Assembly: GCF_030149235.1 (NCBI RefSeq)
Contig: NZ_JASBRW010000014.1
Coordinates: forward strand, 62,001 to 126,000
Length of the DNA stretch: 64,000 nucleotides
Source of the DNA: Maricaulis sp.
GTDB lineage: Bacteria; Pseudomonadota; Alphaproteobacteria; Caulobacterales; Maricaulaceae
Direction of reading: 5' to 3'
Part shown: piece after piece, positions 1-64,000 of the stretch
How positions within the stretch are numbered: the stretch's first letter is position 1
How the letters are laid out: each line of letters begins with the position of its first letter
Notes under the pieces: model-generated
Seen by the model: only the letters and a program-made list of their open reading frames with translations
Told to the model about the DNA's origin: nothing
Database searches by the model: none
Made by a program: the position numbers and the translations under genes

Positions 1-36
1 CGACTTCGCCTGCCCAGGCTAGTGGAGACAGGATAA
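1..36 (+). CDS. ntrB: 3' end of probable nitrogen sensor kinase NtrB (partial)
   Basis: The frame that begins at base 1 reads RLRLPRLVETG and stops at TAA 34-36. That stop overlaps the ntrC start codon by one base (TAATG). A tail of the form RLRLP is typical of the end of the HATPase domain in NtrB-like histidine kinases, and ntrB directly precedes ntrC in Alphaproteobacteria. Only eleven codons are visible, so the assignment rests mainly on position and the coupled stop/start. Confidence 0.55.
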   Translation, partial: RLRLPRLVETG

Positions 37-1283
37 TGGCCGGTCGTGTTATTCTGCTGGAAGATGATGAGGGCCTGAGAAACGTGCTTGTGCGGGCCCT
101 GCGCAAGGCTGGGTTTGATGTTCGCGCGACCGCGTCGCCGCAGACCGTGGAAACCTGGCTACGCCGGGGTAAAGAGGACTTGCTGCTGGCCGACGTTCTT
201 CTGGATGGCGAGAATTTCATTACGCGCCTGCCCCAGATCATGCGGCTGCAGAAGGACCTCCCGGTTATCCTGATGAGTGCCCAATCGACGGCCCGAACCG
301 CCATCGGAGCGGAGCGCGAGCGGGTGTTTGATTATTTGCCCAAACCGTTTGATCTCAACCATATGATCGAGCGCGTCGAGGCGGCCTTGGCCCCGCTGAA
401 GCTGAAGCAAGCGGACAGCAGCGACAGTTTCGGGTTGATCGGCCGTTCTGGGGCCATGCAGGAGAGCTTCAGGGGGCTTGGGCGCGCCGTACGCAGCAGG
501 TCGCATGTCTTGCTGTTGGGCGAAAGCGGTGTCGGCAAGCAGCTGGCCGCGGAGATTATCCTCAGCGAACGGGGGCATGCGCCAGACAAGGTTCAGCGCC
601 TGACCCGCACCCATGGCGCTGAGCGCGTTTTCGATCAGGTCGAGACAGGCGGCTGTTTCATCGCCCTGAGACTGGATACCTGGTCTGATGACAGCCTCGC
701 TGCTTTGCTGGACGGGCTGGACTGTTCGGCCCGTAGTGAAATCATTGCAACGGCGAGGCGGGCTGATTTTTCTCCCGCGTTGGCCATGCGTCTGGGCGAG
801 TGCCGGATCGATCTGCCGCCCCTGCGGGAGCGGGCAGAGGATATTCCCGAAATCGTCGATAGCTTTGCCCGCCAGTATTCGAGCGATCAGGGTGTGAGAG
901 GTGCGGGCTTCAGCGACGCGGCCCTCAAGCGGCTCGAGCAACATGCTTGGCCGGGAAACATCTCAGAACTTAAGAATGTCGTCGCGCGGGCTGTGCTTGA
1001 AAGTGGCCGGGACCAGATCGGACGCGAACAGGTTGAGTTTCTGCTGGACAGTTCGCCCATTGAAGCCATAACCCCCGGCGGGGATGTGTTCGACCAGGCC
1101 GCTGCATCGGCTCTGGCAGCAGGGGATTCACGGCAATCATCGCTTGATGCCCTGGACAGAGCCCTGATCCGGGCTGCTCTTGTTAGCTGCGCGGGTAACA
1201 AGTCGCGGGCTGCCGACAAGCTGGGGATGAACCGCAATACGCTGGCCCGGCGCCTGAGCGATCTCGGACTGGACTTGGACTAA
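36..1283 (+). CDS. ntrC: Nitrogen regulator NtrC with a degenerate AAA+ domain
   Basis: Response regulator of 415 residues, shorter than the usual 460-480. The receiver domain (about 1-120) keeps the phosphoacceptor D53 and K103 (DYLPKPFD). A P-loop GESGVGKQ is at 162-169. The GAFTGA loop that contacts sigma-54 is absent. The Walker B segment normally written GGTLFLDEI reads GGCFIALRL (about 205-213), so the acidic pair is lost. Sensor I (IIATARR), the LPPLRERAEDIP block and the WPGN block remain, and a Fis-type helix-turn-helix ends the protein (about 373-412). NtrC of Rhodobacter capsulatus and Caulobacter also lacks GAFTGA. I infer DNA binding and sigma-54-independent regulation, probably without ATP hydrolysis. 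The start overlaps the ntrB stop. Confidence 0.9.
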   Translation: MAGRVILLEDDEGLRNVLVRALRKAGFDVRATASPQTVETWLRRGKEDLLLADVLLDGENFITRLPQIMRLQKDLPVILMSAQSTARTAIGAERERVFDYLPKPFDLNHMIERVEAALAPLKLKQADSSDSFGLIGRSGAMQESFRGLGRAVRSRSHVLLLGESGVGKQLAAEIILSERGHAPDKVQRLTRTHGAERVFDQVETGGCFIALRLDTWSDDSLAALLDGLDCSARSEIIATARRADFSPALAMRLGECRIDLPPLRERAEDIPEIVDSFARQYSSDQGVRGAGFSDAALKRLEQHAWPGNISELKNVVARAVLESGRDQIGREQVEFLLDSSPIEAITPGGDVFDQAAASALAAGDSRQSSLDALDRALIRAALVSCAGNKSRAADKLGMNRNTLARRLSDLGLDLD

Positions 1284-1307
1284 CTTGTTGCCCGTGGGGC
1301 ACGGCTG

Positions 1308-3599
1308 TTGATTTTTCGCAACAGAGCGTTAGGCTGGCGCAAACAGCCAACGGAAATCGGTTTGTCGTCAACGGGTACGCATACTCTGATCCGGAATATT
1401 TCTCCTCGATCCGCCGCGTTTTTTGTGGCCGGGCTGGTGCTTGCGACCTCGATCCTGGTTGGCACGGCGGTCGCGGTGCTGGGCGGTTTTGGCACCCTTG
1501 ATCCGGGAAATCCGCTGGCGCTCTATATCCTCGGCGGCAACGCAGCCCTACTCGTCGTTCTTGGTCTTGTGGTTGCGGTTCGGTTGCGGCGGCGCATCGG
1601 CGGGCGTGGCTTTGGCGAACCGGCGCCGCGCCTGCACCTGCGCTTCGTGGGACTGTTTGCGCTGGCGGCGGCCACGCCGGCGATCTTCGCGGCTGTCTTC
1701 CTCGGCGCGGTGCTCTCACGCGGCGTGGAATACTGGTTCGGCGAACAGGTCAGTAGTTTCGTTGAAACCACCCGCCAGACCTCGCAGGCTGTTTTCTTTG
1801 AGGAAGCCGAGACCACACGCGGGCGCATGAGCCGGATCACTGCGGAGATCGAAACGGATGAAGCCGTCGAAATGTTCCGCAATAGCCGCATCCAATTCAA
1901 CCGCGTCTTCGCCGCCGTCACGGCGCGTGCCCAGCTGGATGCCGCTTACATTATCGACCGCAGCGGGACCCGTCTGGCCGAGGCCGAGTTCCGGGCGGAT
2001 GAGGTCTACATCCCGCCGACATCCGTCATGTATGACGATGCGGACGAAGGGCTGGCCGGCACGACCGGGCCGTTCTTCTCGATACGCGCCGGACTGCCCG
2101 AAGGCGCAGAAGCCATGCGCATGCTGTTCCGGCTGGAGAATTACGACAGCGCCTATCTTTATGTTTCGCGTGAAATGGATATGAGCCTGTGGCGCGACAT
2201 CCTCAATGCCAGCGAGTCCCTGCGTGTGGTGCGCGAGAGCGAAGCCAATGCCCGTGCCGTCTTCTTCCTGATCTATGCCGAGGTCGTGGCGCTGATCATC
2301 ATCGGCGCGATCTGGTTGGCGCTTTCAGCCGCAACCCGCGTGGTAACGCCGATTTCGCGCCTCGTCGCGGCGGCTGAGCGCGTCCGGATCGGTGACCTGG
2401 ATGTCCGGGTGCAGATGGGCCGTGAGGATGATGAGATCGCCGCATTGGGCCGGGCGTTTAACCGGATGACGCGGCAATTACGCAGCCAGCGCCGTGAATT
2501 GATCGAATCCCATGCCGAGTCGGAGCAGCGCCGGGCCTTTACCGAAGCGGTGCTGGCCGGTGTCAGTGCCGGTGTCATGGGGGTCGACCCGTCTAACCGG
2601 ATCGCCCTGATTAACCGCTCGGCGGTCAGCCTGTTGAGCCCGGGCACGGATGATCTGATCGGTACTGCGGTTGAGGACATCTCCGAGGAGCTCGCCGGTG
2701 TTGTCGAACGGGCAAGGCGTCGGCCCGGCATCATCGCGGAGGCCCAGGTTGATATCGAAACGGCAGACGAGCAGACGCGGCACCTTTCCGTGCGTGCGAC
2801 GATGGACGAGGAAGCCGGGCTTATCGTCACCTTTGATGATGTTACGCGCCTGGTGAACGCGCAGCGCAATGCCGCCTGGCGCGACGTCGCACGGCGCATC
2901 GCCCACGAGATCAAGAATCCGCTGACCCCGATCCAGCTGTCCGCTGAACGCATCAAGCGCAAATACCGCGCAGAAATCACCTCCGATCTGGAGACGTTTG
3001 ACCGCTGTACCGACACCATTGTCCGCCAGGTGATGGATATCGGGCGCATGGTCGACGAGTTCTCTTCCTTCGCCCGCATGCCGCAGCCGAAGGTCGAGGT
3101 GGTGGAGATGGGCGAATTGACCCAGGCCGCAGCCTTTGCCCAGCGTGTGGCCTCGCCGAAGATTGAGGTCGGCTATGTGGCCGCGCCGGACAAGATCTTC
3201 GCGCTGTGCGATGCCCGGCTGTCGAGCCAGGCGCTTGCCAATATTCTCAAGAATGCGGCCGAAAGTGTCTCCAGCCGGATGAAGAATGAAGTCGGCGGCG
3301 ATCTGCCAGGTTGCATCGATGTCTCGCTCCGGGCTGATGAAGAGTTTGCGATTATCGAGGTTTGCGACAACGGCCTGGGATGGCCAACCGCCAACCGCGA
3401 GCGCCTGACCGAGCCTTACATGACCACGCGGGAGAAGGGCACGGGCCTGGGCCTCGCGATCGTGAAGCGGGTGATGGAAGACCATAATGGACGATTGGAA
3501 CTGGACGTGCCCAAGGATGGGCATGGCGCCGTCGTTCGGCTCGTCTTCCCGCTGGCCCAAGATACTGAAACCATGATGCCTAGCGTACAGGAGGCCTGA
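1308..3599 (+). CDS. ntrY: Nitrogen sensor histidine kinase NtrY
   Basis: Membrane histidine kinase of 763 residues, the sensor partner of NtrX. Hydrophobic helices lie at about 36-60, 71-92, 112-136 and 317-342, giving a large periplasmic loop. A HAMP segment (about 340-395), a PAS-like region (about 405-515), the H-box RIAHEIKNPLTP with H533, the N-box NILKNAAES, and the CDNGLGWP and GTGLGLAIVKR motifs of the ATPase domain follow. The start given is a TTG with a weak ribosome site, so the true start may lie somewhat downstream, but before the first membrane helix. It sits 24 bp after ntrC and 3 bp before ntrX, as in most Alphaproteobacteria. Confidence 0.93.
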   Translation: MIFRNRALGWRKQPTEIGLSSTGTHTLIRNISPRSAAFFVAGLVLATSILVGTAVAVLGGFGTLDPGNPLALYILGGNAALLVVLGLVVAVRLRRRIGGRGFGEPAPRLHLRFVGLFALAAATPAIFAAVFLGAVLSRGVEYWFGEQVSSFVETTRQTSQAVFFEEAETTRGRMSRITAEIETDEAVEMFRNSRIQFNRVFAAVTARAQLDAAYIIDRSGTRLAEAEFRADEVYIPPTSVMYDDADEGLAGTTGPFFSIRAGLPEGAEAMRMLFRLENYDSAYLYVSREMDMSLWRDILNASESLRVVRESEANARAVFFLIYAEVVALIIIGAIWLALSAATRVVTPISRLVAAAERVRIGDLDVRVQMGREDDEIAALGRAFNRMTRQLRSQRRELIESHAESEQRRAFTEAVLAGVSAGVMGVDPSNRIALINRSAVSLLSPGTDDLIGTAVEDISEELAGVVERARRRPGIIAEAQVDIETADEQTRHLSVRATMDEEAGLIVTFDDVTRLVNAQRNAAWRDVARRIAHEIKNPLTPIQLSAERIKRKYRAEITSDLETFDRCTDTIVRQVMDIGRMVDEFSSFARMPQPKVEVVEMGELTQAAAFAQRVASPKIEVGYVAAPDKIFALCDARLSSQALANILKNAAESVSSRMKNEVGGDLPGCIDVSLRADEEFAIIEVCDNGLGWPTANRERLTEPYMTTREKGTGLGLAIVKRVMEDHNGRLELDVPKDGHGAVVRLVFPLAQDTETMMPSVQEA

Positions 3600-3602
3600 T
3601 CC

Positions 3603-5000
3603 ATGGCACGTGACATCCTGATCGTAGACGATGAAGCCGATATCCGGGAACTCATCGGCGGTCTGTTGGAGGATGACGGGTACGAAACCCGCGAGGCGGG
3701 CGATGCCGATGGCGCGCTCCGCGAAATCCGCGCCCGCAAGCCGTCTCTGGTGATCCTCGACGTCTGGCTGCAAGGCAGCCGGCTGGACGGTATTGAATTG
3801 CTCGACGAGTTCAGCGCTATCGATCCCAACCTGCCGGTGATCGTGATTTCCGGTCACGGTAATATCGAAACGGCGGTGGCGGCGATCCGGAAGGGCGCTT
3901 ACGACTTCATCGAGAAGCCATTCAAGAGTGACAAACTCCTGCTGACCGTGGCCCGCGCGCTTGAGACCAGCCGCTTGCGGCAGGAAAATGCCGAGCTGCG
4001 CGCCCGTTCGGAAGTGCAGAGCACGCTGATCGGCTCCTCCTCCAGCATCGTCCAGGTCAAGCAGCTGATTGATCGGGTAGCGCCGACTAATAGCCGGATC
4101 ATGATCAAGGGCCCCTCCGGGGCGGGCAAGGAACTCGTCGCGCGGCAGATCCATGAGAAATCCCCGCGGGCCAATGCCGATTTCGTTGCGGTCAGTGCTC
4201 CGGGCATTTCGCCGGAGCGCTTCGAGGAAGAGCTTTTCGGGCGCGAGCATGAGGATGGCAAGCTGAAGCATCCCGGCCTGCTCGAGCGGGCCCATGGCGG
4301 CACCCTCTATCTCGATGAGATCGCCGACATGCCGCAGGAGACCCAGAGCAAGCTGCTACGCTTGCTGGTCGAACAGCGTTTCCGCCGGGTTGGCGGGACC
4401 GAGGATGTGAAGGTCGATGTGCGGGTGATCTCCAGCTCGGCGCGCGATCTGCATGGCTCGATCGAGGCGGGCGGTTTCCGCGAGGACCTCTATCACCGGC
4501 TTGCCGTGGTTCCGGTCAACGTCCCGGCTCTGGCTGAGCGCCGTGAGGACATCCCCGCGCTCGTGGAGCATTTCCTCGGCAACCTGACCGCTTCCGCCGG
4601 CTTGCCGCGCCGAGGCTTTGGAGACGACGTCATGGCAGCCCTACAGGCCCATAGCTGGCCCGGCAATGTCCGGCAGTTGCGCAATAATGTGGAGCGTCTG
4701 CTGATCCTGGCGACCGGTGCGCCGGATGAGCCGATTACGCTGGCATCTCTGCCGTCAGAGGTCGTGGCCCGGGACAATCAGGAATCAGGCTTCGACAGCG
4801 AGAAAATGATCGCCCTGTCTCTGCGTGAGGCGCGGGAGAGCTTCGAGCGGGAATATCTCAAGGCGCAGATCGACCGATTCGGCGGGAATATCTCGCGCAC
4901 GGCCGCCTTCATTGGCATGGAGCGCTCTGCCCTGCATCGCAAATTGAAGTCCCTCGGTGTGGGTGGTACGCAAAAGGATGCGGCCCCGACAAGCTCCTGA
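3603..5000 (+). CDS. ntrX: Nitrogen response regulator NtrX
   Basis: Response regulator of 465 residues. The receiver has acidic D9/D10, phosphoacceptor D53 and K105. The AAA+ domain has an intact Walker A (GPSGAGKE, 170-177), Walker B (LYLDE, 235-239), FREDLYHRL arginine region (about 292-300) and WPGNVRQL. Where enhancer-binding proteins carry GAFTGA this one reads REHEDGKLKHPG, so it should not remodel sigma-54 polymerase in the classical way. Alphaproteobacterial NtrX proteins commonly lack the loop. A Fis-type helix-turn-helix is at about 415-452. Immediately follows ntrY with AGGAGG-like spacing (aggaggcctgatcc) before the ATG. Confidence 0.94.
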   Translation: MARDILIVDDEADIRELIGGLLEDDGYETREAGDADGALREIRARKPSLVILDVWLQGSRLDGIELLDEFSAIDPNLPVIVISGHGNIETAVAAIRKGAYDFIEKPFKSDKLLLTVARALETSRLRQENAELRARSEVQSTLIGSSSSIVQVKQLIDRVAPTNSRIMIKGPSGAGKELVARQIHEKSPRANADFVAVSAPGISPERFEEELFGREHEDGKLKHPGLLERAHGGTLYLDEIADMPQETQSKLLRLLVEQRFRRVGGTEDVKVDVRVISSSARDLHGSIEAGGFREDLYHRLAVVPVNVPALAERREDIPALVEHFLGNLTASAGLPRRGFGDDVMAALQAHSWPGNVRQLRNNVERLLILATGAPDEPITLASLPSEVVARDNQESGFDSEKMIALSLREARESFEREYLKAQIDRFGGNISRTAAFIGMERSALHRKLKSLGVGGTQKDAAPTSS

Positions 5001-5012
5001 TAGGGTGCCGGC

Positions 5013-6386
5013 ATGAAAGCCATCGTATGCGGCGCGGGTCAGGTCGGTTTCGGCATCGCCCGAGCACTTGCCCAGGAGGGCAATGCAGTCACGGTTGTCG
5101 ACTGGTCCACGGACCTGATCGACAATATTGTCACGGACCTCGATGTGCGGGGCGTGGTGGGGCATGGCTCCCATCCCGATGTGCTCGAGCGCGCCGGGGC
5201 GGCTGACGCAGACCTGATCGTGGCGGTCACCCATTCCGACGAGACCAATATGGTCGCCTGTCAGGTCGCCCACTCCCTGTTCGAAACGCCGATGCGGATC
5301 GCGCGTGTCCGGGCGCAGAACTATCTCGACCCGGCCTGGGGCGATTTGTTCACGACCGGCAATCTGCCCATCGACGTCATCATTTCGCCTGAGCTCGAGG
5401 TTGGCCGCGCCATCCTGCAAAGGGTTGAAACGCCGGGCGCCTTCAACACGGCGGTCTTCTCCGGCGGGCGGGTACAATTGCTCGGTCTGAGGCTGGAAGA
5501 AAGCTCTCCGGCAGCTGGCTCATCCAGTGAACAATTACTGGAGCTGTTTCCCGACCTCAGAGTGGCTGTGGTCGGCGTGCAGCGCGAGAAGACGCTGTTT
5601 ATACCGCAGCCCGGCGACCCGCTGCTGGCTGGCGATGACGTCTATGTCGTCACTCCAGGGGCGCAGGCTCGCCGCGTTCTCGATATCTTCGGGCGCGATG
5701 CGGAGACGGTACGCCGCGTGGTCATCGTCGGTGCCGGCAATATCGGGGTCTATGTCGCCCGGGCGCTGGAACGCGCCGGCGGGGTCAAGGTGCGTCTCGT
5801 CGAGGCCAACAAGGCCAAGGCTGAGGCCGCTGCAGAGCGCTTGAAGAAAACCGTGGTCTTGCATGGCGATGGACTCGATGCCCGCATCATGCGGGAAGCT
5901 GGTGTCGCGGATGCAGAGCTGGTCGTCTGCGTCACCAATGACGACAAGGTCAACATGCTGTCCGGTGTCATGGCGAAGCGGGAAGGGGGGCAGCGCGCGC
6001 TCAGCCTGATCAATGAGCGCTCCTTCGAGGATCTGCGTGAACCTCTCGGTATCGATGTCCTGATCGATCCGCGGGCCACCACGGTGTCGACCATTCTGCA
6101 GCATATTCGCCGTGGCCGGATCACCGGTTTGCAGACGCTTGGCGGTGGTCAGGCCGAGGCGCTTGAGGGTATCGCGCTGGCAACCTCGCCGCTGGTAGGC
6201 CGTGCGATCCTGGATCTGGAATTGCCCGATGGTGTCGCCCTTGGGGCCGTGGTACGCGGCGACCAGGTCATTTTGCCCGGGGATGATGAACGCGTGCGCG
6301 AAAACGACCGTGTGCTGCTCTTCTGCAGCTCCGCCATGATCGCAAAGGTCGAGCACCTTTTCCGGGTCAGCCTGGAATACTTCTAG
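5013..6386 (+). CDS. trkA: Trk potassium uptake regulatory subunit TrkA
   Basis: Peripheral NAD-binding subunit that gates the TrkH potassium channel. The 457 residues form two tandem RCK units: Rossmann motif GAGQVG (8-13) with an acidic residue at D30 ending strand two, first RCK_C at about 140-225, second Rossmann motif GAGNIG (240-245), and second RCK_C at about 370-455. This is the full-length bacterial TrkA layout. It starts 12 bp after ntrX and ends 3 bp before trkH, so it is probably cotranscribed with both. The ntrX-trkA link is common in Alphaproteobacteria. Confidence 0.95.
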   Translation: MKAIVCGAGQVGFGIARALAQEGNAVTVVDWSTDLIDNIVTDLDVRGVVGHGSHPDVLERAGAADADLIVAVTHSDETNMVACQVAHSLFETPMRIARVRAQNYLDPAWGDLFTTGNLPIDVIISPELEVGRAILQRVETPGAFNTAVFSGGRVQLLGLRLEESSPAAGSSSEQLLELFPDLRVAVVGVQREKTLFIPQPGDPLLAGDDVYVVTPGAQARRVLDIFGRDAETVRRVVIVGAGNIGVYVARALERAGGVKVRLVEANKAKAEAAAERLKKTVVLHGDGLDARIMREAGVADAELVVCVTNDDKVNMLSGVMAKREGGQRALSLINERSFEDLREPLGIDVLIDPRATTVSTILQHIRRGRITGLQTLGGGQAEALEGIALATSPLVGRAILDLELPDGVALGAVVRGDQVILPGDDERVRENDRVLLFCSSAMIAKVEHLFRVSLEYF

Positions 6387-6389
6387 ACC

Positions 6390-7793
6390 ATGGGAACCAG
6401 CGCGCTACTACGCCCCCTTGCGGGATTGTGGAGTCTGTTTGGCGCTCTGGCGCTGCTGGCCGCGCTGTTTTCGTTTTCTCTCGGGGAAGGGCATCTCGCC
6501 GGGTTGTTCCTGGCCTCGGCGATGCTGGCCGGTGTGCCCGGCTTGATGATCCTGACGGCGACCCGCGGCATGGCGGTCACGGCCAGTGCCGTCGATGCTG
6601 TTTTACTGGCCCTTGTGGCCTGGTCCACGACGCCGGCATTTGCCGCGCTTCCCTTCTACCTGTCGGGCTATTTCACCCAGGGCGATGCGTTTTTTGAGGC
6701 CTATTCAGCGGTCACAACCACCGGGGCCATCTTGCTCCCGGCAGAGGAGTTGCCGCGCAGCCTCGTCCTCTGGCGCGCCCTGCTGAGCTGGATGGGAGGG
6801 TATGCGACGCTGATGCTGGCCGCCGCGATCTTCGCAGCACTCGACAAGGACCTGCCGGCTATCCGCAGATCATCCTTGCTCACCATTCGTCCGGATAACG
6901 TCTTCTCGCATCTGCGTCTCGCCGCTCAGCGCATCGGCTTACTGTACTTCGTTATCACCGCGGCAGCGGGCATCGCCCTGATGTTTGCCGGTCAGGAATT
7001 ATTCAGTGCCAGCGTGTTGGCCATGGGCGCGATTTCCACCGGCGGCTATGCCCCGTTTTCCGGTTCCTTGCTTGAGCCGCTGGGCGTGACCGGGACGACT
7101 TTCGTCGCGCTGACCTGCCTTGTCGGAGCCCTCAATATCTCCCTGTTCTGGGACGCCTTGAGAGACAAGACGGCATTGGTTGACCCCGATCTATCGGGGC
7201 TGGCAGCCCTGGTTGGTGGCGTGGCCGTGCTGTTTTATATTTCCGAGCCGGAAAACCCGCTGCGCCATGCCACCGACGCCCTGTTTGTCATCAGCACGGC
7301 AGGCTACTCCACGGTGTCCCAACTCTCTGCTGCCCCGCTGGCCGCCGTTTTTGCCGCTTTGATCGGCGGTGCAGCGGCATCCACGACCGGTGGGGTCAAA
7401 ATCTCCAGAATCCTCATGCTCTGGAAGCGTATGGGCACCGAGCTGGCCGTCCTGGCCGACCCCTCGAGTGTCGCACCGGTGAAATTCCGCGACCGGGCGG
7501 CTCCTGATCGCAGCTTGTTGTCAGTCTGGTCCTACGTGCTCGCGTTCGCCGCCGTGCTTGGCTTTGGTGCCATCGTGCTGACGATAGCCGGAGCCGCGTT
7601 TGAGCAGGCGTTTGGCGCTGTTGCGGCCGCTCTGGCCAATGCCGGGCCGCTCTTCCAATCCCTGGCACCAGAACAGAGCTGGACGGATCTGAGTGCTGCA
7701 GCCCGGACCTGGCTTATCCCGGTGATGATCCTAGGACGGCTGGAAGTGCTGGCCGCACTGACAGCGATCGGCGCGCTCTTGATGCGGCGCTAG
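6390..7793 (+). CDS. trkH: Trk potassium transporter membrane subunit TrkH
   Basis: Integral membrane K+ translocating subunit of 467 residues. It shows the four repeats of membrane helix, P-loop, membrane helix of the Trk/Ktr/HKT family. The selectivity filter segments are visible as TTTGA (109-113), STGGYAP (near 217), STAGYST (near 310) and NAGP (near 430). It starts 3 bp after trkA. A TrkH with its TrkA regulator makes a complete low-affinity potassium uptake system in the inner membrane. Confidence 0.95.
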   Translation: MGTSALLRPLAGLWSLFGALALLAALFSFSLGEGHLAGLFLASAMLAGVPGLMILTATRGMAVTASAVDAVLLALVAWSTTPAFAALPFYLSGYFTQGDAFFEAYSAVTTTGAILLPAEELPRSLVLWRALLSWMGGYATLMLAAAIFAALDKDLPAIRRSSLLTIRPDNVFSHLRLAAQRIGLLYFVITAAAGIALMFAGQELFSASVLAMGAISTGGYAPFSGSLLEPLGVTGTTFVALTCLVGALNISLFWDALRDKTALVDPDLSGLAALVGGVAVLFYISEPENPLRHATDALFVISTAGYSTVSQLSAAPLAAVFAALIGGAAASTTGGVKISRILMLWKRMGTELAVLADPSSVAPVKFRDRAAPDRSLLSVWSYVLAFAAVLGFGAIVLTIAGAAFEQAFGAVAAALANAGPLFQSLAPEQSWTDLSAAARTWLIPVMILGRLEVLAALTAIGALLMRR

Positions 7794-7873
7794 GGGGATG
7801 GCGGGCGTCTTGATACAGCTGTTGATCGCTAGCGACAGCGCTTCGTTTCGGCTTTGTTTGAAAAATGAGATGG

Positions 7874-7901
7874 TTGCAGGGAGCGGTGAGGGCTGTATAG
7901 G
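7874..7901 (+). promoter_or_regulatory. Candidate housekeeping promoter for hfq-hflX
   Basis: TTGCAG at 7874-7879 and TATAGG at 7896-7901 are separated by 16 bp and lie 45 bp upstream of the hfq start, inside the 153 bp gap after trkH. The match is by eye to the sigma-70 consensus. No mapping evidence is available. Confidence 0.35.
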
Positions 7902-7946
7902 GTAAGTAACGAATCGCCTTCAAAGAGCGAAAGACGTGGAGTCCTT

Positions 7947-8219
7947 ATGTCTCACGATAAAAAACAAAACTTGCAGGACGTTTTCCTCAACTCGGTGCGC
8001 AAATCGAAGACACCCCTGACGATCTTCCTGGTCAACGGGGTCAAGTTGCAGGGTGTCGTAACGTGGTTCGACAATTTCTGTGTCTTGCTACGTCGGGACG
8101 GTCTGTCTCAACTCGTCTACAAGCACGCGATTTCCACGATCATGCCGGCTCAGGCTGTCCAACTTTTCGATCAGGAAAAGGAAGACGAGGCGGCCATTTC
8201 TGAAAGTGTGGCGGATTGA
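7947..8219 (+). CDS. hfq: RNA chaperone Hfq
   Basis: Hexameric Sm-like protein that pairs small RNAs with mRNAs. At 90 residues it has the normal alphaproteobacterial length. The Sm1 region (about 25-60) includes [16 protein letters not shown] and FDNF. The Sm2 signature [10 protein letters not shown] is near 64-74. The short C-terminal tail is acidic. GGAG lies just ahead of the ATG. Its stop codon overlaps the hflX start, the classical hfq-hflX coupling. Confidence 0.98.
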
Positions 8220-9559
8220 TCGAGCGCGAAGCGCCCGTTACACGAGCGACCGTCATCCATCCAGGATTGCGCGATCATATGGCTCGCGCCGATGCGCGGC
8301 TTGAAGAAGCGTCTGGCCTGGCCGAAGCCCTCGACATGGAGCTGGCCGAGGCGTTCATCGTGCCCCTTCGGAAAATTGAACCCGGGCGGTTTTTCGGCCG
8401 GGGCAAGGTTGATGAGCTCAAGCTGCAGCTGAAGCAGACCGAGAGCGATGTCGTCGTGATCGACGCTTCGCTGACACCCATCCAGCAACGAAATCTGGAG
8501 AAGGCCTGGCAGGTCAAGGTCGTCGACCGGACCGGGCTGATCCTTGAAATCTTCGGCCAGCGGGCGCGCACCAAGGAAGGTGTCTTACAGGTCGAGCTGG
8601 CCCGTCTGGCCTATGAGCGCTCCCGCCTGGTGCGCACCTGGACCCACCTTGAACGTCAACGCGGCGGCCGCGGCTTCCTTGCCGGCCCGGGTGAGACCCA
8701 GATCGAGACGGATCGACGGCTGCTGGCCGACAAGATGGCCAAGCTGCGACGCCAGCTGGATGATGTCCGCCGTACGCGCGCCTTGCACCGCAAGACCCGC
8801 CAGGACACGCCTTTCCCGACGGTCGCCTTGGTGGGGTATACCAATGCTGGCAAGTCGACGCTGTTCAACACATTGACCGGTGCCAAAGTGCTGGCGCGTG
8901 ACATGCCGTTCGCGACTCTGGATCCGACGGTGAGGGCGGTCAAATTGCCCCGCGGCATGCAGATCCTGCTTTCCGATACGGTGGGGTTCATCACCGACCT
9001 TCCAACCGAGTTGATCGCCGCGTTCCGCGCGACTCTCGAGGAGGTCCGCGATGCGGATATCCTGATCCACGTCATTGACGCTTCTGATCCGGATCTGGAG
9101 GGGCGCGTCGCTGATGTGGAAGGCGTGCTCAAAGCTATCGAAGCCGGCCGCGAATTCCAGCAGCCCGTGATTGAAGCCTGGAACAAGTCCGACCTGTTGA
9201 GTGCCGACGATTTCGAAGAGGTCGAGCTGGAATGCATGCTGGCCAATCGCAAGGCCGGGCAGGTGGTCAAGCTGCCGATATCCGCAGTTGAGGACATCAA
9301 TCTCGACGCGCTTTTGGCGACGATCGAGACCGCACTCGCCCAACGTGGCGAAGTGCTTCATCTTACCCTGCCACCGCATGAGGGCCGCGCCATCGCCTGG
9401 CTATTGGCAAATGGCGATGTACTCCGTGAGGTGCGGGATGATGAAACCGGTGTCGTTGAGGGCGACTACCGGCTGTCGACCGTCGATGCCGGCCGCTTCC
9501 GAGCGCAATTTCCGCATCTTGCCGCACCCTTGCCGGTCGATGACCCCTACGAGGTTTAA
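8216..9559 (+). CDS. hflX: Ribosome-associated GTPase HflX
   Basis: GTPase of 447 residues that binds and splits stalled 50S/70S ribosomes. The N-terminal HflX domain (about 20-200) carries the glycine-rich [14 protein letters not shown] block. The G domain has G1 GYTNAGKST (about 203-211), G3 DTVGF, and G4 NKSD. The reading frame opens with TTG at 8216-8218, giving a four-base overlap with the hfq stop codon (TTGA). The first ATG in frame is more than 60 bp further on and would trim the conserved N-terminus, so the TTG is preferred. It converges on mazG with a 4 bp overlap. Confidence 0.96.
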
Positions 9560-10362
9560 ACCTCAGAGCCGGCCTTTTGGCGCTGCTTGGCTTCGACCCA
9601 GAGCGCTTCCATTTCTTCCAGACTGGTGTCTTCCGGCTTGCGCCCCGAGGCCGCGAGTTTGGTTTCGATATAGCGGAAGCGGCGCTCGAATTTTGCGTTT
9701 GCACCCCTGACGGCCGCCTCAACATCTACTTTGAGTTTTCTTCCCAAGTTCGTGCAAACAAAGAGCAAATCACCCACTTCTTCAGCCACGTGTGCCTGGC
9801 TGCTATGCGCGACTGCATCGCGAACTTCGGCGATTTCCTCGTGCACCTTTTCCAGAACGCGCTCTGCGTCCGGCCAGTCAAATCCAACACGGGCTGCCCG
9901 TTTCTGCAGTTTCTGAGCTCGCTTGAGCGCGGGCAGGGCCACCGGAACATCGTCCAGCACGCTGTCTGCGCGATTCTTCGCGGCTCGCTCCCGGGCCTTT
10001 TGTTCTTCCCAGGCTTCTGTTTGGGCCTCACTGTCACGGTGGCTGTCGTCGCCGAAAACATGCGGGTGGCGACGGGTCATCTTGTCATTGATCGCCAGAC
10101 ACACATCATCAAAGTCGAACAGGCCGGCTTCCTTGGCCATTTGGGCGTGAAAGACGACCTGCAACAGGAGATCACCAAGCTCATCCTTTAGGTCGACATA
10201 ATCCTCGCGCTCGATGGCGTCTGCCACCTCGTAGGCTTCTTCAATGGTGTAGGGTGCGATAGTCGAGAAATCCTGTTCTACATCCCAGGGGCAGCCGGTC
10301 TGTGGATCTCGCAGCTGGCGCATGATGGTGAGCAGGTCGTCAATTGGACGGCTGGGCGGCAT
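9556..10362 (-). CDS. mazG: Nucleoside triphosphate pyrophosphohydrolase MazG
   Basis: House-cleaning enzyme that hydrolyses NTPs to NMP and pyrophosphate. The 268 residues fit the two-domain MazG architecture. The first module has CPWD and IEEAYEVADAI with the EExxE metal-binding helix and LGDLLLQVVFHAQMA. The second module keeps EEIAEVRDA and EEVGDLLFVCTNLGRKL. It faces hflX convergently, as in many Alphaproteobacteria. An AT-rich 106 bp gap separates it from the upstream minus-strand gene and probably holds its own promoter. Confidence 0.96.
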   Translation of the reverse strand: MPPSRPIDDLLTIMRQLRDPQTGCPWDVEQDFSTIAPYTIEEAYEVADAIEREDYVDLKDELGDLLLQVVFHAQMAKEAGLFDFDDVCLAINDKMTRRHPHVFGDDSHRDSEAQTEAWEEQKARERAAKNRADSVLDDVPVALPALKRAQKLQKRAARVGFDWPDAERVLEKVHEEIAEVRDAVAHSSQAHVAEEVGDLLFVCTNLGRKLKVDVEAAVRGANAKFERRFRYIETKLAASGRKPEDTSLEEMEALWVEAKQRQKAGSEV

Positions 10363-10432
10363 GAGGGGGCTCCGAAATCTGGAGCGCCGAGTCTAGCCGA
10401 GATTCGTCGCGCCGCGACATATACATTAGGCG

Positions 10433-10448
10433 CATAATAAATATTATG
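10433..10448. repeat. AT-rich inverted repeat upstream of mazG
   Basis: CATAATA and TATTATG form perfect 7 bp arms around a 2 bp centre, in a short AT-rich patch that contrasts with the GC-rich surroundings. It lies about 70 bp upstream of the mazG start, so it may be an operator or part of a promoter. Confidence 0.4.
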
Positions 10449-10468
10449 AGAAATAAATAGCAGTCCGT

Positions 10469-11326
10469 TTAGGGCTGCGGGGCTAACGCAATCGACCCGT
10501 TGTCGTCGGTGATTGTCAGCCCGTCATACCCACAGCTTACATGAGCCGGCAATTCGGCCGCCAGGGCATCATAATCCAACGTGATGTGGAGATTGGTCAG
10601 GACACCCTGTTTCGCTGAAACGGCTTCTAGCGCGCCTAGAGCATCAGAGACCGAGAAATGTGTCGGATGCGGCTCATGGCGCAAGGCGTCGACGACCCAG
10701 CAGCCGATACCCCTGATAATGACGGCGCTGTCATCGGGCAAAGCGCTGATATCGGCCGAATACGCCAGATTGCCAATCTTGAAGCCCAATGACCGTATGC
10801 CACCATGTTCCTGGTCAAAAGGCGTGATCGCCACACCCCCGCCGGGACCTTCAATATTCAGGACATGGCGCGGTTGCGGCATGTCACGCGCGTCGAGGAT
10901 CGCCGGATATGGCGAACCTGGTGGCGCCTCGAAGGCATAACCGAACCGGACCAGGAGTGAACTGCGCGTCGCGGCGTCCATCCACACTGGAATACGTTGA
11001 CGCTGGAGCAAGGCAAAAGCCCGCAAATCATCCAGGCCATGCGTCTGGTCCGCGTGATCATGTGTAACCACCACGCCATCGAGGCGCGGCACGGCGGCAG
11101 AGATCATCTGTTCGCGAAAATCCGGCGCCATGTCGATGGCGATGCGCGTCACACGGGAGCCTTCGGCCAAGTCGTCACGCGTTCGGGCCGCTTCAACAAG
11201 CGCCGCACAGCGGCGACGACGGTTTTTCGGATTTCCCGGGTCGCACGCGCCCCAGTCCCCGTTGGCGCGCGGCACACCGCCCGACGAGCCCGAACCTAGA
11301 ATCGTCAACCGGATCACATGACTCAT
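10469..11326 (-). CDS. MBL-fold metallohydrolase, PhnP-like
   Basis: Metallo-beta-lactamase-fold hydrolase of 285 residues. It begins with LTILGSGSSGGVPR, which is typical of the PhnP/RNase Z-like branch. The metal motif HxHxDH appears as THDHADQTHG (near residue 90), and later histidines are in EPHPTHFSV. The substrate cannot be read from the sequence. PhnP cleaves cyclic ribose phosphates, but no phosphonate genes are nearby. It overlaps tatD by 4 bp at the end of the dacA-tmk-holB-tatD block, a common alphaproteobacterial arrangement. Confidence 0.88.
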   Translation of the reverse strand: MSHVIRLTILGSGSSGGVPRANGDWGACDPGNPKNRRRRCAALVEAARTRDDLAEGSRVTRIAIDMAPDFREQMISAAVPRLDGVVVTHDHADQTHGLDDLRAFALLQRQRIPVWMDAATRSSLLVRFGYAFEAPPGSPYPAILDARDMPQPRHVLNIEGPGGGVAITPFDQEHGGIRSLGFKIGNLAYSADISALPDDSAVIIRGIGCWVVDALRHEPHPTHFSVSDALGALEAVSAKQGVLTNLHITLDYDALAAELPAHVSCGYDGLTITDDNGSIALAPQP

Positions 11327-12105
11327 CCGCGCGGAACCTTGTCAAACAAGCGGTAAAACGCATCCGTGGTGCGCGAGCCGCACTCTTCCAGCGACCAGTC
11401 CTTGACCGCGGCCAGACCCGCAGCGACAGCCGGCAGGAAGGACGGCTCGCATCGCTTTCCCCGATGCGGAACCGGAGCCAGATAAGGACAATCCGTCTCG
11501 ATGATGACCCGGTCGTCGGGCACTTCGCAGGCAAACACCTCCCGCACATCGTCAGCCTTCTTGAAGGTGATGATGCCGGAGGCGGCAAAGTAGGCGCCGA
11601 GCTTGGCCGCCCGGTGAGCGAGGCCGACGCTGCTGGTATAGCAATGCATCAGCGGACGGAACGCCCCCTTCCCCATTTCCTCTTCCAGCAGACCGGCCAT
11701 AGCCTCGTCGGCGTCCCGGGTATGGATCACGAGCGGCAGATCGGCCCGCCGTGCGGCTTCGATATGGGTTTTAAAGCTCTGAAACTGTTCTTCTTTCGGG
11801 CTGTAGCCGTAATAGAAGTCCAGACCGGTCTCGCCAATCGCGACGACGCGAGGATGCTGAGCGATCTCAACCAGCTCTTCCGCAGAAATATCTGGCCGGT
11901 CCTTGGCATGATGCGGGTGCGCGCCGATCGTGCACCAGATATCGTCATAGCGCTCCGCAATGGCCGAAACCGCCGAAAAGTCGCTGAGCTGGCAACAGAT
12001 CGTGATCATCTTGTCCACACCGGCTGACCGGGCGCGCTCGATAACGGCATCGAGGTCTTCGGCGAATTGCTCGCCGTGGAGATTGACGTGGCTGTCTATG
12101 AACAT
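11323..12105 (-). CDS. tatD: TatD family metal-dependent hydrolase
   Basis: TIM-barrel metal-dependent hydrolase of 260 residues. Members have 3'-5' exonuclease activity and are linked to DNA quality control. The opening motif DSHVNLHGEQF corresponds to the usual DTHCHL. ETGLDFYY, HTRDA, HCYTS and ETDCPYLAP supply the remaining metal ligands and the family signature. It lies 17 bp after holB and overlaps the next gene by 4 bp, so it is probably translated from the same message. Confidence 0.94.
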   Translation of the reverse strand: MFIDSHVNLHGEQFAEDLDAVIERARSAGVDKMITICCQLSDFSAVSAIAERYDDIWCTIGAHPHHAKDRPDISAEELVEIAQHPRVVAIGETGLDFYYGYSPKEEQFQSFKTHIEAARRADLPLVIHTRDADEAMAGLLEEEMGKGAFRPLMHCYTSSVGLAHRAAKLGAYFAASGIITFKKADDVREVFACEVPDDRVIIETDCPYLAPVPHRGKRCEPSFLPAVAAGLAAVKDWSLEECGSRTTDAFYRLFDKVPRG

Positions 12106-12122
12106 GGTCGGTTTCTGTACTG

Positions 12123-13166
12123 TCAGGCTAATTCAGCCCGTGCGGCCTGTGTCACCAGCGACAGGGCGGCCAAGGCGGTTTGCTTGGGATCGAGATAGAG
12201 GCCATCACTATCCCGGACAAGACGATTGAGCGACCGCCAGGCTTCAATCCACGGCTCGCTATTTCCGCCCTCCAGTGCAATCGCACGGCTGCGTCGCTGG
12301 ATAGCGCTGCGCAGGGCGCCATAGAAGACCGGCCCCTTTTCTGCGCCCGTCTTGCCGGTCACCATGTCGGCGAGCTGGCGGATATCTTTTTCGCTCGCGC
12401 TTCTCCCCTTGTCCACGAGGCTGTCGATACGGTCGGCCAGTTCGACCCCGCCGCTGACGCTCAAGGCCAGGGCGCGGCCCGGCGCGCCGCCGGAAAGCTC
12501 GGCCGCCTGGCGCGCAGCTGACGCGTCGGAAAGACCGGCATTGCTTTGCAGCCAGCTTGCTGTCGCTTCGACCGAAGGCAGTCTGAGATCTAGGCGGCGG
12601 CAGCGGGATCGGATCGTGGCCGGCAGTCGGCCGGGAGCATGGCTGATCAGTATCAACAGCCCCCGTTGCGGTGGCTCCTCAAGCGTTTTGAGCAAGGCGT
12701 TGGCCGCATTGGTATTCATGTCATCCGCGCTATCAACAAGACAGACGCGCCACCCCCCTGCCCCTGCACTTTTCTCGAAAAAGGCCGGCGCGCGCCGGGC
12801 TTCATCGACGGTGATTTCAGCGCGCCAGCGCTTGCGTTTTTCATCCCAAGGACGACGCAGAAGCAACAGATCCGGACAGGCCTGGGCCTCAAGCTGGCGA
12901 CACACAGGATCGGCTGGATCGGCGCCCAGCGGGCCATAATCTGGAAAAGGTGCAGCGCCGAGGACACGGCGGGCAATACGCCAGGCCAGGCTCGCCTTGC
13001 CAACCCCGCGGGGGCCGCAAATCAGCCAGGCATGATGCAGTCGCCCGCTTTCCCACGTCGTCACGATTTCCTGCTCGATATCCTCATGAGCGAACAGGTC
13101 GTAACGCTCACGGGGAGGCAGGCAGCCCGGTTCACTGTCGGAAGCGATGTCTGGATCGGTGTTCAT
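12123..13166 (-). CDS. holB: DNA polymerase III delta' subunit
   Basis: Clamp-loader subunit of 347 residues. The AAA+ domain has a P-loop-like GPRGVGKASLAWRIARRVLG, a DSADDMNTNAANALLKTLEEPP block with the characteristic SRC-type TIRSRCRRLDLR motif further on, and a C-terminal collar region. It overlaps tmk by 4 bp. In many Alphaproteobacteria metG follows holB. Here tatD follows directly. Confidence 0.94.
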   Translation of the reverse strand: MNTDPDIASDSEPGCLPPRERYDLFAHEDIEQEIVTTWESGRLHHAWLICGPRGVGKASLAWRIARRVLGAAPFPDYGPLGADPADPVCRQLEAQACPDLLLLRRPWDEKRKRWRAEITVDEARRAPAFFEKSAGAGGWRVCLVDSADDMNTNAANALLKTLEEPPQRGLLILISHAPGRLPATIRSRCRRLDLRLPSVEATASWLQSNAGLSDASAARQAAELSGGAPGRALALSVSGGVELADRIDSLVDKGRSASEKDIRQLADMVTGKTGAEKGPVFYGALRSAIQRRSRAIALEGGNSEPWIEAWRSLNRLVRDSDGLYLDPKQTALAALSLVTQAARAELA

Positions 13167-13795
13167 ACGGCTTGGTCCAAGCGCGCATGAATTTGCTCCA
13201 GGGCTCCGGCAAACACTTCATCGGGCGATTTGGCCGCGCTCAGGACGGCACATCGCTCTGGATGGGCCGAGGCGATGTCGAGGAAGGCTTGCCGCAGACG
13301 AGCATGAAAGTCTGTGTCGTGCAGTTCAAACCGGGTCGGGTCCTCGCCACGCTCGACCGTCCGGCGCAGGCCAACCAGCGGATCGAGGTCGAGGATCAGG
13401 GTCAAATCGGGCTGAAACTCACCCAGGGCCGCACGGTGCAAGGCCTCAATGCGCTCAGGCGGGACACCGCCAGCGCACCCCTGATACGCCGTCGTGGAGT
13501 CGGCGAAACGGTCCGACAACACCCAGGCACCCCGCGCCAGAGCCGGTTCGATCACGCGTTCGACATGGTCAACCCGGGCCGCATACATCAGCAGGGCCTC
13601 AGCCATGGCCGACCAGCGATCCGTAGCGCCGGTCAGCAGGATTTCACGCAGCATCTCCGCTCCCGGCGTGCCGCCGGGCTCGCGCGTGACAATGACTTCC
13701 AGGCCCTTGCCCTGGAGGTGGCATTGCAGGCGCTGGATCAGGGTGGTCTTGCCGGCCCCCTCACCGCCCTCAAGCGATATAAAGCGTCCGCGCAC
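13163..13795 (-). CDS. tmk: Thymidylate kinase
   Basis: Phosphorylates dTMP to dTDP. It is 210 residues long, the normal size. Visible motifs are the P-loop LEGGEGAGKTT (about 7-17), the DR(F/Y) substrate motif in LSDRFADSTTAYQG, and the LDLDPLVGLRR lid region. It lies between the dacA stop (1 bp gap) and holB (4 bp overlap), a conserved cluster. Confidence 0.97.
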   Translation of the reverse strand: MRGRFISLEGGEGAGKTTLIQRLQCHLQGKGLEVIVTREPGGTPGAEMLREILLTGATDRWSAMAEALLMYAARVDHVERVIEPALARGAWVLSDRFADSTTAYQGCAGGVPPERIEALHRAALGEFQPDLTLILDLDPLVGLRRTVERGEDPTRFELHDTDFHARLRQAFLDIASAHPERCAVLSAAKSPDEVFAGALEQIHARLDQAV

Positions 13796-13796
13796 G

Positions 13797-14936
13797 TCAG
13801 TTTCCGCGGATCATGTGAGCCAGAGCGGCCCCGATACGCCCCATAAGGCCCTTACGTTCAACGGTTTCGGCGGCGACGAGGGCAAATTCCTGCGGCTCTT
13901 GTTCCGGGATATTAACCACAAGCCGGCCGACTTCCTGTCCGGCGGCGACCGGGGCAACCAGCGGACCGTCATAAACGACTTCAACCGTCATATTGCGACG
14001 GGCGCGGCGATGCATGCCCAAGGTCACATCCCCGGCTACGGCGAGCGAAACCCGCTCCGCTTCACCCATGAAGACTTCGGCCTGATGGTCCACAGGGTCG
14101 CCGGCCGACAGCAGCTCATAGATGGCATAATCGGACAGGGCCGAACGCATCATGCGCTCGGCCTCATTGGCCCGCGCATTGTTCGATTCCATGCCGTTGA
14201 AGACGATAATCCGGCGCACACCATCGCGGACAGCCGAACCGACCAGCCCATAACCGGCCTCCTCCGTATGACCGGTTTTCAGCCCATCGGCGCCGGAAAA
14301 CACACCGAGGAGCGGGTTCCGGTTGTACTGGCGGATCCCGTTATAGGTGAACTCGCGCTCATTCCACATGCCATAGGCTTCGGGGAAATCACGGATCAGA
14401 ATGCGGGCAATCTCGGCCAGGTCGCGGGCGCTGATACGATGGTCGGGATGCGGCCAGCCGGTCGCATTGGCGAAGCTGGCGCTCTCCAGGCCCAGCTCAC
14501 GGGCCCGGTCCGTCATCATGTCGGCAAAAGCCGCCTCGCTGCCGCCAAGGGCCTCGGCGATCACGATGCAGGCGTCATTCCCCGACTGAACCACAATTCC
14601 GCGCAGAAGGTCCTCGACACGCGCGCGGCTATTGACCTCGAGGAACATGGTCGATGAGCCGGACGCGGCCCCACCACGACGCCAGGCGTTTTCCGATACC
14701 GGGAGCTCGTCATCCATCGATAAGCGGCCATCACGAATCGCTTCCAGCGTCATCAGAACGGTCATCAGCTTGCTCATCGACGCCGGTGGCATGGCTTCCT
14801 GGCCATTTCGGTCGAACAGCACGATGCCGGTTTCATAGTCCATGATCAGGGCATGGCTGGCATCGGTTTGATAACTGGTCTGGGCCGCAGCACCAGCCGT
14901 GGTCAGAAACAAAAGCGAAACGAGAAAAGCGCGCAC
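13797..14936 (-). CDS. dacA: D-alanyl-D-alanine carboxypeptidase (DacA/PBP5-6 type)
   Basis: Periplasmic penicillin-binding protein of 379 residues that trims the terminal D-alanine of peptidoglycan stem peptides. A signal peptide covers about residues 1-19 (AAAQ cleavage). The three active-site motifs are SMSK (S53, K56), SGN (118-120) and KTG (220-222). A C-terminal beta domain follows, and the last 20 residues form an amphipathic GLMGRIGAALAHMIRG helix suited to membrane anchoring. It is the first gene of the dacA-tmk-holB-tatD run. Confidence 0.95.
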   Translation of the reverse strand: MRAFLVSLLFLTTAGAAAQTSYQTDASHALIMDYETGIVLFDRNGQEAMPPASMSKLMTVLMTLEAIRDGRLSMDDELPVSENAWRRGGAASGSSTMFLEVNSRARVEDLLRGIVVQSGNDACIVIAEALGGSEAAFADMMTDRARELGLESASFANATGWPHPDHRISARDLAEIARILIRDFPEAYGMWNEREFTYNGIRQYNRNPLLGVFSGADGLKTGHTEEAGYGLVGSAVRDGVRRIIVFNGMESNNARANEAERMMRSALSDYAIYELLSAGDPVDHQAEVFMGEAERVSLAVAGDVTLGMHRRARRNMTVEVVYDGPLVAPVAAGQEVGRLVVNIPEQEPQEFALVAAETVERKGLMGRIGAALAHMIRGN

Positions 14937-15043
14937 GTCGGAGAGCTCCCGGGCCGTAAGAGGTCATTGGGCGATGATGTGCGCATACAAGCGCGGCAAA
15001 GTCATGACGTCCAGCGCTCGGCGTGCGGAAAGTTGCGGATGGA

Positions 15044-15937
15044 TCAGTTCAGGGCGATGATCCGGCTGTCATAGACACCGTAGCTGGCAAGATTATCACG
15101 CGCCGCATCGGCGGCCGACCGGTTGTCCCAGCGCCCGAAATATACCCGGTAGACGGCAGCGCCATTGGATTGGCCCGCTTGCACCCAGGCATCCCCGGCA
15201 GCGGATATGCGAGACGCAAGTGCCTGCGCATTGTCCGGATCGGCAAAGGCGCCGACCTGCAACGTCAGCGCGGAGCCTGTTTGCACGGGCGCCGGTTCTG
15301 GCCTTGGAGAAGGAGCAGCGGGCGCCGGCGGAGATGCGGGTAACGGTTCAACCGAGCTTTGAGCCATGTGGTAATGGCGCTGCGGTGGTTCAGCGTTCGG
15401 CTCAGCCGGGCCAAGATAGCGCACCCGAACACGGGCGAGGCCGCGGGACCGATAATCCAGGGCCTCGGCCGCTACGCGACTGAGATCGATAATGCGGTCA
15501 TCGACGAATGGCCCACGATCATTCAACCGCACGATAACGCTGCGGCCATTTTCCAGATTTGTGACCTCGACAATGGAGGGAATGGGCAGGGTCGTGTGAG
15601 CTGCCGTCATCTCATTCTGGTCGAAGATCTCGCCATTGGCGGTCGGACGGCCATGGAAATTGGGGCCATACCAAGAGCCGATACCAATCTCGTCGTAATT
15701 ATCGTCGCGGCGCGGCACGAAGCGCTGGCCGGAGATCGTGTAGGGGCGTCCGACCTTCTGGTGATCGCTGGAGCGCGCGATCAGGCTGCGTGCATCAATG
15801 GAGGACGCCGCGATCGCTCCGGTTTCAAATGAACGCAGATGTTCCGGTGATGAGGCACAACCGGTGGCGAAAACCAGCACGGACATAACAGCGACACGGA
15901 TCACGGGGCTCGGGCTCCTGATACTCGAAAACATCAT
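15044..15937 (-). CDS. rlpA: RlpA septal lipoprotein / lytic transglycosylase with SPOR domain
   Basis: Lipoprotein of 297 residues with lipobox VFATGC (lipidated cysteine near residue 28). A double-psi beta-barrel (about 85-185) contains GIGSWYGPNFHGRPTANGE and VRLNDRGPFVDDRIIDLS, the RlpA signature. A proline-rich linker (about 195-220) leads to a C-terminal SPOR domain (about 222-297) that binds denuded peptidoglycan at the division site. It lies upstream of dacA on the same strand with a 107 bp gap. The second ATG (MFSS) is an equally possible start. Confidence 0.93.
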   Translation of the reverse strand: MMFSSIRSPSPVIRVAVMSVLVFATGCASSPEHLRSFETGAIAASSIDARSLIARSSDHQKVGRPYTISGQRFVPRRDDNYDEIGIGSWYGPNFHGRPTANGEIFDQNEMTAAHTTLPIPSIVEVTNLENGRSVIVRLNDRGPFVDDRIIDLSRVAAEALDYRSRGLARVRVRYLGPAEPNAEPPQRHYHMAQSSVEPLPASPPAPAAPSPRPEPAPVQTGSALTLQVGAFADPDNAQALASRISAAGDAWVQAGQSNGAAVYRVYFGRWDNRSAADAARDNLASYGVYDSRIIALN

Positions 15938-16087
15938 AATGCCGGGATTTGGTAAATCGAGGGTAAGTCTTGGGAGAAATCAAACGGATGCCCGGGGTAG
16001 ACCTGCAGGCGTCCGCTCCGGCCCGGATTTACCCGGCAACCAGCCTGGTTATGCACCTCGACCCTCCACAAGGCTGCACCCAATGGC

Positions 16088-16116
16088 TTGCGTTTCAGGC
16101 CGCAACAGCGTTATTC
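16088..16116 (+). promoter_or_regulatory. Candidate promoter for tRNA-Ser
   Basis: TTGCGT at 16088-16093 and TTATTC at 16111-16116 are 17 bp apart. The mature tRNA begins 10 bp after the second box, so a start site just ahead of the tRNA would be expected. This is a visual match only. Confidence 0.4.
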
Positions 16117-16126
16117 GGAATTTACA

Positions 16127-16214
16127 GGAGGGGTGGCAGAGTGGTCGATTGCGGCGGTCTTGAAAACCGTTGAACCGCGAGGTTCCGGGGGTTCGAATCC
16201 CTCCCCCTCCGCCA
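16127..16214 (+). tRNA. tRNA-Ser (anticodon UGA)
   Basis: The acceptor stem GGAGGGG (16127-16133) pairs perfectly with CCCCTCC (16204-16210), followed by discriminator G and an encoded CCA (16212-16214). The anticodon loop CTTGAAA gives UGA. A long variable arm and the T-loop GGTTCGAATCC are present, as expected for a class II serine tRNA of 88 nt. Confidence 0.97.
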
Positions 16215-16391
16215 CCATCCCAGTCTCCTCGCGGTCGCAGGCAATGATAATCGGCTGCAGCGTATGGTTTCCCGGCGGCACTAATCGACAAGTTTTCTCG
16301 GACAGCGCTGGGCTTATGCCTTGCCAGCGGCACCGCCCGCCTCATTATCTCTGCCCATAAGGCGCCAAAAGGCGATCAAGGGGAGACCTTC

Positions 16392-17735
16392 ATGACTGAT
16401 ACCGCCGGTAAAACCGGGGCGAGTGGGATTGAGCCACTCGCCGCAGGCCCGCGCCGTTACGCGCTCGGCCTTTTGCTCGTCATCTACATCCTGAACTTTC
16501 TTGACCGGCAGGTCGTCAACATCCTCGCCGAACCGATCAAGAATGACCTTGGGCTGGCCGATTGGCAGCTTGGAGCCCTGACGGGGTTGGCCTTCGCCCT
16601 GTTCTACACCGTGCTGGGGCTGCCCATTGCGCGACTCGCTGAACAGGCAGACCGGGTCAAGATCATCTCTGTTGCGGTCGCTGTGTGGAGTGCCTTCACG
16701 GTCGCCTGCGGGATGGCTGGTAATTTCATCCAGCTCCTGATCGCCCGTATCGGCGTCGGGGTCGGTGAAGCTGGCTGCACTCCGCCCGCCCACTCCTTGA
16801 TTTCCGACTACACACCGGCGGAAAAGCGAGCCTCGGCGATTGCCTTTTATTCCATGGGAATTCCGTTGGGTTCACTGGCCGGCATGGCATTGGGGGGACT
16901 TATCGCCGACACCTATGGCTGGCGCGTCGCCTTCTTCGTGGCGGGGGCGCCGGGTGTGCTTCTGGCCATTGCAGCCTGGTTTACCCTGCCCGAGCCGCGG
17001 CGCAAGGCTGCCGCAATGGCGCCGGCCGACCGCCCAAGCATGAATGAAGCGATCGCCGAGCTTTCCCGCAAACCCGCCTTCTGGTGGATGGCGATCGCGG
17101 CTGCGGTCAATGCGATGGTGTCCTATGGCCACATTGCCTTCTACGGGTCCTTCTACCTCCGGAACCATTCCGAGGGGCTTCAGGGGATGGCGGATGTCGT
17201 CAACAATGCGCTGGGTGTGAACTTCGGGGCACTTGGCTTTGTTGGCATCGCGCTCGGACTACTGATCGGTGTCTTCGGCGCAATCGGTACGTTCGCCGGT
17301 GGCCAGGTAACTGACCGCTATGTCACCAAGGATGCACGCTATTTCGCCTATATCCCGGCGGTGGCGGGCATTGCCGGCTTCCTGCCCTTCCTGCTGGCGA
17401 TGCTGGCGGGCAATGTCATGATCTCCTTGATGGCCCTGGCCGTCGTGACGCTGCTGGGCTCGATCTGGTACGGGCCTGTCTTTGCCTGCGCCCAGAGCCT
17501 GGTACAGCCGCGGACGCGGGCAACGGCCTCCGCCGTTCTACTCTTCGTGATCAACTTGATTGGTCTGGGCCTTGGCCCGCTCGTCGCCGGTATTATCAGT
17601 GACGTCTTCGCGACCAGCTATGGCGCTGCAGAGGGGCTGCGCTACTCGCTGGTTACGGTCGGGGCTGTCGGCCTGCTGGCCATCCCGGCCTTCTACTTTG
17701 CTAGCCGAACGCTCCACAAGGATGTTGAGGGCTAG
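16392..17735 (+). CDS. MFS transporter, spinster-like family
   Basis: Major facilitator protein of 447 residues with about twelve membrane helices. Helix one carries VIYILNFLDRQVVNILAEPIKNDLGLADWQ-type sequence, which in the family marks Spns-like carriers. The helix 2-3 loop has GLPIARLAEQADRVK (MFS motif A), and GVGVGEAGCTPPAHSL lies in helix four/five. The substrate cannot be read from the sequence. Spinster-like bacterial members are often near aromatic or sphingolipid catabolism genes, but no such genes adjoin. Its last 4 bp overlap the convergent small gene at 17732. Confidence 0.85.
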   Translation: MTDTAGKTGASGIEPLAAGPRRYALGLLLVIYILNFLDRQVVNILAEPIKNDLGLADWQLGALTGLAFALFYTVLGLPIARLAEQADRVKIISVAVAVWSAFTVACGMAGNFIQLLIARIGVGVGEAGCTPPAHSLISDYTPAEKRASAIAFYSMGIPLGSLAGMALGGLIADTYGWRVAFFVAGAPGVLLAIAAWFTLPEPRRKAAAMAPADRPSMNEAIAELSRKPAFWWMAIAAAVNAMVSYGHIAFYGSFYLRNHSEGLQGMADVVNNALGVNFGALGFVGIALGLLIGVFGAIGTFAGGQVTDRYVTKDARYFAYIPAVAGIAGFLPFLLAMLAGNVMISLMALAVVTLLGSIWYGPVFACAQSLVQPRTRATASAVLLFVINLIGLGLGPLVAGIISDVFATSYGAAEGLRYSLVTVGAVGLLAIPAFYFASRTLHKDVEG

Positions 17736-18115
17736 CCCTTAATCCAGACCTCGGCCTCGGCGTAGGTTTCTGCAAAGAACACGTCGAGGCCGATATTCCA
17801 GGCCAGGGTTTCCAGAAGCATTTGCTGGATGTCGTGCGTTGCCGGATCGAGCACATAGGCCACTCGGCGGATTTGCGGAAACTGGGTTGTGAAGTCCTGG
17901 AACATGACAATGAACTCCGCCGGTGTGAAAACGGCGTCGCTCTCGCGCACATTCATCAAAATTCGTGAAACCCCGCCCTGCTCTACTGCCGTAGCCAGCC
18001 GGGCCGTAGCGGTATTGACCAACACCCCGTCGGTTCGGCCCTTGATCGTCTGCACGAGCAAAGCGTCATCGAGGCGTTTCTCGGTCGTGATTTGATCGCC
18101 GAATGACTTCAGCAT
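17732..18115 (-). CDS. Conserved hypothetical protein, possibly STAS-like fold
   Basis: A 127-residue soluble protein with no signal peptide and no family I can name with certainty. The alternating pattern DGVLVNTATARLATAVEQGGVSRILMN, followed by FTPAEFIVMFQDFTTQFPQIRRVAYVLDP, resembles the beta-alpha layout of SpoIIAA/STAS-like proteins. This is a fold guess only. It is 4 bp downstream of the broken Tsx-like gene on the same strand, and its stop overlaps the MFS gene end. Confidence 0.65.
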   Translation of the reverse strand: MLKSFGDQITTEKRLDDALLVQTIKGRTDGVLVNTATARLATAVEQGGVSRILMNVRESDAVFTPAEFIVMFQDFTTQFPQIRRVAYVLDPATHDIQQMLLETLAWNIGLDVFFAETYAEAEVWIKG

Positions 18116-18119
18116 TGGT

Positions 18120-18854
18120 CTAGTTCCACACCCATTTCAGCTGTAGCTGTGCAACGTTCTCAGTCACACCGTCAACGCCGAACTTGTTGTTCCAGTGCTG
18201 CCATTCCACACCGAGATAGATCCGTCCCGGCCGCTCATCGGCGGCGCCGGCATCCCAGAGCAGGCGCGGCACATAGAGCTGGTTGGCGACACCATTGCCC
18301 TCTGCCCCGGTAATATCGGCAAAGCCTTCCGTCAAGAAGGACTGGCCGGCAAATTCGATGGGCCGGTTCCAGACGATGGTCGCTTGCCAGGTGGAGCCGG
18401 GTCTCGCCGGATCGTCCCGGTGATAGGCGTGGGTGCGCAAGAAGCGGAAGCCCTCGACATTGAGATCGACGGCAACACCCGCGAGATAACGCTGAAGCCC
18501 CTGTTCGCCGCGCTCGTAATTTCCCGCCCACAAAACGTCACGGATCAGGCCCTGTCCGGGTTCGCGACCGGTGAGCCGGGCGAGGCTGAGCCGTGGTGTG
18601 ATCTCGCCATAGACGGCGGTCTGCCCGTCGTCGCCGACAGTGAAATCGGTAAAGAGGAAGACATCGCCATAAGCCCAGCGATTGGCGTGCTCAAAGGTGA
18701 TGATTGTACGTTCGCGGTCGCCCAGCTCGTAGTCAGCCGCGCGCAGGAGCTGGAGGTTTTCGCTATGCCATTACAACAGCCCCTCCTGCGCAAAGACGGG
18801 CGAGAGCGAAGACACCCCCATGCATACAAGGCCTGCCGCAATCGATCGGAACAT
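18120..18854 (-). pseudogene. Tsx-like outer-membrane channel protein interrupted by an in-frame TAA
   Basis: Reading the minus strand from ATG 18854 gives a signal peptide ending SPVFA-QEG (about residues 1-22), then LL, then TAA at codon 28 (18771-18773 on the plus strand). In the same frame WHSENLQLLR, RTIITFEHANRWAYGD and FLFTDFT follow, through to LQLKWVWN. The downstream part looks like the nucleoside-specific Tsx/OmpK outer-membrane family, including the aromatic C-terminus. A good ribosome site (AAGGGATT) precedes the ATG. One CAA to TAA change would explain the stop. No in-frame ATG restores the N-terminus, so the product should be lost unless the stop is read through or is a sequencing error. 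Confidence 0.8.
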
Positions 18855-18982
18855 CACGAATCCCTTCTAGGTGTTGACGCCGGATAACATGTTTGCGCTC
18901 AGCGATCACGAAACTGTCGATGGGGCAGACACGGATAAAGAATGACCTAGATTGATGGCAGAACCGATAAAACGAGGACGCT

Positions 18983-19972
18983 ATGATCCGACGCCCGAAT
19001 GAAGTCTGGCAGGCCTCTGCTGACGATGTGACGCCCAAGCCGCTGTTTATGAACCGCCGCAAGATCATCGCCTCGGCCGGTGCCCTCGGCCTGGCCGGTC
19101 TGGCCGGCTGCGGTGACGGGCAGAGCGCAGCATCTGCCCAGACGCCGGTCGGTAATCATTCACCCGATCCGCAACGCAGCCTGAGCTACACCGCCAGCGA
19201 TTACCGCGTGAGTGCCCCCCTCACCTCCTATGACGCTGTGACCGGATATAATAATTTCTACGAGTTCGGCCTCGGCAAGGGGGACCCTGCGCGTTACGCC
19301 CACCGGATGACCACAGAGCCCTGGTCAATCGAGGCCGAGGGTCTGACCGAGCGACCAGGCCGTTACGCCCTCCAGGACCTTGTCAATTTCGACGCGCTCG
19401 AGGAGCGCATCTATCGCCTGCGATGCGTCGAGGCCTGGTCCATGGTCGTGCCATGGATTGGCATCCCGCTGGCATCGATCATCGAGCGGCTGCAGCCCTC
19501 GTCAGCGGCGCGCTATGTGACCTTCGAGACCTATCTCAACCGTTCAGAGATGCGCGGTGTACGTTACCCGGTCATTGACTGGCCTTATCGTGAAGGCTTG
19601 CGGTTGGACGAGGCCATGAACCCGCTAGCCTTCATGGCGGTGGGCCTATATGGCGAGATCCTGCCAAACCAGAACGGCGCCCCGATCCGCCTCGTAGTGC
19701 CCTGGAAATACGGCTATAAGTCGATCAAATCCGTCGTGAAAATCGGATTTGTCGCCGAGCAGCCCGAGACCTCCTGGAACCTCACTGCCCCGAATGAGTA
19801 CGGCTTCTACTCCAATGTGAATCCGGAACGGGATCACCCGCGGTGGAGCCAGCGCACGGAACGCGTGATCGATGGCGGCGTTTTCGCTCGCCGAGACACC
19901 GAGATGTTCAATGGCTATGCCGACCAGGTCGCGGATCTCTATGCCGGCATGGACCTGATCGAAAATCACTGA
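18983..19972 (+). CDS. msrP: Protein-methionine-sulfoxide reductase catalytic subunit MsrP
   Basis: Periplasmic molybdopterin enzyme of 329 residues that repairs oxidised methionines in envelope proteins. A twin-arginine signal is present (MNRRKIIASAG, R25-R26, followed by a hydrophobic stretch). The molybdenum-ligating cysteine is C148 in RLRCVEAWSMVVPW. The 22 residues before the twin arginines are usual for this family. AGGAC sits ahead of the ATG. Its TGA overlaps the msrQ ATG by one base. Confidence 0.95.
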   Translation: MIRRPNEVWQASADDVTPKPLFMNRRKIIASAGALGLAGLAGCGDGQSAASAQTPVGNHSPDPQRSLSYTASDYRVSAPLTSYDAVTGYNNFYEFGLGKGDPARYAHRMTTEPWSIEAEGLTERPGRYALQDLVNFDALEERIYRLRCVEAWSMVVPWIGIPLASIIERLQPSSAARYVTFETYLNRSEMRGVRYPVIDWPYREGLRLDEAMNPLAFMAVGLYGEILPNQNGAPIRLVVPWKYGYKSIKSVVKIGFVAEQPETSWNLTAPNEYGFYSNVNPERDHPRWSQRTERVIDGGVFARRDTEMFNGYADQVADLYAGMDLIENH

Positions 19973-20649
19973 TGAGTCGGTCCCGGTCTCCGCTTGCGCA
20001 ATTTGAACGTCACGGACTGAAGCCGCTGGCCTTCTGGCTCCTGGCCCTGCCCGGGGTCTGGATGGCGACCCAGTGGTATTCGCTGTTGAGTGGGAGCCCG
20101 CATGATCTCGGTTTCAACCCGATCGAGACCACGCACCGCTTCCTCGGAGATACGGCACTTTACGTGCTGATGATCTCGCTCGCCGTGACACCGCTGCGGG
20201 ACCTGACGCGCTGGCGCGCCGTGATGAAAATCCGTCGACGCATCGGCCTGGCGGCCTTCTGGTACGCGCTCTTGCACGTGATGGCCTATCTGGGTCTCGA
20301 CCTCTATATCGCGGCCGGGATGTCGATCAGCGGCATGTTTGCGGGGCTTTGGGATGATGTGGTCGAGCGCACCTATATCACTTTGGGGATGCTTGCTTTT
20401 CTGGCGCTGATCCCCCTGGCGCTGACCTCGTTCAATTTCATGATCGCCCGCCTTGGGACCAAGCTCTGGCGGCGGCTCCATCTCAGCGTCTACCCGCTAT
20501 CTGTGCTGGCCATCCTGCATTACAGCTTTCTTGCCAAGGGCAACCAGGTCGGCCCCTGGATCCATGGCGGCCTGCTCGCGGTCTTGCTCGGCTATCGTGT
20601 GTTCGCCCAGCTACGCAGGCCCCAAGACGGGCAGCAGCGCTCCGCCTAA
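19972..20649 (+). CDS. msrQ: Heme-binding membrane subunit MsrQ
   Basis: Inner-membrane ferric-reductase-like protein of 225 residues that passes electrons from the respiratory chain to MsrP. About six membrane helices are visible, with candidate heme histidines in WYALLHVMAYLGLD, RRLHLSVYPL and ILHYSFLAKGNQ. The ATG at 19972 is chosen because it forms TGATG with the msrP stop and matches the start of the membrane domain. The 3' end overlaps the convergent hydrolase gene by 39 bp. Confidence 0.93.
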   Translation: MSRSRSPLAQFERHGLKPLAFWLLALPGVWMATQWYSLLSGSPHDLGFNPIETTHRFLGDTALYVLMISLAVTPLRDLTRWRAVMKIRRRIGLAAFWYALLHVMAYLGLDLYIAAGMSISGMFAGLWDDVVERTYITLGMLAFLALIPLALTSFNFMIARLGTKLWRRLHLSVYPLSVLAILHYSFLAKGNQVGPWIHGGLLAVLLGYRVFAQLRRPQDGQQRSA

Positions 20650-21480
20650 CCAGCGCGCGCTTTGGACTGGATGGCTCATCGGAGCGAGGTGTCCAGCTTC
20701 CTCGAACACCTCGATCGCCATGCCGCGCCGACGCAGGCGCCAGTCGGCATAAACCGTGGAGCCTGGCCTGCCCGCCTTGAGGATGGCTGGATGGCGCGGC
20801 AATTGTTTGAGAGCTTGCCAGGGGTCATGCCCTTGGGCGGCAAAAATCGCGGCTTCCCAATGCGGGTCACAGGAAAGCTGAACACCGGCTTCGGTCTCGC
20901 TCAACCCGCTCTCGAGATAATCCTCGAGCACGCCAGGGGCCCAGTCTGAAAACAGAGCCTTGCTGCGATAGCGCTCAATGATCTGCTCGCGGCTATCCCA
21001 GTCGCGACGACGACGGCGGGCTCCGCTCGACATGGGATTGAACTGGTACAAATAGGCGCCGCCGGGAATGTGCGGAATGGCGTAAAAGCCCGTTGGCATG
21101 AAAACCGGTTCGATAAAGGCCATGGCCTTGACCGACAGTCCGAATTTCGCGGCGGCCAGGAGTCCGCAAACAGATCCCATTGAGTGTCCGGCAAAAACGG
21201 TCTCGCGCGGTTCGAGAGTTTGGTTGAGCGCCGCAAGATCACGGGCAAACACATGCCAATCAAACAGATTTTCCGGGTCTGCTGGCACGGTGGACCGGCC
21301 ATGCCCGCGCGCATCCGCGGCCACGATTTCAAAATCTTCTGCTAAAGGCTCGAGCATTTGCCGATAGGTGCCGGCATTAAAGCCATTGGCATGAGCAAAC
21401 AGGAGCCGCGGCGCGCCAGGCCGTGGCCAGATCAATGTGCTGAGTGCACCGTCGCCGATATCAATTTCAATACGTTCCAT
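20611..21480 (-). CDS. Alpha/beta hydrolase
   Basis: A 289-residue alpha/beta hydrolase. Visible elements are HANGFNAGTY (oxyanion region, 30-39), ARGHGRS, the nucleophile elbow GHSMGS with S100, and a late EEAGHLAP segment carrying the likely catalytic histidine. Substrate unknown. It is transcribed against msrQ with a 39 bp tail overlap and divergently from the M14 peptidase gene. Confidence 0.88.
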   Translation of the reverse strand: MERIEIDIGDGALSTLIWPRPGAPRLLFAHANGFNAGTYRQMLEPLAEDFEIVAADARGHGRSTVPADPENLFDWHVFARDLAALNQTLEPRETVFAGHSMGSVCGLLAAAKFGLSVKAMAFIEPVFMPTGFYAIPHIPGGAYLYQFNPMSSGARRRRRDWDSREQIIERYRSKALFSDWAPGVLEDYLESGLSETEAGVQLSCDPHWEAAIFAAQGHDPWQALKQLPRHPAILKAGRPGSTVYADWRLRRRGMAIEVFEEAGHLAPMSHPVQSARWLGGALLPVLGPA

Positions 21481-21619
21481 GGTCTTCGGGAAACTAGGCT
21501 GACCCAGGGCCTGGGTCCACTCCTGCCCAAGACAACAGACTGCGCGGTGTGTGCGGTGGCGGGGGAGAACGGATCATGATACCGCACCGGCCATATCTCT
21601 GGCAGCCGAGGCTATTGCG

Positions 21620-22741
21620 ATGACACTTTCAATTACCGACCGTTTCGACAGCGGCAATATCATCGTCAAATCGGCCAGCGCGCCCCAGGCGGTTGAACTG
21701 GAGATCCGCCGGGATCATCAATCCGACTTCTTTCAATGGTTCCACTTTCGCGTCACCGGCGCCAAGGGTGAACGCCTGTCCATGCGCATCACAAATGCGT
21801 CCGAGGCCGCCTATCTGGACGGCTGGACCGATTACCAGGCCTGCGCCAGCTATGATCGCGATACCTGGTTCCGGGTCGAGACGCGCTATGAAGACGGCGC
21901 GCTGATCATCGATCACCAAGCTGAGCTGGATACGATCTGGTTTGCCTATTTCGCCCCCTACTCGATGGAGCGCCACCAGGACCTGATCGCCTGGGCCCAG
22001 GCCCATCCCGACGTCAGCCTAGAAGTTCTGGGTGACACCCTCGATGGCCAGACCATCGACTGCCTGACAATCGGCAATGGTGACAAGACGATCTGGATCA
22101 CCGCTCGCCAGCATCCGGGTGAGAGCATGGCCGAATGGTGGGTTGAAGGTTTTCTGAACCGCCTGCTCGATGATGCCGACCCGGTGGCCCGTCGCTTGCG
22201 CGAGGCTGTGACCTTCCACGTCATCGCCAACATGAACCCGGATGGATCACGGCGGGGCCATCTGCGGACCAATGCCAAGGGTATCAATCTGAACAGGGAA
22301 TGGGACAAGGCGAGCAAGGAGAATTCGCCGGAGGTATTTCACGTTCTCCAAGCCATTCGCAAGACCGGGGTCGATCTGCACCTCGACGTACATGGTGATG
22401 AAGGCCTGCCCTACAATTTTATCGCCGGCGGCGAAGGCGCCCCCAATTTCACCGAAGCAGATGGCGCCATGCTGCAGGCGTACAAAATGGCACTCGCGGC
22501 CACCAGCCCCGATTTCCAGACCGCCCATGGCTATGACGTCGATGCTCCGGGCAGTGCCGATCTATCGATCTGCACCAACTATATGGTCAACGAATTCCGC
22601 TGTCTGGCCATGACCTTGGAAATGCCGTTCAAGGATAATGCAGACTTGCCCGACCCGTTGCACGGATGGTCACCGGATCGCTGCCGCAAACTCGGCGCGG
22701 CCAATCTCGATGCCATGCTGGCCGTCCTCGATGTAATCTGA
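21620..22741 (+). CDS. M14 family zinc carboxypeptidase, cytosolic CCP-like
   Basis: A 373-residue protein without a signal peptide. An N-terminal beta domain (about 1-115, FFQWFHFRVTGAKGE) of the type seen in cytosolic carboxypeptidases is followed by the M14 catalytic domain. Zinc ligands are in RQHPGES and DLHLDVHGDEG, substrate-binding residues in NMNPDGSRRGHLRTNAKGINLNREW, and the catalytic glutamate is probably in TLEMPFKDN. The ATG at 21620 is preferred over an upstream GTG at 21551, which would add an unlike N-terminus. In eukaryotes this family removes glutamates from tubulin tails. The bacterial substrate is unknown. Confidence 0.88.
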   Translation: MTLSITDRFDSGNIIVKSASAPQAVELEIRRDHQSDFFQWFHFRVTGAKGERLSMRITNASEAAYLDGWTDYQACASYDRDTWFRVETRYEDGALIIDHQAELDTIWFAYFAPYSMERHQDLIAWAQAHPDVSLEVLGDTLDGQTIDCLTIGNGDKTIWITARQHPGESMAEWWVEGFLNRLLDDADPVARRLREAVTFHVIANMNPDGSRRGHLRTNAKGINLNREWDKASKENSPEVFHVLQAIRKTGVDLHLDVHGDEGLPYNFIAGGEGAPNFTEADGAMLQAYKMALAATSPDFQTAHGYDVDAPGSADLSICTNYMVNEFRCLAMTLEMPFKDNADLPDPLHGWSPDRCRKLGAANLDAMLAVLDVI

Positions 22742-22820
22742 ACCCCGAACCCGCGGGCAAAATCGGCTTGCCTGCCTTGGCGAAGCGCTGCAGCGTCATG
22801 CAACAGGAGGACGTGGCACC

Positions 22821-23231
22821 ATGTATCTCACCCGCCTGCTCTATTGCAGTGAACGTAATCCAGACCTTGATCTGGACATTGAGCAATTGCTCTACAGCGC
22901 ACGCGATTATAACGGACGTTCCAATATTACGGGCGCGCTCTGGTTTGACGGCACCTATTTCGTCCAGGTCCTTGAAGGCGGGCGTCAAGCCGTCAGCGAA
23001 ACCTATCATCGCATTGCCATGGACAAGCGGCACTACAAGATCGAACTGGTGTCCTGCGAGATGGTAGATGCCCGGTTGTTCCATCAATGGCGCATGGCCT
23101 ACTTCGCCGACACCGTCGATAACCGCTCGCTTATTCTCAAGTACTCAGGCCAGGACAAGCTCGACCCATCCGCGATGAGTGGCGCGTCATTGCTGCGCGT
23201 GCTCGCCGAAGGCAATCTTCTGGGTGACTAG
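22821..23231 (+). CDS. BLUF-domain blue-light photoreceptor
   Basis: A short FAD-binding light sensor of 136 residues. The key photochemical residues are all present: Y8 (LLYCS), N31 (DYNGRSNITG), Q49 (FVQVLEGG) and the W90/M92 pair (FHQWRMAYF). The C-terminal tail after about residue 100 is short and has no output domain, so it probably acts through a protein partner, as in other short BLUF proteins. AGGAGG lies about 10 bp ahead of the ATG. It is 80 bp after the M14 gene and 148 bp before kynA. Confidence 0.95.
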   Translation: MYLTRLLYCSERNPDLDLDIEQLLYSARDYNGRSNITGALWFDGTYFVQVLEGGRQAVSETYHRIAMDKRHYKIELVSCEMVDARLFHQWRMAYFADTVDNRSLILKYSGQDKLDPSAMSGASLLRVLAEGNLLGD

Positions 23232-23314
23232 TGATGAAGGGCTGGAGTGAACCAGGGTCTCCCAGCGCCTGACAGCGGCTAGCATTGACCTCCGTCTCCC
23301 AAAGAGCGATGGCT

Positions 23315-23335
23315 GTGTCACCGTCCGGCTGACAC
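23315..23335. promoter_or_regulatory. Inverted repeat upstream of kynA
   Basis: GTGTCA and TGACAC are separated by 9 bp, and flanking GCT/GGC bases weakly extend the arms. The element lies in the 148 bp gap between the BLUF gene and kynA, 45 bp before the start codon. It is a candidate operator for the tryptophan degradation genes. No binding protein can be assigned. Confidence 0.3.
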
Positions 23336-23379
23336 GGCCCCGTCGATTCTGCCCGATGGGGAACGAGGGGATGAGCGCC

Positions 23380-24228
23380 ATGACCGACCATCAGAAGACG
23401 CAGGTCGATGTTTCCGACGAGGACATCCACTGGGATTTCGACAAGGCCATGTCCTATGGCCGCTATCTTGGGCTGGACCAGCTGCTCGATAGCCAGTCTC
23501 CTCTGACCAAGGAGCATGATGAAATGCTCTTCATCATCATCCACCAAGTCTCCGAGCTGTGGATGAAGCTGATGTTGCATGAGGTCGAGGGCGCTTCTGC
23601 TCACATTGCCCGCGACGAAGTGGGCCCTGCCCTGAAAATGTTTGCCCGGGTCTCGCGGGTCCAGGAACAGTTGATCAAGGCCTGGGACGTGCTGGCGACC
23701 ATGACGCCGAGCGATTATCTGGCCTTCCGCGACGATCTGGGACAGAGCTCCGGCTTCCAGTCCTACCAGTACCGCAGCCTTGAATACCGTCTGGGCAATA
23801 AGAATGCGGCGATGGCAAAGGTGCACCGCCACAATCCGCGGGCCTTTGAAATGGTGTCCAAGGCGTTGGAAAGCCCCAGCATCTGGGATGAAACCCTGGC
23901 CTTCCTGGCGCGTAAGGGCTACGCCATCCCCGCCGATCGGCTGGATCGCGACTGGCGCCAATCCTACAAGCCAAGCGAAGAGGTCGAGGCCACCTGGCGG
24001 CTGATCTACGAAGACAGCGACACGCACTGGGAAGCCTATGAGCTGGGTGAAAAACTCGTCGACCTGGAGCACAAATTCCAGCAATGGCGCTTCAATCACA
24101 TGAAAACGGTCGAACGCATCATCGGCTATCGCCGTGGCACCGGCGGCACTTCGGGTGTGGCCTATCTGGTCAAGGCGCTGGATCTGCACTTCTTCCCGGA
24201 GCTGTGGATGGTGCGCACGGCGCTTTAG
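23380..24228 (+). CDS. kynA: Tryptophan 2,3-dioxygenase
   Basis: Heme enzyme that opens the indole ring of L-tryptophan to N-formylkynurenine, the first step of the kynurenine route. With the ATG at 23380 it has 282 residues, and the heme-pocket histidines fall at H55 (FIIIHQVSELWMK) and H240 (FNHMKTVERIIGYRRGTGGTSG), the same numbers as in Xanthomonas TDO. GAGGGG lies about 9 bp ahead of this ATG. Two upstream in-frame ATGs (23356, 23371) have poorer spacing. First gene of kynA-kynB-kynU. Confidence 0.97.
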   Translation: MTDHQKTQVDVSDEDIHWDFDKAMSYGRYLGLDQLLDSQSPLTKEHDEMLFIIIHQVSELWMKLMLHEVEGASAHIARDEVGPALKMFARVSRVQEQLIKAWDVLATMTPSDYLAFRDDLGQSSGFQSYQYRSLEYRLGNKNAAMAKVHRHNPRAFEMVSKALESPSIWDETLAFLARKGYAIPADRLDRDWRQSYKPSEEVEATWRLIYEDSDTHWEAYELGEKLVDLEHKFQQWRFNHMKTVERIIGYRRGTGGTSGVAYLVKALDLHFFPELWMVRTAL

Positions 24229-24232
24229 AGCG

Positions 24233-24871
24233 ATGACAAAACTCTTTGATATCACTCAGGTTTTGCGACCCGGACTGCCGGTCTGGCCCAGCGATACGGA
24301 TTTTGCCCGCGCGGATAAATGGGTGATTGGGCCGGACTGTCCGGTAAAGGTCTCCAAGCTCACACTGTCGACCCATTCCGGCACCCATGCCGATGCCCCT
24401 GAGCATTATCATGAGGCCGGAAGCGACATCGCCGGCGTGGACCTCACCCCTTATCTCGGCCCCTGCGTCCTGGTCACCGCAAGCGGTCACGGCCCGGCCG
24501 TCACACCGGATGACATCGATATCGCGTCCGTTTCCGGTGCCGAACGCGTGTTGATCCGGACCTATTCCAGCTTTCCCCACGAGGCCTGGGACAGTGATTT
24601 CCGTGCGATTTCTGCTGTCCTTATCGAACATCTGGGGCAGACCGGCTGCCGCCTGATCGGTAGCGATGCGGCATCGCTTGATCCAGAGACTTCAAAAACG
24701 CTCGATGCCCACCATGCGGTCAGGCGACATGACATGCGTATCCTGGAAGGCCTCGTATTCGATGGTGTGCCGGATGGCCGTTATGAGCTGATCGCCCTGC
24801 CCCTTCCTATTGCCGATGCGGATGCCTCTCCCGTCCGCGCGATCCTTAGAGAGATAGCCGATGACGCCTGA
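24233..24871 (+). CDS. kynB: Kynurenine formamidase
   Basis: Metal-dependent cyclase-family hydrolase of 212 residues that converts N-formylkynurenine to kynurenine and formate. The signature HSGTHADAPEHYH (48-60) supplies the metal ligands. DAHHAVRRHDMRILEGL near the end is also typical. The ATG lies 4 bp after the kynA stop. The 3' end overlaps kynU by 11 bp. Confidence 0.96.
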   Translation: MTKLFDITQVLRPGLPVWPSDTDFARADKWVIGPDCPVKVSKLTLSTHSGTHADAPEHYHEAGSDIAGVDLTPYLGPCVLVTASGHGPAVTPDDIDIASVSGAERVLIRTYSSFPHEAWDSDFRAISAVLIEHLGQTGCRLIGSDAASLDPETSKTLDAHHAVRRHDMRILEGLVFDGVPDGRYELIALPLPIADADASPVRAILREIADDA

Positions 24872-26087
24872 TCAGATTGCCGAGCTGGACCGCGCGGACC
24901 CTCTGGCCAGTTTCCGCGACCGTTTCGATCTGCCTGATGGCGTGATCTATCTCGATGGCAACTCGCTGGGTGCCTTGCCGAAAGCCACGGCGGCGCGCGT
25001 GCAGAGCGTGGTGCGGGAGCAATGGGGCACGGATCTGATCCGGTCCTGGAACAGTCATGACTGGATCGGGGCACCGCGGCGTCTGGGCGACAAGATCGCA
25101 CGACTCATTGGCGCGGGTGCAGGTGAGGTGATTTGCGCCGATTCTACTTCGATCAACGTGTTCAAAGCATTGAGCGCCTGTCTTCAGCTGGCCCCTGAGC
25201 GTTCCACCATCCTTTCGGAGACCGGCAATTTTCCCACCGACGCCTATATGATGGAAGGTCTGTCCAAGCTCACAGACGGCCATGTGCAACAAAAACTCGT
25301 CGCCAGCGACGCGATTGCCGATCATCTCGACGACAATGTCGCGGCACTCCTTCTTACCCATACCCATTACAAGACCGGCCGCTTGCATGACATGTCGGCC
25401 CTGACCGCAGCGGCGCATGAAGCCGGCATCCCCGTGATCTGGGACCTGTCGCATTCGGCGGGCGCCATGCCGGTGGATCTCAATGCCTGCGGCGCCGACT
25501 TCGCGGTTGGGTGCGGCTATAAGTATCTCAATGGCGGTCCCGGCGCGCCGGCCTTCCTGTTCGCCGCCAAACGCCATCACGACAAGGTTTTCCCGGCCCT
25601 GTCCGGCTGGCTTGGCCATAAAGCGCCTTTCGCGTTCTCGGACCATTATGAAGCCGGCCATGGCATTGACCGCTTCCAGTGCGGTACGCCGGGCATATTG
25701 GGCATGGCCGCCCTGGAAGTCGGGCTCGATCTGATGCTTCACGCCGACATGCAGGCCATCCGGTCCAAGTCGCAAGCGCTGGGAGACCTCTTCATCGAGC
25801 GGGTCGAAGCCCGTTGTCCGCAGTTTGAGCTGGTGAGCCCGCGTGATTGCACTGGGCGGGGAAGCCAGGTCTCGATCGCCCACAAAGAGGGCTATGCCAT
25901 CATGCAGGCCCTGATCGATCGCGGCGTGATCGGGGATTTCCGCGCTCCGGATATCCTGCGCTTCGGTTTCACCCCGCTCTACACCCGTTTCCGTGATGCT
26001 GCCGATGCGGTCGACATTCTGGCGGACATTATGGCCCAGGACAGCTGGACGGCACCGCAATATGCCGTTCGTGGCGCTGTGACCTGA
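24861..26087 (+). CDS. kynU: Kynureninase
   Basis: PLP enzyme that cleaves kynurenine to anthranilate and L-alanine. Of 408 residues. Visible features are LDGNSLGALP at the N-terminus, phosphate-binding DSTSIN (94-99), D195 in WDLSHSAGA contacting the pyridine nitrogen, and the Schiff-base lysine K221 in GCGYKYLNGGPGAP. There is no kynurenine 3-monooxygenase or quinolinate gene in the window, so the pathway here should end at anthranilate. The next genes then take it up as the CoA thioester. Confidence 0.97.
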   Translation: MTPDQIAELDRADPLASFRDRFDLPDGVIYLDGNSLGALPKATAARVQSVVREQWGTDLIRSWNSHDWIGAPRRLGDKIARLIGAGAGEVICADSTSINVFKALSACLQLAPERSTILSETGNFPTDAYMMEGLSKLTDGHVQQKLVASDAIADHLDDNVAALLLTHTHYKTGRLHDMSALTAAAHEAGIPVIWDLSHSAGAMPVDLNACGADFAVGCGYKYLNGGPGAPAFLFAAKRHHDKVFPALSGWLGHKAPFAFSDHYEAGHGIDRFQCGTPGILGMAALEVGLDLMLHADMQAIRSKSQALGDLFIERVEARCPQFELVSPRDCTGRGSQVSIAHKEGYAIMQALIDRGVIGDFRAPDILRFGFTPLYTRFRDAADAVDILADIMAQDSWTAPQYAVRGAVT

Positions 26088-26115
26088 TCTGCCGTGACCT
26101 GAAAAGGAGTTTCCC

Positions 26116-28185
26116 GTGTTACCTGTGACTACAGACCTTCGCGACGATTGCCTTGTCATCACGGTCAACCACCCGCCCGTCAATGCGCTGTCTCACGCCG
26201 TGCGCGCTGGTCTGGTCGAGGCCCTCGCAACCGCTCGTCCGGGCATGCGGGCCGCCATCATCATCTGTGCCGGCCGCACCTTCTTTTCCGGCGCGGACAT
26301 TTCCGAGTTCGGCAAGCCGCCGCGGGCGCCCTCCCTGCCTGACGTGCTCGCTACAATTGAAGACTGCCCGATCCCGGTCATCGCCGCCATTCACGGCCAG
26401 GCGCTGGGCGGCGGTTTTGAAGTCGCCCTGAGTTGTGATTTCCGGGTCATGGAGGCCAAGGCCAAGGTGGGCCTGCCCGAGGTCAATCTCGGCCTCATTC
26501 CAGGTGCCGGTGGCACGCAGCGCACGCCGCGCCTGGGCGGTCTGGATATCGCCCTGCAGCTGGCCCTGAGCGGCAAGCCGATCCCGGCCCGCCTGGCGGT
26601 TGAGAAGGGCCTGGCCGACATGATCTGCCAGGATGATTTGCTCGCGGATGCCCTCGCCTTCTCCCATCGCGGTGACCTCGCCAAGCGTCGCGTCCGCGAT
26701 ATGCCGGCCCCGGATATGGACGAGACGGTATTTGAGCGCTGGAAAAACCATGCCGCAAAGCGCCAGCGCGGCCAGAACGCGCCGCAGGCGATTCTCGAGG
26801 CGGTGGAGGCTGCCACGGACCTTCCCTTCGACGAAGGCCTCGCCAAAGAGCGCGAACTGTTCAGCGGTCTCGTCGGCGGGGCCCAGTCCCGCGCGATGCG
26901 CCATCTTTTCTTTGCCGAACGCCTGTCCGGCAAGTTGGCCAATCCGGTGCAGGCCGAGCCGAAGCCCATCAATAGCATTGGCGTGGTGGGCGCCGGCACG
27001 ATGGGTGTGGGCATCGCCGCCTCGGCCCTGGCGGGCGGTTACGCGGTGGCCTTGTTTGACGCCAATCCCGACGCGCTGGCCAATGGCCGGGGCCGGATCG
27101 AGGGCATCATCAAGGGTGATGCCAAGAAGGGCCGGATTTCACCGGCCGAAGCGGACGATCGCCACAAGCGGTTGAGCGTGCTCGAGGACTGGTCGGGTTA
27201 TTCCGGCTGCGACCTGATCATTGAAGCCGTGTTCGAGGACATGGATGTCAAGAAAGAGGTTCTGGCCAAGATCGATACCGTCGCGCGTCCTGACGCCCTG
27301 ATCGCGTCGAACACCTCCTATCTCGACATCGACGCCCTGGCCGCCAGCATCTCCAATCCGGAGCGCGTGCTCGGCCTGCATTTCTTCAGCCCGGCGCATA
27401 TCATGCGCCTGCTGGAAATCGTGCGAGGCGCGCAAACCAGCGACGAAGCCCTGATGACGGCCCTCGCCCTCGCCAAGCGCATGCGCAAGGTGGGCGTGGT
27501 ATCCGGTGTCTGTCACGGTTTCATCGGCAACCGCATGCTCAGCGGTTATGGCCGCGAAGCCGGACTTTTGCTGCTCGAAGGCGCCTCTCCGGAGGAGATC
27601 GACAAGGCCCTGCTCGATTTCGGCATGCCGATGGGCCCTTTCGCCATGGGCGACATGGCCGGACTGGATATCGGCTATATGAACCGCAAGAAGCTCGACC
27701 CGGCCCTGTTCGAGGAACGCGCATCCCGCGTGCATGACCGCCTCGTCGAAGCTGGATGCAAGGGGCAGAAAACGGGCTCGGGCTTTTACACCTACGACCC
27801 GGAAACGCGGGCCGCATCGCCCAATCCCCTCGCTGACGAGATTATCGATCAGGTCCGCGCCGAAGCGCAGGTCACGCCGCGCTCGATCAGCGCCGAGGAA
27901 ATCGTTGAACGGTGTATCTTCGCCCTGATCAATGAAGGCGCCCAGCTACTTGGCGAGGGCATCGCCCAGCGCGGCAGTGATGTGGATGTCGTTTATGCCA
28001 ATGGGTATGGCTTCCCGCGCTATCGCGGCGGCCCGTTCTTCTATGCCGATGAGGTCGGGCTGGATCATGTGCTGGCGCGGATCAAAGCGTTCGGTCAGTC
28101 CGATCCGCGTTGGTGGACACCCTCCCCCTTACTGCAGACGCTTGCTGATACCGGCGGCCGATTGAGCACCTATACGCCGGAGTAA
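26116..28185 (+). CDS. Fused enoyl-CoA hydratase / 3-hydroxyacyl-CoA dehydrogenase
   Basis: FadB/FadJ-like bifunctional enzyme of 689 residues. The crotonase domain (about 1-190) retains both catalytic glutamate positions, in GGGFEVALSCDF and GLPEVNLGLIPGAGGTQR. The dehydrogenase NAD domain starts with VVGAGTMGVGIA (about 293-304) and carries SNTSYLDI and GLHFFSPAHIMRLLEI. Two C-terminal 3HCDH domains follow. GTG start with AAAAGGAG ahead. It follows kynU by 28 bp and probably serves the beta-oxidation-like steps after ring reduction, although fatty acid substrates are possible. Confidence 0.92.
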   Translation: MLPVTTDLRDDCLVITVNHPPVNALSHAVRAGLVEALATARPGMRAAIIICAGRTFFSGADISEFGKPPRAPSLPDVLATIEDCPIPVIAAIHGQALGGGFEVALSCDFRVMEAKAKVGLPEVNLGLIPGAGGTQRTPRLGGLDIALQLALSGKPIPARLAVEKGLADMICQDDLLADALAFSHRGDLAKRRVRDMPAPDMDETVFERWKNHAAKRQRGQNAPQAILEAVEAATDLPFDEGLAKERELFSGLVGGAQSRAMRHLFFAERLSGKLANPVQAEPKPINSIGVVGAGTMGVGIAASALAGGYAVALFDANPDALANGRGRIEGIIKGDAKKGRISPAEADDRHKRLSVLEDWSGYSGCDLIIEAVFEDMDVKKEVLAKIDTVARPDALIASNTSYLDIDALAASISNPERVLGLHFFSPAHIMRLLEIVRGAQTSDEALMTALALAKRMRKVGVVSGVCHGFIGNRMLSGYGREAGLLLLEGASPEEIDKALLDFGMPMGPFAMGDMAGLDIGYMNRKKLDPALFEERASRVHDRLVEAGCKGQKTGSGFYTYDPETRAASPNPLADEIIDQVRAEAQVTPRSISAEEIVERCIFALINEGAQLLGEGIAQRGSDVDVVYANGYGFPRYRGGPFFYADEVGLDHVLARIKAFGQSDPRWWTPSPLLQTLADTGGRLSTYTPE

Positions 28186-28223
28186 TCGGCCCTTCAGAAC
28201 AGGCCTTGCCTCGCCGCGCCCAG

Positions 28224-28241
28224 TTAGTTTAAGTCTAAAAT
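28224..28241 (+). promoter_or_regulatory. AT-rich candidate promoter/operator before the aminobenzoyl-CoA genes
   Basis: TTAG (28224-28227) and CTAA (28235-28238) form an imperfect inverted repeat, and TAAAAT (28236-28241) resembles a -10 box. It lies in the 74 bp gap before the monooxygenase/reductase gene and is a plausible site for the MarR protein encoded downstream. This is inference from position and composition. Confidence 0.3.
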
Positions 28242-28259
28242 AATAGCGGGAGGATGGCC

Positions 28260-30536
28260 ATGAAGATTGCGTGCCTTGGCGGCGGCCCAGCCGGCCTCTA
28301 CTTCGCGATTTCGATGAAGCTTCGCGATCCCGATTGCGAGATCGACGTCTATGAGCGCAATCGTCCCGGTGACACATTCGGATGGGGCGTGGTCTTCTCG
28401 GACCAGACCATGGAAAACCTGGCCGGCAATGACCCGGTCAGCGCCAAGGCGATCGGCGACAGTCTTGCCCATTGGGATGATATCGAGGTCCACTTCAAGG
28501 GCGAGGTTGAACGCTCTGGCGGGCACGGGTTTTGTGGCATCGGCCGCAAGCACCTGCTCAATCTGTTACATGACCGCGCGCGTGAACTCGATGTTGGCCT
28601 GCATTTCGAGACCGAGATCGATGCCGATCTGAGCCGGTTCGGTGATGCGGACATGATCGTAGCTTCGGACGGGCTCAACTCGAAGATCCGCCAGGCATTT
28701 GCCCCCACCTTCAGGCCCGACATCGAGACCCGCACCAATAAATTCGTCTGGCTGGGCACAGAAAAAGTCTTCGAGGCCTTCACCTTCATTTTCACCGAAA
28801 CCGAACATGGCTGGGTCTGGGCCCACGCCTATCGGTTCGATGACAACACTTCGACCTTCATTGTCGAGTGCGCGCCGGACACCTGGGCCGCGCTCGGCTT
28901 TGAGGAGATGGACCAGGACGAGACCTGCCGCGCGTGTGAGGCCTTGTTCGCGGACTGGCTGGATGGCCATGCGCTGATGTCGAATGCCCGCCACCTTCGC
29001 GGTTCGGCCTGGCTCAACTTTCCCCGGGTGCTGTGTGAAACGTGGGTGCACGAGAATGTCGTCCTGCTCGGAGATGCCGCCCACACCGCGCATTTCTCGA
29101 TCGGCTCCGGTACCAAGCTGGCCTTTGAGGACGCAATCATGCTGGCCGAGGTACTGACCTCGGCCGACAAGCCCATCGCGGAGGGGCTCAAGGACTATCA
29201 GGAAGCCCGCAAGGTCGAAGTGCTCAAGCTTCAAAGCGCAGCGCGAAATTCCACTGAATGGTTTGAGAATCTTGACCGTTATCTTGGCTTTGAGCCCAAG
29301 CAATTCGCCTATTCGCTGCTTACCCGCTCACAGCGCATCAGCCATGAAAACCTGCGCCTGCGGGATGAGGCCTGGCTGGCGGGCGTGGAACGCTGGTTCT
29401 GCGGCCAGGACCGGGCCCGCCCACCCATGTTTGCGCCATTCGAGATGCGCGAGATGCGGCTTGAAAACCGGGTCGTGGTCTCGCCGATGTGCATGTATTC
29501 CGCGCAGGACGGCACCCCCGACGCCTTTCACAAGGTCCATTACGGGGCACGCGCCATGGGCGGGGCTGGACTTGTCTATACCGAGATGACCGATGTCAGC
29601 CGTGACGGCCGGATCACGCCGGGATGCGCGGGTCTCTACAAGGATGAACACGTCGCAGCCTGGCGTGAGATCACCGATTTCGCTCACGCTCAGTCGGACG
29701 CCAAAATGGTTGTCCAGCTGTCTCATGCCGGTCGCAAAGGTTCGACCAAGCTCGGCTGGGAGGGCTATGACATGCCGCTTGATGAGGGCAATTGGACCCT
29801 CGTCGCGCCCTCTCCACTCCCCTGGGACACGGACAACCAGGTGCCGGCGGAAATGAGCCGAGCCGATATGGATGCGGTCAAGGCGGATTTCGTGGCGGCG
29901 ACCAAACGGGCCATCGAAGCCGGTTTCGACATGGTCGAACTGCATTGCGCTCACGGGTACCTGCTATCGAGCTTCCTGACCCCAATCTCCAACCAGCGCA
30001 GCGATGAGTATGGCGGCAGCCTGCAAGCCCGTCTCACTTACCCGCTCGAAGTCTTCGAGGCGATGCGCGCGGTCTGGCCGTCCGACCGCCCGATGGCGGT
30101 GCGGATCTCTGCCACTGACTGGCTCGGCGATGAGGGCGTAAGTGGCGAGGACAGCATAGCGATCGCCGCAGCTTTTTCTGATGCCGGCGCCGACCTGATC
30201 GATGTGTCCGCCGGCCAGACCAGCCCGCGCGCCCGGCCTGTCTATGGGCGCATGTTCCAGACCCCCTTCTCCGACCAGATCCGTAACCAGACCGGCTGCG
30301 CGACCATGGCGGTGGGCAATATTTTCGAACCGGACCACGTCAATTCGATTCTCGCCGCCGGGCGCGCCGATCTGGTCGCCCTGGCCCGGCCGCATCTGGC
30401 CGACCCGAACTGGACCCTGCGCGCCGCCGCCGAGCTCGGCTATCGTGGTGTCCGCATCCCTCCACAGTATGAGGCCGGGTTCGAGCAACTCGCCCGCAAT
30501 CTTCAACGCGCCCAGCAAATGGAGCTGAAAGCATGA
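28260..30536 (+). CDS. Fused 2-aminobenzoyl-CoA monooxygenase/reductase (ACMR-like)
   Basis: Two-domain flavoenzyme of 758 residues. The N-terminal half (about 1-380) is an FAD monooxygenase with GGGPAG (7-12), an [11 protein letters not shown] block and [24 protein letters not shown]. The C-terminal half (about 390-750) is an old-yellow-enzyme reductase with [28 protein letters not shown] and [28 protein letters not shown]. This fusion is characteristic of 2-aminobenzoyl-CoA monooxygenase/reductase, described in Azoarcus evansii, and of salicylyl-CoA 5-hydroxylases. ACMR makes 2-amino-5-oxocyclohex-1-enecarboxyl-CoA. The kyn genes favour that role. The ATG at 28260 has GGGAGG at better spacing than the ATG at 28254. 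Confidence 0.92.
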
Positions 30537-31291
30537 CCACCCTGCAAGGCCGTCGCGCCGTGATCACTGGTGGAGGCACCGGTATTGGCCTCGCTTGCGC
30601 CCGCGACATCGCGGCCCAGGGCGCCGAGGTAATCCTCATGGCTCGCAATCTGGAGCGGCTGCAACAGGCCGCCAGCGAGATCAGTGGCGCCCGCGCCGTG
30701 CAGCTGGATGTCACCGAGGATGCCAGCGTCGAAGCCGCCTTCACCGAGGCGCGTGAGGGCGGCACAATCGACATCCTGATCAATAATGCCGGCATTGCGG
30801 CCGCTTCGGCCTTTCACAAGACCACGATCGAGGAATGGCGGCGCATCCAGGCGGTCAATGTCGAAGGCCTTGTGCGTTGTTCGCTCGCGGTCGTCGACGA
30901 TATGCGCAAGGCGGACTATGCCCGGATCGTCAATATTGCCTCCATCGCAGGCCTTCGCGGCGGGGCCTATATCAGCCCCTATGTGGCCTCCAAGCATGCT
31001 GTCGTGGGACTGACCAAATCGCTGTCACTGGAATATGCCCACACACAGCTCACCGTGAATGCGATCTGCCCAGGCTATGTCGACACCGCCATCGTCGACA
31101 ATTCCATCGCCAATATCATGGCCAAGACCGGGCGTTCGCGCGAGGAGGCCCTCGCCGAGCTGACCAAAAACAACCCGCAGGGACGGTTGATCACGCCGGA
31201 AGAGGTAGCCGAGGCCGTGACCTGGCTGTGTTCGCCCCTCTCCGCCTCGGTCTCCGGCCAGGCGATCATGGTCTCCGGCGGAGCCATCTGA
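30533..31291 (+). CDS. SDR family oxidoreductase (3-hydroxyacyl-CoA dehydrogenase-like)
   Basis: Short-chain dehydrogenase of 252 residues. It has the cofactor motif TGGGTGIG near the N-terminus, NNAG (about 83-86), and the catalytic YVASK with the preceding serine in [12 protein letters not shown]. Its ATGA overlap with the monooxygenase/reductase suggests translational coupling. In this cluster it likely oxidises or reduces an alicyclic hydroxy/oxo-acyl-CoA intermediate. The exact substrate is inferred from context. Confidence 0.9.
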
Positions 31292-31773
31292 TGCCGGAAC
31301 GGCCGGACACTTATCAGGATCGTGATGCGGTCCGGCTCTGGCTGCAAATCTATCAGACCACGAGCCTGATCGAACAACGCATCCGGTCGCGGCTGAGCCA
31401 GGAATTCGGTGTCAGCCTCGCCCGCTTCGATTTGCTGTCTGCCCTGGTCCGTGAGGACAAGCCCATGACAATGGGCGCGCTGTCGCGCCGGCTTCTGGTC
31501 AGTAATGGCAATGTCACCGGTCTGATTTCCCGCCTGGTCGAGGACGGCCTGGTGACGCGTAATCCGGATCCGCAAGACCGCCGGGTCATGGTGATCGAGC
31601 TGACGGCGCAGGGACGGCGCGATTTCACCCGCATGGCCGAGGCTCATGCCGGTTGGCTCAATGAATTCATCGGTCAGATCGATCCGGCCTTGACCCACCG
31701 CCTGCGCGACGATCTCGTCGCGCTGCGGCGCAGCCTTCACCCCAATGAGGACGAGCAAGCTGATGCAAGCTGA
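31291..31773 (+). CDS. MarR family transcriptional regulator
   Basis: Winged-helix regulator of 160 residues. The recognition region is [31 protein letters not shown], and the wing carries [18 protein letters not shown], the MarR DxRxxxxxLT signature. The ATG forms TGATG with the SDR stop, and the 3' end overlaps the next gene. Members of this family often sense aromatic acids or their CoA thioesters, so this is the likely local controller of the aminobenzoyl-CoA genes. The AT-rich repeat at 28224-28241 is a possible target. Confidence 0.93.
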
Positions 31774-32572
31774 GACCTATTCCCCCGAACATTTCCTGTG
31801 GCAGTTCGATAACGGCGTCGCGACCATCACGCTGAACCGTCCGGACCGGAAAAACCCTCTGACTTTCGAGAGCTATGCCGAGCTGCGCGATCTCTATCGC
31901 GAGCTCGTCTATTGCCGCGATGTCAAAGCCCTCATCCTGACCGGCGCGGGTGGAAATTTCTCTTCCGGCGGAGATGTGCACGACATTATCGGGCCCCTGG
32001 TCGAAATGGACATGCCGCAATTGCTCGATTTCACGCGCATGACCGGAGATCTGGTCAAGGCCATGCGCGCCTGTCCGCAGCCCATCATTGCGGCCATCGA
32101 CGGCGTTTGCGTGGGCGCCGGCGCAATCATGGCGATGTCCTCAGACCTGCGGATCGCCACGCCGGAGGCCAAGACCGCTTTCCTGTTCAACCGCGTCGGC
32201 CTGGCCGGCTGTGATATGGGCGCATGTGCGATCCTGCCCCGCATTATCGGTCAGGGCCGCGCCTCGGAACTGTTGTTCTTCGGGCGCTCCATGAGTGCTG
32301 AGGAAGGCCTGAACTGGGGCTTTTTCAACGCCGTGATTGAGGCGGGCGCGCTGATGGATGAAGCGCGCAAATGGGCTGAGCGCATCAATGCCGGCCCGAA
32401 TTTCGCCAATGCCATGACCAAGAACCAGCTCAACATGGAATGGGATATGAGCCTCGAGGCAGCCATCGAGGCGGAGGCCCAGGCCCAGGCCATCTGTATG
32501 CAGACGCGCGATTTCGAACGCGCCTATCGCGCCTTCGTCGCCAAGGAAAAACCCGTATTCGAGGGTGATTAA
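31763..32572 (+). CDS. Crotonase-family enzyme (enoyl-CoA hydratase-like)
   Basis: Crotonase-fold protein of 269 residues. It shows [11 protein letters not shown] (oxyanion hole) and [19 protein letters not shown]. The stretch that in hydratases contains the general base PE(V/I)xxGLIPGAGG reads [21 protein letters not shown], so the usual glutamate is missing and an aspartate appears in GCDMG. The family includes dehalogenases, hydrolases and isomerases, so hydration is not assured. It overlaps the marR end. ATG 31763 is preferred to ATG 31745 because GAGG lies at workable distance. Confidence 0.88.
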
Positions 32573-32575
32573 TCC

Positions 32576-33748
32576 ATGGATAGCAGCTTTCTCAACTGGC
32601 CCTTCTTCTCAGACGATCACCGCGCCGTGGCCGAGACTGTGCGCGGTTTCGCTGCCGAGGTATTCGGCGAGACCGGTTTCGATCATCATGGTGATATCGA
32701 CGAGGAATGCGCCGAGATCCGCCGCCAGCTGGGCGCTGCGGGCCTGACCCGGTATTGCGTGCCGCGTGAGTATGGCGGCGCGAAGGACCAGCTCGATGTG
32801 CGCTCCCTCTGCCTTATCCGAGAGAGCCTCGCCTACCGGTCCGGCCTGGCAGATTTCGTCTTTGCCATGCAGGGGCTCGGGTCCGGGGCGATCAGCCTGT
32901 TCGGAAATGCGCATCAGAAATCCCGCTATCTGCCCGGCGTCGGATCGGGAGATCTCTGCGCCGCCTTCGCGTTGACCGAGCCGGAGGCCGGTTCCGACGT
33001 GGCCGCGATCGCGACGGAAGCGCGCCTCGACCAGGGCGAATGGGTGATCAGCGGGGAAAAGACCTATATCTCCAATGGCGGTATCGCGGACGTCTATGTC
33101 CTGTTTGCCCGCAGCGAGGATGTCCAGGGCGCCCGTGGTCTATCGGCCTTTATCATCCAAGCCGATGACCCCGGGCTGGAAATCGTTGAACGGATCGACA
33201 CCATAGCCCCCCACCCCCTCGCCCGCCTGCGTTTCAACGGGATGCGCATACCGGCTGACCGGCTGATCGCCGAGCGCGGCCAGGGCTTCAAGATTGCCAT
33301 GGCGACGCTGGACGTGTTCCGCTCCACCGTCGGGGCGGCCTCCCTCGGCTTTGCCCGGCGCGCACTGGATGAAGCGACCCGCCGGGCCCAGACCCGGGAA
33401 TTGTTTGGCTCCAGCCTTGCTGATCTGCCCGGCGTGCAGACCCAGCTGGCCGAGATGGCGCTGGATATCGATACCAGTGCCTTGCTGATCTACCGCGCGG
33501 GCTGGGCCAAAGACAGCGGCGCCCCGCGGATCACGCGCGAGGCGGCGATGGCCAAGCTGCACGCGACAGAGACCGCCCAACAGGGCATCGACAAGGCGGT
33601 GCAGATCTTTGGCGGCCTCGGGGTCACCAAGGGCTCGGTACCGGAAGCACTGTACCGGGAGGTCCGGGCGCTGCGCATCTATGAAGGGGCCTCGGAAGTC
33701 CAGAAACTGGTGATCGCGCGCCAGCACCTGGCCAGTGGAGCGCGCTGA
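32576..33748 (+). CDS. Acyl-CoA dehydrogenase
   Basis: FAD flavoprotein of 390 residues. It has [12 protein letters not shown] (flavin/substrate loop), [54 protein letters not shown] with the probable catalytic glutamate in IYEGASE. It sits 3 bp after the crotonase and overlaps the thioesterase start by 1 bp. By context it would dehydrogenate a cyclic or ring-opened acyl-CoA derived from 2-aminobenzoyl-CoA. Confidence 0.93.
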
Positions 33749-34158
33749 TGTTCCGCGCCCGTCGCCAGATCCGCTTCGCAGATGTCGACCCGGCCGGGAT
33801 CGTCTTCTATCCGCGCTATTTCGAGATGATCAACGCAACCGTCGAGGACTGGTTCGAACATATCGGATACGGCTTCGCGGACATGATCCGGCGCGATGGT
33901 TATGGCGTGCCGCTGGCGACGATCGAGGTGGATTTCAAACGCCCGAGCGAACTCGATGACTGGCTGGACTTTACGCTGGACGTAAAAGCCCTGGGCAGCA
34001 GCTCCATCCAGGTCGACATCACGGCCCGCTGCGGCGAAGAAATCCGGCTGATCGCCCGTCCGGTTCTGGTTTTCGTCAAGACCGAAGCCACCCGTCCGGT
34101 CCGCATACCCGACGCCTTACGAGAAAAAATCGAGCACTATCAGCGAGGTCAGGCATGA
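33748..34158 (+). CDS. Acyl-CoA thioesterase, 4-hydroxybenzoyl-CoA thioesterase type
   Basis: Hot-dog fold protein of 136 residues. The motif RFADVDPAGIVFYPRYFEM closely follows the catalytic-aspartate segment of Pseudomonas-type 4-hydroxybenzoyl-CoA thioesterase (D in DVDPAG). It may rescue CoA from dead-end aryl or alicyclic thioesters of the pathway. One-base overlap with the acyl-CoA dehydrogenase stop and four-base overlap with the Rid gene indicate tight operon packing. Confidence 0.92.
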   Translation: MFRARRQIRFADVDPAGIVFYPRYFEMINATVEDWFEHIGYGFADMIRRDGYGVPLATIEVDFKRPSELDDWLDFTLDVKALGSSSIQVDITARCGEEIRLIARPVLVFVKTEATRPVRIPDALREKIEHYQRGQA

Positions 34159-34547
34159 TACATTTACAGCCACCAGGCTGGCCCCGTCCGAAGGGCTATT
34201 CCAATGGCATTGTCGCGGATGGCCAACTCGTCTTTGTTGCCGGCCAGATCGGCTGGGACGAAACCGAAGCGCTGGTGTCCGATGATTTCGCGGAACAGTT
34301 CGAACAGGTCCTGGTCAACACGCTGGCTGTGCTCAAGGAAGCCGGCGCCGGGCCTCAGCACATTGTCCGGATGACCGGCTATGTCACGGACAAGCAGGAG
34401 TATCTCGGCGCCCTCAGGGCGGTGGGAGAGATCTGGAAACGCCATATCGGTCGCAATTACCCGGTCATGGCCTTTCTGGAGGTCCAGGCCCTGATTGAAG
34501 ACCGGGCCAAGATCGAGATCGAAACCACCGCGGTTATACCGCGCTAA
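34155..34547 (+). CDS. Rid (YjgF/YER057c) family protein without the RidA arginine
   Basis: A 130-residue Rid-fold protein. It has PKGYSNGIVADGQLVFVAGQIGWD and TVKIEIE-like KIEIETTAV at the C-terminal strand. The residue matching catalytic Arg105 of RidA is not arginine: the local sequence is NYPVMAFLEVQAL where RidA has PARSCVEVARL. This places it with Rid groups that lack that arginine. Position in the aminobenzoyl-CoA operon suggests handling of the enamine/imine intermediate that must lose ammonia, but generic RidA activity should not be assumed. Confidence 0.9.
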   Translation: MIHLQPPGWPRPKGYSNGIVADGQLVFVAGQIGWDETEALVSDDFAEQFEQVLVNTLAVLKEAGAGPQHIVRMTGYVTDKQEYLGALRAVGEIWKRHIGRNYPVMAFLEVQALIEDRAKIEIETTAVIPR

Positions 34548-34582
34548 CCCATCGCTTCGTCGCAGCCATCGGGGAGGATGTC

Positions 34583-36211
34583 ATGACGATGATCGAAAGC
34601 GGCCATATCGACAGCTTCACGCGGGATCATCTCCCGCCGATGGAGCAATGGCCGGAATTCCGTTTTGACCAGGAAGACCTGGCTTATCCCGAGCGTCTCA
34701 ATGCGGCCGGGGTGCTGCTCGATGGCGCGGTCGCCAATGGCTATGGTGACAAGACTGCGATCATCACACCGAGCCGTCGGATCAGCTATCGGGACCTGTT
34801 GGAGCAGGCCAATCGCATCGCCAACTACCTGACCCGCGAGCTCGGTATCGTCCCCGGCAATCGGGTCTTGCTGCACGGGTTCAATTCCATCGAGCTATCC
34901 GCCGCCTGGTTCGCCGTCATCAAGACCGGTGCAGTCGCGGTCACGACCATGCCGATGCTGCGGGCCGCCGAGCTGTCAAAAATCACCAGCAAGGCCGACG
35001 TTGATATCGCGCTCTGCGATGTCGGCCTTCTCGAGGTCGTGGAGGAAACAGCGACCTTGACCGGCAAGTTGAGGACGATTGCAGCCTGGGGAGACGGTGG
35101 CGCGCTGGACCGCGCCCTGCCCGAAATGTCGACCAATTTCGTCAATGCCGACACGGCCCGGGATGATGTTGCGCTATTGGCGTGTACGTCCGGTACAACA
35201 GGTGAGCCAAAGGCCTGTGCCCATTTTCACTCCGCCATTCTGGCCATGGCCGACACCTTCGGCCGGCACACACTGGCCCCCGAGGCGGACGAGATCTACA
35301 CCGGCACCCCGCCGCTGGCTTTTACCTTCGGGCTCGGCGCCTTCCTTGTCTTTCCGGCCCGCTTCGGTCTGACGGTGGCGCTGCCGGAGCGGCCCGGCTT
35401 TGAAGCGCTTTGCGAAACCATTGAGGCCTGCAAGGCGACGACGGTTTTCACCGCGCCCACAGGATATCGCGCCATGATGGGACTTTGGCAGGATTATGAT
35501 CTGTCATCCCTGCGCAAGGCGGTCTCAGCGGGGGAGCACCTGCCCCAGGCGACATCGGATGAGTTTCATGCCCGCACGGGACTGCGGCTGATCGACGGTA
35601 TTGGTGCAACCGAGATGATCCACATCTTCATCTCCGCTTCCGGATCCCTGATTCGGCCCGGAGCGACGGGGCAAGCGGTACCGGGATATCAGGCTGAATT
35701 GCTCGATGATGCCGGCCAGCCCGTGCCGGAGGGGGAAATCGGACGCCTCGCCCTGAAAGGTCCAACCGGCTGCCTCTATCTCGATGATGAGCGCCAGAAA
35801 ACCTATGTCCAGAAGGGCTGGAACTTGACCGGTGACCTCTACCGCCGTGATGCCGAGGGTTATTATTGGTACGTCTCCCGCGCCGACGATCTGATCGTGT
35901 CCTCGGGCTATAACATCGCCGGTCCGGAGGTCGAGCAGGCCTTATTAAGCCATGATGCAGTCGCGGAAACGGCCGTGATTGGCGAAGCCGATCAGGAGCG
36001 CGGCGCCATCATCAAAGCTTTCGTCGTCCTGGCGCAGGGGTGGTCCGGGAACGCGGACCTCGTCGCTGAACTGCAAACCCATGTGAAGTCTGAGATTGCG
36101 CCTTACAAATATCCGCGCGACATCGAGTTTATCGATCAGTTGCCCAAGACACAGACCGGCAAAATTCAGCGTTTCAAACTGCGCCGCGAGGCGATAAGTC
36201 TCGATCACTGA
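34583..36211 (+). CDS. Aryl-CoA ligase, probable 2-aminobenzoate-CoA ligase
   Basis: ANL-family adenylate-forming enzyme of 542 residues. It carries the P-loop ACTSGTTGEPKACAHFH, IGATEMIHIF (A5), LTGDLYRRDAEGYYWYVSRADDLIVSSGYNIAGPEVE (A7/A8) and the A10 lysine in PKTQTGKIQRFKLR. Overall form matches benzoate/2-aminobenzoate-CoA ligases. It would activate the anthranilate released by KynU. GGGGAGG precedes the ATG at 34583. Other aryl acids cannot be excluded. Confidence 0.92.
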   Translation: MTMIESGHIDSFTRDHLPPMEQWPEFRFDQEDLAYPERLNAAGVLLDGAVANGYGDKTAIITPSRRISYRDLLEQANRIANYLTRELGIVPGNRVLLHGFNSIELSAAWFAVIKTGAVAVTTMPMLRAAELSKITSKADVDIALCDVGLLEVVEETATLTGKLRTIAAWGDGGALDRALPEMSTNFVNADTARDDVALLACTSGTTGEPKACAHFHSAILAMADTFGRHTLAPEADEIYTGTPPLAFTFGLGAFLVFPARFGLTVALPERPGFEALCETIEACKATTVFTAPTGYRAMMGLWQDYDLSSLRKAVSAGEHLPQATSDEFHARTGLRLIDGIGATEMIHIFISASGSLIRPGATGQAVPGYQAELLDDAGQPVPEGEIGRLALKGPTGCLYLDDERQKTYVQKGWNLTGDLYRRDAEGYYWYVSRADDLIVSSGYNIAGPEVEQALLSHDAVAETAVIGEADQERGAIIKAFVVLAQGWSGNADLVAELQTHVKSEIAPYKYPRDIEFIDQLPKTQTGKIQRFKLRREAISLDH

Positions 36212-36231
36212 ACCGGGAAAAGGAGTGCGGC

Positions 36232-36498
36232 ATGCGTCAATTCTACGTTTTCATCAAATGTGAGCTCGGTCGCACCTACGACGTCGCCGCATCGCTGGTC
36301 GACAATCTCGATGAAGCGCCGATGGTGCATTCCATCTCCGGTGCGTTCGACCTCCTTGCTCACTTTTCTCTCAATGATGACGCGGACATCGGCCGGTTTG
36401 TTAATCAAAAGGTTCAAACAATTTCCGGCATCAAGGACACGCAGACCATCATCTGTTTCAATGCTTTCACCCGCGATCGCGGCCTCGGTGACGGCTAG
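36232..36498 (+). CDS. Stand-alone RAM (Lrp/AsnC ligand-binding) domain protein
   Basis: An 88-residue protein that consists only of the C-terminal RAM domain of Lrp/AsnC regulators (MRQFYVFIKCELGRTYDVAASLVDN, VHSISGAFDLLAHFSL, ISGIKDTQTIICFN) with no DNA-binding helix-turn-helix. AAAAGGAG lies ahead of the ATG. It sits between the aryl-CoA ligase (20 bp) and sdaA (17 bp). Such proteins bind small amino acids or related ligands and can modify full-length regulators or enzymes. Confidence 0.9.
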   Translation: MRQFYVFIKCELGRTYDVAASLVDNLDEAPMVHSISGAFDLLAHFSLNDDADIGRFVNQKVQTISGIKDTQTIICFNAFTRDRGLGDG

Positions 36499-36515
36499 GC
36501 CGGGCGACATTTCTG

Positions 36516-37901
36516 ATGCATTTCGGCGTATTTGACCTGTTCAAGATCGGAATCGGGCCCTCGAGCTCGCACACCGTCGGACCGATGAAGGCGGGCAAGC
36601 GCTTCGTCGAGCGGGCGCTTGAGAAGGTCCGGGACGGAGGCCTTATCCGGCTTGAATGTGAACTCTATGGCTCGCTGGCGCTGACCGGCCTGGGCCATGG
36701 CACCAATACAGCCGTCCTGCTCGGCCTGGAGGGGCACGACCCGGCTCAGATCGACCCGGACACCATCGAGCCCCGCCTCGCCCGCATTCGCAGTGATAAG
36801 ACGCTGCACCTCGCCAATGGTGATGTGATCGAGTTCGACGAAAAAAAACATCTCGACTTCCGCGGTGAGGTTCGCCTGCCCTTCCACTCAAACGCCATGA
36901 AGTTCCGCGCCATCGGCCCGGGCGAACAACTCGTCCTCGAGGAAATCTGGTATTCGATCGGTGGAGGCTTCGTCATTGATGAGCACGAGGCCGGCCGCAA
37001 TTCCGCAGCCGATGTGAAGGAAGGCGAGCCCTACCCGTTCAACTCGGCAGCGGAACTGCTTGAAATCGGCGAGAAGACCGGCCTGTCCATCCATCGTATC
37101 ATGCTGGCCAATGAACGCGCCTTCCTGCCCGAGGACACGATCCGGGCGGGCATTGAAGGCCTTTGGCGCACGATGGAGGACTGTATCGACCGCGGCCTGG
37201 CCCAGGATGGCATCCTGCCCGGCGGGCTGCAGGTCAAGCGTCGCGCGCCACAGATGTACAAAGACATCAAGGCCACCCCGGTGTCGCCGGAGGAAGATCC
37301 TTTGGCGCCTATGGACTGGATCAATCTCTGGGCTATGGCGGTGAATGAAGAGAACGCCGCGGGTGGCCGCGTTGTCACCGCTCCGACCAATGGTGCAGCG
37401 GGCATTATTCCCGCCGTCGCACGTTATTTTGATCGCTATCACCGCGACCCGGACGATGAAGAAGCGTTGCAGCGCTTCTTCCTGACGGCGGCCGCGATTG
37501 GTGCGCTGTACAAGAAAAACGCCTCTATTTCGGGGGCTGAAGCCGGCTGTCAGGGGGAAGTGGGCGTCGCCTGTTCCATGGCGGCGGGTGCCCTGGCTGC
37601 CGCCATGGGCGCCAACAATCACCAGATCGAGGATGCCGCCGAGATCGGCATGGAGCACAATCTCGGCCTGACCTGCGACCCGGTGGGCGGGCTGGTTCAG
37701 ATCCCTTGTATCGAACGCAATGCCATCGGCGCGATCAAGGCGATCGATGCGGCCCGGCTGGCCTTGCGGGCCACCTCATCTGACATGAAGGTGTCTCTGG
37801 ACCAGGTCATCGAGACCATGCGCCAGACCGGTCTCGACATGATGGAAAAATACAAAGAGACCAGCCAGGGCGGGCTCGCAGTGAATGTGGTGGAGTGTTA
37901 G
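36516..37901 (+). CDS. sdaA: L-serine ammonia-lyase (iron-sulfur, single chain)
   Basis: Converts L-serine to pyruvate and ammonia. At 461 residues it is the fused beta-alpha form. The beta domain begins FDLFKIGIGPSSSHTVGPMKAGKRF. The alpha domain has NGAAGIIPAVARYFDRYH, SGAEAGCQGEVGVACSMAAGALAAAMG and LTCDPVGGLVQIPCIERNA, with the cysteines expected to hold the 4Fe-4S cluster. It may be cotranscribed with the RAM gene. It meets the efflux adaptor gene tail to tail with a 4 bp overlap. Confidence 0.95.
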   Translation: MHFGVFDLFKIGIGPSSSHTVGPMKAGKRFVERALEKVRDGGLIRLECELYGSLALTGLGHGTNTAVLLGLEGHDPAQIDPDTIEPRLARIRSDKTLHLANGDVIEFDEKKHLDFRGEVRLPFHSNAMKFRAIGPGEQLVLEEIWYSIGGGFVIDEHEAGRNSAADVKEGEPYPFNSAAELLEIGEKTGLSIHRIMLANERAFLPEDTIRAGIEGLWRTMEDCIDRGLAQDGILPGGLQVKRRAPQMYKDIKATPVSPEEDPLAPMDWINLWAMAVNEENAAGGRVVTAPTNGAAGIIPAVARYFDRYHRDPDDEEALQRFFLTAAAIGALYKKNASISGAEAGCQGEVGVACSMAAGALAAAMGANNHQIEDAAEIGMEHNLGLTCDPVGGLVQIPCIERNAIGAIKAIDAARLALRATSSDMKVSLDQVIETMRQTGLDMMEKYKETSQGGLAVNVVEC

Positions 37902-38962
37902 GCGTCCTCGCCCTGGGTCTGCACCGCCCGTCCATCACTGAGGGTTTCCGCCCCGGAGACCACGACCGTCTGACCGGCCTCCACATCGCCCTCGATGGCG
38001 ATATAGCCGCCTGAGCGAACACCGGGCTGCACTGTGATCTGACGGGCGATGTCGTCATCCCCCACCACAAAGATATGACTCCCATTGGCGCGCAGGATAA
38101 CGGCGTCATACGGGACAGTGAGCTGGGTCCGCGGCGTTTCGGCCGGGAAAGACGCCCGCGCCGCCGAACCGACTATCCAGCCTGTTTCGGCCAGGTCGAT
38201 CCGGACCTCGAAAGTGCGCGAGACGCGATCACCGACAGGAACAATCGCCCGGATCGGCGCGCGGATCTCCTGATCATCACTCCCGGTCATGGTGATCTCC
38301 TGCCCGACGCTGAGATAGGGGGCGATGGATACAGGCGCCTGGGCGACGGCCTCCTTGCGGGACACATCGACGAAACGGACGACTTCCCGCCCCGGCGAGG
38401 ATAATTCGCCGACTTCGATCAGGCGCTCAACCACGCGGCCGGTGAACGGGGCGCGGATCCGCGTCCGGTCAAGATCGAGCTCGGCGCGGGAGACGGCGGA
38501 GCGCGCTTCACGCAGATCGAGGGCTGCGAGATCGCGGGCCAGCTCGGCCTCACGCAAGCGCGTGGGCGGCACGGTGCCATTAGCTGCCAACTGTGTAAAA
38601 CGTTCGGCCTCGGCGTTCTGGTAAGAGGAATTCGCACTGGCGCGGGACAGGCGCGCGCGGGCTTCCTCCAGCTGGATACGCGCCTGCCGGTCATCGATCT
38701 GGGCGATGACATCGCCGCTTTCCACCACATCGCCCGGCTCGGCGATTACCGTCACCCGGCCGGTTGTCTCGGCCGAAATACGGGCATCATTGCGGGAGAT
38801 CACACTGGCCGGCGAGGTAATGGTGCGCGACATCAGACGCGAGTCGATCTCGGCCACGCGGACCGTAGCAGGCGGTGGGCCGCCCTGGGCCTGCGCGGCA
38901 CTGAAGCCGGAAGCCGCAACGACAGCGGAAATGAGGGTGATGACAGCGGTGTGGCGGAACAT
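37898..38962 (-). CDS. RND efflux periplasmic adaptor (MFP)
   Basis: Membrane fusion protein of 354 residues. Signal peptide about 1-25 (SAAQAQ). Barrel-sandwich halves (ARISAETTGRVTVIAEPGDVVESGDVIAQID and RIRAPFTGRVVERLIEVGELSSPG) flank a coiled-coil hairpin (about 92-165), then a beta-barrel and membrane-proximal domain. It lies 17 bp downstream of the RND permease, the reverse of the usual adaptor-first order. No outer-membrane TolC-type channel is in the window. Confidence 0.93.
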   Translation of the reverse strand: MFRHTAVITLISAVVAASGFSAAQAQGGPPPATVRVAEIDSRLMSRTITSPASVISRNDARISAETTGRVTVIAEPGDVVESGDVIAQIDDRQARIQLEEARARLSRASANSSYQNAEAERFTQLAANGTVPPTRLREAELARDLAALDLREARSAVSRAELDLDRTRIRAPFTGRVVERLIEVGELSSPGREVVRFVDVSRKEAVAQAPVSIAPYLSVGQEITMTGSDDQEIRAPIRAIVPVGDRVSRTFEVRIDLAETGWIVGSAARASFPAETPRTQLTVPYDAVILRANGSHIFVVGDDDIARQITVQPGVRSGGYIAIEGDVEAGQTVVVSGAETLSDGRAVQTQGEDA

Positions 38963-38979
38963 GGAACATCCCCTCCGGA

Positions 38980-41900
38980 TTATTCAGCAGGCTGGATAGT
39001 TTCCTGGCGAGCCGTCTGGCGGCTTTCGCCCAGGCGCAACAGGGCCGGGATCAAGAGTAGCGTAAAGACCAGCGAGACACTCATCCCGCCGACAATGGCC
39101 GCGGCGAGCCCGCGATAAATGGCACTGCCCACGCCCGGGAAAAGCAAGAGCGGCAACATGCCCAGAAGACTGGTCAGCGTGCTCATGAAGATCGGCCGCA
39201 AACGCATGCGCAGCGCCTGATCCACCGCATCACGCCGCGCCAGGCCCCGACGTTCTCCCTGCCGGGTCTGATCCACCAGCAGGATCGCGTTGTTGATCAC
39301 CAGCCCGAGGAGAATGAAGAAACCCATCATCGTCAACAGGTCGAGCGGAACGGTAAGGAAGAGGTTGAGGATCTGCAGCATGATTACACCGCCGACCCCG
39401 GCCAGTGGGATCGAGACCAGCACCAGTCCGGCATCGCGCAGGGAGCGGAACAGGCCGGCAAGGATCAAGAAGAGAACGACCAGCGCCATACCGATATTGC
39501 TGAGCATGGTCTGCTTGGCGCGCGCCAGGCTGTCGGCGCTGCCGCCATAGGTGATCGAGCCGTCCGGCGGCAATTGCGCCTGGATCGCCGGAGCGACATC
39601 GTCCTGGACGATGTCGAGGATCTCCTCGAGCGTCAGCCCTTCGGGCTGGCTGATATTGATGGTGATGGTCCGGCGACGATCAAGGCGCTGGATACCGCCG
39701 ATGCCCACGCCTTCGCGGATCGTGACCAGCTCACCGAGCGGAACCACCGCACCCGTCGGCGTGACAATCGGCAGGCCTTCAAGCTCGTCCGGCGTCGACC
39801 ACCCCTCAGTCCGCACAATCGTATTCATGCGCGTGTCGCCATCGAAGTATTCACCGATAAACTGGCCATCGCCCAGCATGGCAATCATGCCGGCCACATT
39901 GCGCCTCGCCCATCCCGCTTCCTGGATGCGACGATCATTGGGCACCATGGTCAGGCGCGGCTGGCTCGCCTGCGGGGGCGGATTGGCGTTGATATTGACG
40001 CCCGGGAAGCGATCACGGAGGAGCTGCAGACCGGTCAGAACGGCGCGCGTGCGTGCCTCGGCATCCGCAGACTGGACATTGATCTGGATATTGCCGCCCT
40101 GGTTGAAGCCGCCGAAGAGATCCCCCTGCTGGGCGTTGGAAAACACGACATCGGGGATATCGCCGATAATCTCATTCCGCACGATTTCCTGGAGCTCGCC
40201 GACGCGGGACTGGTCTGCCACCCGGATGCCGGCCGTCGCACCTCCACCACCCGGGAAGGTACCGAAATAATAATTCCGCAGGGCCGGTTCCTGTTCCCCG
40301 GACATGTAGGGTTCAAGCCGTTCGACGACGCGCTGCGCGACTTCGGTCTCGATCCAGTCAAGCGATGTCCCCGGGGGGAAGATCCAGAAGGCATCCACGG
40401 CATCGCGTTTCACCGGCGGCAGATAATCCGTGTTGGGCAGCATGACATAGGTCAGCCCCATCGGGACGGCGATCAGGCCGGCAATCACCCCCAGGCGGAT
40501 GCCCCGCTTGTCGGTCAGCTTGAGAATATTGTCGGCGATGGCGCCCATCAGGGGTTGGGCGGTCTGCTCTTGCCGGTCCCGGATCAGGTATTTTGCCGCC
40601 ACGGGCAGAATGGTGACGGCGACAACCATCGACACGCCCACACCGACAGCGATGGTGATCGCGAGATCCGCGAAAAGCTGACCTTCCACATCGCGGACAA
40701 AGATCAACGGCAGGAAGATCGCCACGGTCGTAACCGTGGAGGCCAGTAGCGCACCCCAGACTTGCCCGGCTCCCTGCTCGGAAGCGGTATCAGGATCTTC
40801 ACCGGCTTCGCGCCTTCGGATGATGTTCTCTACCACCACGATGGCCGCATCCATCACCATCCCGGTGGCAAAGGCCAGGCCGGCGATCGAGATGACGTTC
40901 AGGGTTCGCCCGAACAGGAAGAGGACGATTAGCGTCGACAGCAGGCAGACTGGAATGGTCAGGGAGACGATCAGCGTCGCTCTTGGCCGGCGCAGAAAAA
41001 ACCACAGACCGATCACCGCCAGGGCGATACCGATCAGCAGGTTGGTGCGCAGAAGATTGATCGCCCGCATGATGAAGACCGAGGCGTCGAAGGACGGGGC
41101 CATGACCAGTTGGCGCTCGGCCAGCAGGGTTTCGTTGATCTCAGCGACCTCGGCCTTCACCGCATCCAGCGCCGCCAGCACATTGGCGCCCTGTGCCCGG
41201 CGCACCTCGATGCCCATGGCCGGGTTGCCATTCTGATAAGTGAAATCGTTGCGTTCGCCATAGGCCACCTCGACGGTGGCGAGATCACGCAAACGTACCG
41301 GGCTGCCATCGCGCCAGACGATGACGAGATCGCCCATTTCCTCAGGCTCGAACTCGCCCTCGAAGCGGAGCTGGTAGCTGCGTCTGCCGATATCGGTATT
41401 GCCACCGGAGACGTCGGAATTATTCGCAATGGCCGCGGAGATCTGCGGCAAGGTCACACCCAGCGCCGCGGCGCGATAGGGATCAATCGTGATCTGAAGT
41501 TCCTCCGGCCGGCGGCCCCAACCGACAGCCACGGAGGCTACGCCCTGAATGCCTTCAAGACGAGGAACGATCACGTCCTCCACGAAGCTGGAATAGTCGT
41601 GGATCTCATTGGGATTGCCTGGCAAGGCCTGGAGGAAGAACCAGATCAGGCTTTGCTGCGCATCACCGCCAAACCCGCCCAGCGTGGGCCCCACCGCATC
41701 GCGGGGCAAGGGCGGCACCTGGCTCAGACGGTTTCCGATCTCGATCGCCGTCTGGGTCATGTCGGTTTCGATGGAGAAGGTCAGATTGATGAAGGCATTG
41801 CCCTCGCCCACGAAGACCCGCATCTCTTCCAGACCCGGCAATCCGGCCAGAGCCTGTTCCTGCGGCTCGACGATTTCCGATTCCATTTCCTGCGGCGATG

Positions 41901-42060
41901 CTGAACGCCAGAATGTGGAAATATTGACCTGCGGCCGCTCGGTATCCGGCAGGAGCTGGATCGGCAGCCGGGTAAATGCCACAAGGCCCATCAGGACAAT
42001 GAGCGCAATGCCGACAAAGACGGCAGACGGATTGTTCAGCGATAATCGTGTGAGCGGCAT
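38980..42060 (-). CDS. RND efflux pump inner-membrane permease (AcrB/MexB-like)
   Basis: Proton-driven exporter of 1026 residues with twelve membrane helices in two repeats, each with a large periplasmic loop. It begins LTRLSLNNPSAVFVGIALIVL. Helix four shows the proton-relay pattern TGMVMDAAIVVVENI, and the second repeat ends with LGLVINNAILLVDQTRQ and MRLRPIFMSTLTSLLGMLPL. GAGGGAG is ahead of the ATG. Substrate range unknown; the sequence looks like the multidrug (HAE1) class more than the metal class. Confidence 0.93.
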   Translation of the reverse strand: MPLTRLSLNNPSAVFVGIALIVLMGLVAFTRLPIQLLPDTERPQVNISTFWRSASPQEMESEIVEPQEQALAGLPGLEEMRVFVGEGNAFINLTFSIETDMTQTAIEIGNRLSQVPPLPRDAVGPTLGGFGGDAQQSLIWFFLQALPGNPNEIHDYSSFVEDVIVPRLEGIQGVASVAVGWGRRPEELQITIDPYRAAALGVTLPQISAAIANNSDVSGGNTDIGRRSYQLRFEGEFEPEEMGDLVIVWRDGSPVRLRDLATVEVAYGERNDFTYQNGNPAMGIEVRRAQGANVLAALDAVKAEVAEINETLLAERQLVMAPSFDASVFIMRAINLLRTNLLIGIALAVIGLWFFLRRPRATLIVSLTIPVCLLSTLIVLFLFGRTLNVISIAGLAFATGMVMDAAIVVVENIIRRREAGEDPDTASEQGAGQVWGALLASTVTTVAIFLPLIFVRDVEGQLFADLAITIAVGVGVSMVVAVTILPVAAKYLIRDRQEQTAQPLMGAIADNILKLTDKRGIRLGVIAGLIAVPMGLTYVMLPNTDYLPPVKRDAVDAFWIFPPGTSLDWIETEVAQRVVERLEPYMSGEQEPALRNYYFGTFPGGGGATAGIRVADQSRVGELQEIVRNEIIGDIPDVVFSNAQQGDLFGGFNQGGNIQINVQSADAEARTRAVLTGLQLLRDRFPGVNINANPPPQASQPRLTMVPNDRRIQEAGWARRNVAGMIAMLGDGQFIGEYFDGDTRMNTIVRTEGWSTPDELEGLPIVTPTGAVVPLGELVTIREGVGIGGIQRLDRRRTITINISQPEGLTLEEILDIVQDDVAPAIQAQLPPDGSITYGGSADSLARAKQTMLSNIGMALVVLFLILAGLFRSLRDAGLVLVSIPLAGVGGVIMLQILNLFLTVPLDLLTMMGFFILLGLVINNAILLVDQTRQGERRGLARRDAVDQALRMRLRPIFMSTLTSLLGMLPLLLFPGVGSAIYRGLAAAIVGGMSVSLVFTLLLIPALLRLGESRQTARQETIQPAE

Positions 42061-42120
42061 GTCGGTCTCCCTCGCATGCTTCTCATATCACCCCACACAG
42101 CAAATGGGATTAAACCTTGC

Positions 42121-42152
42121 TAAGGCGGCTCACGGCAATGTGAGCCGCCTTA
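42121..42152. terminator. Strong hairpin between scoB and the RND gene
   Basis: Perfect 13 bp arms TAAGGCGGCTCAC (42121-42133) and GTGAGCCGCCTTA (42140-42152) with a 6 base loop. Downstream of it on the minus strand the sequence is only moderately T-rich. It may reinforce termination after scoB or act as a regulatory element in the RND leader. Confidence 0.5.
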
Positions 42153-42164
42153 ACTGCAAGTCAT

Positions 42165-42186
42165 AAAACGCAAACGCGAGTTTGCG
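42165..42186 (-). terminator. Intrinsic terminator after scoB
   Basis: On the minus strand CGCAAAC, loop TCGC and GTTTGCG (42186-42169) are followed directly by TTTT (42168-42165). The stem begins 2 bp after the scoB stop codon. This is a classic short rho-independent terminator. Confidence 0.75.
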
Positions 42187-42187
42187 C

Positions 42188-42847
42188 TCAGGCCGCCTGG
42201 TGTTCGACCAGCGTGTCCGAAACGGTGTATTTTGCCTCGGTTTTCTCGGCGAGCTCGTCCAGCGTGGCACCCGGCGCCAGTTCGATCAGTTCGAGATGAT
42301 CATCCTTGACGTCAAACACGCCCAGCGTGGTGATGATGCGGTGCACGCAACGCTGGCCGGTCAGCGGCAAGGTACATTCCTTCAACAGCTTCGGCTCGCC
42401 GCGCTTGTTGGCGTGGTCCATGATCACCACCACCCGTTTGACACCAGCAACGAGATCCATGGCGCCGCCCATGCCCTTGACCAGCTTGCCCGGGATCATC
42501 CAGTTGGCGATGTCGCCGGTTTCGGAGATCTCCATAGCACCGAGGATGGACAGATCGATGTGACCGCCGCGGATCATGGCGAAACTGTCGGCCGAGGAGA
42601 AATAGCTCGTCCGGCGCAGCTCGGTGATGGTCTGCTTGCCGGCATTGATCAGATCGGCATCGACCTCATCGTCATGGGGGAACGGGCCCATGCCCAGCAT
42701 GCCATTCTCCGACTGCAGGGTCACGTCGACGCCGTCTGGGATGTAGTTGGCGACCAGGGTCGGGATGCCGATACCCAGATTGACGTAGAAACCGTCTTCC
42801 AGTTCCTGGGCGGCGCGGGCCGCCATTTCATCGCGTGTCCAGGCCAT
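42188..42847 (-). CDS. scoB: 3-oxoacid CoA-transferase subunit B
   Basis: Subunit of 219 residues of the succinyl-CoA:3-ketoacid CoA-transferase type. It starts [16 protein letters not shown] and shows [14 protein letters not shown], then the catalytic-glutamate motif [12 protein letters not shown] and the [27 protein letters not shown] block. It follows scoA with no gap. The pair moves CoA from succinyl-CoA to acetoacetate or a related keto acid. It could feed on products of aromatic or amino acid breakdown, but no pathway link is visible apart from proximity. Confidence 0.95.
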
Positions 42848-43552
42848 TTACGCGTCCTCCCGCTGACGGATCGTGCGCTGCTCGATGCGCTTTTCGAAAC
42901 TACCTTGCACCAGACGCTGCACAAAAATGCCCGGCGTATGGATCTCGTCCGGGTCGAGGCTGCCCAGTTCGACGATTTCCTCAACCTCGGCAATGGTCAC
43001 CTTACCGGCTGTTGCCATCATCGGATTGAAGTTCCGGGCCGTCTTGCGGAAGATAAGATTGCCTTGCGGGTCCGCTTTCCAGGCTTTGACGATGGAAACA
43101 TCTGCCTTCAGCCCCGTTTCCATGATGTAGGTCTCACCGTCGAACTCACGGTGCTCCTTGCCCTCCGCGATCAGCGTGCCGACACCGGTCTTGGTAAAGA
43201 AGCCCGGAATGCCCGCCCCGCCAGCTCGGATACGTTCGGCCAACGTGCCTTGCGGATTGAACTCCAACTCCAGCTCGCCCTCGAGATACTGGCGCTCGAA
43301 CTCCTTGTTCTCACCGACATAGGAAGAGACCATTTTCTTGATCTGCTTGGCGTCCAAGAGGATGCCGAGGCCGAACCCGTCGACGCCGCAATTATTCGAG
43401 ATCACGGTGAGATCCTTGACGCCCAGCTCATGCAGCGCGGCGATCGAATTCTCGGGGATGCCACAGAGGCCAAAGCCTCCGGCCATCAGCGTCATTCCGT
43501 CAAACACCAGCCCGTCCAAAGCAGACTTGGCGTCCGGATAAACCTTATTCAT
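42848..43552 (-). CDS. scoA: 3-oxoacid CoA-transferase subunit A
   Basis: Subunit of 234 residues with [15 protein letters not shown], the CoA-transferase glycine loop [26 protein letters not shown] and [17 protein letters not shown]. The ATG at 43552 has GAGG in front, while the one at 43567 has none, so the shorter form is chosen. It is directly followed by scoB. First gene of the scoAB pair on the minus strand. Confidence 0.94.
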
Positions 43553-43591
43553 GCGGACCTCGGTCAAAAGTTGATGATCGGTTCATGTTTA

Positions 43592-43607
43592 GACCGCGGG
43601 TGCGGTC
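43592..43607. repeat. GACCGC-N4-GCGGTC palindrome between yihY and scoA
   Basis: 6 bp arms around GGGT in the gap that separates two minus-strand genes. The same arms occur at 63173-63188 after metC. There is no T tract, so termination is only a possibility. Confidence 0.35.
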
Positions 43608-43638
43608 CAGACCAGTCATTACAGCATGCCGAAGTCCT

Positions 43639-44520
43639 TCAGGAGGCAGTCCGACCGTCGATTTCAATGGCCAACGCCCCGCCGAAGAAGACGGCATAGG
43701 CGGACCAATAAATCCACAGGAGGAAGACCACAAGTGCGCCAAGTGACCCGTAGACGCTAAAATCAATCACTTCATCGATATAGGCTGAAAAACCCTTCGA
43801 CAGACCGAGCCACAAGAGCGTTGCCACCAGGGCCGCCGTCGTCGAAGCCCGCCAGCTCACCGCCTGTTCGCGGCGGCGCATGGTGAGCCTGTAGAGCAGC
43901 TCCAGAGCCAGAAACATGCTCAGCCCGGCCGCTGTCCATTCATTGATTACGAGACCGAAATCGAGTCCCTGGATACCAAGCCAGTCGGTGACCTGGCGCG
44001 CGATGACAGGGATGAAGAGAACAGCCAGATTGGCAATCGTCAGCAAGACCCCGCCAATCAGTACTCCCAACATGGCGATGATGTTGAAATGGATGACATT
44101 GCGGATATCACGATCTTCCGCGAGATGGTTCAGACCGGCGATCAGGGCTTTCACCCCTCGCGCCGCGGCAAACAGAGCAATGGCCAGCGCAATCGCGCCC
44201 TGAAGCGAAAGCACGGTGATCGGTGCATCAGCAAGCCTGGAGAGCTGTCCAAGCATGAAGTCCTGCGCCGCAGATGGCATAATCTCCGCCAAGCGAGCCA
44301 GCTGCCGTTCCGCGTCTTCAATGGAAAAAACAACGCCATAGACCGACATCGCCAAAGCGATCGCTGGAAACAGGGCCAGCATGCCAAAGAAAGAGGCGCC
44401 ACCGGCGAACAGCATCACGTCACGGGCCATGGATCGGCTGATGGCGGCGATAATGACGCTGATAACTGCACGTCGGCGCTGTTTCCGGGCGGAGGGGTTT
44501 GTCATGATGGCCAAGCACAC
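43639..44520 (-). CDS. YihY/BrkB family inner-membrane protein
   Basis: A 293-residue membrane protein with about six helices. It shows MLFAGGASFFGMLALFPAIALAMSVYGVVF, then FVIN-type helices and the C-terminal YGSLGALVVFLLWIYWSAYAVFFGGALAIEID, which is the YihY/UPF0761 signature. Function in the family is unsettled; earlier claims of RNase BN were withdrawn. A basic N-terminus (KQRRRAV) faces the cytoplasm. It is divergent from the WYL regulator gene. Confidence 0.9.
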   Translation of the reverse strand: MCLAIMTNPSARKQRRRAVISVIIAAISRSMARDVMLFAGGASFFGMLALFPAIALAMSVYGVVFSIEDAERQLARLAEIMPSAAQDFMLGQLSRLADAPITVLSLQGAIALAIALFAAARGVKALIAGLNHLAEDRDIRNVIHFNIIAMLGVLIGGVLLTIANLAVLFIPVIARQVTDWLGIQGLDFGLVINEWTAAGLSMFLALELLYRLTMRRREQAVSWRASTTAALVATLLWLGLSKGFSAYIDEVIDFSVYGSLGALVVFLLWIYWSAYAVFFGGALAIEIDGRTAS

Positions 44521-44585
44521 GCTGCTTCGGTTAAAGAATCGACAAACGGCGACAAGGCTCAGAACGCGCGGGGACTTTCCGGCTC

Positions 44586-45578
44586 ATGTCTTTTTCCAAG
44601 GCGACTCAATTACTGCAATTGGCCCGAATGGCGAGCGGCCGGATCGGTGTGACGTTGAATGATATAGAGCGCGAGTTCGAATGTGTGCGGCGGACCGCCC
44701 AAAGAATGAGCCAGGCCCTGGAAGACGTGTTTCCTGACACCGAGGTCTACACCGATCATGAAGGCCGCAAGCGGTGGCGGGTTCCGCAGGTGAAGGCGGC
44801 CGAGTTCTTTGCGCCGACGGCTGACCAGCTCGCGGCTCTGGAACTGGCTATGCGCAGTGCAGAGCGTTCCGGCCTGGTGCAGGAAGCCCGGCAGCTGGAA
44901 GGGCTGCAGGACACGATCAAACTCCTGATCTCCTCACGGCGCCGGGTCGGATTGGAAACCGATCAGGACGCCCTGCTGGAAGCCATGGGCCATGCTGCCC
45001 GCCCCGGCCCGCGGCCGGTCAGTGACAATGAGATCGACATTGAGATCGCCGAGGCGCTCAAAGGACCGTGCGAGCTGGTAATCCGCTATAAGGGCCGGCG
45101 CGATGAAGTGGCCAGCGAGCGACGGCTACAGCCTTATGGCATCTTGTTGGGCGGGCGCCGGTATCTCGTTGCCAAGGACCCCGCCAAGGGGGATGGCCGG
45201 CTACGCCATTTCCGTATCGAGGATATCGTCAGCGCCCGTGTGACGGACCGCATCTTTGACCGCGATGAGGCGTTTGACCTGGCGAGCTACGCCGCCCGAT
45301 CCTTCGGCGCCTTTCAGAACGAGACCGAGTTTGTTGAGACCGTCTGGCGTTTTGCACCTGCCGCGGCACAACAGGCGTCGCGTTTCGAGTTTCACCCCGA
45401 CCAGGTCCAGGACATTCAAGAAGACGGCTCGCTGATCGTGCGCTTTACCGCGAGTGGACATCTTGAGATGTGCTGGCATCTCTATGCCTGGGGAGACCAG
45501 GTGGAAGTGCTCGAACCGCCCGCCCTCGCCGCGCTGGTCAATCCCTACCGGCGCAGCGATTTTCCGAGCCTTCCCTAG
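44586..45578 (+). CDS. WYL-domain transcriptional regulator (YafY-like)
   Basis: A 330-residue protein. An N-terminal helix-turn-helix (about 5-60: LARMASGRIGVTLNDIEREFECVRRTAQRMSQAL) is followed by a WYL domain (about 145-225: ELVIRYKGRRDEVASERRLQPYGILLGGRRYLVAKDP) and a WCX C-terminal region ending VEVLEPPALAALVNPYR. WYL domains sense nucleic acid or nucleotide ligands and often control stress or defence genes. Target unknown. Nearest neighbours are the divergent yihY gene and the convergent 83-residue unknown gene. Confidence 0.92.
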   Translation: MSFSKATQLLQLARMASGRIGVTLNDIEREFECVRRTAQRMSQALEDVFPDTEVYTDHEGRKRWRVPQVKAAEFFAPTADQLAALELAMRSAERSGLVQEARQLEGLQDTIKLLISSRRRVGLETDQDALLEAMGHAARPGPRPVSDNEIDIEIAEALKGPCELVIRYKGRRDEVASERRLQPYGILLGGRRYLVAKDPAKGDGRLRHFRIEDIVSARVTDRIFDRDEAFDLASYAARSFGAFQNETEFVETVWRFAPAAAQQASRFEFHPDQVQDIQEDGSLIVRFTASGHLEMCWHLYAWGDQVEVLEPPALAALVNPYRRSDFPSLP

Positions 45579-45585
45579 AACGTTT

Positions 45586-45837
45586 TCAGCGTACTGCGAT
45601 GCGCAAGGCATCCGGTGCCATCCAGGCCGGCATGGCGTGCCCGTCTTTCGGGCTCATGGCCAGGTGATAGCCCTTGTGCAGATAGCGGCAGACCGATCGC
45701 ATGTCCTCGACATGGATGCAGCTCAGCTCATCGGTCGGGTGCTGCATGCGGAAAAAACCGTCGCGGAATTTGTGCGGGACCAGATTGCGCTGCGCGCCGC
45801 CGGCACCGTTGATGATGGCTTGGATTGCGATGGCCAT
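45586..45837 (-). CDS. Small hypothetical protein (83 residues)
   Basis: I do not recognise this protein. It is soluble, with no signal or membrane segment, and contains RNLVPHKFRDGFFRMQHP and GYHLAMSPKDGHAMPAWMAPDALR. Third codon positions are GC-rich as in neighbouring genes, and a strong GAGGAG lies 8 bases before the ATG, so it is probably real. That ribosome site lies within an inverted repeat predicted to fold in the mRNA. The gene converges on the WYL regulator with a 7 bp gap. Confidence 0.7.
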   Translation of the reverse strand: MAIAIQAIINGAGGAQRNLVPHKFRDGFFRMQHPTDELSCIHVEDMRSVCRYLHKGYHLAMSPKDGHAMPAWMAPDALRIAVR

Positions 45838-45842
45838 GATGT

Positions 45843-45869
45843 GATCTCCTCAACTCGTGTGTTGAGATC
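45843..45869 (-). promoter_or_regulatory. Hairpin enclosing the ribosome binding site of the 83-residue gene
   Basis: In the minus-strand transcript GATCTCAAC (45869-45861), loop ACACGA, and GTTGAGGAGATC (45854-45843) can pair with a 2 base bulge. The GAGGAG ribosome site lies in the 3' arm. Closing of the stem would hide the site, so translation may respond to temperature, a ligand or an sRNA with Hfq. Confidence 0.5.
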
Positions 45870-45919
45870 ATCATGACGGAACGGGATGACAAAACCGGTC
45901 ACGCCCTGATGCAATGAGA

Positions 45920-45948
45920 AACGCCGATCGTTGGGGGCGACCGGCGTT
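45920..45948. repeat. Hairpin with 11 bp arms in the 45.9 kb gap
   Basis: AACGCCGATCG (45920-45930) and CGACCGGCGTT (45938-45948) pair with one A-C mismatch around a 7 base loop. On the minus strand the 3' arm is followed by TCTCATT, on the plus strand there is no T tract. Possible terminator of a short transcript or a protein-binding site. Confidence 0.45.
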
Positions 45949-46178
45949 CCAGCTATCTGTGCGATAGGGAGGTCAGCAAACCTGCGAGGGACTGTTTGGG
46001 CCGCTGATCTCGAATGTGAGAGTGCCGATTCTCCCCTGAACCGCGTATGAACAAGATGAATGAACGAAATAAGGCAGGGTTTTCAGCGCAATACCGCTGA
46101 GGATTTGCCTTAGGGTCAAGCCGCGTTCACCTTGTATCCATCTGTTTCTGGCACAGGGTCAGACAACAGGATTGTGTG

Positions 46179-47402
46179 ATGACCGCTACCGCCGCGCTCC
46201 CCGGAGCTTCAAAACGACAGACCGAGATTGACGCGCGCTGCCGCGATCACGCCCTCGCGCTTGCCGGTAAGGGTGGTTTTCTCGCGCGTTTTGACGGCGA
46301 GGACCTGAGCGAACTGAGCTTTGCCGGCGCGGATCTGCGTGATGCCAGCTTCCGTAATGCCAACCTGGCCGGTTGCGACTTTACGGGCGCCGACCTGACC
46401 GATGCGGACATGTCCGGTGCCAATCTGAGCAAGACCCGATTGATCGGTGCGCGGCTCGAGCATTGCGACATGCGCGGCTGCGATATGAGCGAAGCAGATC
46501 TGTCCGCCAGCCAGTGTCAGAATGCCGATTTTCGCGAACTCACCCGGATTGGACAGGACGGACAGTCGACCGAGACGCTGGCCACGCGTTTGACCCAAGC
46601 AAGCCTTGGTGGGGTCAATCTCAGCTTTGCCCGCCTCGCCGGCGCCGATGCCCAGGGGGCTGACCTTTCCGACGCCAATCTGAACAATACTCGGCTCATG
46701 CGCGCCAATCTGTCCGGTGCTGTTCTACACAATGCGGTGCTCAACAAGACGGACTTTGCCGGCGCCGATCTGAGCAATGCGGATCTACGTGGCGCGATCG
46801 AGAGCCAGGTGCGCACCGAGCTCGCCAAAACCGATGGCATGCAGACGGGCACTTTGCCGGACGCCCTGGCTGCAGCGGCAGTCGAACCTGATGACGACGT
46901 CCGCCCCTTAAGCTCCAAGCTGCGCGATCATGAGAAACTCTGCCGGACCAATGGCCGCGACGGCGCACCAGCCAATTTCGCCGGCATGGACATGCGTGAA
47001 GCCGGATCGCTGGCCGAGCGCAATCTGACCGCCATGCCAGCCCCGGGCGCAAACTTCTCCGGCCTCGATATGCGCGGCGCGGAACTCCAGGGCGCCCGCC
47101 TGCAACAGGCGGACTTGCGGGCCTGTGACCTACGCGGCGCCGATTTGCGCGGCGCAGACCTGACCGGTGCCCTCCTCACCCATGCAGATCTGCGTGGCGC
47201 AAAATTATCCGGCCTCAAACTGCAAGGCGACCGCGTCCTGCCGACGCGCCTGACGCGAGCCATTTGCCGCTATGCCCGTTTTGAAGACGCCCAGCTGACC
47301 TCTGTTGATGTCACCGAGACCGATCTGGCCTATGCCCGCTGCAGTCAAGCTCAGATCGGCGCGCTGCAAGCCGCCGACCTGTCCAAGACGCTGGTTGATT
47401 AA
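46179..47402 (+). CDS. Pentapeptide repeat protein
   Basis: A 407-residue protein built largely from A(D/N)Lxx repeats in two blocks: about 40-110 and 140-210 (for example ADLRDASFRNANLAGCDFTG and ADLSDANLNNTRLMR) and about 275-400 (ADLRACDLRGADLRGADLTG). A non-repeat linker (about 210-270) lies between. This sequence folds as a right-handed quadrilateral beta-helix. There is no signal peptide. Some members mimic DNA and bind gyrase, but that cannot be read here. ATG 46179 is preferred to the GTG just ahead. Confidence 0.93.
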   Translation: MTATAALPGASKRQTEIDARCRDHALALAGKGGFLARFDGEDLSELSFAGADLRDASFRNANLAGCDFTGADLTDADMSGANLSKTRLIGARLEHCDMRGCDMSEADLSASQCQNADFRELTRIGQDGQSTETLATRLTQASLGGVNLSFARLAGADAQGADLSDANLNNTRLMRANLSGAVLHNAVLNKTDFAGADLSNADLRGAIESQVRTELAKTDGMQTGTLPDALAAAAVEPDDDVRPLSSKLRDHEKLCRTNGRDGAPANFAGMDMREAGSLAERNLTAMPAPGANFSGLDMRGAELQGARLQQADLRACDLRGADLRGADLTGALLTHADLRGAKLSGLKLQGDRVLPTRLTRAICRYARFEDAQLTSVDVTETDLAYARCSQAQIGALQAADLSKTLVD

Positions 47403-48508
47403 TCCGCCGTCGCGGGACGTTGCACACCCCAATCCGCGAGCACTTCATCGGTATTGCTTCCCGGGACTGCCGCCACGCCCTGGATCGCGCCCGGCGTGCG
47501 CGAAAAGCGTGGCGCCGGTGACGGGTGTCGAACCCCGTCGATCTCCGTGAAGCTCGCCCGTTCCACCATGTGCGGGTGCTCGGCCGCCTCGTCGATATTC
47601 AAGACCGGCGCGAAACAGGCGTCTGTTCCCTCGAGCAGCTCGCACCACTCCTCCCGGCTTTTCTGTTTGAACAACTCGGTGAATTTGGCCTTGGCCTCAT
47701 CCCAACCGCGACCGGACCAGTCGGCCGGAATCTCCTGGGGGTCGATACCGGCCTTGTCACAGAAGAGCTGGTAGAATTCCGGTTCAAGCGGGCCGAGCGA
47801 GATGTGCTTGCCGTCGGCGCATTCATAGACCGCGTAGAAATGGGCCCCGCCGTCAAGCAGATTGGTGCCGCGCTCATTTGACCACAATCCCAGGGCCTTG
47901 AGCTGATACTGGGAGGCCATCAGGGATGCGGCACCATCGACGATAGCCGCGTCGACGACTTGGCCCTCTCCGCTGCTGCGCGCATGCGTGAGCGCGGCCA
48001 GCACACCAAAGCCGAGATACATGGCACCACCGCCAAAATCACCGACCAGATTAAGCGGGATGACTGGCGCTTCCGGTGTGCCGATCGCGCCCAGAGCGCC
48101 AGAGAGCGAAACATAATTGATGTCATGGCCGGCGGAATGGGCGAGAGGGCCATACTGCCCCCACCCGGTCATGCGGCCATAGACCAGTTTGGGATTGGCG
48201 CCGAGAGCCACATCAGGTCCGAAACCGAGGCGCTCCATCACGCCTGGCCGATAGCCTTCGAGCAAAATATCGGCCTGCTTGACCAGGTCGAGACACACCG
48301 CCTTGTCGGCCTCATCCTTCAGATTGAGCGCGATCGAGCGACGTCCCCGGCCCAACACATCGGCCGCACCACCGCCCATGGCACCGGGACGATCGATCCG
48401 GATCACATCGGCGCCCATGTCTGCCAGCATCATGGCGCAGAATGGTGCCGGGCCGAGCCCAACAAACTCGACGACCTTAACGCCTTTTAGAGGTCCTTGA
48501 GGTTTCAT
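47399..48508 (-). CDS. CaiB/BaiF family CoA-transferase (alpha-methylacyl-CoA racemase-like)
   Basis: Class III CoA-transferase fold protein of 369 residues. It shows PLKGVKVVEFVGLGPAPFCAMMLADMGADVIRIDRPG, GRGRRSIALNLKD, VYGRMTGWGQYGPLAHSAGHDINYVSLSGALGAIG, and CFAPVLNIDEAAEHPHMVER. The first and third blocks are nearest to alpha-methylacyl-CoA racemase, which inverts 2-methyl branched acyl-CoAs in lipid breakdown. The catalytic His and Asp of the racemase are plausibly H in SAGHDINY and the downstream acidic residue. It is convergent with the pentapeptide gene (4 bp overlap). Confidence 0.9.
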   Translation of the reverse strand: MKPQGPLKGVKVVEFVGLGPAPFCAMMLADMGADVIRIDRPGAMGGGAADVLGRGRRSIALNLKDEADKAVCLDLVKQADILLEGYRPGVMERLGFGPDVALGANPKLVYGRMTGWGQYGPLAHSAGHDINYVSLSGALGAIGTPEAPVIPLNLVGDFGGGAMYLGFGVLAALTHARSSGEGQVVDAAIVDGAASLMASQYQLKALGLWSNERGTNLLDGGAHFYAVYECADGKHISLGPLEPEFYQLFCDKAGIDPQEIPADWSGRGWDEAKAKFTELFKQKSREEWCELLEGTDACFAPVLNIDEAAEHPHMVERASFTEIDGVRHPSPAPRFSRTPGAIQGVAAVPGSNTDEVLADWGVQRPATAD

Positions 48509-48603
48509 ACGCGCATCCTTCTCGATTCGGCGGTTTCAGAAACGTGGCATTTGTGACAAACTCAAGAAACAAGCATTCGTCCTCAGGGGCGACAGGGGGG
48601 CAT

Positions 48604-49920
48604 ATGGGACGGGAGTTGGACGTCCTTGTGTATGGCGCGCCAGAGCGCGCCCGGGGGATTGTTGAGCAGCTGGAACGCCTTGCCTTGCGGGCACGCGTGA
48701 TCCGTGAGGATACGCCGCCGGCCCGCAAGTCCCGCCTTTATGCCGCTGAAATAATTTTCGCCGAAAACGCTTCTGAAATCACCGAGGCCCGGCAGGCCCT
48801 GGCGCGTTTTGCCCCCGGACACCGCCCGGCGATTGCCGTTGGCCCGACGGCCCTTGCCGGCCACGACGGTATAGATGCCTGGATCCCGGCGCCCGCCCTG
48901 CCCGCGCAAATCGCGGCTCGGGCCCGGGCCTTGTTCCGCCTAGCGACGATGGAGCTCGTGGCAGAACGGCGCGCCCATGTCACGGCGCTTTACGGCGAGC
49001 GCAATACGCCCGCGGAAAGGGCAGAGCCGAAATCCAGCGTGCTCTATGTCGGGGATGCATCGCCGCGTTTCATGTCGTTGCAGCATACGATGGAAGCAAC
49101 CGGCGCCGAGGTGATCGCCGCCTTTTCCTCCTATTCCGCCTTCGACTACCTGCACGAACGCAGCTTTGACGCCGTTGTCCTCAATGCCAGCGGCAAGCGC
49201 CACACCGCCTTTACGATCAGCTCGGCCATGCGCCGCAATGCCCGCCTCTATCACACGCCGGTCCTGCTTTTGTCGGATGATAATGATCTGGAAGCGGCCG
49301 AGGAAGCCTTTGCCCGCGGCGTATCCGACATCCTGCCACCGGCGACAACGGATTTGGAAATGTGCGACCGCGTGCTCGCCCTTGCCGGCGAGCGGCGGCG
49401 ACGCCGTCAGGCCAAGGCCGCCCTGGAAGCGTGCCGCGATCCGCGCACACTCGATATCGAAACCGGGCTCTTCCATTCCGGCTTCCTGACCTCGCACCTG
49501 CAGGACTTCCTGGTGGGTTTCGAGCGCGATCAACTCGGTTTTTCCCTCCTCGTCCTGCGCACGGACGTGCCGGAAGAAGCCCATCAGCCCGATGTCGCTT
49601 CGACCGAAAAGGCACGCCGGCAATTCGCGGCAATGCTGCGCCATCTGCTGCGCACCGAGGACGCCGCGGCCCGTATCAATGACGATCACTTCGTCGCGGT
49701 CCTGCCCTTGACCGAGGCAGAAGGCGTAGACTGCGTCGCCGCCCGGGTCTCGGCTATTGCCGAGTGCACGGCCTTCGAGAGCGACGATCCGCTGCAGCCC
49801 TTCCGACTTGCAGTGCGAGCCACCGGCATCACACCGCGCCCGGGTGAAACAGCAGAAGCAATGCTGGAGCGCGGCCTGCGGTCACTGCAAATGCACCCCG
49901 CGATGCGCGCCCAGGCCTGA
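48604..49920 (+). CDS. popA: PopA-like cyclic-di-GMP effector with degenerate GGDEF domain
   Basis: A 438-residue protein with two receiver-like domains (about 5-120 and 145-260) and a GGDEF-type domain (about 283-430). The active-site signature is degenerate (NDDHF, 359-363, in place of GGEEF). The inhibitory-site RxxD is intact as RTED (350-353), five residues upstream as in PleD. The receivers lack a clear phosphoacceptor (VVLN in the second). Caulobacter PopA has this same plan; it binds cyclic-di-GMP and directs CtrA to ClpXP via RcdA. ATG 48604 follows AGGGGGG, better than the GTG at 48544. Adjacent to mfd. Confidence 0.8.
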   Translation: MGRELDVLVYGAPERARGIVEQLERLALRARVIREDTPPARKSRLYAAEIIFAENASEITEARQALARFAPGHRPAIAVGPTALAGHDGIDAWIPAPALPAQIAARARALFRLATMELVAERRAHVTALYGERNTPAERAEPKSSVLYVGDASPRFMSLQHTMEATGAEVIAAFSSYSAFDYLHERSFDAVVLNASGKRHTAFTISSAMRRNARLYHTPVLLLSDDNDLEAAEEAFARGVSDILPPATTDLEMCDRVLALAGERRRRRQAKAALEACRDPRTLDIETGLFHSGFLTSHLQDFLVGFERDQLGFSLLVLRTDVPEEAHQPDVASTEKARRQFAAMLRHLLRTEDAAARINDDHFVAVLPLTEAEGVDCVAARVSAIAECTAFESDDPLQPFRLAVRATGITPRPGETAEAMLERGLRSLQMHPAMRAQA

Positions 49921-49927
49921 TCCGGAC

Positions 49928-52900
49928 CTACGCGGTTACGCTACCCGACTGTTTTGCCCGCATGGCGATATCGGCAAGCGGCGCCATGGCCTTTTCAATT
50001 GCCCGCAGCCGGTCTTCGGGCGCATCCCAGGCGGTACGCAGCACCAGCTTGTGATCCGGACGCGCTTTGAACAGTCCTGCATTCTCGCGGATATGGGCAA
50101 TCAGGCCCGGCGGATCGATAAACCGGTCCTTGCGGAAGTGGATCACCGCGCCTTTCGGTCCAGCATCCACTTTTTCCACCCCGGCACGCTTGCACAGCGT
50201 TTTGACCGCCACGACCCGCATTAGCGTCTCGACTTCGTCGGGCAAGGGACCGAAACGGTCGATCAGCTCGGCCGCGAAGGCCTCGCGTTCCGTCTTGTTC
50301 TCCAGCGATGACAATCGCCGGTAGAGCTGCAGGCGTATGTCGAGATCGGGGACATAGTGATCCGGGATCAGCACGGCCCCGCCGGCATTGATCTGGGGTG
50401 ACCAGTCGCCATCCTCATCGGCATCGCCGCCATCGCGAAGCGAGGCCACGGCCTCTTCCAGCATGCTTTGATAAAGCTCGACCCCGACATCCTTGATGTG
50501 GCCAGACTGTTCTTCGCCCAACAGATTACCGCCGCCGCGCAGATCGAGGTCATGACTGGCCAGGGTGAATCCGGCCCCGAGCGTGTCGAGCGAGTGCAGA
50601 ACTTTGAGGCGCCTTTCAGCCCCCTCGGTGATCTTCTGGCGCGCCGGTGTGGCCAGATAGGCGTAGGCCCGGGTTTTCGAACGCCCGACACGACCGCGGA
50701 GCTGGTAGAGCTGCGACAAGCCAAAGCGGTCCGCGCGATGAACAACGAGCGTATTGGCGGTCGGGATATCGATGCCGCTTTCCACGATCGTGGTCGACAA
50801 CAGGACATCGTACCGGCCCTCATAGAAGGCCGTCATGATATCTTCCAGGGTCGAGGGCGGCATCTGCCCATGCGCGATGACGAAATTCACCTCGGGCACG
50901 CTCTCGCGCAGGAAGGCCGCGATGTCTTCCAGGTCGGAAATCCGCGGCACCACGAAGAAGGCTTGGCCACCACGATATTTCTCGCGCAACAGGGCCTCAC
51001 GGATCGTCACCGCATCAAACGGCGTGACATAGGTCCGCACCGCGAGCCGGTCGACCGGCGGCGTGGCGATGATTGACAGGTCGCGAATACCGGTCAGGGC
51101 CAGCTGCAGCGTGCGCGGGATCGGCGTCGCGGTCAGCGTCAGCACATGGACATTGGCGCGCAGGGCCTTGAGCACTTCTTTGTGCTTGACCCCGAAATTC
51201 TGCTCCTCATCGACCACGAGCAGGCCGAGATCCTTGAATTTGACGGTCTTGGCGAGAAGCGCGTGCGTTCCGATGATGATGTCGGCCTGACCTTCCGCCA
51301 TCTCCATCTTGGTTGCCTTGGCATCCTTGGCGCCAACCAGCCGGGAGAGCTGACGCACCTTGACCGGCCAGCCGCGGAAACGCTCGGAGAATGTCTTGAA
51401 ATGCTGCCGCGCCAGCAGCGTTGTCGGCGCGATGACGGCTACCTGCTGACCGGACATTGCAGTGACAAAGGCGGCCCGCAGGGCAACCTCGGTCTTGCCG
51501 AACCCGACATCGCCACAGATCAGGCGATCCATGGGCCGCCCCTTGGCCAGATCGCCCATCACGTCTTCCAGCGCATTGAGCTGGTCATCGGTCTCGGCGT
51601 AGGGGAAGGCGGAACAGAATTCATCATAGAGCCCGCTGGCCGACTCGATCGTCGGCGCACTGCGCGACAACCGCTGGGCGGCGATCTTGATCAGCTCATC
51701 GGCCATATCGCGCAGACGCCTCTTGGCCTTGGCCTTGCGGGCTTGCCAAGCACCGCTGCCGAGCTTGTCCAGCTGGGCGGTCTCGCCGTCAGAGCCATAG
51801 CGCGAAAGGAGCTCGATATTCTCCACCGGCAGGAAAAGCTTCGACCCGCCGGAATACTCCAGCTCGATGCAATCGTGCGGCGCATCCTGTACCGGCAGGG
51901 TTTTCAGCCCAAGGAAACGGGCCAGGCCATGATCAGCGTGAACGACAAGATCACCGGGCGTCAGGGCACCGGCTTCGACGATGACATCGGCGCTTTTGCG
52001 CCGCTTGCGCGGGCGGGCCAGGCGATCACCGAGGATATCCTGCTCGGACAGGACTGCGAGCTCTTCAGTCTCGAACCCCCGTTCAAGCGGCAGCACCGCC
52101 CGGCTGACGTCCTTTTCGCCATGTGTGGAGATGTCGTACCAACGCTCGGCGAGGGCGATATTCTTGACCCCGTGATCTCCGAGAACACTCGCCATGCGCT
52201 CTGAGGCCCCGAGGCTCCAGGCCGCGAGGATGACACGTTTGCCATCCGCTCGCAGCAGATTGATATGGCTCGCAACGGCATCGAAGACATTGGTATTTTC
52301 TGCAGTCCGCTCGGCCGCGAAAACCCGTCCCTGCTTGCCACCGACATCCACCGTGTTGTCCCCGGGCTCACTGAACGGCGTGAAATGGCGCACGATCCGC
52401 CCGTCCAGAGCGGCGTCCCAGTCCCCGGCTGCAAAATAAAGCACCGAGGGGTCAAGCGCGCGATAGACCGGGGCTGACAGGGAACTGTCATGGGCCTGTT
52501 CAGCAGCGATCTGGCGGGCCTCGAAATAGTCCTTCACCTGGTCCAGGCGCTCGTCAACGGCTTCGCGGGCCAACGGATCGATGGCGATAAGGGTGTCATC
52601 GGGAAGATAGTCGAACACCGAGGCAGTCTCGGCATAAAACAGCGGCAGCCAGTGCTCCACACCGGCGGGGCGAGCCCCGGCACTCACCGCCTCATACACA
52701 GGATCGCCGTGCTGAACCGCACCAAAGGTGCGCACAAAGCCACTGCGGAAACGGGAAATACTGGTCTCGTCCAGCAGGACCTCGCTGACCGGGGTCAGCA
52801 CCAGCTCGGTGAGCTGGCGGGTCGAGCGCTGGGTTTCGGGATCAAAGGAGCGGATCGATTCCAGGCTATCGCCAAAGAAGTCGAGGCGGACCGGTTCCTC

Positions 52901-53431
52901 ATTGCCCGGCGGGAAGACATCGATGACGCCGCCGCGAACCGCATAATCGCCGGGCTCCATCACCGTGGTGGCGCGGGCATAGCCATTGGCACTGAAATGC
53001 GATTGGAGCGCTTTGGTATCGACCTGGTTGCCGGGCCTGATCGTCTGCCCGGCCCCCTTCATCACCGAGACGGGCGCGCAGCGTTGCGACATCGCGTTGA
53101 CAGTCGTGACAATGAAACGAGTGCTGTCATTGGCGCTATTGGCGATGTCAGCGAGCGTGGCGGCGCGTCGTGCTGCAACACGTGGCGACGGCGAAATCCG
53201 GTCATAGGGCTGGCAGTCCCAGGCCGGTAGGCGCAGGGTCTCGATTTCCGGGGCAAAGAACTCCAGCGCAGAAGCAAAGGCGGCGGCACGGGAATCATCG
53301 CGCGCGACAAAGACATTGAGGCCGCCACGAAGTTTGGCGCTGTCTGTGAAGATAAGCGCGTCGAGCCCCTCCGGCACGCCACAGACCCGCGCTTGTCCCT
53401 TGGCGCGGGCGATCATTTCCAAATCCGTCAT
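49928..53431 (-). CDS. mfd: Transcription-repair coupling factor Mfd
   Basis: DNA translocase of 1167 residues that removes RNA polymerase stalled at lesions and recruits UvrA. It has a UvrB-homology N-terminus, the RNA-polymerase-interacting region (PGDLVVHADHGLARFLGLK), helicase motif I GDVGFGKTEVALRAA (near 640), the DEEQ box DEEQNFGVKH (near 739), TATPIPRTLQLAL, RVGRSKTRAYAYL, and a C-terminal TRCF domain. Full length for the family. Arrangement with sdhE upstream and recG divergent is typical of Alphaproteobacteria. Confidence 0.98.
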   Translation of the reverse strand: MTDLEMIARAKGQARVCGVPEGLDALIFTDSAKLRGGLNVFVARDDSRAAAFASALEFFAPEIETLRLPAWDCQPYDRISPSPRVAARRAATLADIANSANDSTRFIVTTVNAMSQRCAPVSVMKGAGQTIRPGNQVDTKALQSHFSANGYARATTVMEPGDYAVRGGVIDVFPPGNEEPVRLDFFGDSLESIRSFDPETQRSTRQLTELVLTPVSEVLLDETSISRFRSGFVRTFGAVQHGDPVYEAVSAGARPAGVEHWLPLFYAETASVFDYLPDDTLIAIDPLAREAVDERLDQVKDYFEARQIAAEQAHDSSLSAPVYRALDPSVLYFAAGDWDAALDGRIVRHFTPFSEPGDNTVDVGGKQGRVFAAERTAENTNVFDAVASHINLLRADGKRVILAAWSLGASERMASVLGDHGVKNIALAERWYDISTHGEKDVSRAVLPLERGFETEELAVLSEQDILGDRLARPRKRRKSADVIVEAGALTPGDLVVHADHGLARFLGLKTLPVQDAPHDCIELEYSGGSKLFLPVENIELLSRYGSDGETAQLDKLGSGAWQARKAKAKRRLRDMADELIKIAAQRLSRSAPTIESASGLYDEFCSAFPYAETDDQLNALEDVMGDLAKGRPMDRLICGDVGFGKTEVALRAAFVTAMSGQQVAVIAPTTLLARQHFKTFSERFRGWPVKVRQLSRLVGAKDAKATKMEMAEGQADIIIGTHALLAKTVKFKDLGLLVVDEEQNFGVKHKEVLKALRANVHVLTLTATPIPRTLQLALTGIRDLSIIATPPVDRLAVRTYVTPFDAVTIREALLREKYRGGQAFFVVPRISDLEDIAAFLRESVPEVNFVIAHGQMPPSTLEDIMTAFYEGRYDVLLSTTIVESGIDIPTANTLVVHRADRFGLSQLYQLRGRVGRSKTRAYAYLATPARQKITEGAERRLKVLHSLDTLGAGFTLASHDLDLRGGGNLLGEEQSGHIKDVGVELYQSMLEEAVASLRDGGDADEDGDWSPQINAGGAVLIPDHYVPDLDIRLQLYRRLSSLENKTEREAFAAELIDRFGPLPDEVETLMRVVAVKTLCKRAGVEKVDAGPKGAVIHFRKDRFIDPPGLIAHIRENAGLFKARPDHKLVLRTAWDAPEDRLRAIEKAMAPLADIAMRAKQSGSVTA

Positions 53432-53453
53432 GTCTTTTATCTAGCTGAACAGC

Positions 53454-53747
53454 TTACTGTCTCGGACCATCGCCAAACTCGGCGTCCTCGTCGACCCGGA
53501 AACGTTTCAACGCCTGCATGACGTCGCCGTCAAACTGCGCGGGCGTCGGCTCCCGGCCGATGATCCATGCATACAGATCCGCATCGGTCTGGTCGAGCAA
53601 GTGCTCAAATTCGACGACCGCATCATCAGACAGGCTGTCGAGGTTTTGGTCGGCGAACCGGCCCAGGATGAGATCGGCTTCCTTGAAGCCGCGACGCCAG
53701 GCCCGGATACGCAGCTTCTTGCGCTTATGTTCAATCGTTTCGGTCAT
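53454..53747 (-). CDS. sdhE: FAD assembly factor SdhE
   Basis: Small protein of 97 residues that promotes covalent flavinylation of succinate dehydrogenase. The conserved RGxxE motif occurs in RRGFKEADLILGRFA, and EFEHLLDQTDADLYAWIIGREP is the family's second block. The ATG at 53747 (MTETIEHKRKK) is chosen; longer versions would run into the recG promoter region and add unlike sequence. It lies 22 bp upstream of mfd and divergent from recG. Confidence 0.94.
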   Translation of the reverse strand: MTETIEHKRKKLRIRAWRRGFKEADLILGRFADQNLDSLSDDAVVEFEHLLDQTDADLYAWIIGREPTPAQFDGDVMQALKRFRVDEDAEFGDGPRQ

Positions 53748-53823
53748 AACCCGCGATATAGTCCGGGTAACCCGCCGCGTCGAGCACTGGCGCAGCGCGT
53801 CGAGCACTATAAAATGCACGCCG

Positions 53824-55908
53824 ATGCGACCGGAAATTCTCTTCCCGCTTTTTCAGGATATCACTGCCCTGCCCGGCATCGGCCCGCGGCTGGCCGCCTT
53901 GCTGGCCAAGCTCGCCGGCCCGCGCGTGAAGGATGTGCTCTGGCTCAAGCCCAGCAGCTTGGTGGACCGGCGTCGCAAGGTCGGCATTGCCGAGGCCCCG
54001 GAAGGCCAGATCGTCACCATCCAGGCCCAGGTCGAGGAGCATTTACCCGGACGCCGCAAGGGACAGCCCTATAAGGTCCGCCTGTATGACCCCACCGGCT
54101 TCCTGCATCTGATCTATTTCCATCCGCGCGGCGATTATCTCAGCAAGCTCCTGCCCGTCGGAGAAACCCGCATCATTTCCGGCAAGGTCGAACGCTTCGG
54201 CTCCGAGATCCAGATGGTGCACCCCGACCTCGTGATGAGCGAACAGGAGGCCGAGACCACGGCACTGCTCGAGCCGGTCTATCCACTCACGACCGGGCTC
54301 ACCGGGAAAACCGTGCGCAAGGCCATGGCCGGGGCCCTGAAGCTGTTGCCGGACTTGCCGGAATGGATTGATGCCGACCTGCTCGTCGAACGCCGCTGGC
54401 CCGCATTTTCTGACGCCCTGACAGCTCTTCACGCCCCCGAGGATGCGCAAGCGCTTGAAGCCGACAATCCAGTCCGCGAGCGTCTGGCCTTTGACGAGCT
54501 CCTGGCCCGGCAATTGGCGCTGCAGCTAGTGAGATCCCGGCGCAAGCGCCAGGCCGGCCGCGCCCTTCAGGGGGATGGCAGCCGGGTGGGTGCATTGCTC
54601 AAGCATGCGCCCTTTGCACCGACAGGAGCCCAGCAGCGCAGTTTTGCGGAAATCGAACAGGACATGGCCGAGCCGGAACGCATGACCCGCCTGTTGCATG
54701 GTGATGTCGGCGCCGGCAAGACCTTCGTTGCCGCACTCGCTGCGGCTCGTGCCGCCGAGGCCGGCACCCAGACCGCCTTGATGGCACCGACAGAAATCCT
54801 CGCCCGCCAGCACGCCAGGACACTCAAGGCCCTGCTTGAACCGGCAGGCCTCAAGGTGATTGCCCTGACCGGGCGCGACAAAGGCAAGGCCCGCGCGCAA
54901 CTCCTGGAGCAGATGGCCCAGAGTGAGGTCGATGTGATCTGCGGCACGCATGCCCTGTTCCAGGAAGGTGTGGAGTTCGGCGATCTCGGCCTGGTGGTGA
55001 TTGATGAGCAGCATCGTTTCGGGGTTTCCGACCGGCTGCGCCTGACCGCCAAGGGATACCGGCCGGATACGCTGGTCATGACCGCGACCCCGATCCCGCG
55101 CACACTCTCGCTGGCGGTGTATGGCGATCTCGACGTGTCACGCCTGGATGAAAAGCCCGCGGGACGGATCCCGCCAACAACCCGGCTTATCTCCATGGAC
55201 CGGGTCGATGACGTTATCGACGGTCTGCGGCGGGCCCTGGCCAAGGGCGAACGGGTTTACTGGGTCTGTCCGCTGGTCGAGGAAAGCGAAAATTCCGAGC
55301 TCACCGCGGCTGAGGATCGCTGGCGCTATTTGCGCGCCGCCTTGGGGGATGACGGCATTGGCCTGCTGCACGGCCGTATGAAACCGGCGGAAAAGGAAGC
55401 CATCGCCAACGCGTTCCGGGCTGGCGAGATCAAGGTGCTAGTCGCCACCACGGTCATCGAGGTCGGCGTGGATGCCCCCGATGCGACGATCATGATCATT
55501 GAACATGCGGAACGTTTTGGTCTCGCCCAGCTGCACCAGTTGCGCGGCCGCGTCGGACGGGGCGACAAACGGTCCTCCTGTCTGCTGCTCTACAAACCTC
55601 CACTCGGTGAAACCGCGCAGGCCCGGCTGGAGATGCTGCGAGAAAGCGATGACGGTTTCCGGATCGCGGAGGAGGACTGGCGACTGCGCGGCGCGGGAGA
55701 CCCGCTGGGTCTACGCCAGAGCGGACTGCCGGACTTCAAGCTGGCCGAAATTGAAGCACACGCCGATCTGATTGAGCTGGCCAATGACTGGGCCAAGCTG
55801 ATCGTGGCGCGCGACCCCGAGCTGACAGAGGAGACCGGACAGGCACTGCGCCACCTCCTCTACCTGTTCGATCAGGACACGGGCATTCGCCTGCTCAAGT
55901 CCGGCTAG
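53824..55908 (+). CDS. recG: ATP-dependent DNA helicase RecG
   Basis: Branch-migration helicase of 694 residues that remodels stalled forks. An N-terminal wedge/OB domain (about 50-165: DPTGFLHLIYFHPRGDYL) is followed by motif I GDVGAGKT (near 293), the DEQH box DEQHRFGV (near 393), TATPIPRTLSLAV, and QLRGRVGRGDKRSSC. The ATG at 53824 fits the usual RecG length and the LPGIGPRLAALLAKL beginning. It is divergent from sdhE, and its end overlaps the DUF502 gene by 4 bp. Confidence 0.97.
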   Translation: MRPEILFPLFQDITALPGIGPRLAALLAKLAGPRVKDVLWLKPSSLVDRRRKVGIAEAPEGQIVTIQAQVEEHLPGRRKGQPYKVRLYDPTGFLHLIYFHPRGDYLSKLLPVGETRIISGKVERFGSEIQMVHPDLVMSEQEAETTALLEPVYPLTTGLTGKTVRKAMAGALKLLPDLPEWIDADLLVERRWPAFSDALTALHAPEDAQALEADNPVRERLAFDELLARQLALQLVRSRRKRQAGRALQGDGSRVGALLKHAPFAPTGAQQRSFAEIEQDMAEPERMTRLLHGDVGAGKTFVAALAAARAAEAGTQTALMAPTEILARQHARTLKALLEPAGLKVIALTGRDKGKARAQLLEQMAQSEVDVICGTHALFQEGVEFGDLGLVVIDEQHRFGVSDRLRLTAKGYRPDTLVMTATPIPRTLSLAVYGDLDVSRLDEKPAGRIPPTTRLISMDRVDDVIDGLRRALAKGERVYWVCPLVEESENSELTAAEDRWRYLRAALGDDGIGLLHGRMKPAEKEAIANAFRAGEIKVLVATTVIEVGVDAPDATIMIIEHAERFGLAQLHQLRGRVGRGDKRSSCLLLYKPPLGETAQARLEMLRESDDGFRIAEEDWRLRGAGDPLGLRQSGLPDFKLAEIEAHADLIELANDWAKLIVARDPELTEETGQALRHLLYLFDQDTGIRLLKSG

Positions 55909-56561
55909 GCCTTGACCTCGTCCGGCAGGGCGTCCCTCACCTCCGCTGGGAGCTTGTCCGGGGTCACCATGCCGAAGGAGATAATCAGCTTGGCGGCCTC
56001 TTCGACCGACATGTTGATCGGTATGGTGTTGGAGCGCGGCGTGTAGAGCAAAAAGCCCGAGGTCGGGTTCGGCGTGGTCGGAACGAACAGGCCGATCACA
56101 TCATCGGAAATATTCTCCCGCAACGTATCATTGCCCTCCGCCGAAACGAACGCGACGACGTAGAGGCCCTTCATCGGGTACTCGATCAGCACCACTTCCT
56201 TGAAGGAATTCTGCTTGCCGTTGAACACGGTTTCAACGATCTGCTTCACCGCGCCATAGACATTGCGGACCAGCGGCACACCGGTCAGCAAACGTTCGCC
56301 CATCCCAATCAGGGACCGGCCAAAGAAATTCGCGGCCAACGCGCCGAGCACGGTCAGGAGGAAGACCGCGATCACCACGCCCAGCCCCGGGATGGTGAAG
56401 TCACCGGGCAGATAGGTTTCCGGATTGTACCGGGCCGGGATGATCGGTTTCACCACCCGGTCGACAAAGCCGACAAAGCTGATGATCAAGAACACCGTGA
56501 CGCCAAGGGGCGTTGCGATGACGATCCCGGTCAGAAAGCTATTTCGGAGCCAACGCAGCAT
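55905..56561 (-). CDS. DUF502 family membrane protein
   Basis: A 218-residue protein with two N-terminal membrane helices (about 8-33 and 55-80). It shows LRNSFLTGIVIATPLGVTVFLI, GMGERLLTGVPLVRNVYGAVKQIVETVF, and VLIEYPMKGLYVVAFVS, all typical of DUF502. Function is unknown. It is often adjacent to recG or mfd in Alphaproteobacteria, as here. The C-terminal region has PTTPNPTSGFLLYTPRS. Confidence 0.93.
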   Translation of the reverse strand: MLRWLRNSFLTGIVIATPLGVTVFLIISFVGFVDRVVKPIIPARYNPETYLPGDFTIPGLGVVIAVFLLTVLGALAANFFGRSLIGMGERLLTGVPLVRNVYGAVKQIVETVFNGKQNSFKEVVLIEYPMKGLYVVAFVSAEGNDTLRENISDDVIGLFVPTTPNPTSGFLLYTPRSNTIPINMSVEEAAKLIISFGMVTPDKLPAEVRDALPDEVKA

Positions 56562-56704
56562 CTATTCCATTCCATCCTGTGCGGCGCACCGCACACTACC
56601 CCCCGGCAGCGAGGCAACCATAAGCGAAGCCTTGCACGCCGCCAATCGGTTGCGCTTGGATAATTCGCCAGCAATCATGCGCCGACTCGCCCGAGGAATT
56701 CGTT

Positions 56705-57847
56705 TTGAACACTATCCGTATCGCCTGGTGGATAATTGCTGCAAGCGTCGGTGGCTTTCTCGCCCTCGCCGCCTTGTCGGGCTGGTTCTTGCGCGATCAG
56801 ATTTTCCAGACATTCCAGGACCCTGGCGAGCCGTTCCAGACCTACGAGCCGCCGGACGCGGCCGATTATACCGCAGCCAATGCCTGGTTCCTGCGCGGCG
56901 AATTTTCCGAGCCGCTTGAAGCGGCGGTGTTCTTTGTTCACCCGACCACCTATTCCGGCGGCGCCAACTGGAATGCCGAGCTCGACAAAGACAGTTCCAA
57001 CCAGGCCGTCGAGCGCGTCATCCTGCCCAATTACGCTGCGCCGTTTTCAAGCGCCGGCCCGCTCTTTGTGCCGCGCTATCGCCAAGCCGCGCTCTACGCC
57101 TTCATGAATAATCGCGAGGACAGCGTTCTGGCGCGCGAATTTGCCTATCGGGATGTTTTGCGGGCCTTTGACCAGTTCTCGCAGGATATCGGATCCGCTC
57201 GGCCGATCATGCTGGCCGGTTATGGTCAAGGCGGGTTGCATGTCCTGCGCCTCTTGATCGACCGCTTTGCCGACAATCCCGAGCTTCAGGCCCGCCTGGT
57301 CACGGCTTACATCATCGAACACCCGGTGCCTCTGGATCTGCTCAACACCTCGCTGGCAACCATCCCGGCCTGTGAAACGCCGGAGGATGTCCGCTGCATC
57401 TACGCCTTCATGCAGGTCCTGCCGAGCGAAGAACGCCGGATCCGCATTCTCACGGAACGCACGATGAGCTGGACCCCGGAAGGCCCGCTTGATTTCGTTG
57501 ATCAGCGACGCCTGCTCTGCACAAACCCGCTACTGGCGGCGCCCTCCAACCAGTTCGCCTCGGCCCAGCTGCACCAAGGCGGTGTTGCCGCGGTCAATCT
57601 GTCCATGGACACCAATCCAGCACCGATCCCGCGGCAAACCGGGGCGCAATGCGCGGACGGCGTGCTGTTCACCGATTTGCCGCGCTCACGCTTGCTGCGC
57701 CGTCCGGGCCGCATCGCGGAGGAGTTCCGTGAGCCGCCCTATAATCTGTTTTATGAGGATATCCGCCTCGACGCCGCGCGTCGCAGCTTGATCCTGTCGA
57801 CAATCCTGCAGGAAGAACGCCGCTGGAGCGCTCTTGACCCGGACTAG
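56705..57847 (+). CDS. DUF3089 alpha/beta hydrolase-like protein
   Basis: A 380-residue protein with one N-terminal membrane helix (about 8-28), likely anchoring it with the rest outside the cytoplasm. It shows VFFVHPTTYSGGANWNAELD, NYAAPFSSAGPLFVPRYRQAAL and PIMLAGYGQGGLHVLRLL, in which GYGQGG takes the place of a GxSxG elbow, so the usual serine is replaced by Q or shifted. Match is to DUF3089, whose role is unknown. TTG start with GAGGAAT about 8 bp ahead. Confidence 0.85.
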   Translation: MNTIRIAWWIIAASVGGFLALAALSGWFLRDQIFQTFQDPGEPFQTYEPPDAADYTAANAWFLRGEFSEPLEAAVFFVHPTTYSGGANWNAELDKDSSNQAVERVILPNYAAPFSSAGPLFVPRYRQAALYAFMNNREDSVLAREFAYRDVLRAFDQFSQDIGSARPIMLAGYGQGGLHVLRLLIDRFADNPELQARLVTAYIIEHPVPLDLLNTSLATIPACETPEDVRCIYAFMQVLPSEERRIRILTERTMSWTPEGPLDFVDQRRLLCTNPLLAAPSNQFASAQLHQGGVAAVNLSMDTNPAPIPRQTGAQCADGVLFTDLPRSRLLRRPGRIAEEFREPPYNLFYEDIRLDAARRSLILSTILQEERRWSALDPD

Positions 57848-57853
57848 GTCCTA

Positions 57854-58744
57854 TCAGGTCCAGCCTTTGGCCAGCTGGTCAAACCGCAGGAGATCCGCCA
57901 CGAGCGCTTCGAATTGATCCAGCGGCACCATGTTCGGGCCGTCGGACGGGGCGTTGTCGGGATCGGGATGGGTTTCCATAAACACCGCGCCGACACCGAT
58001 CGAGACCGCGGCGCGCGCCAGCGGCGGCACGAATTCGCGCTGACCGCCTGAGGTCGTGCCCTGACCGCCAGGCTGCTGCACGGAGTGCGTCGCATCGAAT
58101 ACAACCGGCGCACCGAACCCGGCCATGATCGGGAGGGACCGCATATCCGTGACCAGCGTGTTGTAGCCGAAGCTGGCGCCGCGTTCACAGGCCATCACAT
58201 TGGGATTGCCGGCGGCCGCGACCTTGCCGAGGACGTTTTTCATGTCCCAGGGCGCCAGGAACTGGCCTTTCTTGACATTGATCACCTTGCCGGTTTTCGC
58301 CGCGGCGATGAGCAGGTCGGTTTGACGGCACAGGAAGGCCGGGATTTGCAGGACATCAACGGCCTGGGCCGCGATCGCGCACTGCTCGGCGGTATGCACA
58401 TCGGTCAGCACCGGAAGCCCGGTCGTTTCGCGGATTTCAGCAAAGATCGGCAGCGCCGCTTCCAGGCCAACACCGCGCTGGCTGGACAGGCTTGTTCTAT
58501 TTGCCTTGTCGAAGGAAGTTTTATAAATCAACCCGATATCGAGGCGATCCGCGATCTCCTTGAGTTGGGCGGAGACTTCCAGGCCATGCTCGCGGCTTTC
58601 CAGCTGACATGGTCCGGCAATCATTACCAGCTTCCGGTCATTGCCGATTTCGATCGCATCTTGACCCGGACGGGGAACGGAAATCACGGCATTTAGCTCG
58701 GTCACGGCCAACTCCTTGAGCAATTTTTGTGGCGTCGCTGCCAT
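57854..58744 (-). CDS. kdsA: 3-deoxy-8-phosphooctulonate synthase (KDO-8-P synthase)
   Basis: Condenses phosphoenolpyruvate with arabinose 5-phosphate for lipopolysaccharide inner core. Of 296 residues. It has [65 protein letters not shown], and [45 protein letters not shown] has a cysteine near a metal-site position, while the start of the protein lacks CxxxC. A run of about 15 extra N-terminal residues precedes the core. It is divergent from phr. Confidence 0.96.
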
Positions 58745-58811
58745 CCAATCTGATCTTGGCGCACAGCTCTATCGTAGACGAATTGAGTTCTTATTGACGG
58801 ACAATCAAGTG

Positions 58812-60278
58812 ATGGCAACCGCCGCAGCCACAGCACCGGCCCTCGTCTGGGTCGGACGAGACCTTCGACTCCGGGACAATCCAGCACTCTCAGCCGCCGT
58901 GCAATCGGGCCAACCGCTTCTGCTCGTCTATATCCACGAAGAGAATACGCCCTACCGGCTGACAGCCGGGTCGGCCAGCGGCTGGTGGCTGCACCGTTCG
59001 ATCGAGCAGATGAGCGAGGCGCTGCAGAAACTGGGCGCGCGGCTGCACCTGATCCAGGGCAATGCAGAGTTCATCCTGCCACATCTGGCCCAGAAGCACG
59101 GCATCACGGACGTGTTCTGGAACCAGATCACTGACCCCAAGATCGATGATCGGGACCGACGCCTGGCCCAACGCCTGATGGAGATCGGGACCCAGCCGCG
59201 TGTTTTTCGGTCTATCACCTTGCTCGACGCCGGCCAGGTCCTGAACAAGTCTGGTCAGCCCTTCCGGGTCTTCACCCCCTTCTGGCAAACCGCCTCGGCC
59301 ACGATCCGCCCCAATCGGCTCGCACCCGTTCCAGAGCAGATTGTGGATGCCGGTATAGAGGTTGATGGGAGTTTGATCGGCGACTGGGGCCTGATTCCGT
59401 CCAGCCCGAACTGGGCCGAAGGCTTTGATGATCACTGGACACCCGGCGAACAGGGCGCGCAGGCGGCCCTCGACCGCTTTCTCGACGAAGCTCTGAACGA
59501 CTACCCCGAGCAGCGCGACCGGCCTGATGTCACCGGGACGTCACGGCTCTCGCCTCACCTCGCCTTTGGCGAGATCTCGCCGCGCCAGGTCTGGATCGCA
59601 GCCCGCGACGCCGAAGCCCGAGGCGCATCTCCGGCGGCCGTGGAGAAATTTCTCGCTGAAATCGGCTGGCGGGAATTCTCCTACTACCTGTTCCATCATT
59701 TCGGGGACCTGAGGCAGAAGAATTTCAATCCGAAATTCGATCGTTTCCAGTGGCGCGAAGACGACGCAGCCTTCCGCGCCTGGACCAAGGGCCAGACCGG
59801 CATCCCCATGGTCGATGCCGGCATGCGCCAGCTCTGGCAGACCGGCTGGATGCACAATCGCGTGCGCATGATTGCGGCCTCCTTCCTGGTGAAGCATCTC
59901 GGCATTCACTGGCAGGAGGGCATGCGCTGGTTCGAGGACACGCTGGTTGACGCCGACCCGCTGGTCAACGCGACCAGCTGGCAATGGGTTGCCGGCACAG
60001 GCGCCGATGCGGCGCCCTATTTCCGGATTTTCAATCCAGTGACGCAGGGTCAGAAATTCGATCCAAAGGGTGATTATGTCCGGCGCTGGGTGCCTGAATT
60101 GAGTGGACTGCGAGGCAAGGACATTCACGCGCCGGCCGAGGCACCGCCCGCCATGCGACTGTCCGCCGGCGTCGAGATCGGCCGGAATTATCCGGCACCG
60201 ATCATCGATTTGAAGCAACGCCGCCAGACCGCCCTCGACGCTTTTTCAGCGCTCAAGGAAACCGGGGCGCCGAACTAG
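58812..60278 (+). CDS. phr: Deoxyribodipyrimidine photolyase / cryptochrome
   Basis: Blue-light flavoprotein of 488 residues. The N-terminal antenna domain begins LVWVGRDLRLRDNPALS. The FAD domain shows LSPHLAFGEISPRQVW, EIGWREFSYYLFHHFGD, GIPMVDAGMRQLWQTGWMHNRVRMIAASFLVKHLGIHWQEGMRWFEDTLVDADPLVNATSWQWVAGTGADAAPYFRIFNP, a very typical class I CPD photolyase array. The ATG at 58812 is preferred because upstream codons overlap the kdsA start. It gives the organism repair of UV dimers and, with the BLUF gene, two flavin photoproteins in the window. Confidence 0.96.
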   Translation: MATAAATAPALVWVGRDLRLRDNPALSAAVQSGQPLLLVYIHEENTPYRLTAGSASGWWLHRSIEQMSEALQKLGARLHLIQGNAEFILPHLAQKHGITDVFWNQITDPKIDDRDRRLAQRLMEIGTQPRVFRSITLLDAGQVLNKSGQPFRVFTPFWQTASATIRPNRLAPVPEQIVDAGIEVDGSLIGDWGLIPSSPNWAEGFDDHWTPGEQGAQAALDRFLDEALNDYPEQRDRPDVTGTSRLSPHLAFGEISPRQVWIAARDAEARGASPAAVEKFLAEIGWREFSYYLFHHFGDLRQKNFNPKFDRFQWREDDAAFRAWTKGQTGIPMVDAGMRQLWQTGWMHNRVRMIAASFLVKHLGIHWQEGMRWFEDTLVDADPLVNATSWQWVAGTGADAAPYFRIFNPVTQGQKFDPKGDYVRRWVPELSGLRGKDIHAPAEAPPAMRLSAGVEIGRNYPAPIIDLKQRRQTALDAFSALKETGAPN

Positions 60279-60904
60279 GCGTTCTGCAACACGTAACGGA
60301 TGCGCTGGCCGCGTGCTTCGAACTCGCAGCCGACCCACCGGCCATCCGCGTCATACCAGAGATCAACGGTCACCGAGCCGGCCATGCGATAGCCGCTGGC
60401 CTCCACACTGCCATTGGCGGTTTCGATCATGGCGGTGCCGAGATCCGTCACCTCAACCGGCATGGGCTCACCGGTTTCAGTGTTGAGAATGGTTTCAATG
60501 CCCGGCTCATAGCCACGCCAGTGGCTGGACGGGATCAGTTCGCCGAGCATTTCGCCAACCGAGATCAGTTCGCCTTCCGGACCGCGCTCGACATCCACCT
60601 CAAGCCAGCCTCCATCCTTGAAGGTGCGCGACCGCATCAGGACGAGCTCGTTATCATCCCAGCGTTCAATGGCCTGGTGCTCGTAGCGGAAGACGGTAAT
60701 CGGACCGAGACGTACGGACAGCTCGATCTCGATATCGACATCGACATCGCCATTGCCAAGCGGGGTAAAACGAACGATGTGTTCACCGAAGGGCGACCCA
60801 TTGCGATAGACATCAAAGCGGATGTCTTGTGCAGGAACATCCGTTGCAAAGGCGGGCGCGGAACCCAAAATAAGCGTGGCGGGGAGAAGCAGTGTTTTGA
60901 TCAT
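60275..60904 (-). CDS. DUF6134-like secreted protein
   Basis: A 209-residue protein with signal peptide 1-20 (SAPAFA). It shows RFDVYRNGSPFGEHIVRFTP, FRYEHQAIERWDDNEL, and LWYDADGRWVGCEFEARGQRIRYVL. The whole looks beta-rich and is like the DUF6134 group. Function unknown. It faces phr convergently with a 4 bp overlap and is divergent from cysK. Confidence 0.75.
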   Translation of the reverse strand: MIKTLLLPATLILGSAPAFATDVPAQDIRFDVYRNGSPFGEHIVRFTPLGNGDVDVDIEIELSVRLGPITVFRYEHQAIERWDDNELVLMRSRTFKDGGWLEVDVERGPEGELISVGEMLGELIPSSHWRGYEPGIETILNTETGEPMPVEVTDLGTAMIETANGSVEASGYRMAGSVTVDLWYDADGRWVGCEFEARGQRIRYVLQNA

Positions 60905-60997
60905 ACCTGCGATACGTGCCTATTATCGAACCGGATCACCTCAGACCCGAATTTCCCTCGGATACACAGCCACATTTGCCCTACCTGCGAGGTCCCC

Positions 60998-62011
60998 ATG
61001 CCGTATGCCCGTTCGGTCATTGACCTGATTGGAAACACCCCCCTTCTTCGCCTGAACAAGGCTTCAGAGGAAACCGGCTGTGAGATCCTCGGCAAGGCGG
61101 AGTTTCTCAACCCCGGCGGATCGGTGAAGGATCGCGCCGCCCTCGGCATCATCCGGGCCGCAGAAGCCTCCGGGGCCCTGAAACCCGGCGGCACCATTGT
61201 CGAAGGTACGGCCGGCAATACCGGGATCGGCCTGGCCATGGTCGGCGCCGCGCTGGGCTATAAGGTCGTCATCGTCTTCCCGCGTACACAATCCAAGGAA
61301 AAGAAGGACGCCATCCGTTTGCTGGGTGCGGAACTGATCGAGGTCGATGCCGTTCCCTACAAGAACCCCAATCATTACGCCCGCTATTCCGGAACGCTGG
61401 CCGCCGAACTCAATGAGCGCGAACCCAATGGCGCGATCTGGGCCAATCAATTCGACAATGTCGCCAATCGCGATTTCCACGCGCAGACCACAGCAATGGA
61501 AATCTGGGACCAGACCGGCGGCAAGGTTGACGGCTTTGCCTGTGCGGTCGGCTCCGGCGGTACAATCGGAGGCGTTTCCAATGGCTTGAAGTCCAAGAAC
61601 GCAGACATCCAGATCGGACTGGCCGACCCCGGTGGCGCAGCCCTCTATGGCTATTACGCGCACGGCGAACTCAAGGCCGAAGGCAATTCGATCACCGAAG
61701 GCATCGGGCAGAGCCGTATCACCGCCAATCTGGAGGGCGTCGTCATTGACCGCGCCTACCGGGTCAGCGACGAGGAAGCCCTGCCGATCATTTTCGACCT
61801 GGTCCAGGATGAAGGCCTTTGCCTTGGCGGCTCTGCCGGCGTCAATATCGCCGGCGCCATGCGGCTCGCCCGCGATATGGGGCCGGGGCATACCATCGTG
61901 ACCATCCTGTGCGATCACGGGTCGCGCTATCAATCCAAGCTTTTCAACCCCGACTTCCTGCGAGAAAAGAATCTCCCAGTCCCGGCCTGGCTCGACGAGA
62001 AAACAGCATGA
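60998..62011 (+). CDS. cysK: Cysteine synthase A
   Basis: O-acetylserine sulfhydrylase of 337 residues. It has DLIGNTPLLRL, the PLP lysine K44 in FLNPGGSVKDRAA, the substrate loop TAGNTGIG, FDNVANRDFH, GSGGTIGG and GGSAGVNIAGA. The ATG at 60998 has GCGAGG ahead and starts where the family starts. The stop codon overlaps the ATG of the next gene (ATGA), so the two are translationally coupled. Confidence 0.95.
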   Translation: MPYARSVIDLIGNTPLLRLNKASEETGCEILGKAEFLNPGGSVKDRAALGIIRAAEASGALKPGGTIVEGTAGNTGIGLAMVGAALGYKVVIVFPRTQSKEKKDAIRLLGAELIEVDAVPYKNPNHYARYSGTLAAELNEREPNGAIWANQFDNVANRDFHAQTTAMEIWDQTGGKVDGFACAVGSGGTIGGVSNGLKSKNADIQIGLADPGGAALYGYYAHGELKAEGNSITEGIGQSRITANLEGVVIDRAYRVSDEEALPIIFDLVQDEGLCLGGSAGVNIAGAMRLARDMGPGHTIVTILCDHGSRYQSKLFNPDFLREKNLPVPAWLDEKTA

Positions 62012-63162
62012 AAAACGCAACCCGCCTGACCCGGCTTGGACGGGCGCATGGGGAGCGCGGCCTGGTCAATGCCCCGGTTGAGCGCGCTTCAACGATCCTG
62101 GCCCCGTCCGCGGCTGAGCTTTACAGCGCCCCCCCCGGCCGACCGCATTATGGCCGCGTTGGCCTCGCGACCCAGACCGGCCTGCGCGAGGCGCTGTGTG
62201 ACCTGCAGGGCGGGCGACATTGCGCCCTCACCAGTTCGGGTCTGCAAGCCAATGTTCTCGCCGTGCTGTCAGCGGTCGAGGCCGGCGGAACCGTGCTGGC
62301 GGCAGATTGCATCTATGGCCCTGTGCGCGGCTTCCTGCTGCAGACACTCAAGCGCTTTGGCGTTGAAGTGAAGTTCATCTCCTCCCGCACAGGTGCGGAC
62401 GTGGAAGCCCATATCGATGACACCGTCCAGGCCATACTGCTGGAAAGCCCCGGCTCATTGACGATGGAAATCCAGGACCTCGAGGCCGTCGCCAGCATTG
62501 CCCGCAAGCAGGGTGTGACGACGATCATTGACGATACCTGGAGTGCCGGTCTGACCATGAAACCACTCGAGATTGGAATTGATCTCGCCGCCCAGGCCCT
62601 GACCAAGTATGTCGGCGGCCATTCCGATGTCATGCTGGGCGCGGTGGTCGCGGGTTCGGAGCGCGCTGCACGGCGCTTAGCTGATACCGAGCGGATGCTG
62701 GGCATTTTCGCCAGCCCGGATGATGCTTTCCTCGCCCTGCGCGGCCTGCGCACGCTCGAAATGCGGATGCAAAAAAGCGGAGCCTCCGGTCTGCAGATTG
62801 CCCACTGGCTCGACAGCCGCGATGAGGTCGGGAAAATCTATCACCCCGCCCTGCCCTCGCACCGCGACCACGACCGCTATCAGCGCTGGTTCTCCGGACC
62901 AGCCGGGCTGTTTTCCTTCGAGCTGCGGGTCGAGGATCTGGCGACCGCCGAACGCTTCATGGACGCGCTGGAGCTGTTCGGGATTGGCTATTCCTGGGGT
63001 GGCTATGAGAGCCTGATCATCCACTGCGACCCGCAATTGCGGCGCAGTGCCGGCGATGAAGGCCATACCGGAATCCTGATGCGCCTCGCCATCGGGCTGG
63101 AAGCGCCGGAGGATCTGATTGCGGATCTGGATCGGGCGTTTGAGGTGATCGCAGCGAATTAA
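62008..63162 (+). CDS. metC: Cystathionine beta-lyase (MetC-like)
   Basis: PLP enzyme of the Cys/Met metabolism family, 384 residues. It has HYGRVGLATQTGLREALCDLQGG, TSSGLQANVLAVLS, DDTWSAGLTMKPLEIGID, K200 in QALTKYVGGHSDVMLG, and SWGGYESLI. It fits cystathionine beta-lyase, which releases homocysteine, pyruvate and ammonia. Coupling with cysK by a 4 bp overlap suggests joint service in sulfur amino acid turnover. A role in cysteine desulfhydration is possible. Confidence 0.92.
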   Translation: MKNATRLTRLGRAHGERGLVNAPVERASTILAPSAAELYSAPPGRPHYGRVGLATQTGLREALCDLQGGRHCALTSSGLQANVLAVLSAVEAGGTVLAADCIYGPVRGFLLQTLKRFGVEVKFISSRTGADVEAHIDDTVQAILLESPGSLTMEIQDLEAVASIARKQGVTTIIDDTWSAGLTMKPLEIGIDLAAQALTKYVGGHSDVMLGAVVAGSERAARRLADTERMLGIFASPDDAFLALRGLRTLEMRMQKSGASGLQIAHWLDSRDEVGKIYHPALPSHRDHDRYQRWFSGPAGLFSFELRVEDLATAERFMDALELFGIGYSWGGYESLIIHCDPQLRRSAGDEGHTGILMRLAIGLEAPEDLIADLDRAFEVIAAN

Positions 63163-63165
63163 GCC

Positions 63166-63193
63166 GGCTCACGACCGCAGATGCGGTCGAGCC
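63166..63193 (+). terminator. Hairpin after metC
   Basis: GGCTC-AC-GACCGCA pairs with TGCGGTC-GAGCC across a 2 base gap, with AC as a bulge. The stem starts 4 bp after the metC stop codon. It lacks a T tract, so it may stall polymerase only weakly or serve as an mRNA end-stabiliser. Confidence 0.4.
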
Positions 63194-63225
63194 CAGCTCC
63201 AAAAACTCGTAATCCAAGACAAAAG

Positions 63226-63302
63226 TGGCGCCCCCGGCAGGACTCGAACCTGCAACCATCCGCTTAGAAGGCGGGTGCTCTATCCGGTTGAGCTACGGGG
63301 GC
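63226..63302 (-). tRNA. tRNA-Arg (anticodon UCU)
   Basis: On the minus strand the 5' arm GCCCCCG pairs with CGGGGGC, followed by discriminator G and encoded CCA (63228-63226). The anticodon loop CTTCTAA reads UCU. D-loop and T-loop (GGTTCGAGTCC) are standard. 77 nt. Confidence 0.97.
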
Positions 63303-63311
63303 GAACCCGCG

Positions 63312-63617
63312 CTAGTGCGACCAGGGTTGTTTGCGGTCCGCAGCAAAATTCGCAGCATAGGATTTTTCGTACCGCTTCGCGGTCTGCGGTTCGGAGACCT
63401 GGAACGGAATGCCCTGGCGCTTGGCGTAGGCAATCGCCTCTTCCTTGCTGTCAAAATTCAGCTGAACCTGGCTGCGCATGTCCGAGCTCGACGTCCACCC
63501 CATCAGCGGGTCGGGCCGGCGCGCCATTTCCGGACGAAACTCTAGGGTCCACTGCTTCGATTTCGCACGACCGGACTGCATGGCGCTGCGGGCCGGCTGG
63601 AAGATTTTTGCAAACAT
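63312..63617 (-). CDS. Respiratory complex I accessory subunit (NDUFS4-like, ETC_C1)
   Basis: A 101-residue soluble protein of the ETC complex I subunit family, related to the 18 kDa mitochondrial subunit NDUFS4. It has KQWTLEFRPEMARRPDPLMGWTSSSDMRSQVQL and FDSKEEAIAYAKRQGIPFQV, the family core. The ATG at 63617 (MFAKIFQPARSA) has GGAGAG about 4 bases ahead and is preferred to one 18 bases upstream. It lies between tRNA-Pro and tRNA-Arg on the same strand. Confidence 0.95.
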   Translation of the reverse strand: MFAKIFQPARSAMQSGRAKSKQWTLEFRPEMARRPDPLMGWTSSSDMRSQVQLNFDSKEEAIAYAKRQGIPFQVSEPQTAKRYEKSYAANFAADRKQPWSH

Positions 63618-63646
63618 CGATCTCTCCAATCCCAAAGGATTTGCGA

Positions 63647-63723
<77 letters not shown>

Positions 63724-63762
63724 TTATTGCCCTTATGGAAGCGGTCTTGCCCAATGGCAAGG

Positions 63763-64000
63763 CTAGGGCTCTTCAGAGACTGCATCCGACGCAGTTTCTT
63801 CCACAGCATCCTCCGCCGGCGCGGTTTCCACATTGTTGAAGAAACGGTGCCGCACCACGGCACCCGGCCGAATACTGCGCTCGATTGCCTGTCCGCCTGC
63901 GAGTTCCAGTACACCGGTCACGACATGGTCGGAGGTCAAGGACCGCCGGGCATTGGGCTGGGCATAGGCGATCACTTTGACCACCACGCCTTCGCTATCG
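63763..64000 (-). CDS. 3' part of an unidentified gene cut by the window end
   Basis: The minus-strand frame is open from base 64000 (DSEGVVVKVIAYAQ) to the stop at 63763. The visible 78 codons include a beta-rich segment VVTGVLELAGGQAIERSIRPGAVVRHRFFN and an acidic, alanine/glutamate-rich tail. I cannot name the family. A GTG at 63987 could be an internal start, but the frame is open upstream, so the gene probably begins outside the window. Confidence 0.55.
   Translation of the reverse strand, partial: DSEGVVVKVIAYAQPNARRSLTSDHVVTGVLELAGGQAIERSIRPGAVVRHRFFNNVETAPAEDAVEETASDAVSEEP

Follow-up and report, generated by a model that had tools for sequence, protein, structure and literature searches.

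The question raised by this locus is whether a single run of genes could carry tryptophan past anthranilate, and which of its enzymes would take over once the aromatic ring has been attacked. We read the window (the whole 64,000-nucleotide stretch of a Maricaulis sp. contig that was analysed) as holding a tryptophan catabolic operon of the kyn plus anthraniloyl-CoA (abm) type in a Maricaulis-like alphaproteobacterium, and judging from homology we put the probability of this reading at roughly 80%. One operon would then span the whole route, so that the route can be tested in one place. The general idea is not new. A 2022 pathway-curation paper, in the relevant part, already mentions the route from tryptophan through anthranilate to anthraniloyl-CoA, and leaves out tryptophan degradation via this flavoenzyme for too little knowledge (PMC9007349). 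The passage on the pathway in a 2015 review says that beta-oxidation enzymes follow downstream of the 2-aminobenzoyl-CoA steps, and nothing finer (PMC4539516). Our literature search found no paper joining kynureninase with 2-aminobenzoyl-CoA, and none on Phaeobacter inhibens with tryptophan, kynurenine and 2-aminobenzoate together.

The window contains 14 genes on the same strand, from kynA to sdaA (23356-37901, +):

23356..24228, +, KynA, tryptophan 2,3-dioxygenase (TIGR03036 408.8 bits, cut-off 390.7; alternative start 23380)
24233..24871, +, KynB, arylformamidase (TIGR03035 243.6 bits, cut-off 223; ATG placed by translation)
24861..26087, +, KynU, kynureninase (TIGR01814 314.9 bits, cut-off 246.4)
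26116..28185, +, FadJ-like bifunctional enoyl-CoA hydratase / 3-hydroxyacyl-CoA dehydrogenase, opening the abm cassette (PF00378, PF02737, PF00725; FadJ models below cut-off)
28254..30536, +, fused flavoenzyme (ACMR) of the 2-aminobenzoyl-CoA monooxygenase/reductase type (NF006101 1294 bits, cut-off 1078; PF01494, FAD monooxygenase, and PF00724, old yellow enzyme)
30533..31291, +, SDR-family reductase (3-hydroxybutyrate dehydrogenase / FabG-like models, below cut-off)
31291..31773, +, MarR-family regulator (PF12802 53.5 bits, PF01047 43.8 bits)
31745..32572, +, crotonase of the PRK08258 family (NF006107 491 bits, cut-off 330; alternative start 31763)
32576..33748, +, acyl-CoA dehydrogenase (acryloyl-CoA reductase and cyclohexane-1-carbonyl-CoA dehydrogenase models come nearest, both below cut-off)
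33748..34158, +, hot-dog thioesterase of the YbgC / 4-hydroxybenzoyl-CoA thioesterase type (PF13279 52.8 bits; 1bvq, 4-hydroxybenzoyl-CoA thioesterase, is among its solved relatives)
34155..34547, +, Rid-family protein with Met at the RidA Arg105 column (PF01042 86.7 bits)
34583..36211, +, aryl-CoA ligase, probably anthranilate (2-aminobenzoate)-CoA ligase (TIGR02262, benzoate-CoA ligase family, 383.5 bits, cut-off 375)
36232..36498, +, stand-alone RAM (Lrp/AsnC ligand-binding) domain protein of 88 aa (PF01037 41 bits, cut-off 25)
36516..37901, +, SdaA, L-serine ammonia-lyase, which ends the kyn operon in the genus (TIGR00720 658.6 bits, cut-off 345)

Profile matches to NCBIfam and Pfam place every gene named in the initial annotation on the + strand and where it had been put, although the MarR-family gene at 31291-31773 had been overlooked. 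The SDR, acyl-CoA dehydrogenase, FadJ-like, thioesterase and Rid proteins have NCBIfam matches below cut-off only; the FadJ-like protein, the thioesterase and the Rid protein clear Pfam cut-offs. The genes had also been said to overlap by 1-11 bp, which is true of six of the 13 junctions (1, 1, 4, 4, 11 and either 11 or 29 bp, the last set by the choice of crotonase start), whereas the other seven are gaps of 3-68 bp. Despite these gaps a single operon is the natural reading. Between 22700 and 38300 terminator-like sites are not above chance (9, against 10.3 +/- 2.9 in shuffles), and no promoter was located there, with one sigma-70-like site being below the 4.1 of the shuffles. All 14 genes recur in the same order in L004 (Maricaulis sp., 79-96% identity), L117 and L118, and the order is likewise kept in L124 minus the FadJ and MarR matches, which makes this more than a chance arrangement. 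Four frames in the gaps of L124 and L163 gave no NCBIfam match at E 1e-15.

KynA, KynB and KynU occur together, each above its curated cut-off, and would yield anthranilate and alanine. A FAD_binding_3 search, which is not specific to kynurenine 3-monooxygenase, revealed no such enzyme in the roughly 90%-complete assembly; the sole strong match beyond the flavoenzyme was judged by eye to be UbiH-like. The same assembly gave no match for 3-hydroxyanthranilate dioxygenase and at best 83 bits (cut-off 672) for anthranilate 1,2-dioxygenase.

For the entry into the CoA pathway we infer the substrates of the ligase and the flavoenzyme from homology. The ligase would convert anthranilate to anthraniloyl-CoA, which the fused flavoenzyme would hydroxylate and reduce to 2-amino-5-oxocyclohex-1-ene-carbonyl-CoA, as in Azoarcus evansii. 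Among solved chains the ligase scores best with the anthranilate-CoA ligase 4wv3 (293 bits), ahead of benzoate-CoA ligases at 270 and 258 bits, and another solved anthranilate-CoA ligase, 5oe3, reaches only 125 bits. A functional comparison is with plasmid pAL1 of Arthrobacter sp. Rue61a, where an anthranilate ligase adjoins the flavoenzyme, and where ligase and flavoenzyme are each 51% identical to those of the window. Anthranilate activity has been measured for a ligase of this type, according to the part of PMC3534580 that concerns it, and by position we take the one beside the pAL1 flavoenzyme to be that enzyme. The pAL1 ligase misses the TIGR02262 cut-off (338 against 375) that the window ligase passes. 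Taken together, ligase homology favours anthranilate but is not decisive. The NCBIfam title of the NF006101 family, bifunctional salicylyl-CoA 5-hydroxylase/oxidoreductase, was rejected as evidence on the substrate, the pAL1 flavoenzyme being a member of the same family (1229 bits).

The second half of the operon is a known, abm type of gene set. The 2-aminobenzoyl-CoA pathway of A. evansii has been described (PMC4539516 and PMC8388817, in the sections that treat it). The window shares with the A. evansii abm genes an aryl-CoA ligase (in the window a probable anthranilate-CoA ligase), the fused flavoenzyme, beta-oxidation-type enzymes, MarR and YjgF/Rid, and adds kynABU ahead of them, RAM and sdaA after them, the FadJ-like gene and the thioesterase; unlike them, it has no transporter binding protein gene among its 14. 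These abm clusters, with ligase, fused monooxygenase/reductase, beta-oxidation-type enzymes, MarR and YjgF/Rid, were reportedly outlined by Schuhle et al. in 2001, and a 2014 study is said to have followed tryptophan through kynurenine to 2-aminobenzoate and onward as in A. evansii, with the genes scattered on the chromosome. A block on plasmid pMaD4 of Marinovum algicola DG 898 brings together tryptophan dioxygenase, kynureninase, 3-hydroxyacyl-CoA dehydrogenase, flavoenzyme, SDR, MarR, crotonase, acyl-CoA dehydrogenase, ligase, thioesterase and Rid. There, however, the dehydrogenase gene is reversed, an esterase/lipase gene is present with no KynB match, a thiolase is included and RAM and sdaA have no match. 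The pAL1 region has a Rid with the same Met as the window but is quinaldine-fed, has PaaX-type regulators and no SDR, crotonase or acyl-CoA dehydrogenase annotated in the 45 kb examined. A reconstruction of Cupriavidus metallidurans CH34 puts abm and kyn genes in one genome, as in the window, and the passages on them do not state a single operon (PMC8879955).

In five genomes of the same genus (G054, G113, G123, G188 and G158) kynABU-RAM-sdaA is contiguous and cassette-free, with the RAM gene directly behind kynU. The window, L004, L117 and L118 have the abm cassette between kynU and RAM, as does L124 minus the FadJ and MarR matches. The cassette thus sits inside an operon that also exists without it. 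SdaA and RAM were rejected as parts of the anthranilate cassette, since both genes still come after kynU in genomes that lack the cassette or carry it elsewhere. In G148 and G009 the kyn operon holds FadJ and SDR genes (the SDR 58-59% identical to that of the window), while ACMR-ECH-ACAD-Rid-ligase is located elsewhere, which ties both FadJ and SDR to kyn function. The flavoenzyme tree needs two changes of linkage, which may be a single gain with a single loss or else two gains, and support for the KynU tree is weak.

To see which genes accompany the flavoenzyme we used 118 loci, made up of the best 80 of 162 relatives, 35 stretches from the order's 66 flavoenzyme genomes and 3 plasmids. All-against-all clustering of neighbours was swamped by antisense frames in the GC-rich DNA, and targeted queries were used instead. 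In this set, in which L005 and L115 are one contig and absences are lower bounds as many contigs stop near the flavoenzyme gene, the crotonase is found in 107 of the 118 loci, SDR in 97, acyl-CoA dehydrogenase in 95, Rid in 87, MarR in 86 and the ligase in 83. The thioesterase (59/118), FadJ-related genes (12/118) and thiolase (11/118) are optional. The enzymes called unexplained in the initial annotation are thus not special to this cluster but widespread across several phyla. In 22 of the 118 loci there is, in differing orientation, a kyn gene matching at 40% identity or more: 4 Maricaulis-like, 2 more of the family, 3 other Alphaproteobacteria, 7 Burkholderiales, 3 unplaced Proteobacteria, 2 Meiothermus and 1 Anaerolineae. 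The idea of a full tryptophan catabolic unit holds, by homology, from tryptophan through anthranilate to anthraniloyl-CoA, and the kyn linkage recurs; that the enzymes of the lower pathway supply the steps still missing is a proposal.

Across 299 genomes of the order we find kynureninase in 33 of the 66 with the flavoenzyme and in 83 of the 233 without it (Fisher p = 0.045, genomes treated as unrelated), and in only 7 of the 33 genomes having both do the two genes lie within 15 kb. Across the order kyn and abm are therefore tied only weakly, and with kynureninase missing from half of the flavoenzyme genomes, the cassette also occurs without it. Two lower-pathway genes behave differently in tests that take genomes as independent: the crotonase, searched among the best 8 candidates per genome, is found in 64/66 flavoenzyme genomes vs 0/233 others, and Rid at E 1e-12 in 64/66 vs 3/233 (62/66 vs 2/233 at the stricter E 1e-30). 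Rid has no match in two flavoenzyme genomes, G204 and G281, both on short contigs (L187, L188). A crotonase match is missing in G204 and in G216, a single contig given as 100% complete, where the flavoenzyme is present and the Rid match is weak. Rid without the flavoenzyme is a Rid-TE-ligase arrangement at a contig end in G246, a lone Rid in G134 and a weak hit in G163. The comparison narrows the lower-pathway candidates to a few genes, among which the Rid subtype and the crotonase family closely accompany the flavoenzyme, and suggests that these two enzymes may serve the lower steps.

The cassette could instead degrade salicylyl-CoA or another ortho-substituted benzoyl-CoA and lie among kyn genes by chance. 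The NCBIfam family title, the passing of a benzoate-CoA ligase family model by the window ligase and the half of flavoenzyme genomes that lack a kynureninase match all fit this view. We consider it very unlikely, as the pAL1 member of that family adjoins a ligase reported active on anthranilate (PMC3534580, in part), the window ligase is nearest to 4wv3, kyn linkage recurs across several lineages and Rid, which would be pointless for a nitrogen-free substrate, accompanies nearly every flavoenzyme in the order. It is also conceivable that the kyn and abm blocks merely adjoin and are transcribed separately, the latter handling anthranilate from indole, quinolines or uptake. Such an arrangement is improbable given that both blocks are on the same strand with gaps of at most 68 bp, that the kynU-FadJ and FadJ-flavoenzyme gaps hold no terminator-like site and that the cassette is inside the kyn operon rather than beside it, even though the 68 bp gap is the one upstream of the flavoenzyme gene, many genomes have abm but no kyn and the cassette has its own MarR gene. 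Under the single kyn-abm operon that we prefer, MarR probably regulates the cassette.

We likewise infer all the lower steps, beginning with Rid. The window protein matches the published Rid family and keeps its conserved Tyr and Glu, but the Arg105 of the imine-hydrolysing RidA / Rid1-3 is absent; this column holds Met in 85 of 86 aligned rows and Ile in one (84 rows of at least 44% identity and at least 80% coverage, plus the window and pAL1). As far as the passages on this residue go, changing it to Ala in RidA nearly abolishes imine hydrolysis and subfamilies lacking the Arg are not believed to hydrolyse imines (PMC4433059), and the Arg is held to determine deaminase activity (PMC5619798). 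Met in its place might be tolerable with a CoA-thioester enamine as substrate. The Arg-less Rid would then hydrolyse the ring enamine to 2,5-dioxocyclohexane-carbonyl-CoA and ammonia. A CoA ester of C7H8O4, possibly cyclohexanedione-carboxyl-CoA, is described in part of PMC3534580 as found only in anthranilate-grown Arthrobacter cells, as would be expected of this step. No Rid/YjgF paper with CoA-ester terms was among the matches listed.

It is possible, if on balance doubtful, that Rid serves damage control only, quenching stray enamines while ring deamination is spontaneous or left to another enzyme, e.g. the crotonase. The missing Arg would agree with this, as would the instability of the flavoenzyme product below pH 5 (PMC3534580, in part), but the tight co-occurrence with the flavoenzyme and the conserved Met suggest a dedicated substrate, and other aromatic pathways are known to use Rid-family deaminases, e.g. 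that of 2-aminomuconate (PMC6449761, in the part concerned). This view touches one step and is compatible with the kyn-abm operon as a whole.

The crotonase lacks one of the two hydratase Glu. In enoyl-CoA hydratase two Glu are catalytic, E144 and E164 in the rat enzyme. In an alignment of 102 rows (at least 44% identity and at least 80% coverage) plus the window, with the Glu columns matched via a crotonase motif, Phe occupies the first in 103/103 rows, and the second holds Glu in 90 rows and Asp in the other 13. Asp157 is invariant (103/103) and aligns with an Asp of the solved 1,2-epoxyphenylacetyl-CoA isomerase, 4fzw chain C; the nearest solved chain, 3g64, is itself a putative hydratase only. 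This Asp-bearing enzyme would open or isomerise the ring. Of the others, the SDR would reduce a ring or chain ketone, the acyl-CoA dehydrogenase and FadJ-like enzyme with an unlinked thiolase would finish via beta-oxidation, and the thioesterase would release CoA from dead-end or end products.

A more specific scheme, which as a whole we hold to be speculative and rather unlikely, would make the Met-bearing, Arg-less Rid a dedicated 2-amino-5-oxocyclohex-1-ene-carbonyl-CoA hydrolase, after which the PRK08258 crotonase would hydrolytically cleave 2,5-dioxocyclohexane-carbonyl-CoA to 4-oxo- or 4-hydroxypimelyl-CoA, and beta-oxidation would yield acetyl-CoA and a C5 acid of the 2-oxoglutarate or 2-hydroxyglutarate type. 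If true, it would provide a substrate for a kind of Rid that has no assigned function in the section of PMC4433059 dealing with it. The assembly's own thiolases were ruled out as PcaF-like by profile scores, none being of PcaF class and three others lying above the general thiolase cut-off. The pMaD4 thiolase, in the same block as the flavoenzyme, is above the PcaF cut-off (605 vs 597), which fits a dicarboxylyl-CoA intermediate.

The kynurenine genes and the abm genes form one continuous run in the window (G000:C79:62001-126000, from an assembly of 2.76 Mb in 87 contigs that is about 90% complete). The same-strand gene cluster first described in the initial annotation was confirmed with small corrections, and it lies between two neighbors as follows.

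22821-23231, + strand: BLUF blue-light sensor gene (PF04940), directly upstream of kynA
23356-37901, + strand: 14 genes in the order kynA, kynB, kynU, FadJ-like, fused flavoenzyme, SDR, marR, crotonase, acyl-CoA dehydrogenase, hot-dog thioesterase, Rid, aryl-CoA ligase, RAM-domain gene, sdaA
37898-42060 region, - strand: gene for an RND adaptor (TIGR01730, 208 bits), convergent with sdaA and sharing 4 bases with its 3' end; behind it a larger reading frame that looks RND pump-like by eye

Seven proteins score above their NCBIfam cut-offs (KynA, KynB, KynU, flavoenzyme, crotonase, ligase and SdaA), and five more above Pfam cut-offs (the RAM-domain protein of 88 residues, Rid, thioesterase, MarR and the FadJ-like protein). 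The overlaps claimed for the junctions are found at 6 of 13; the other 7 are gaps of 3-68 bp. Maricaulis sp. BWSM_11, with a flavoenzyme 90% identical to that of the window, has the same 14 genes in the same order and a BLUF gene in front, which is the ground for calling the window Maricaulis-like. BLUF matches lie upstream of kynA in the related stretches L004, L162 (at about 2.8 kb) and L169 (at about 0.7 kb), whereas the stretches around ten further kyn loci of the genus gave none. It is conceivable that light controls the formation of kynurenine.

The interpretation of this run as a tryptophan catabolic unit whose enzymes fill missing steps is borne out only in part. Among the 13 same-genus genomes (G000 included) in the 299-genome sample of the order, every one gave a match to kynureninase and 8 have the flavoenzyme, with the two genes no more than 15 kb apart in 4 of these 8. 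The cassette from FadJ to ligase sits between kynU and the RAM-domain gene in the window, L004, L117 and L118, and likewise in L124, there without FadJ and MarR matches. Genomes G054, G113, G123, G188 and G158 have kynA-kynB-kynU-RAM-sdaA without any cassette gene between; the flavoenzyme is elsewhere in the first four and absent from G158. G049, G068 and G143 gave kynA, kynU and sdaA matches with no kynB or RAM match nearby, and for G103 the contig spans just 6 kb. In another genus of the family (G148, G009) a FadJ and an SDR gene are between kynU and RAM, and the flavoenzyme, crotonase, acyl-CoA dehydrogenase, Rid and ligase genes stand elsewhere, without an SDR match there. The genus stays together in the flavoenzyme tree (support 100/99) and the kyn-linked state needs two changes on it, thus there may have been an old linkage with later splitting or two joinings.

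Across the order, 33 of the 66 genomes with the flavoenzyme also have kynureninase, against 83 of the other 233 (p = 0.045, uncorrected for relatedness), and the two genes are within 15 kb in 7 of the 33 genomes having both, which speaks against a strict tie between kyn and abm genes. The survey of 118 flavoenzyme loci turned up 22 with a kyn gene at 40% identity or more: 4 Maricaulis-like, 2 more of the same family, 3 other Alphaproteobacteria, 7 Burkholderiales, 3 unplaced Proteobacteria MAGs, 2 Meiothermus and 1 Anaerolineae MAG. Meiothermus has its kyn genes downstream of the flavoenzyme on the same strand, and those of the Burkholderiales diverge from it, as do the genes for tryptophan 2,3-dioxygenase and a hydrolase in Ruegeria pomeroyi DSS-3. 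The latter species also has a cupin gene after the acyl-CoA dehydrogenase gene (L148:17541-17993), the position of the window's thioesterase. The fullest kyn and abm block outside the genus is on the Marinovum plasmid pMaD4, and includes a thiolase scoring over the cut-off for PcaF.

Among proteins of solved structure the ligase matches anthranilate-CoA ligase 4wv3 best (293 bits), with benzoate-CoA ligases next (270 and 258); another anthranilate-CoA ligase, 5oe3, scores 125 bits. It passes the model named for benzoate-CoA ligase, which is missed by the ligase of Arthrobacter plasmid pAL1, 51% identical to the window's ligase. A pAL1-encoded ligase expressed in E. coli was active on anthranilate, according to PMC3534580, and we take it to be the one compared here because this adjoins the flavoenzyme gene. 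The family name salicylyl-CoA 5-hydroxylase was rejected as evidence on substrate, since the same family takes in the pAL1 flavoenzyme (1229 bits). In the window's own genome, about 90% complete, no further route for anthranilate or 3-hydroxyanthranilate could be recognised.

Two proteins closely accompany the flavoenzyme in the order. The crotonase is in 64 of 66 flavoenzyme genomes versus 0 of 233 others (E 1e-60), and Rid in 64 versus 3 (E 1e-12; 62 and 2 at E 1e-30). Asp157 of the crotonase is invariant (103/103 rows) and aligned with an Asp of PaaG. Of the two Glu positions, as placed by the crotonase motif, the first is Phe and the second still Glu or Asp. With these residues an ordinary two-Glu hydratase is unlikely. 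The nearest reaction-named families, PaaG isomerase and alternative oxepin-CoA hydrolase, both fall below cut-off.

All 86 Rid rows have Tyr15 and Glu121, and 85, including the distant pAL1 protein, have Met at the column of RidA Arg105. According to PMC4433059 this Arg binds the substrate carboxylate, replacing it by Ala leaves almost no imine hydrolysis, and the subfamilies without it have no known function; PMC5619798 treats it as the determinant of deaminase activity. Other aromatic pathways are known to use deaminases of the Rid family, e.g. for 2-aminomuconate (PMC6449761). Loss of the Arg might be what a Rid protein acting on 2-amino-5-oxocyclohex-1-ene-carbonyl-CoA would show, since this CoA thioester is without that carboxylate. 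The same facts can also be read as loss of activity. At the aligned position the other two Rid-family proteins found in the own assembly (L183, L184) carry Thr and Gly, the second aligning loosely; as these also are without Arg, the 90%-complete genome showed no RidA of the ordinary kind.

If Rid does deaminate this ester, the gene set fits a route in which ketone reduction and hydrolytic ring opening would follow, giving 4-oxo- or 4-hydroxypimelyl-CoA, and beta-oxidation would finish. A C7H8O4 CoA ester was reported only from anthranilate-grown Arthrobacter and may, in its authors' view, be cyclohexanedione-carboxyl-CoA (PMC3534580). The Azoarcus evansii pathway is described in PMC4539516 and PMC8388817, both abm and kyn genes are assigned in C. 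metallidurans (PMC8879955), and PMC9007349 names tryptophan degradation by this flavoenzyme as a route omitted because too little was known about it. The open-licence literature matches listed, as excerpted, hold no description of a kyn-abm operon or of a Rid role in one. The gene run of the window is a further case of a known type of gene set, and for the steps still missing there is a proposal that can be tested.

The A. evansii clusters (2001) reportedly already had the ligase, the flavoenzyme, beta-oxidation enzymes, MarR and a YjgF protein, and Druppel et al. (2014) are said to have studied Phaeobacter. G216 (L142) is a clear exception to the pairing of the flavoenzyme with crotonase and Rid: in this complete genome an above-cut-off flavoenzyme stands with MarR and thioesterase matches, the crotonase search found nothing, and the one Rid match is weak and distant. 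A different use of the flavoenzyme is possible there. A second flavoenzyme clade in the order (L133-L140, L145-L147; full-length hits of 958-1024 bits, below the family cut-off) is about 45-48% identical to the window's, with just a broken match for L145. Its neighbors include a very similar crotonase (73-77% identity in 10 of 11 stretches) and a Rid protein (52-61%), and 10 of the 11 are without a ligase of at least 50% identity; this clade possibly has another substrate or a replaced oxygenase.
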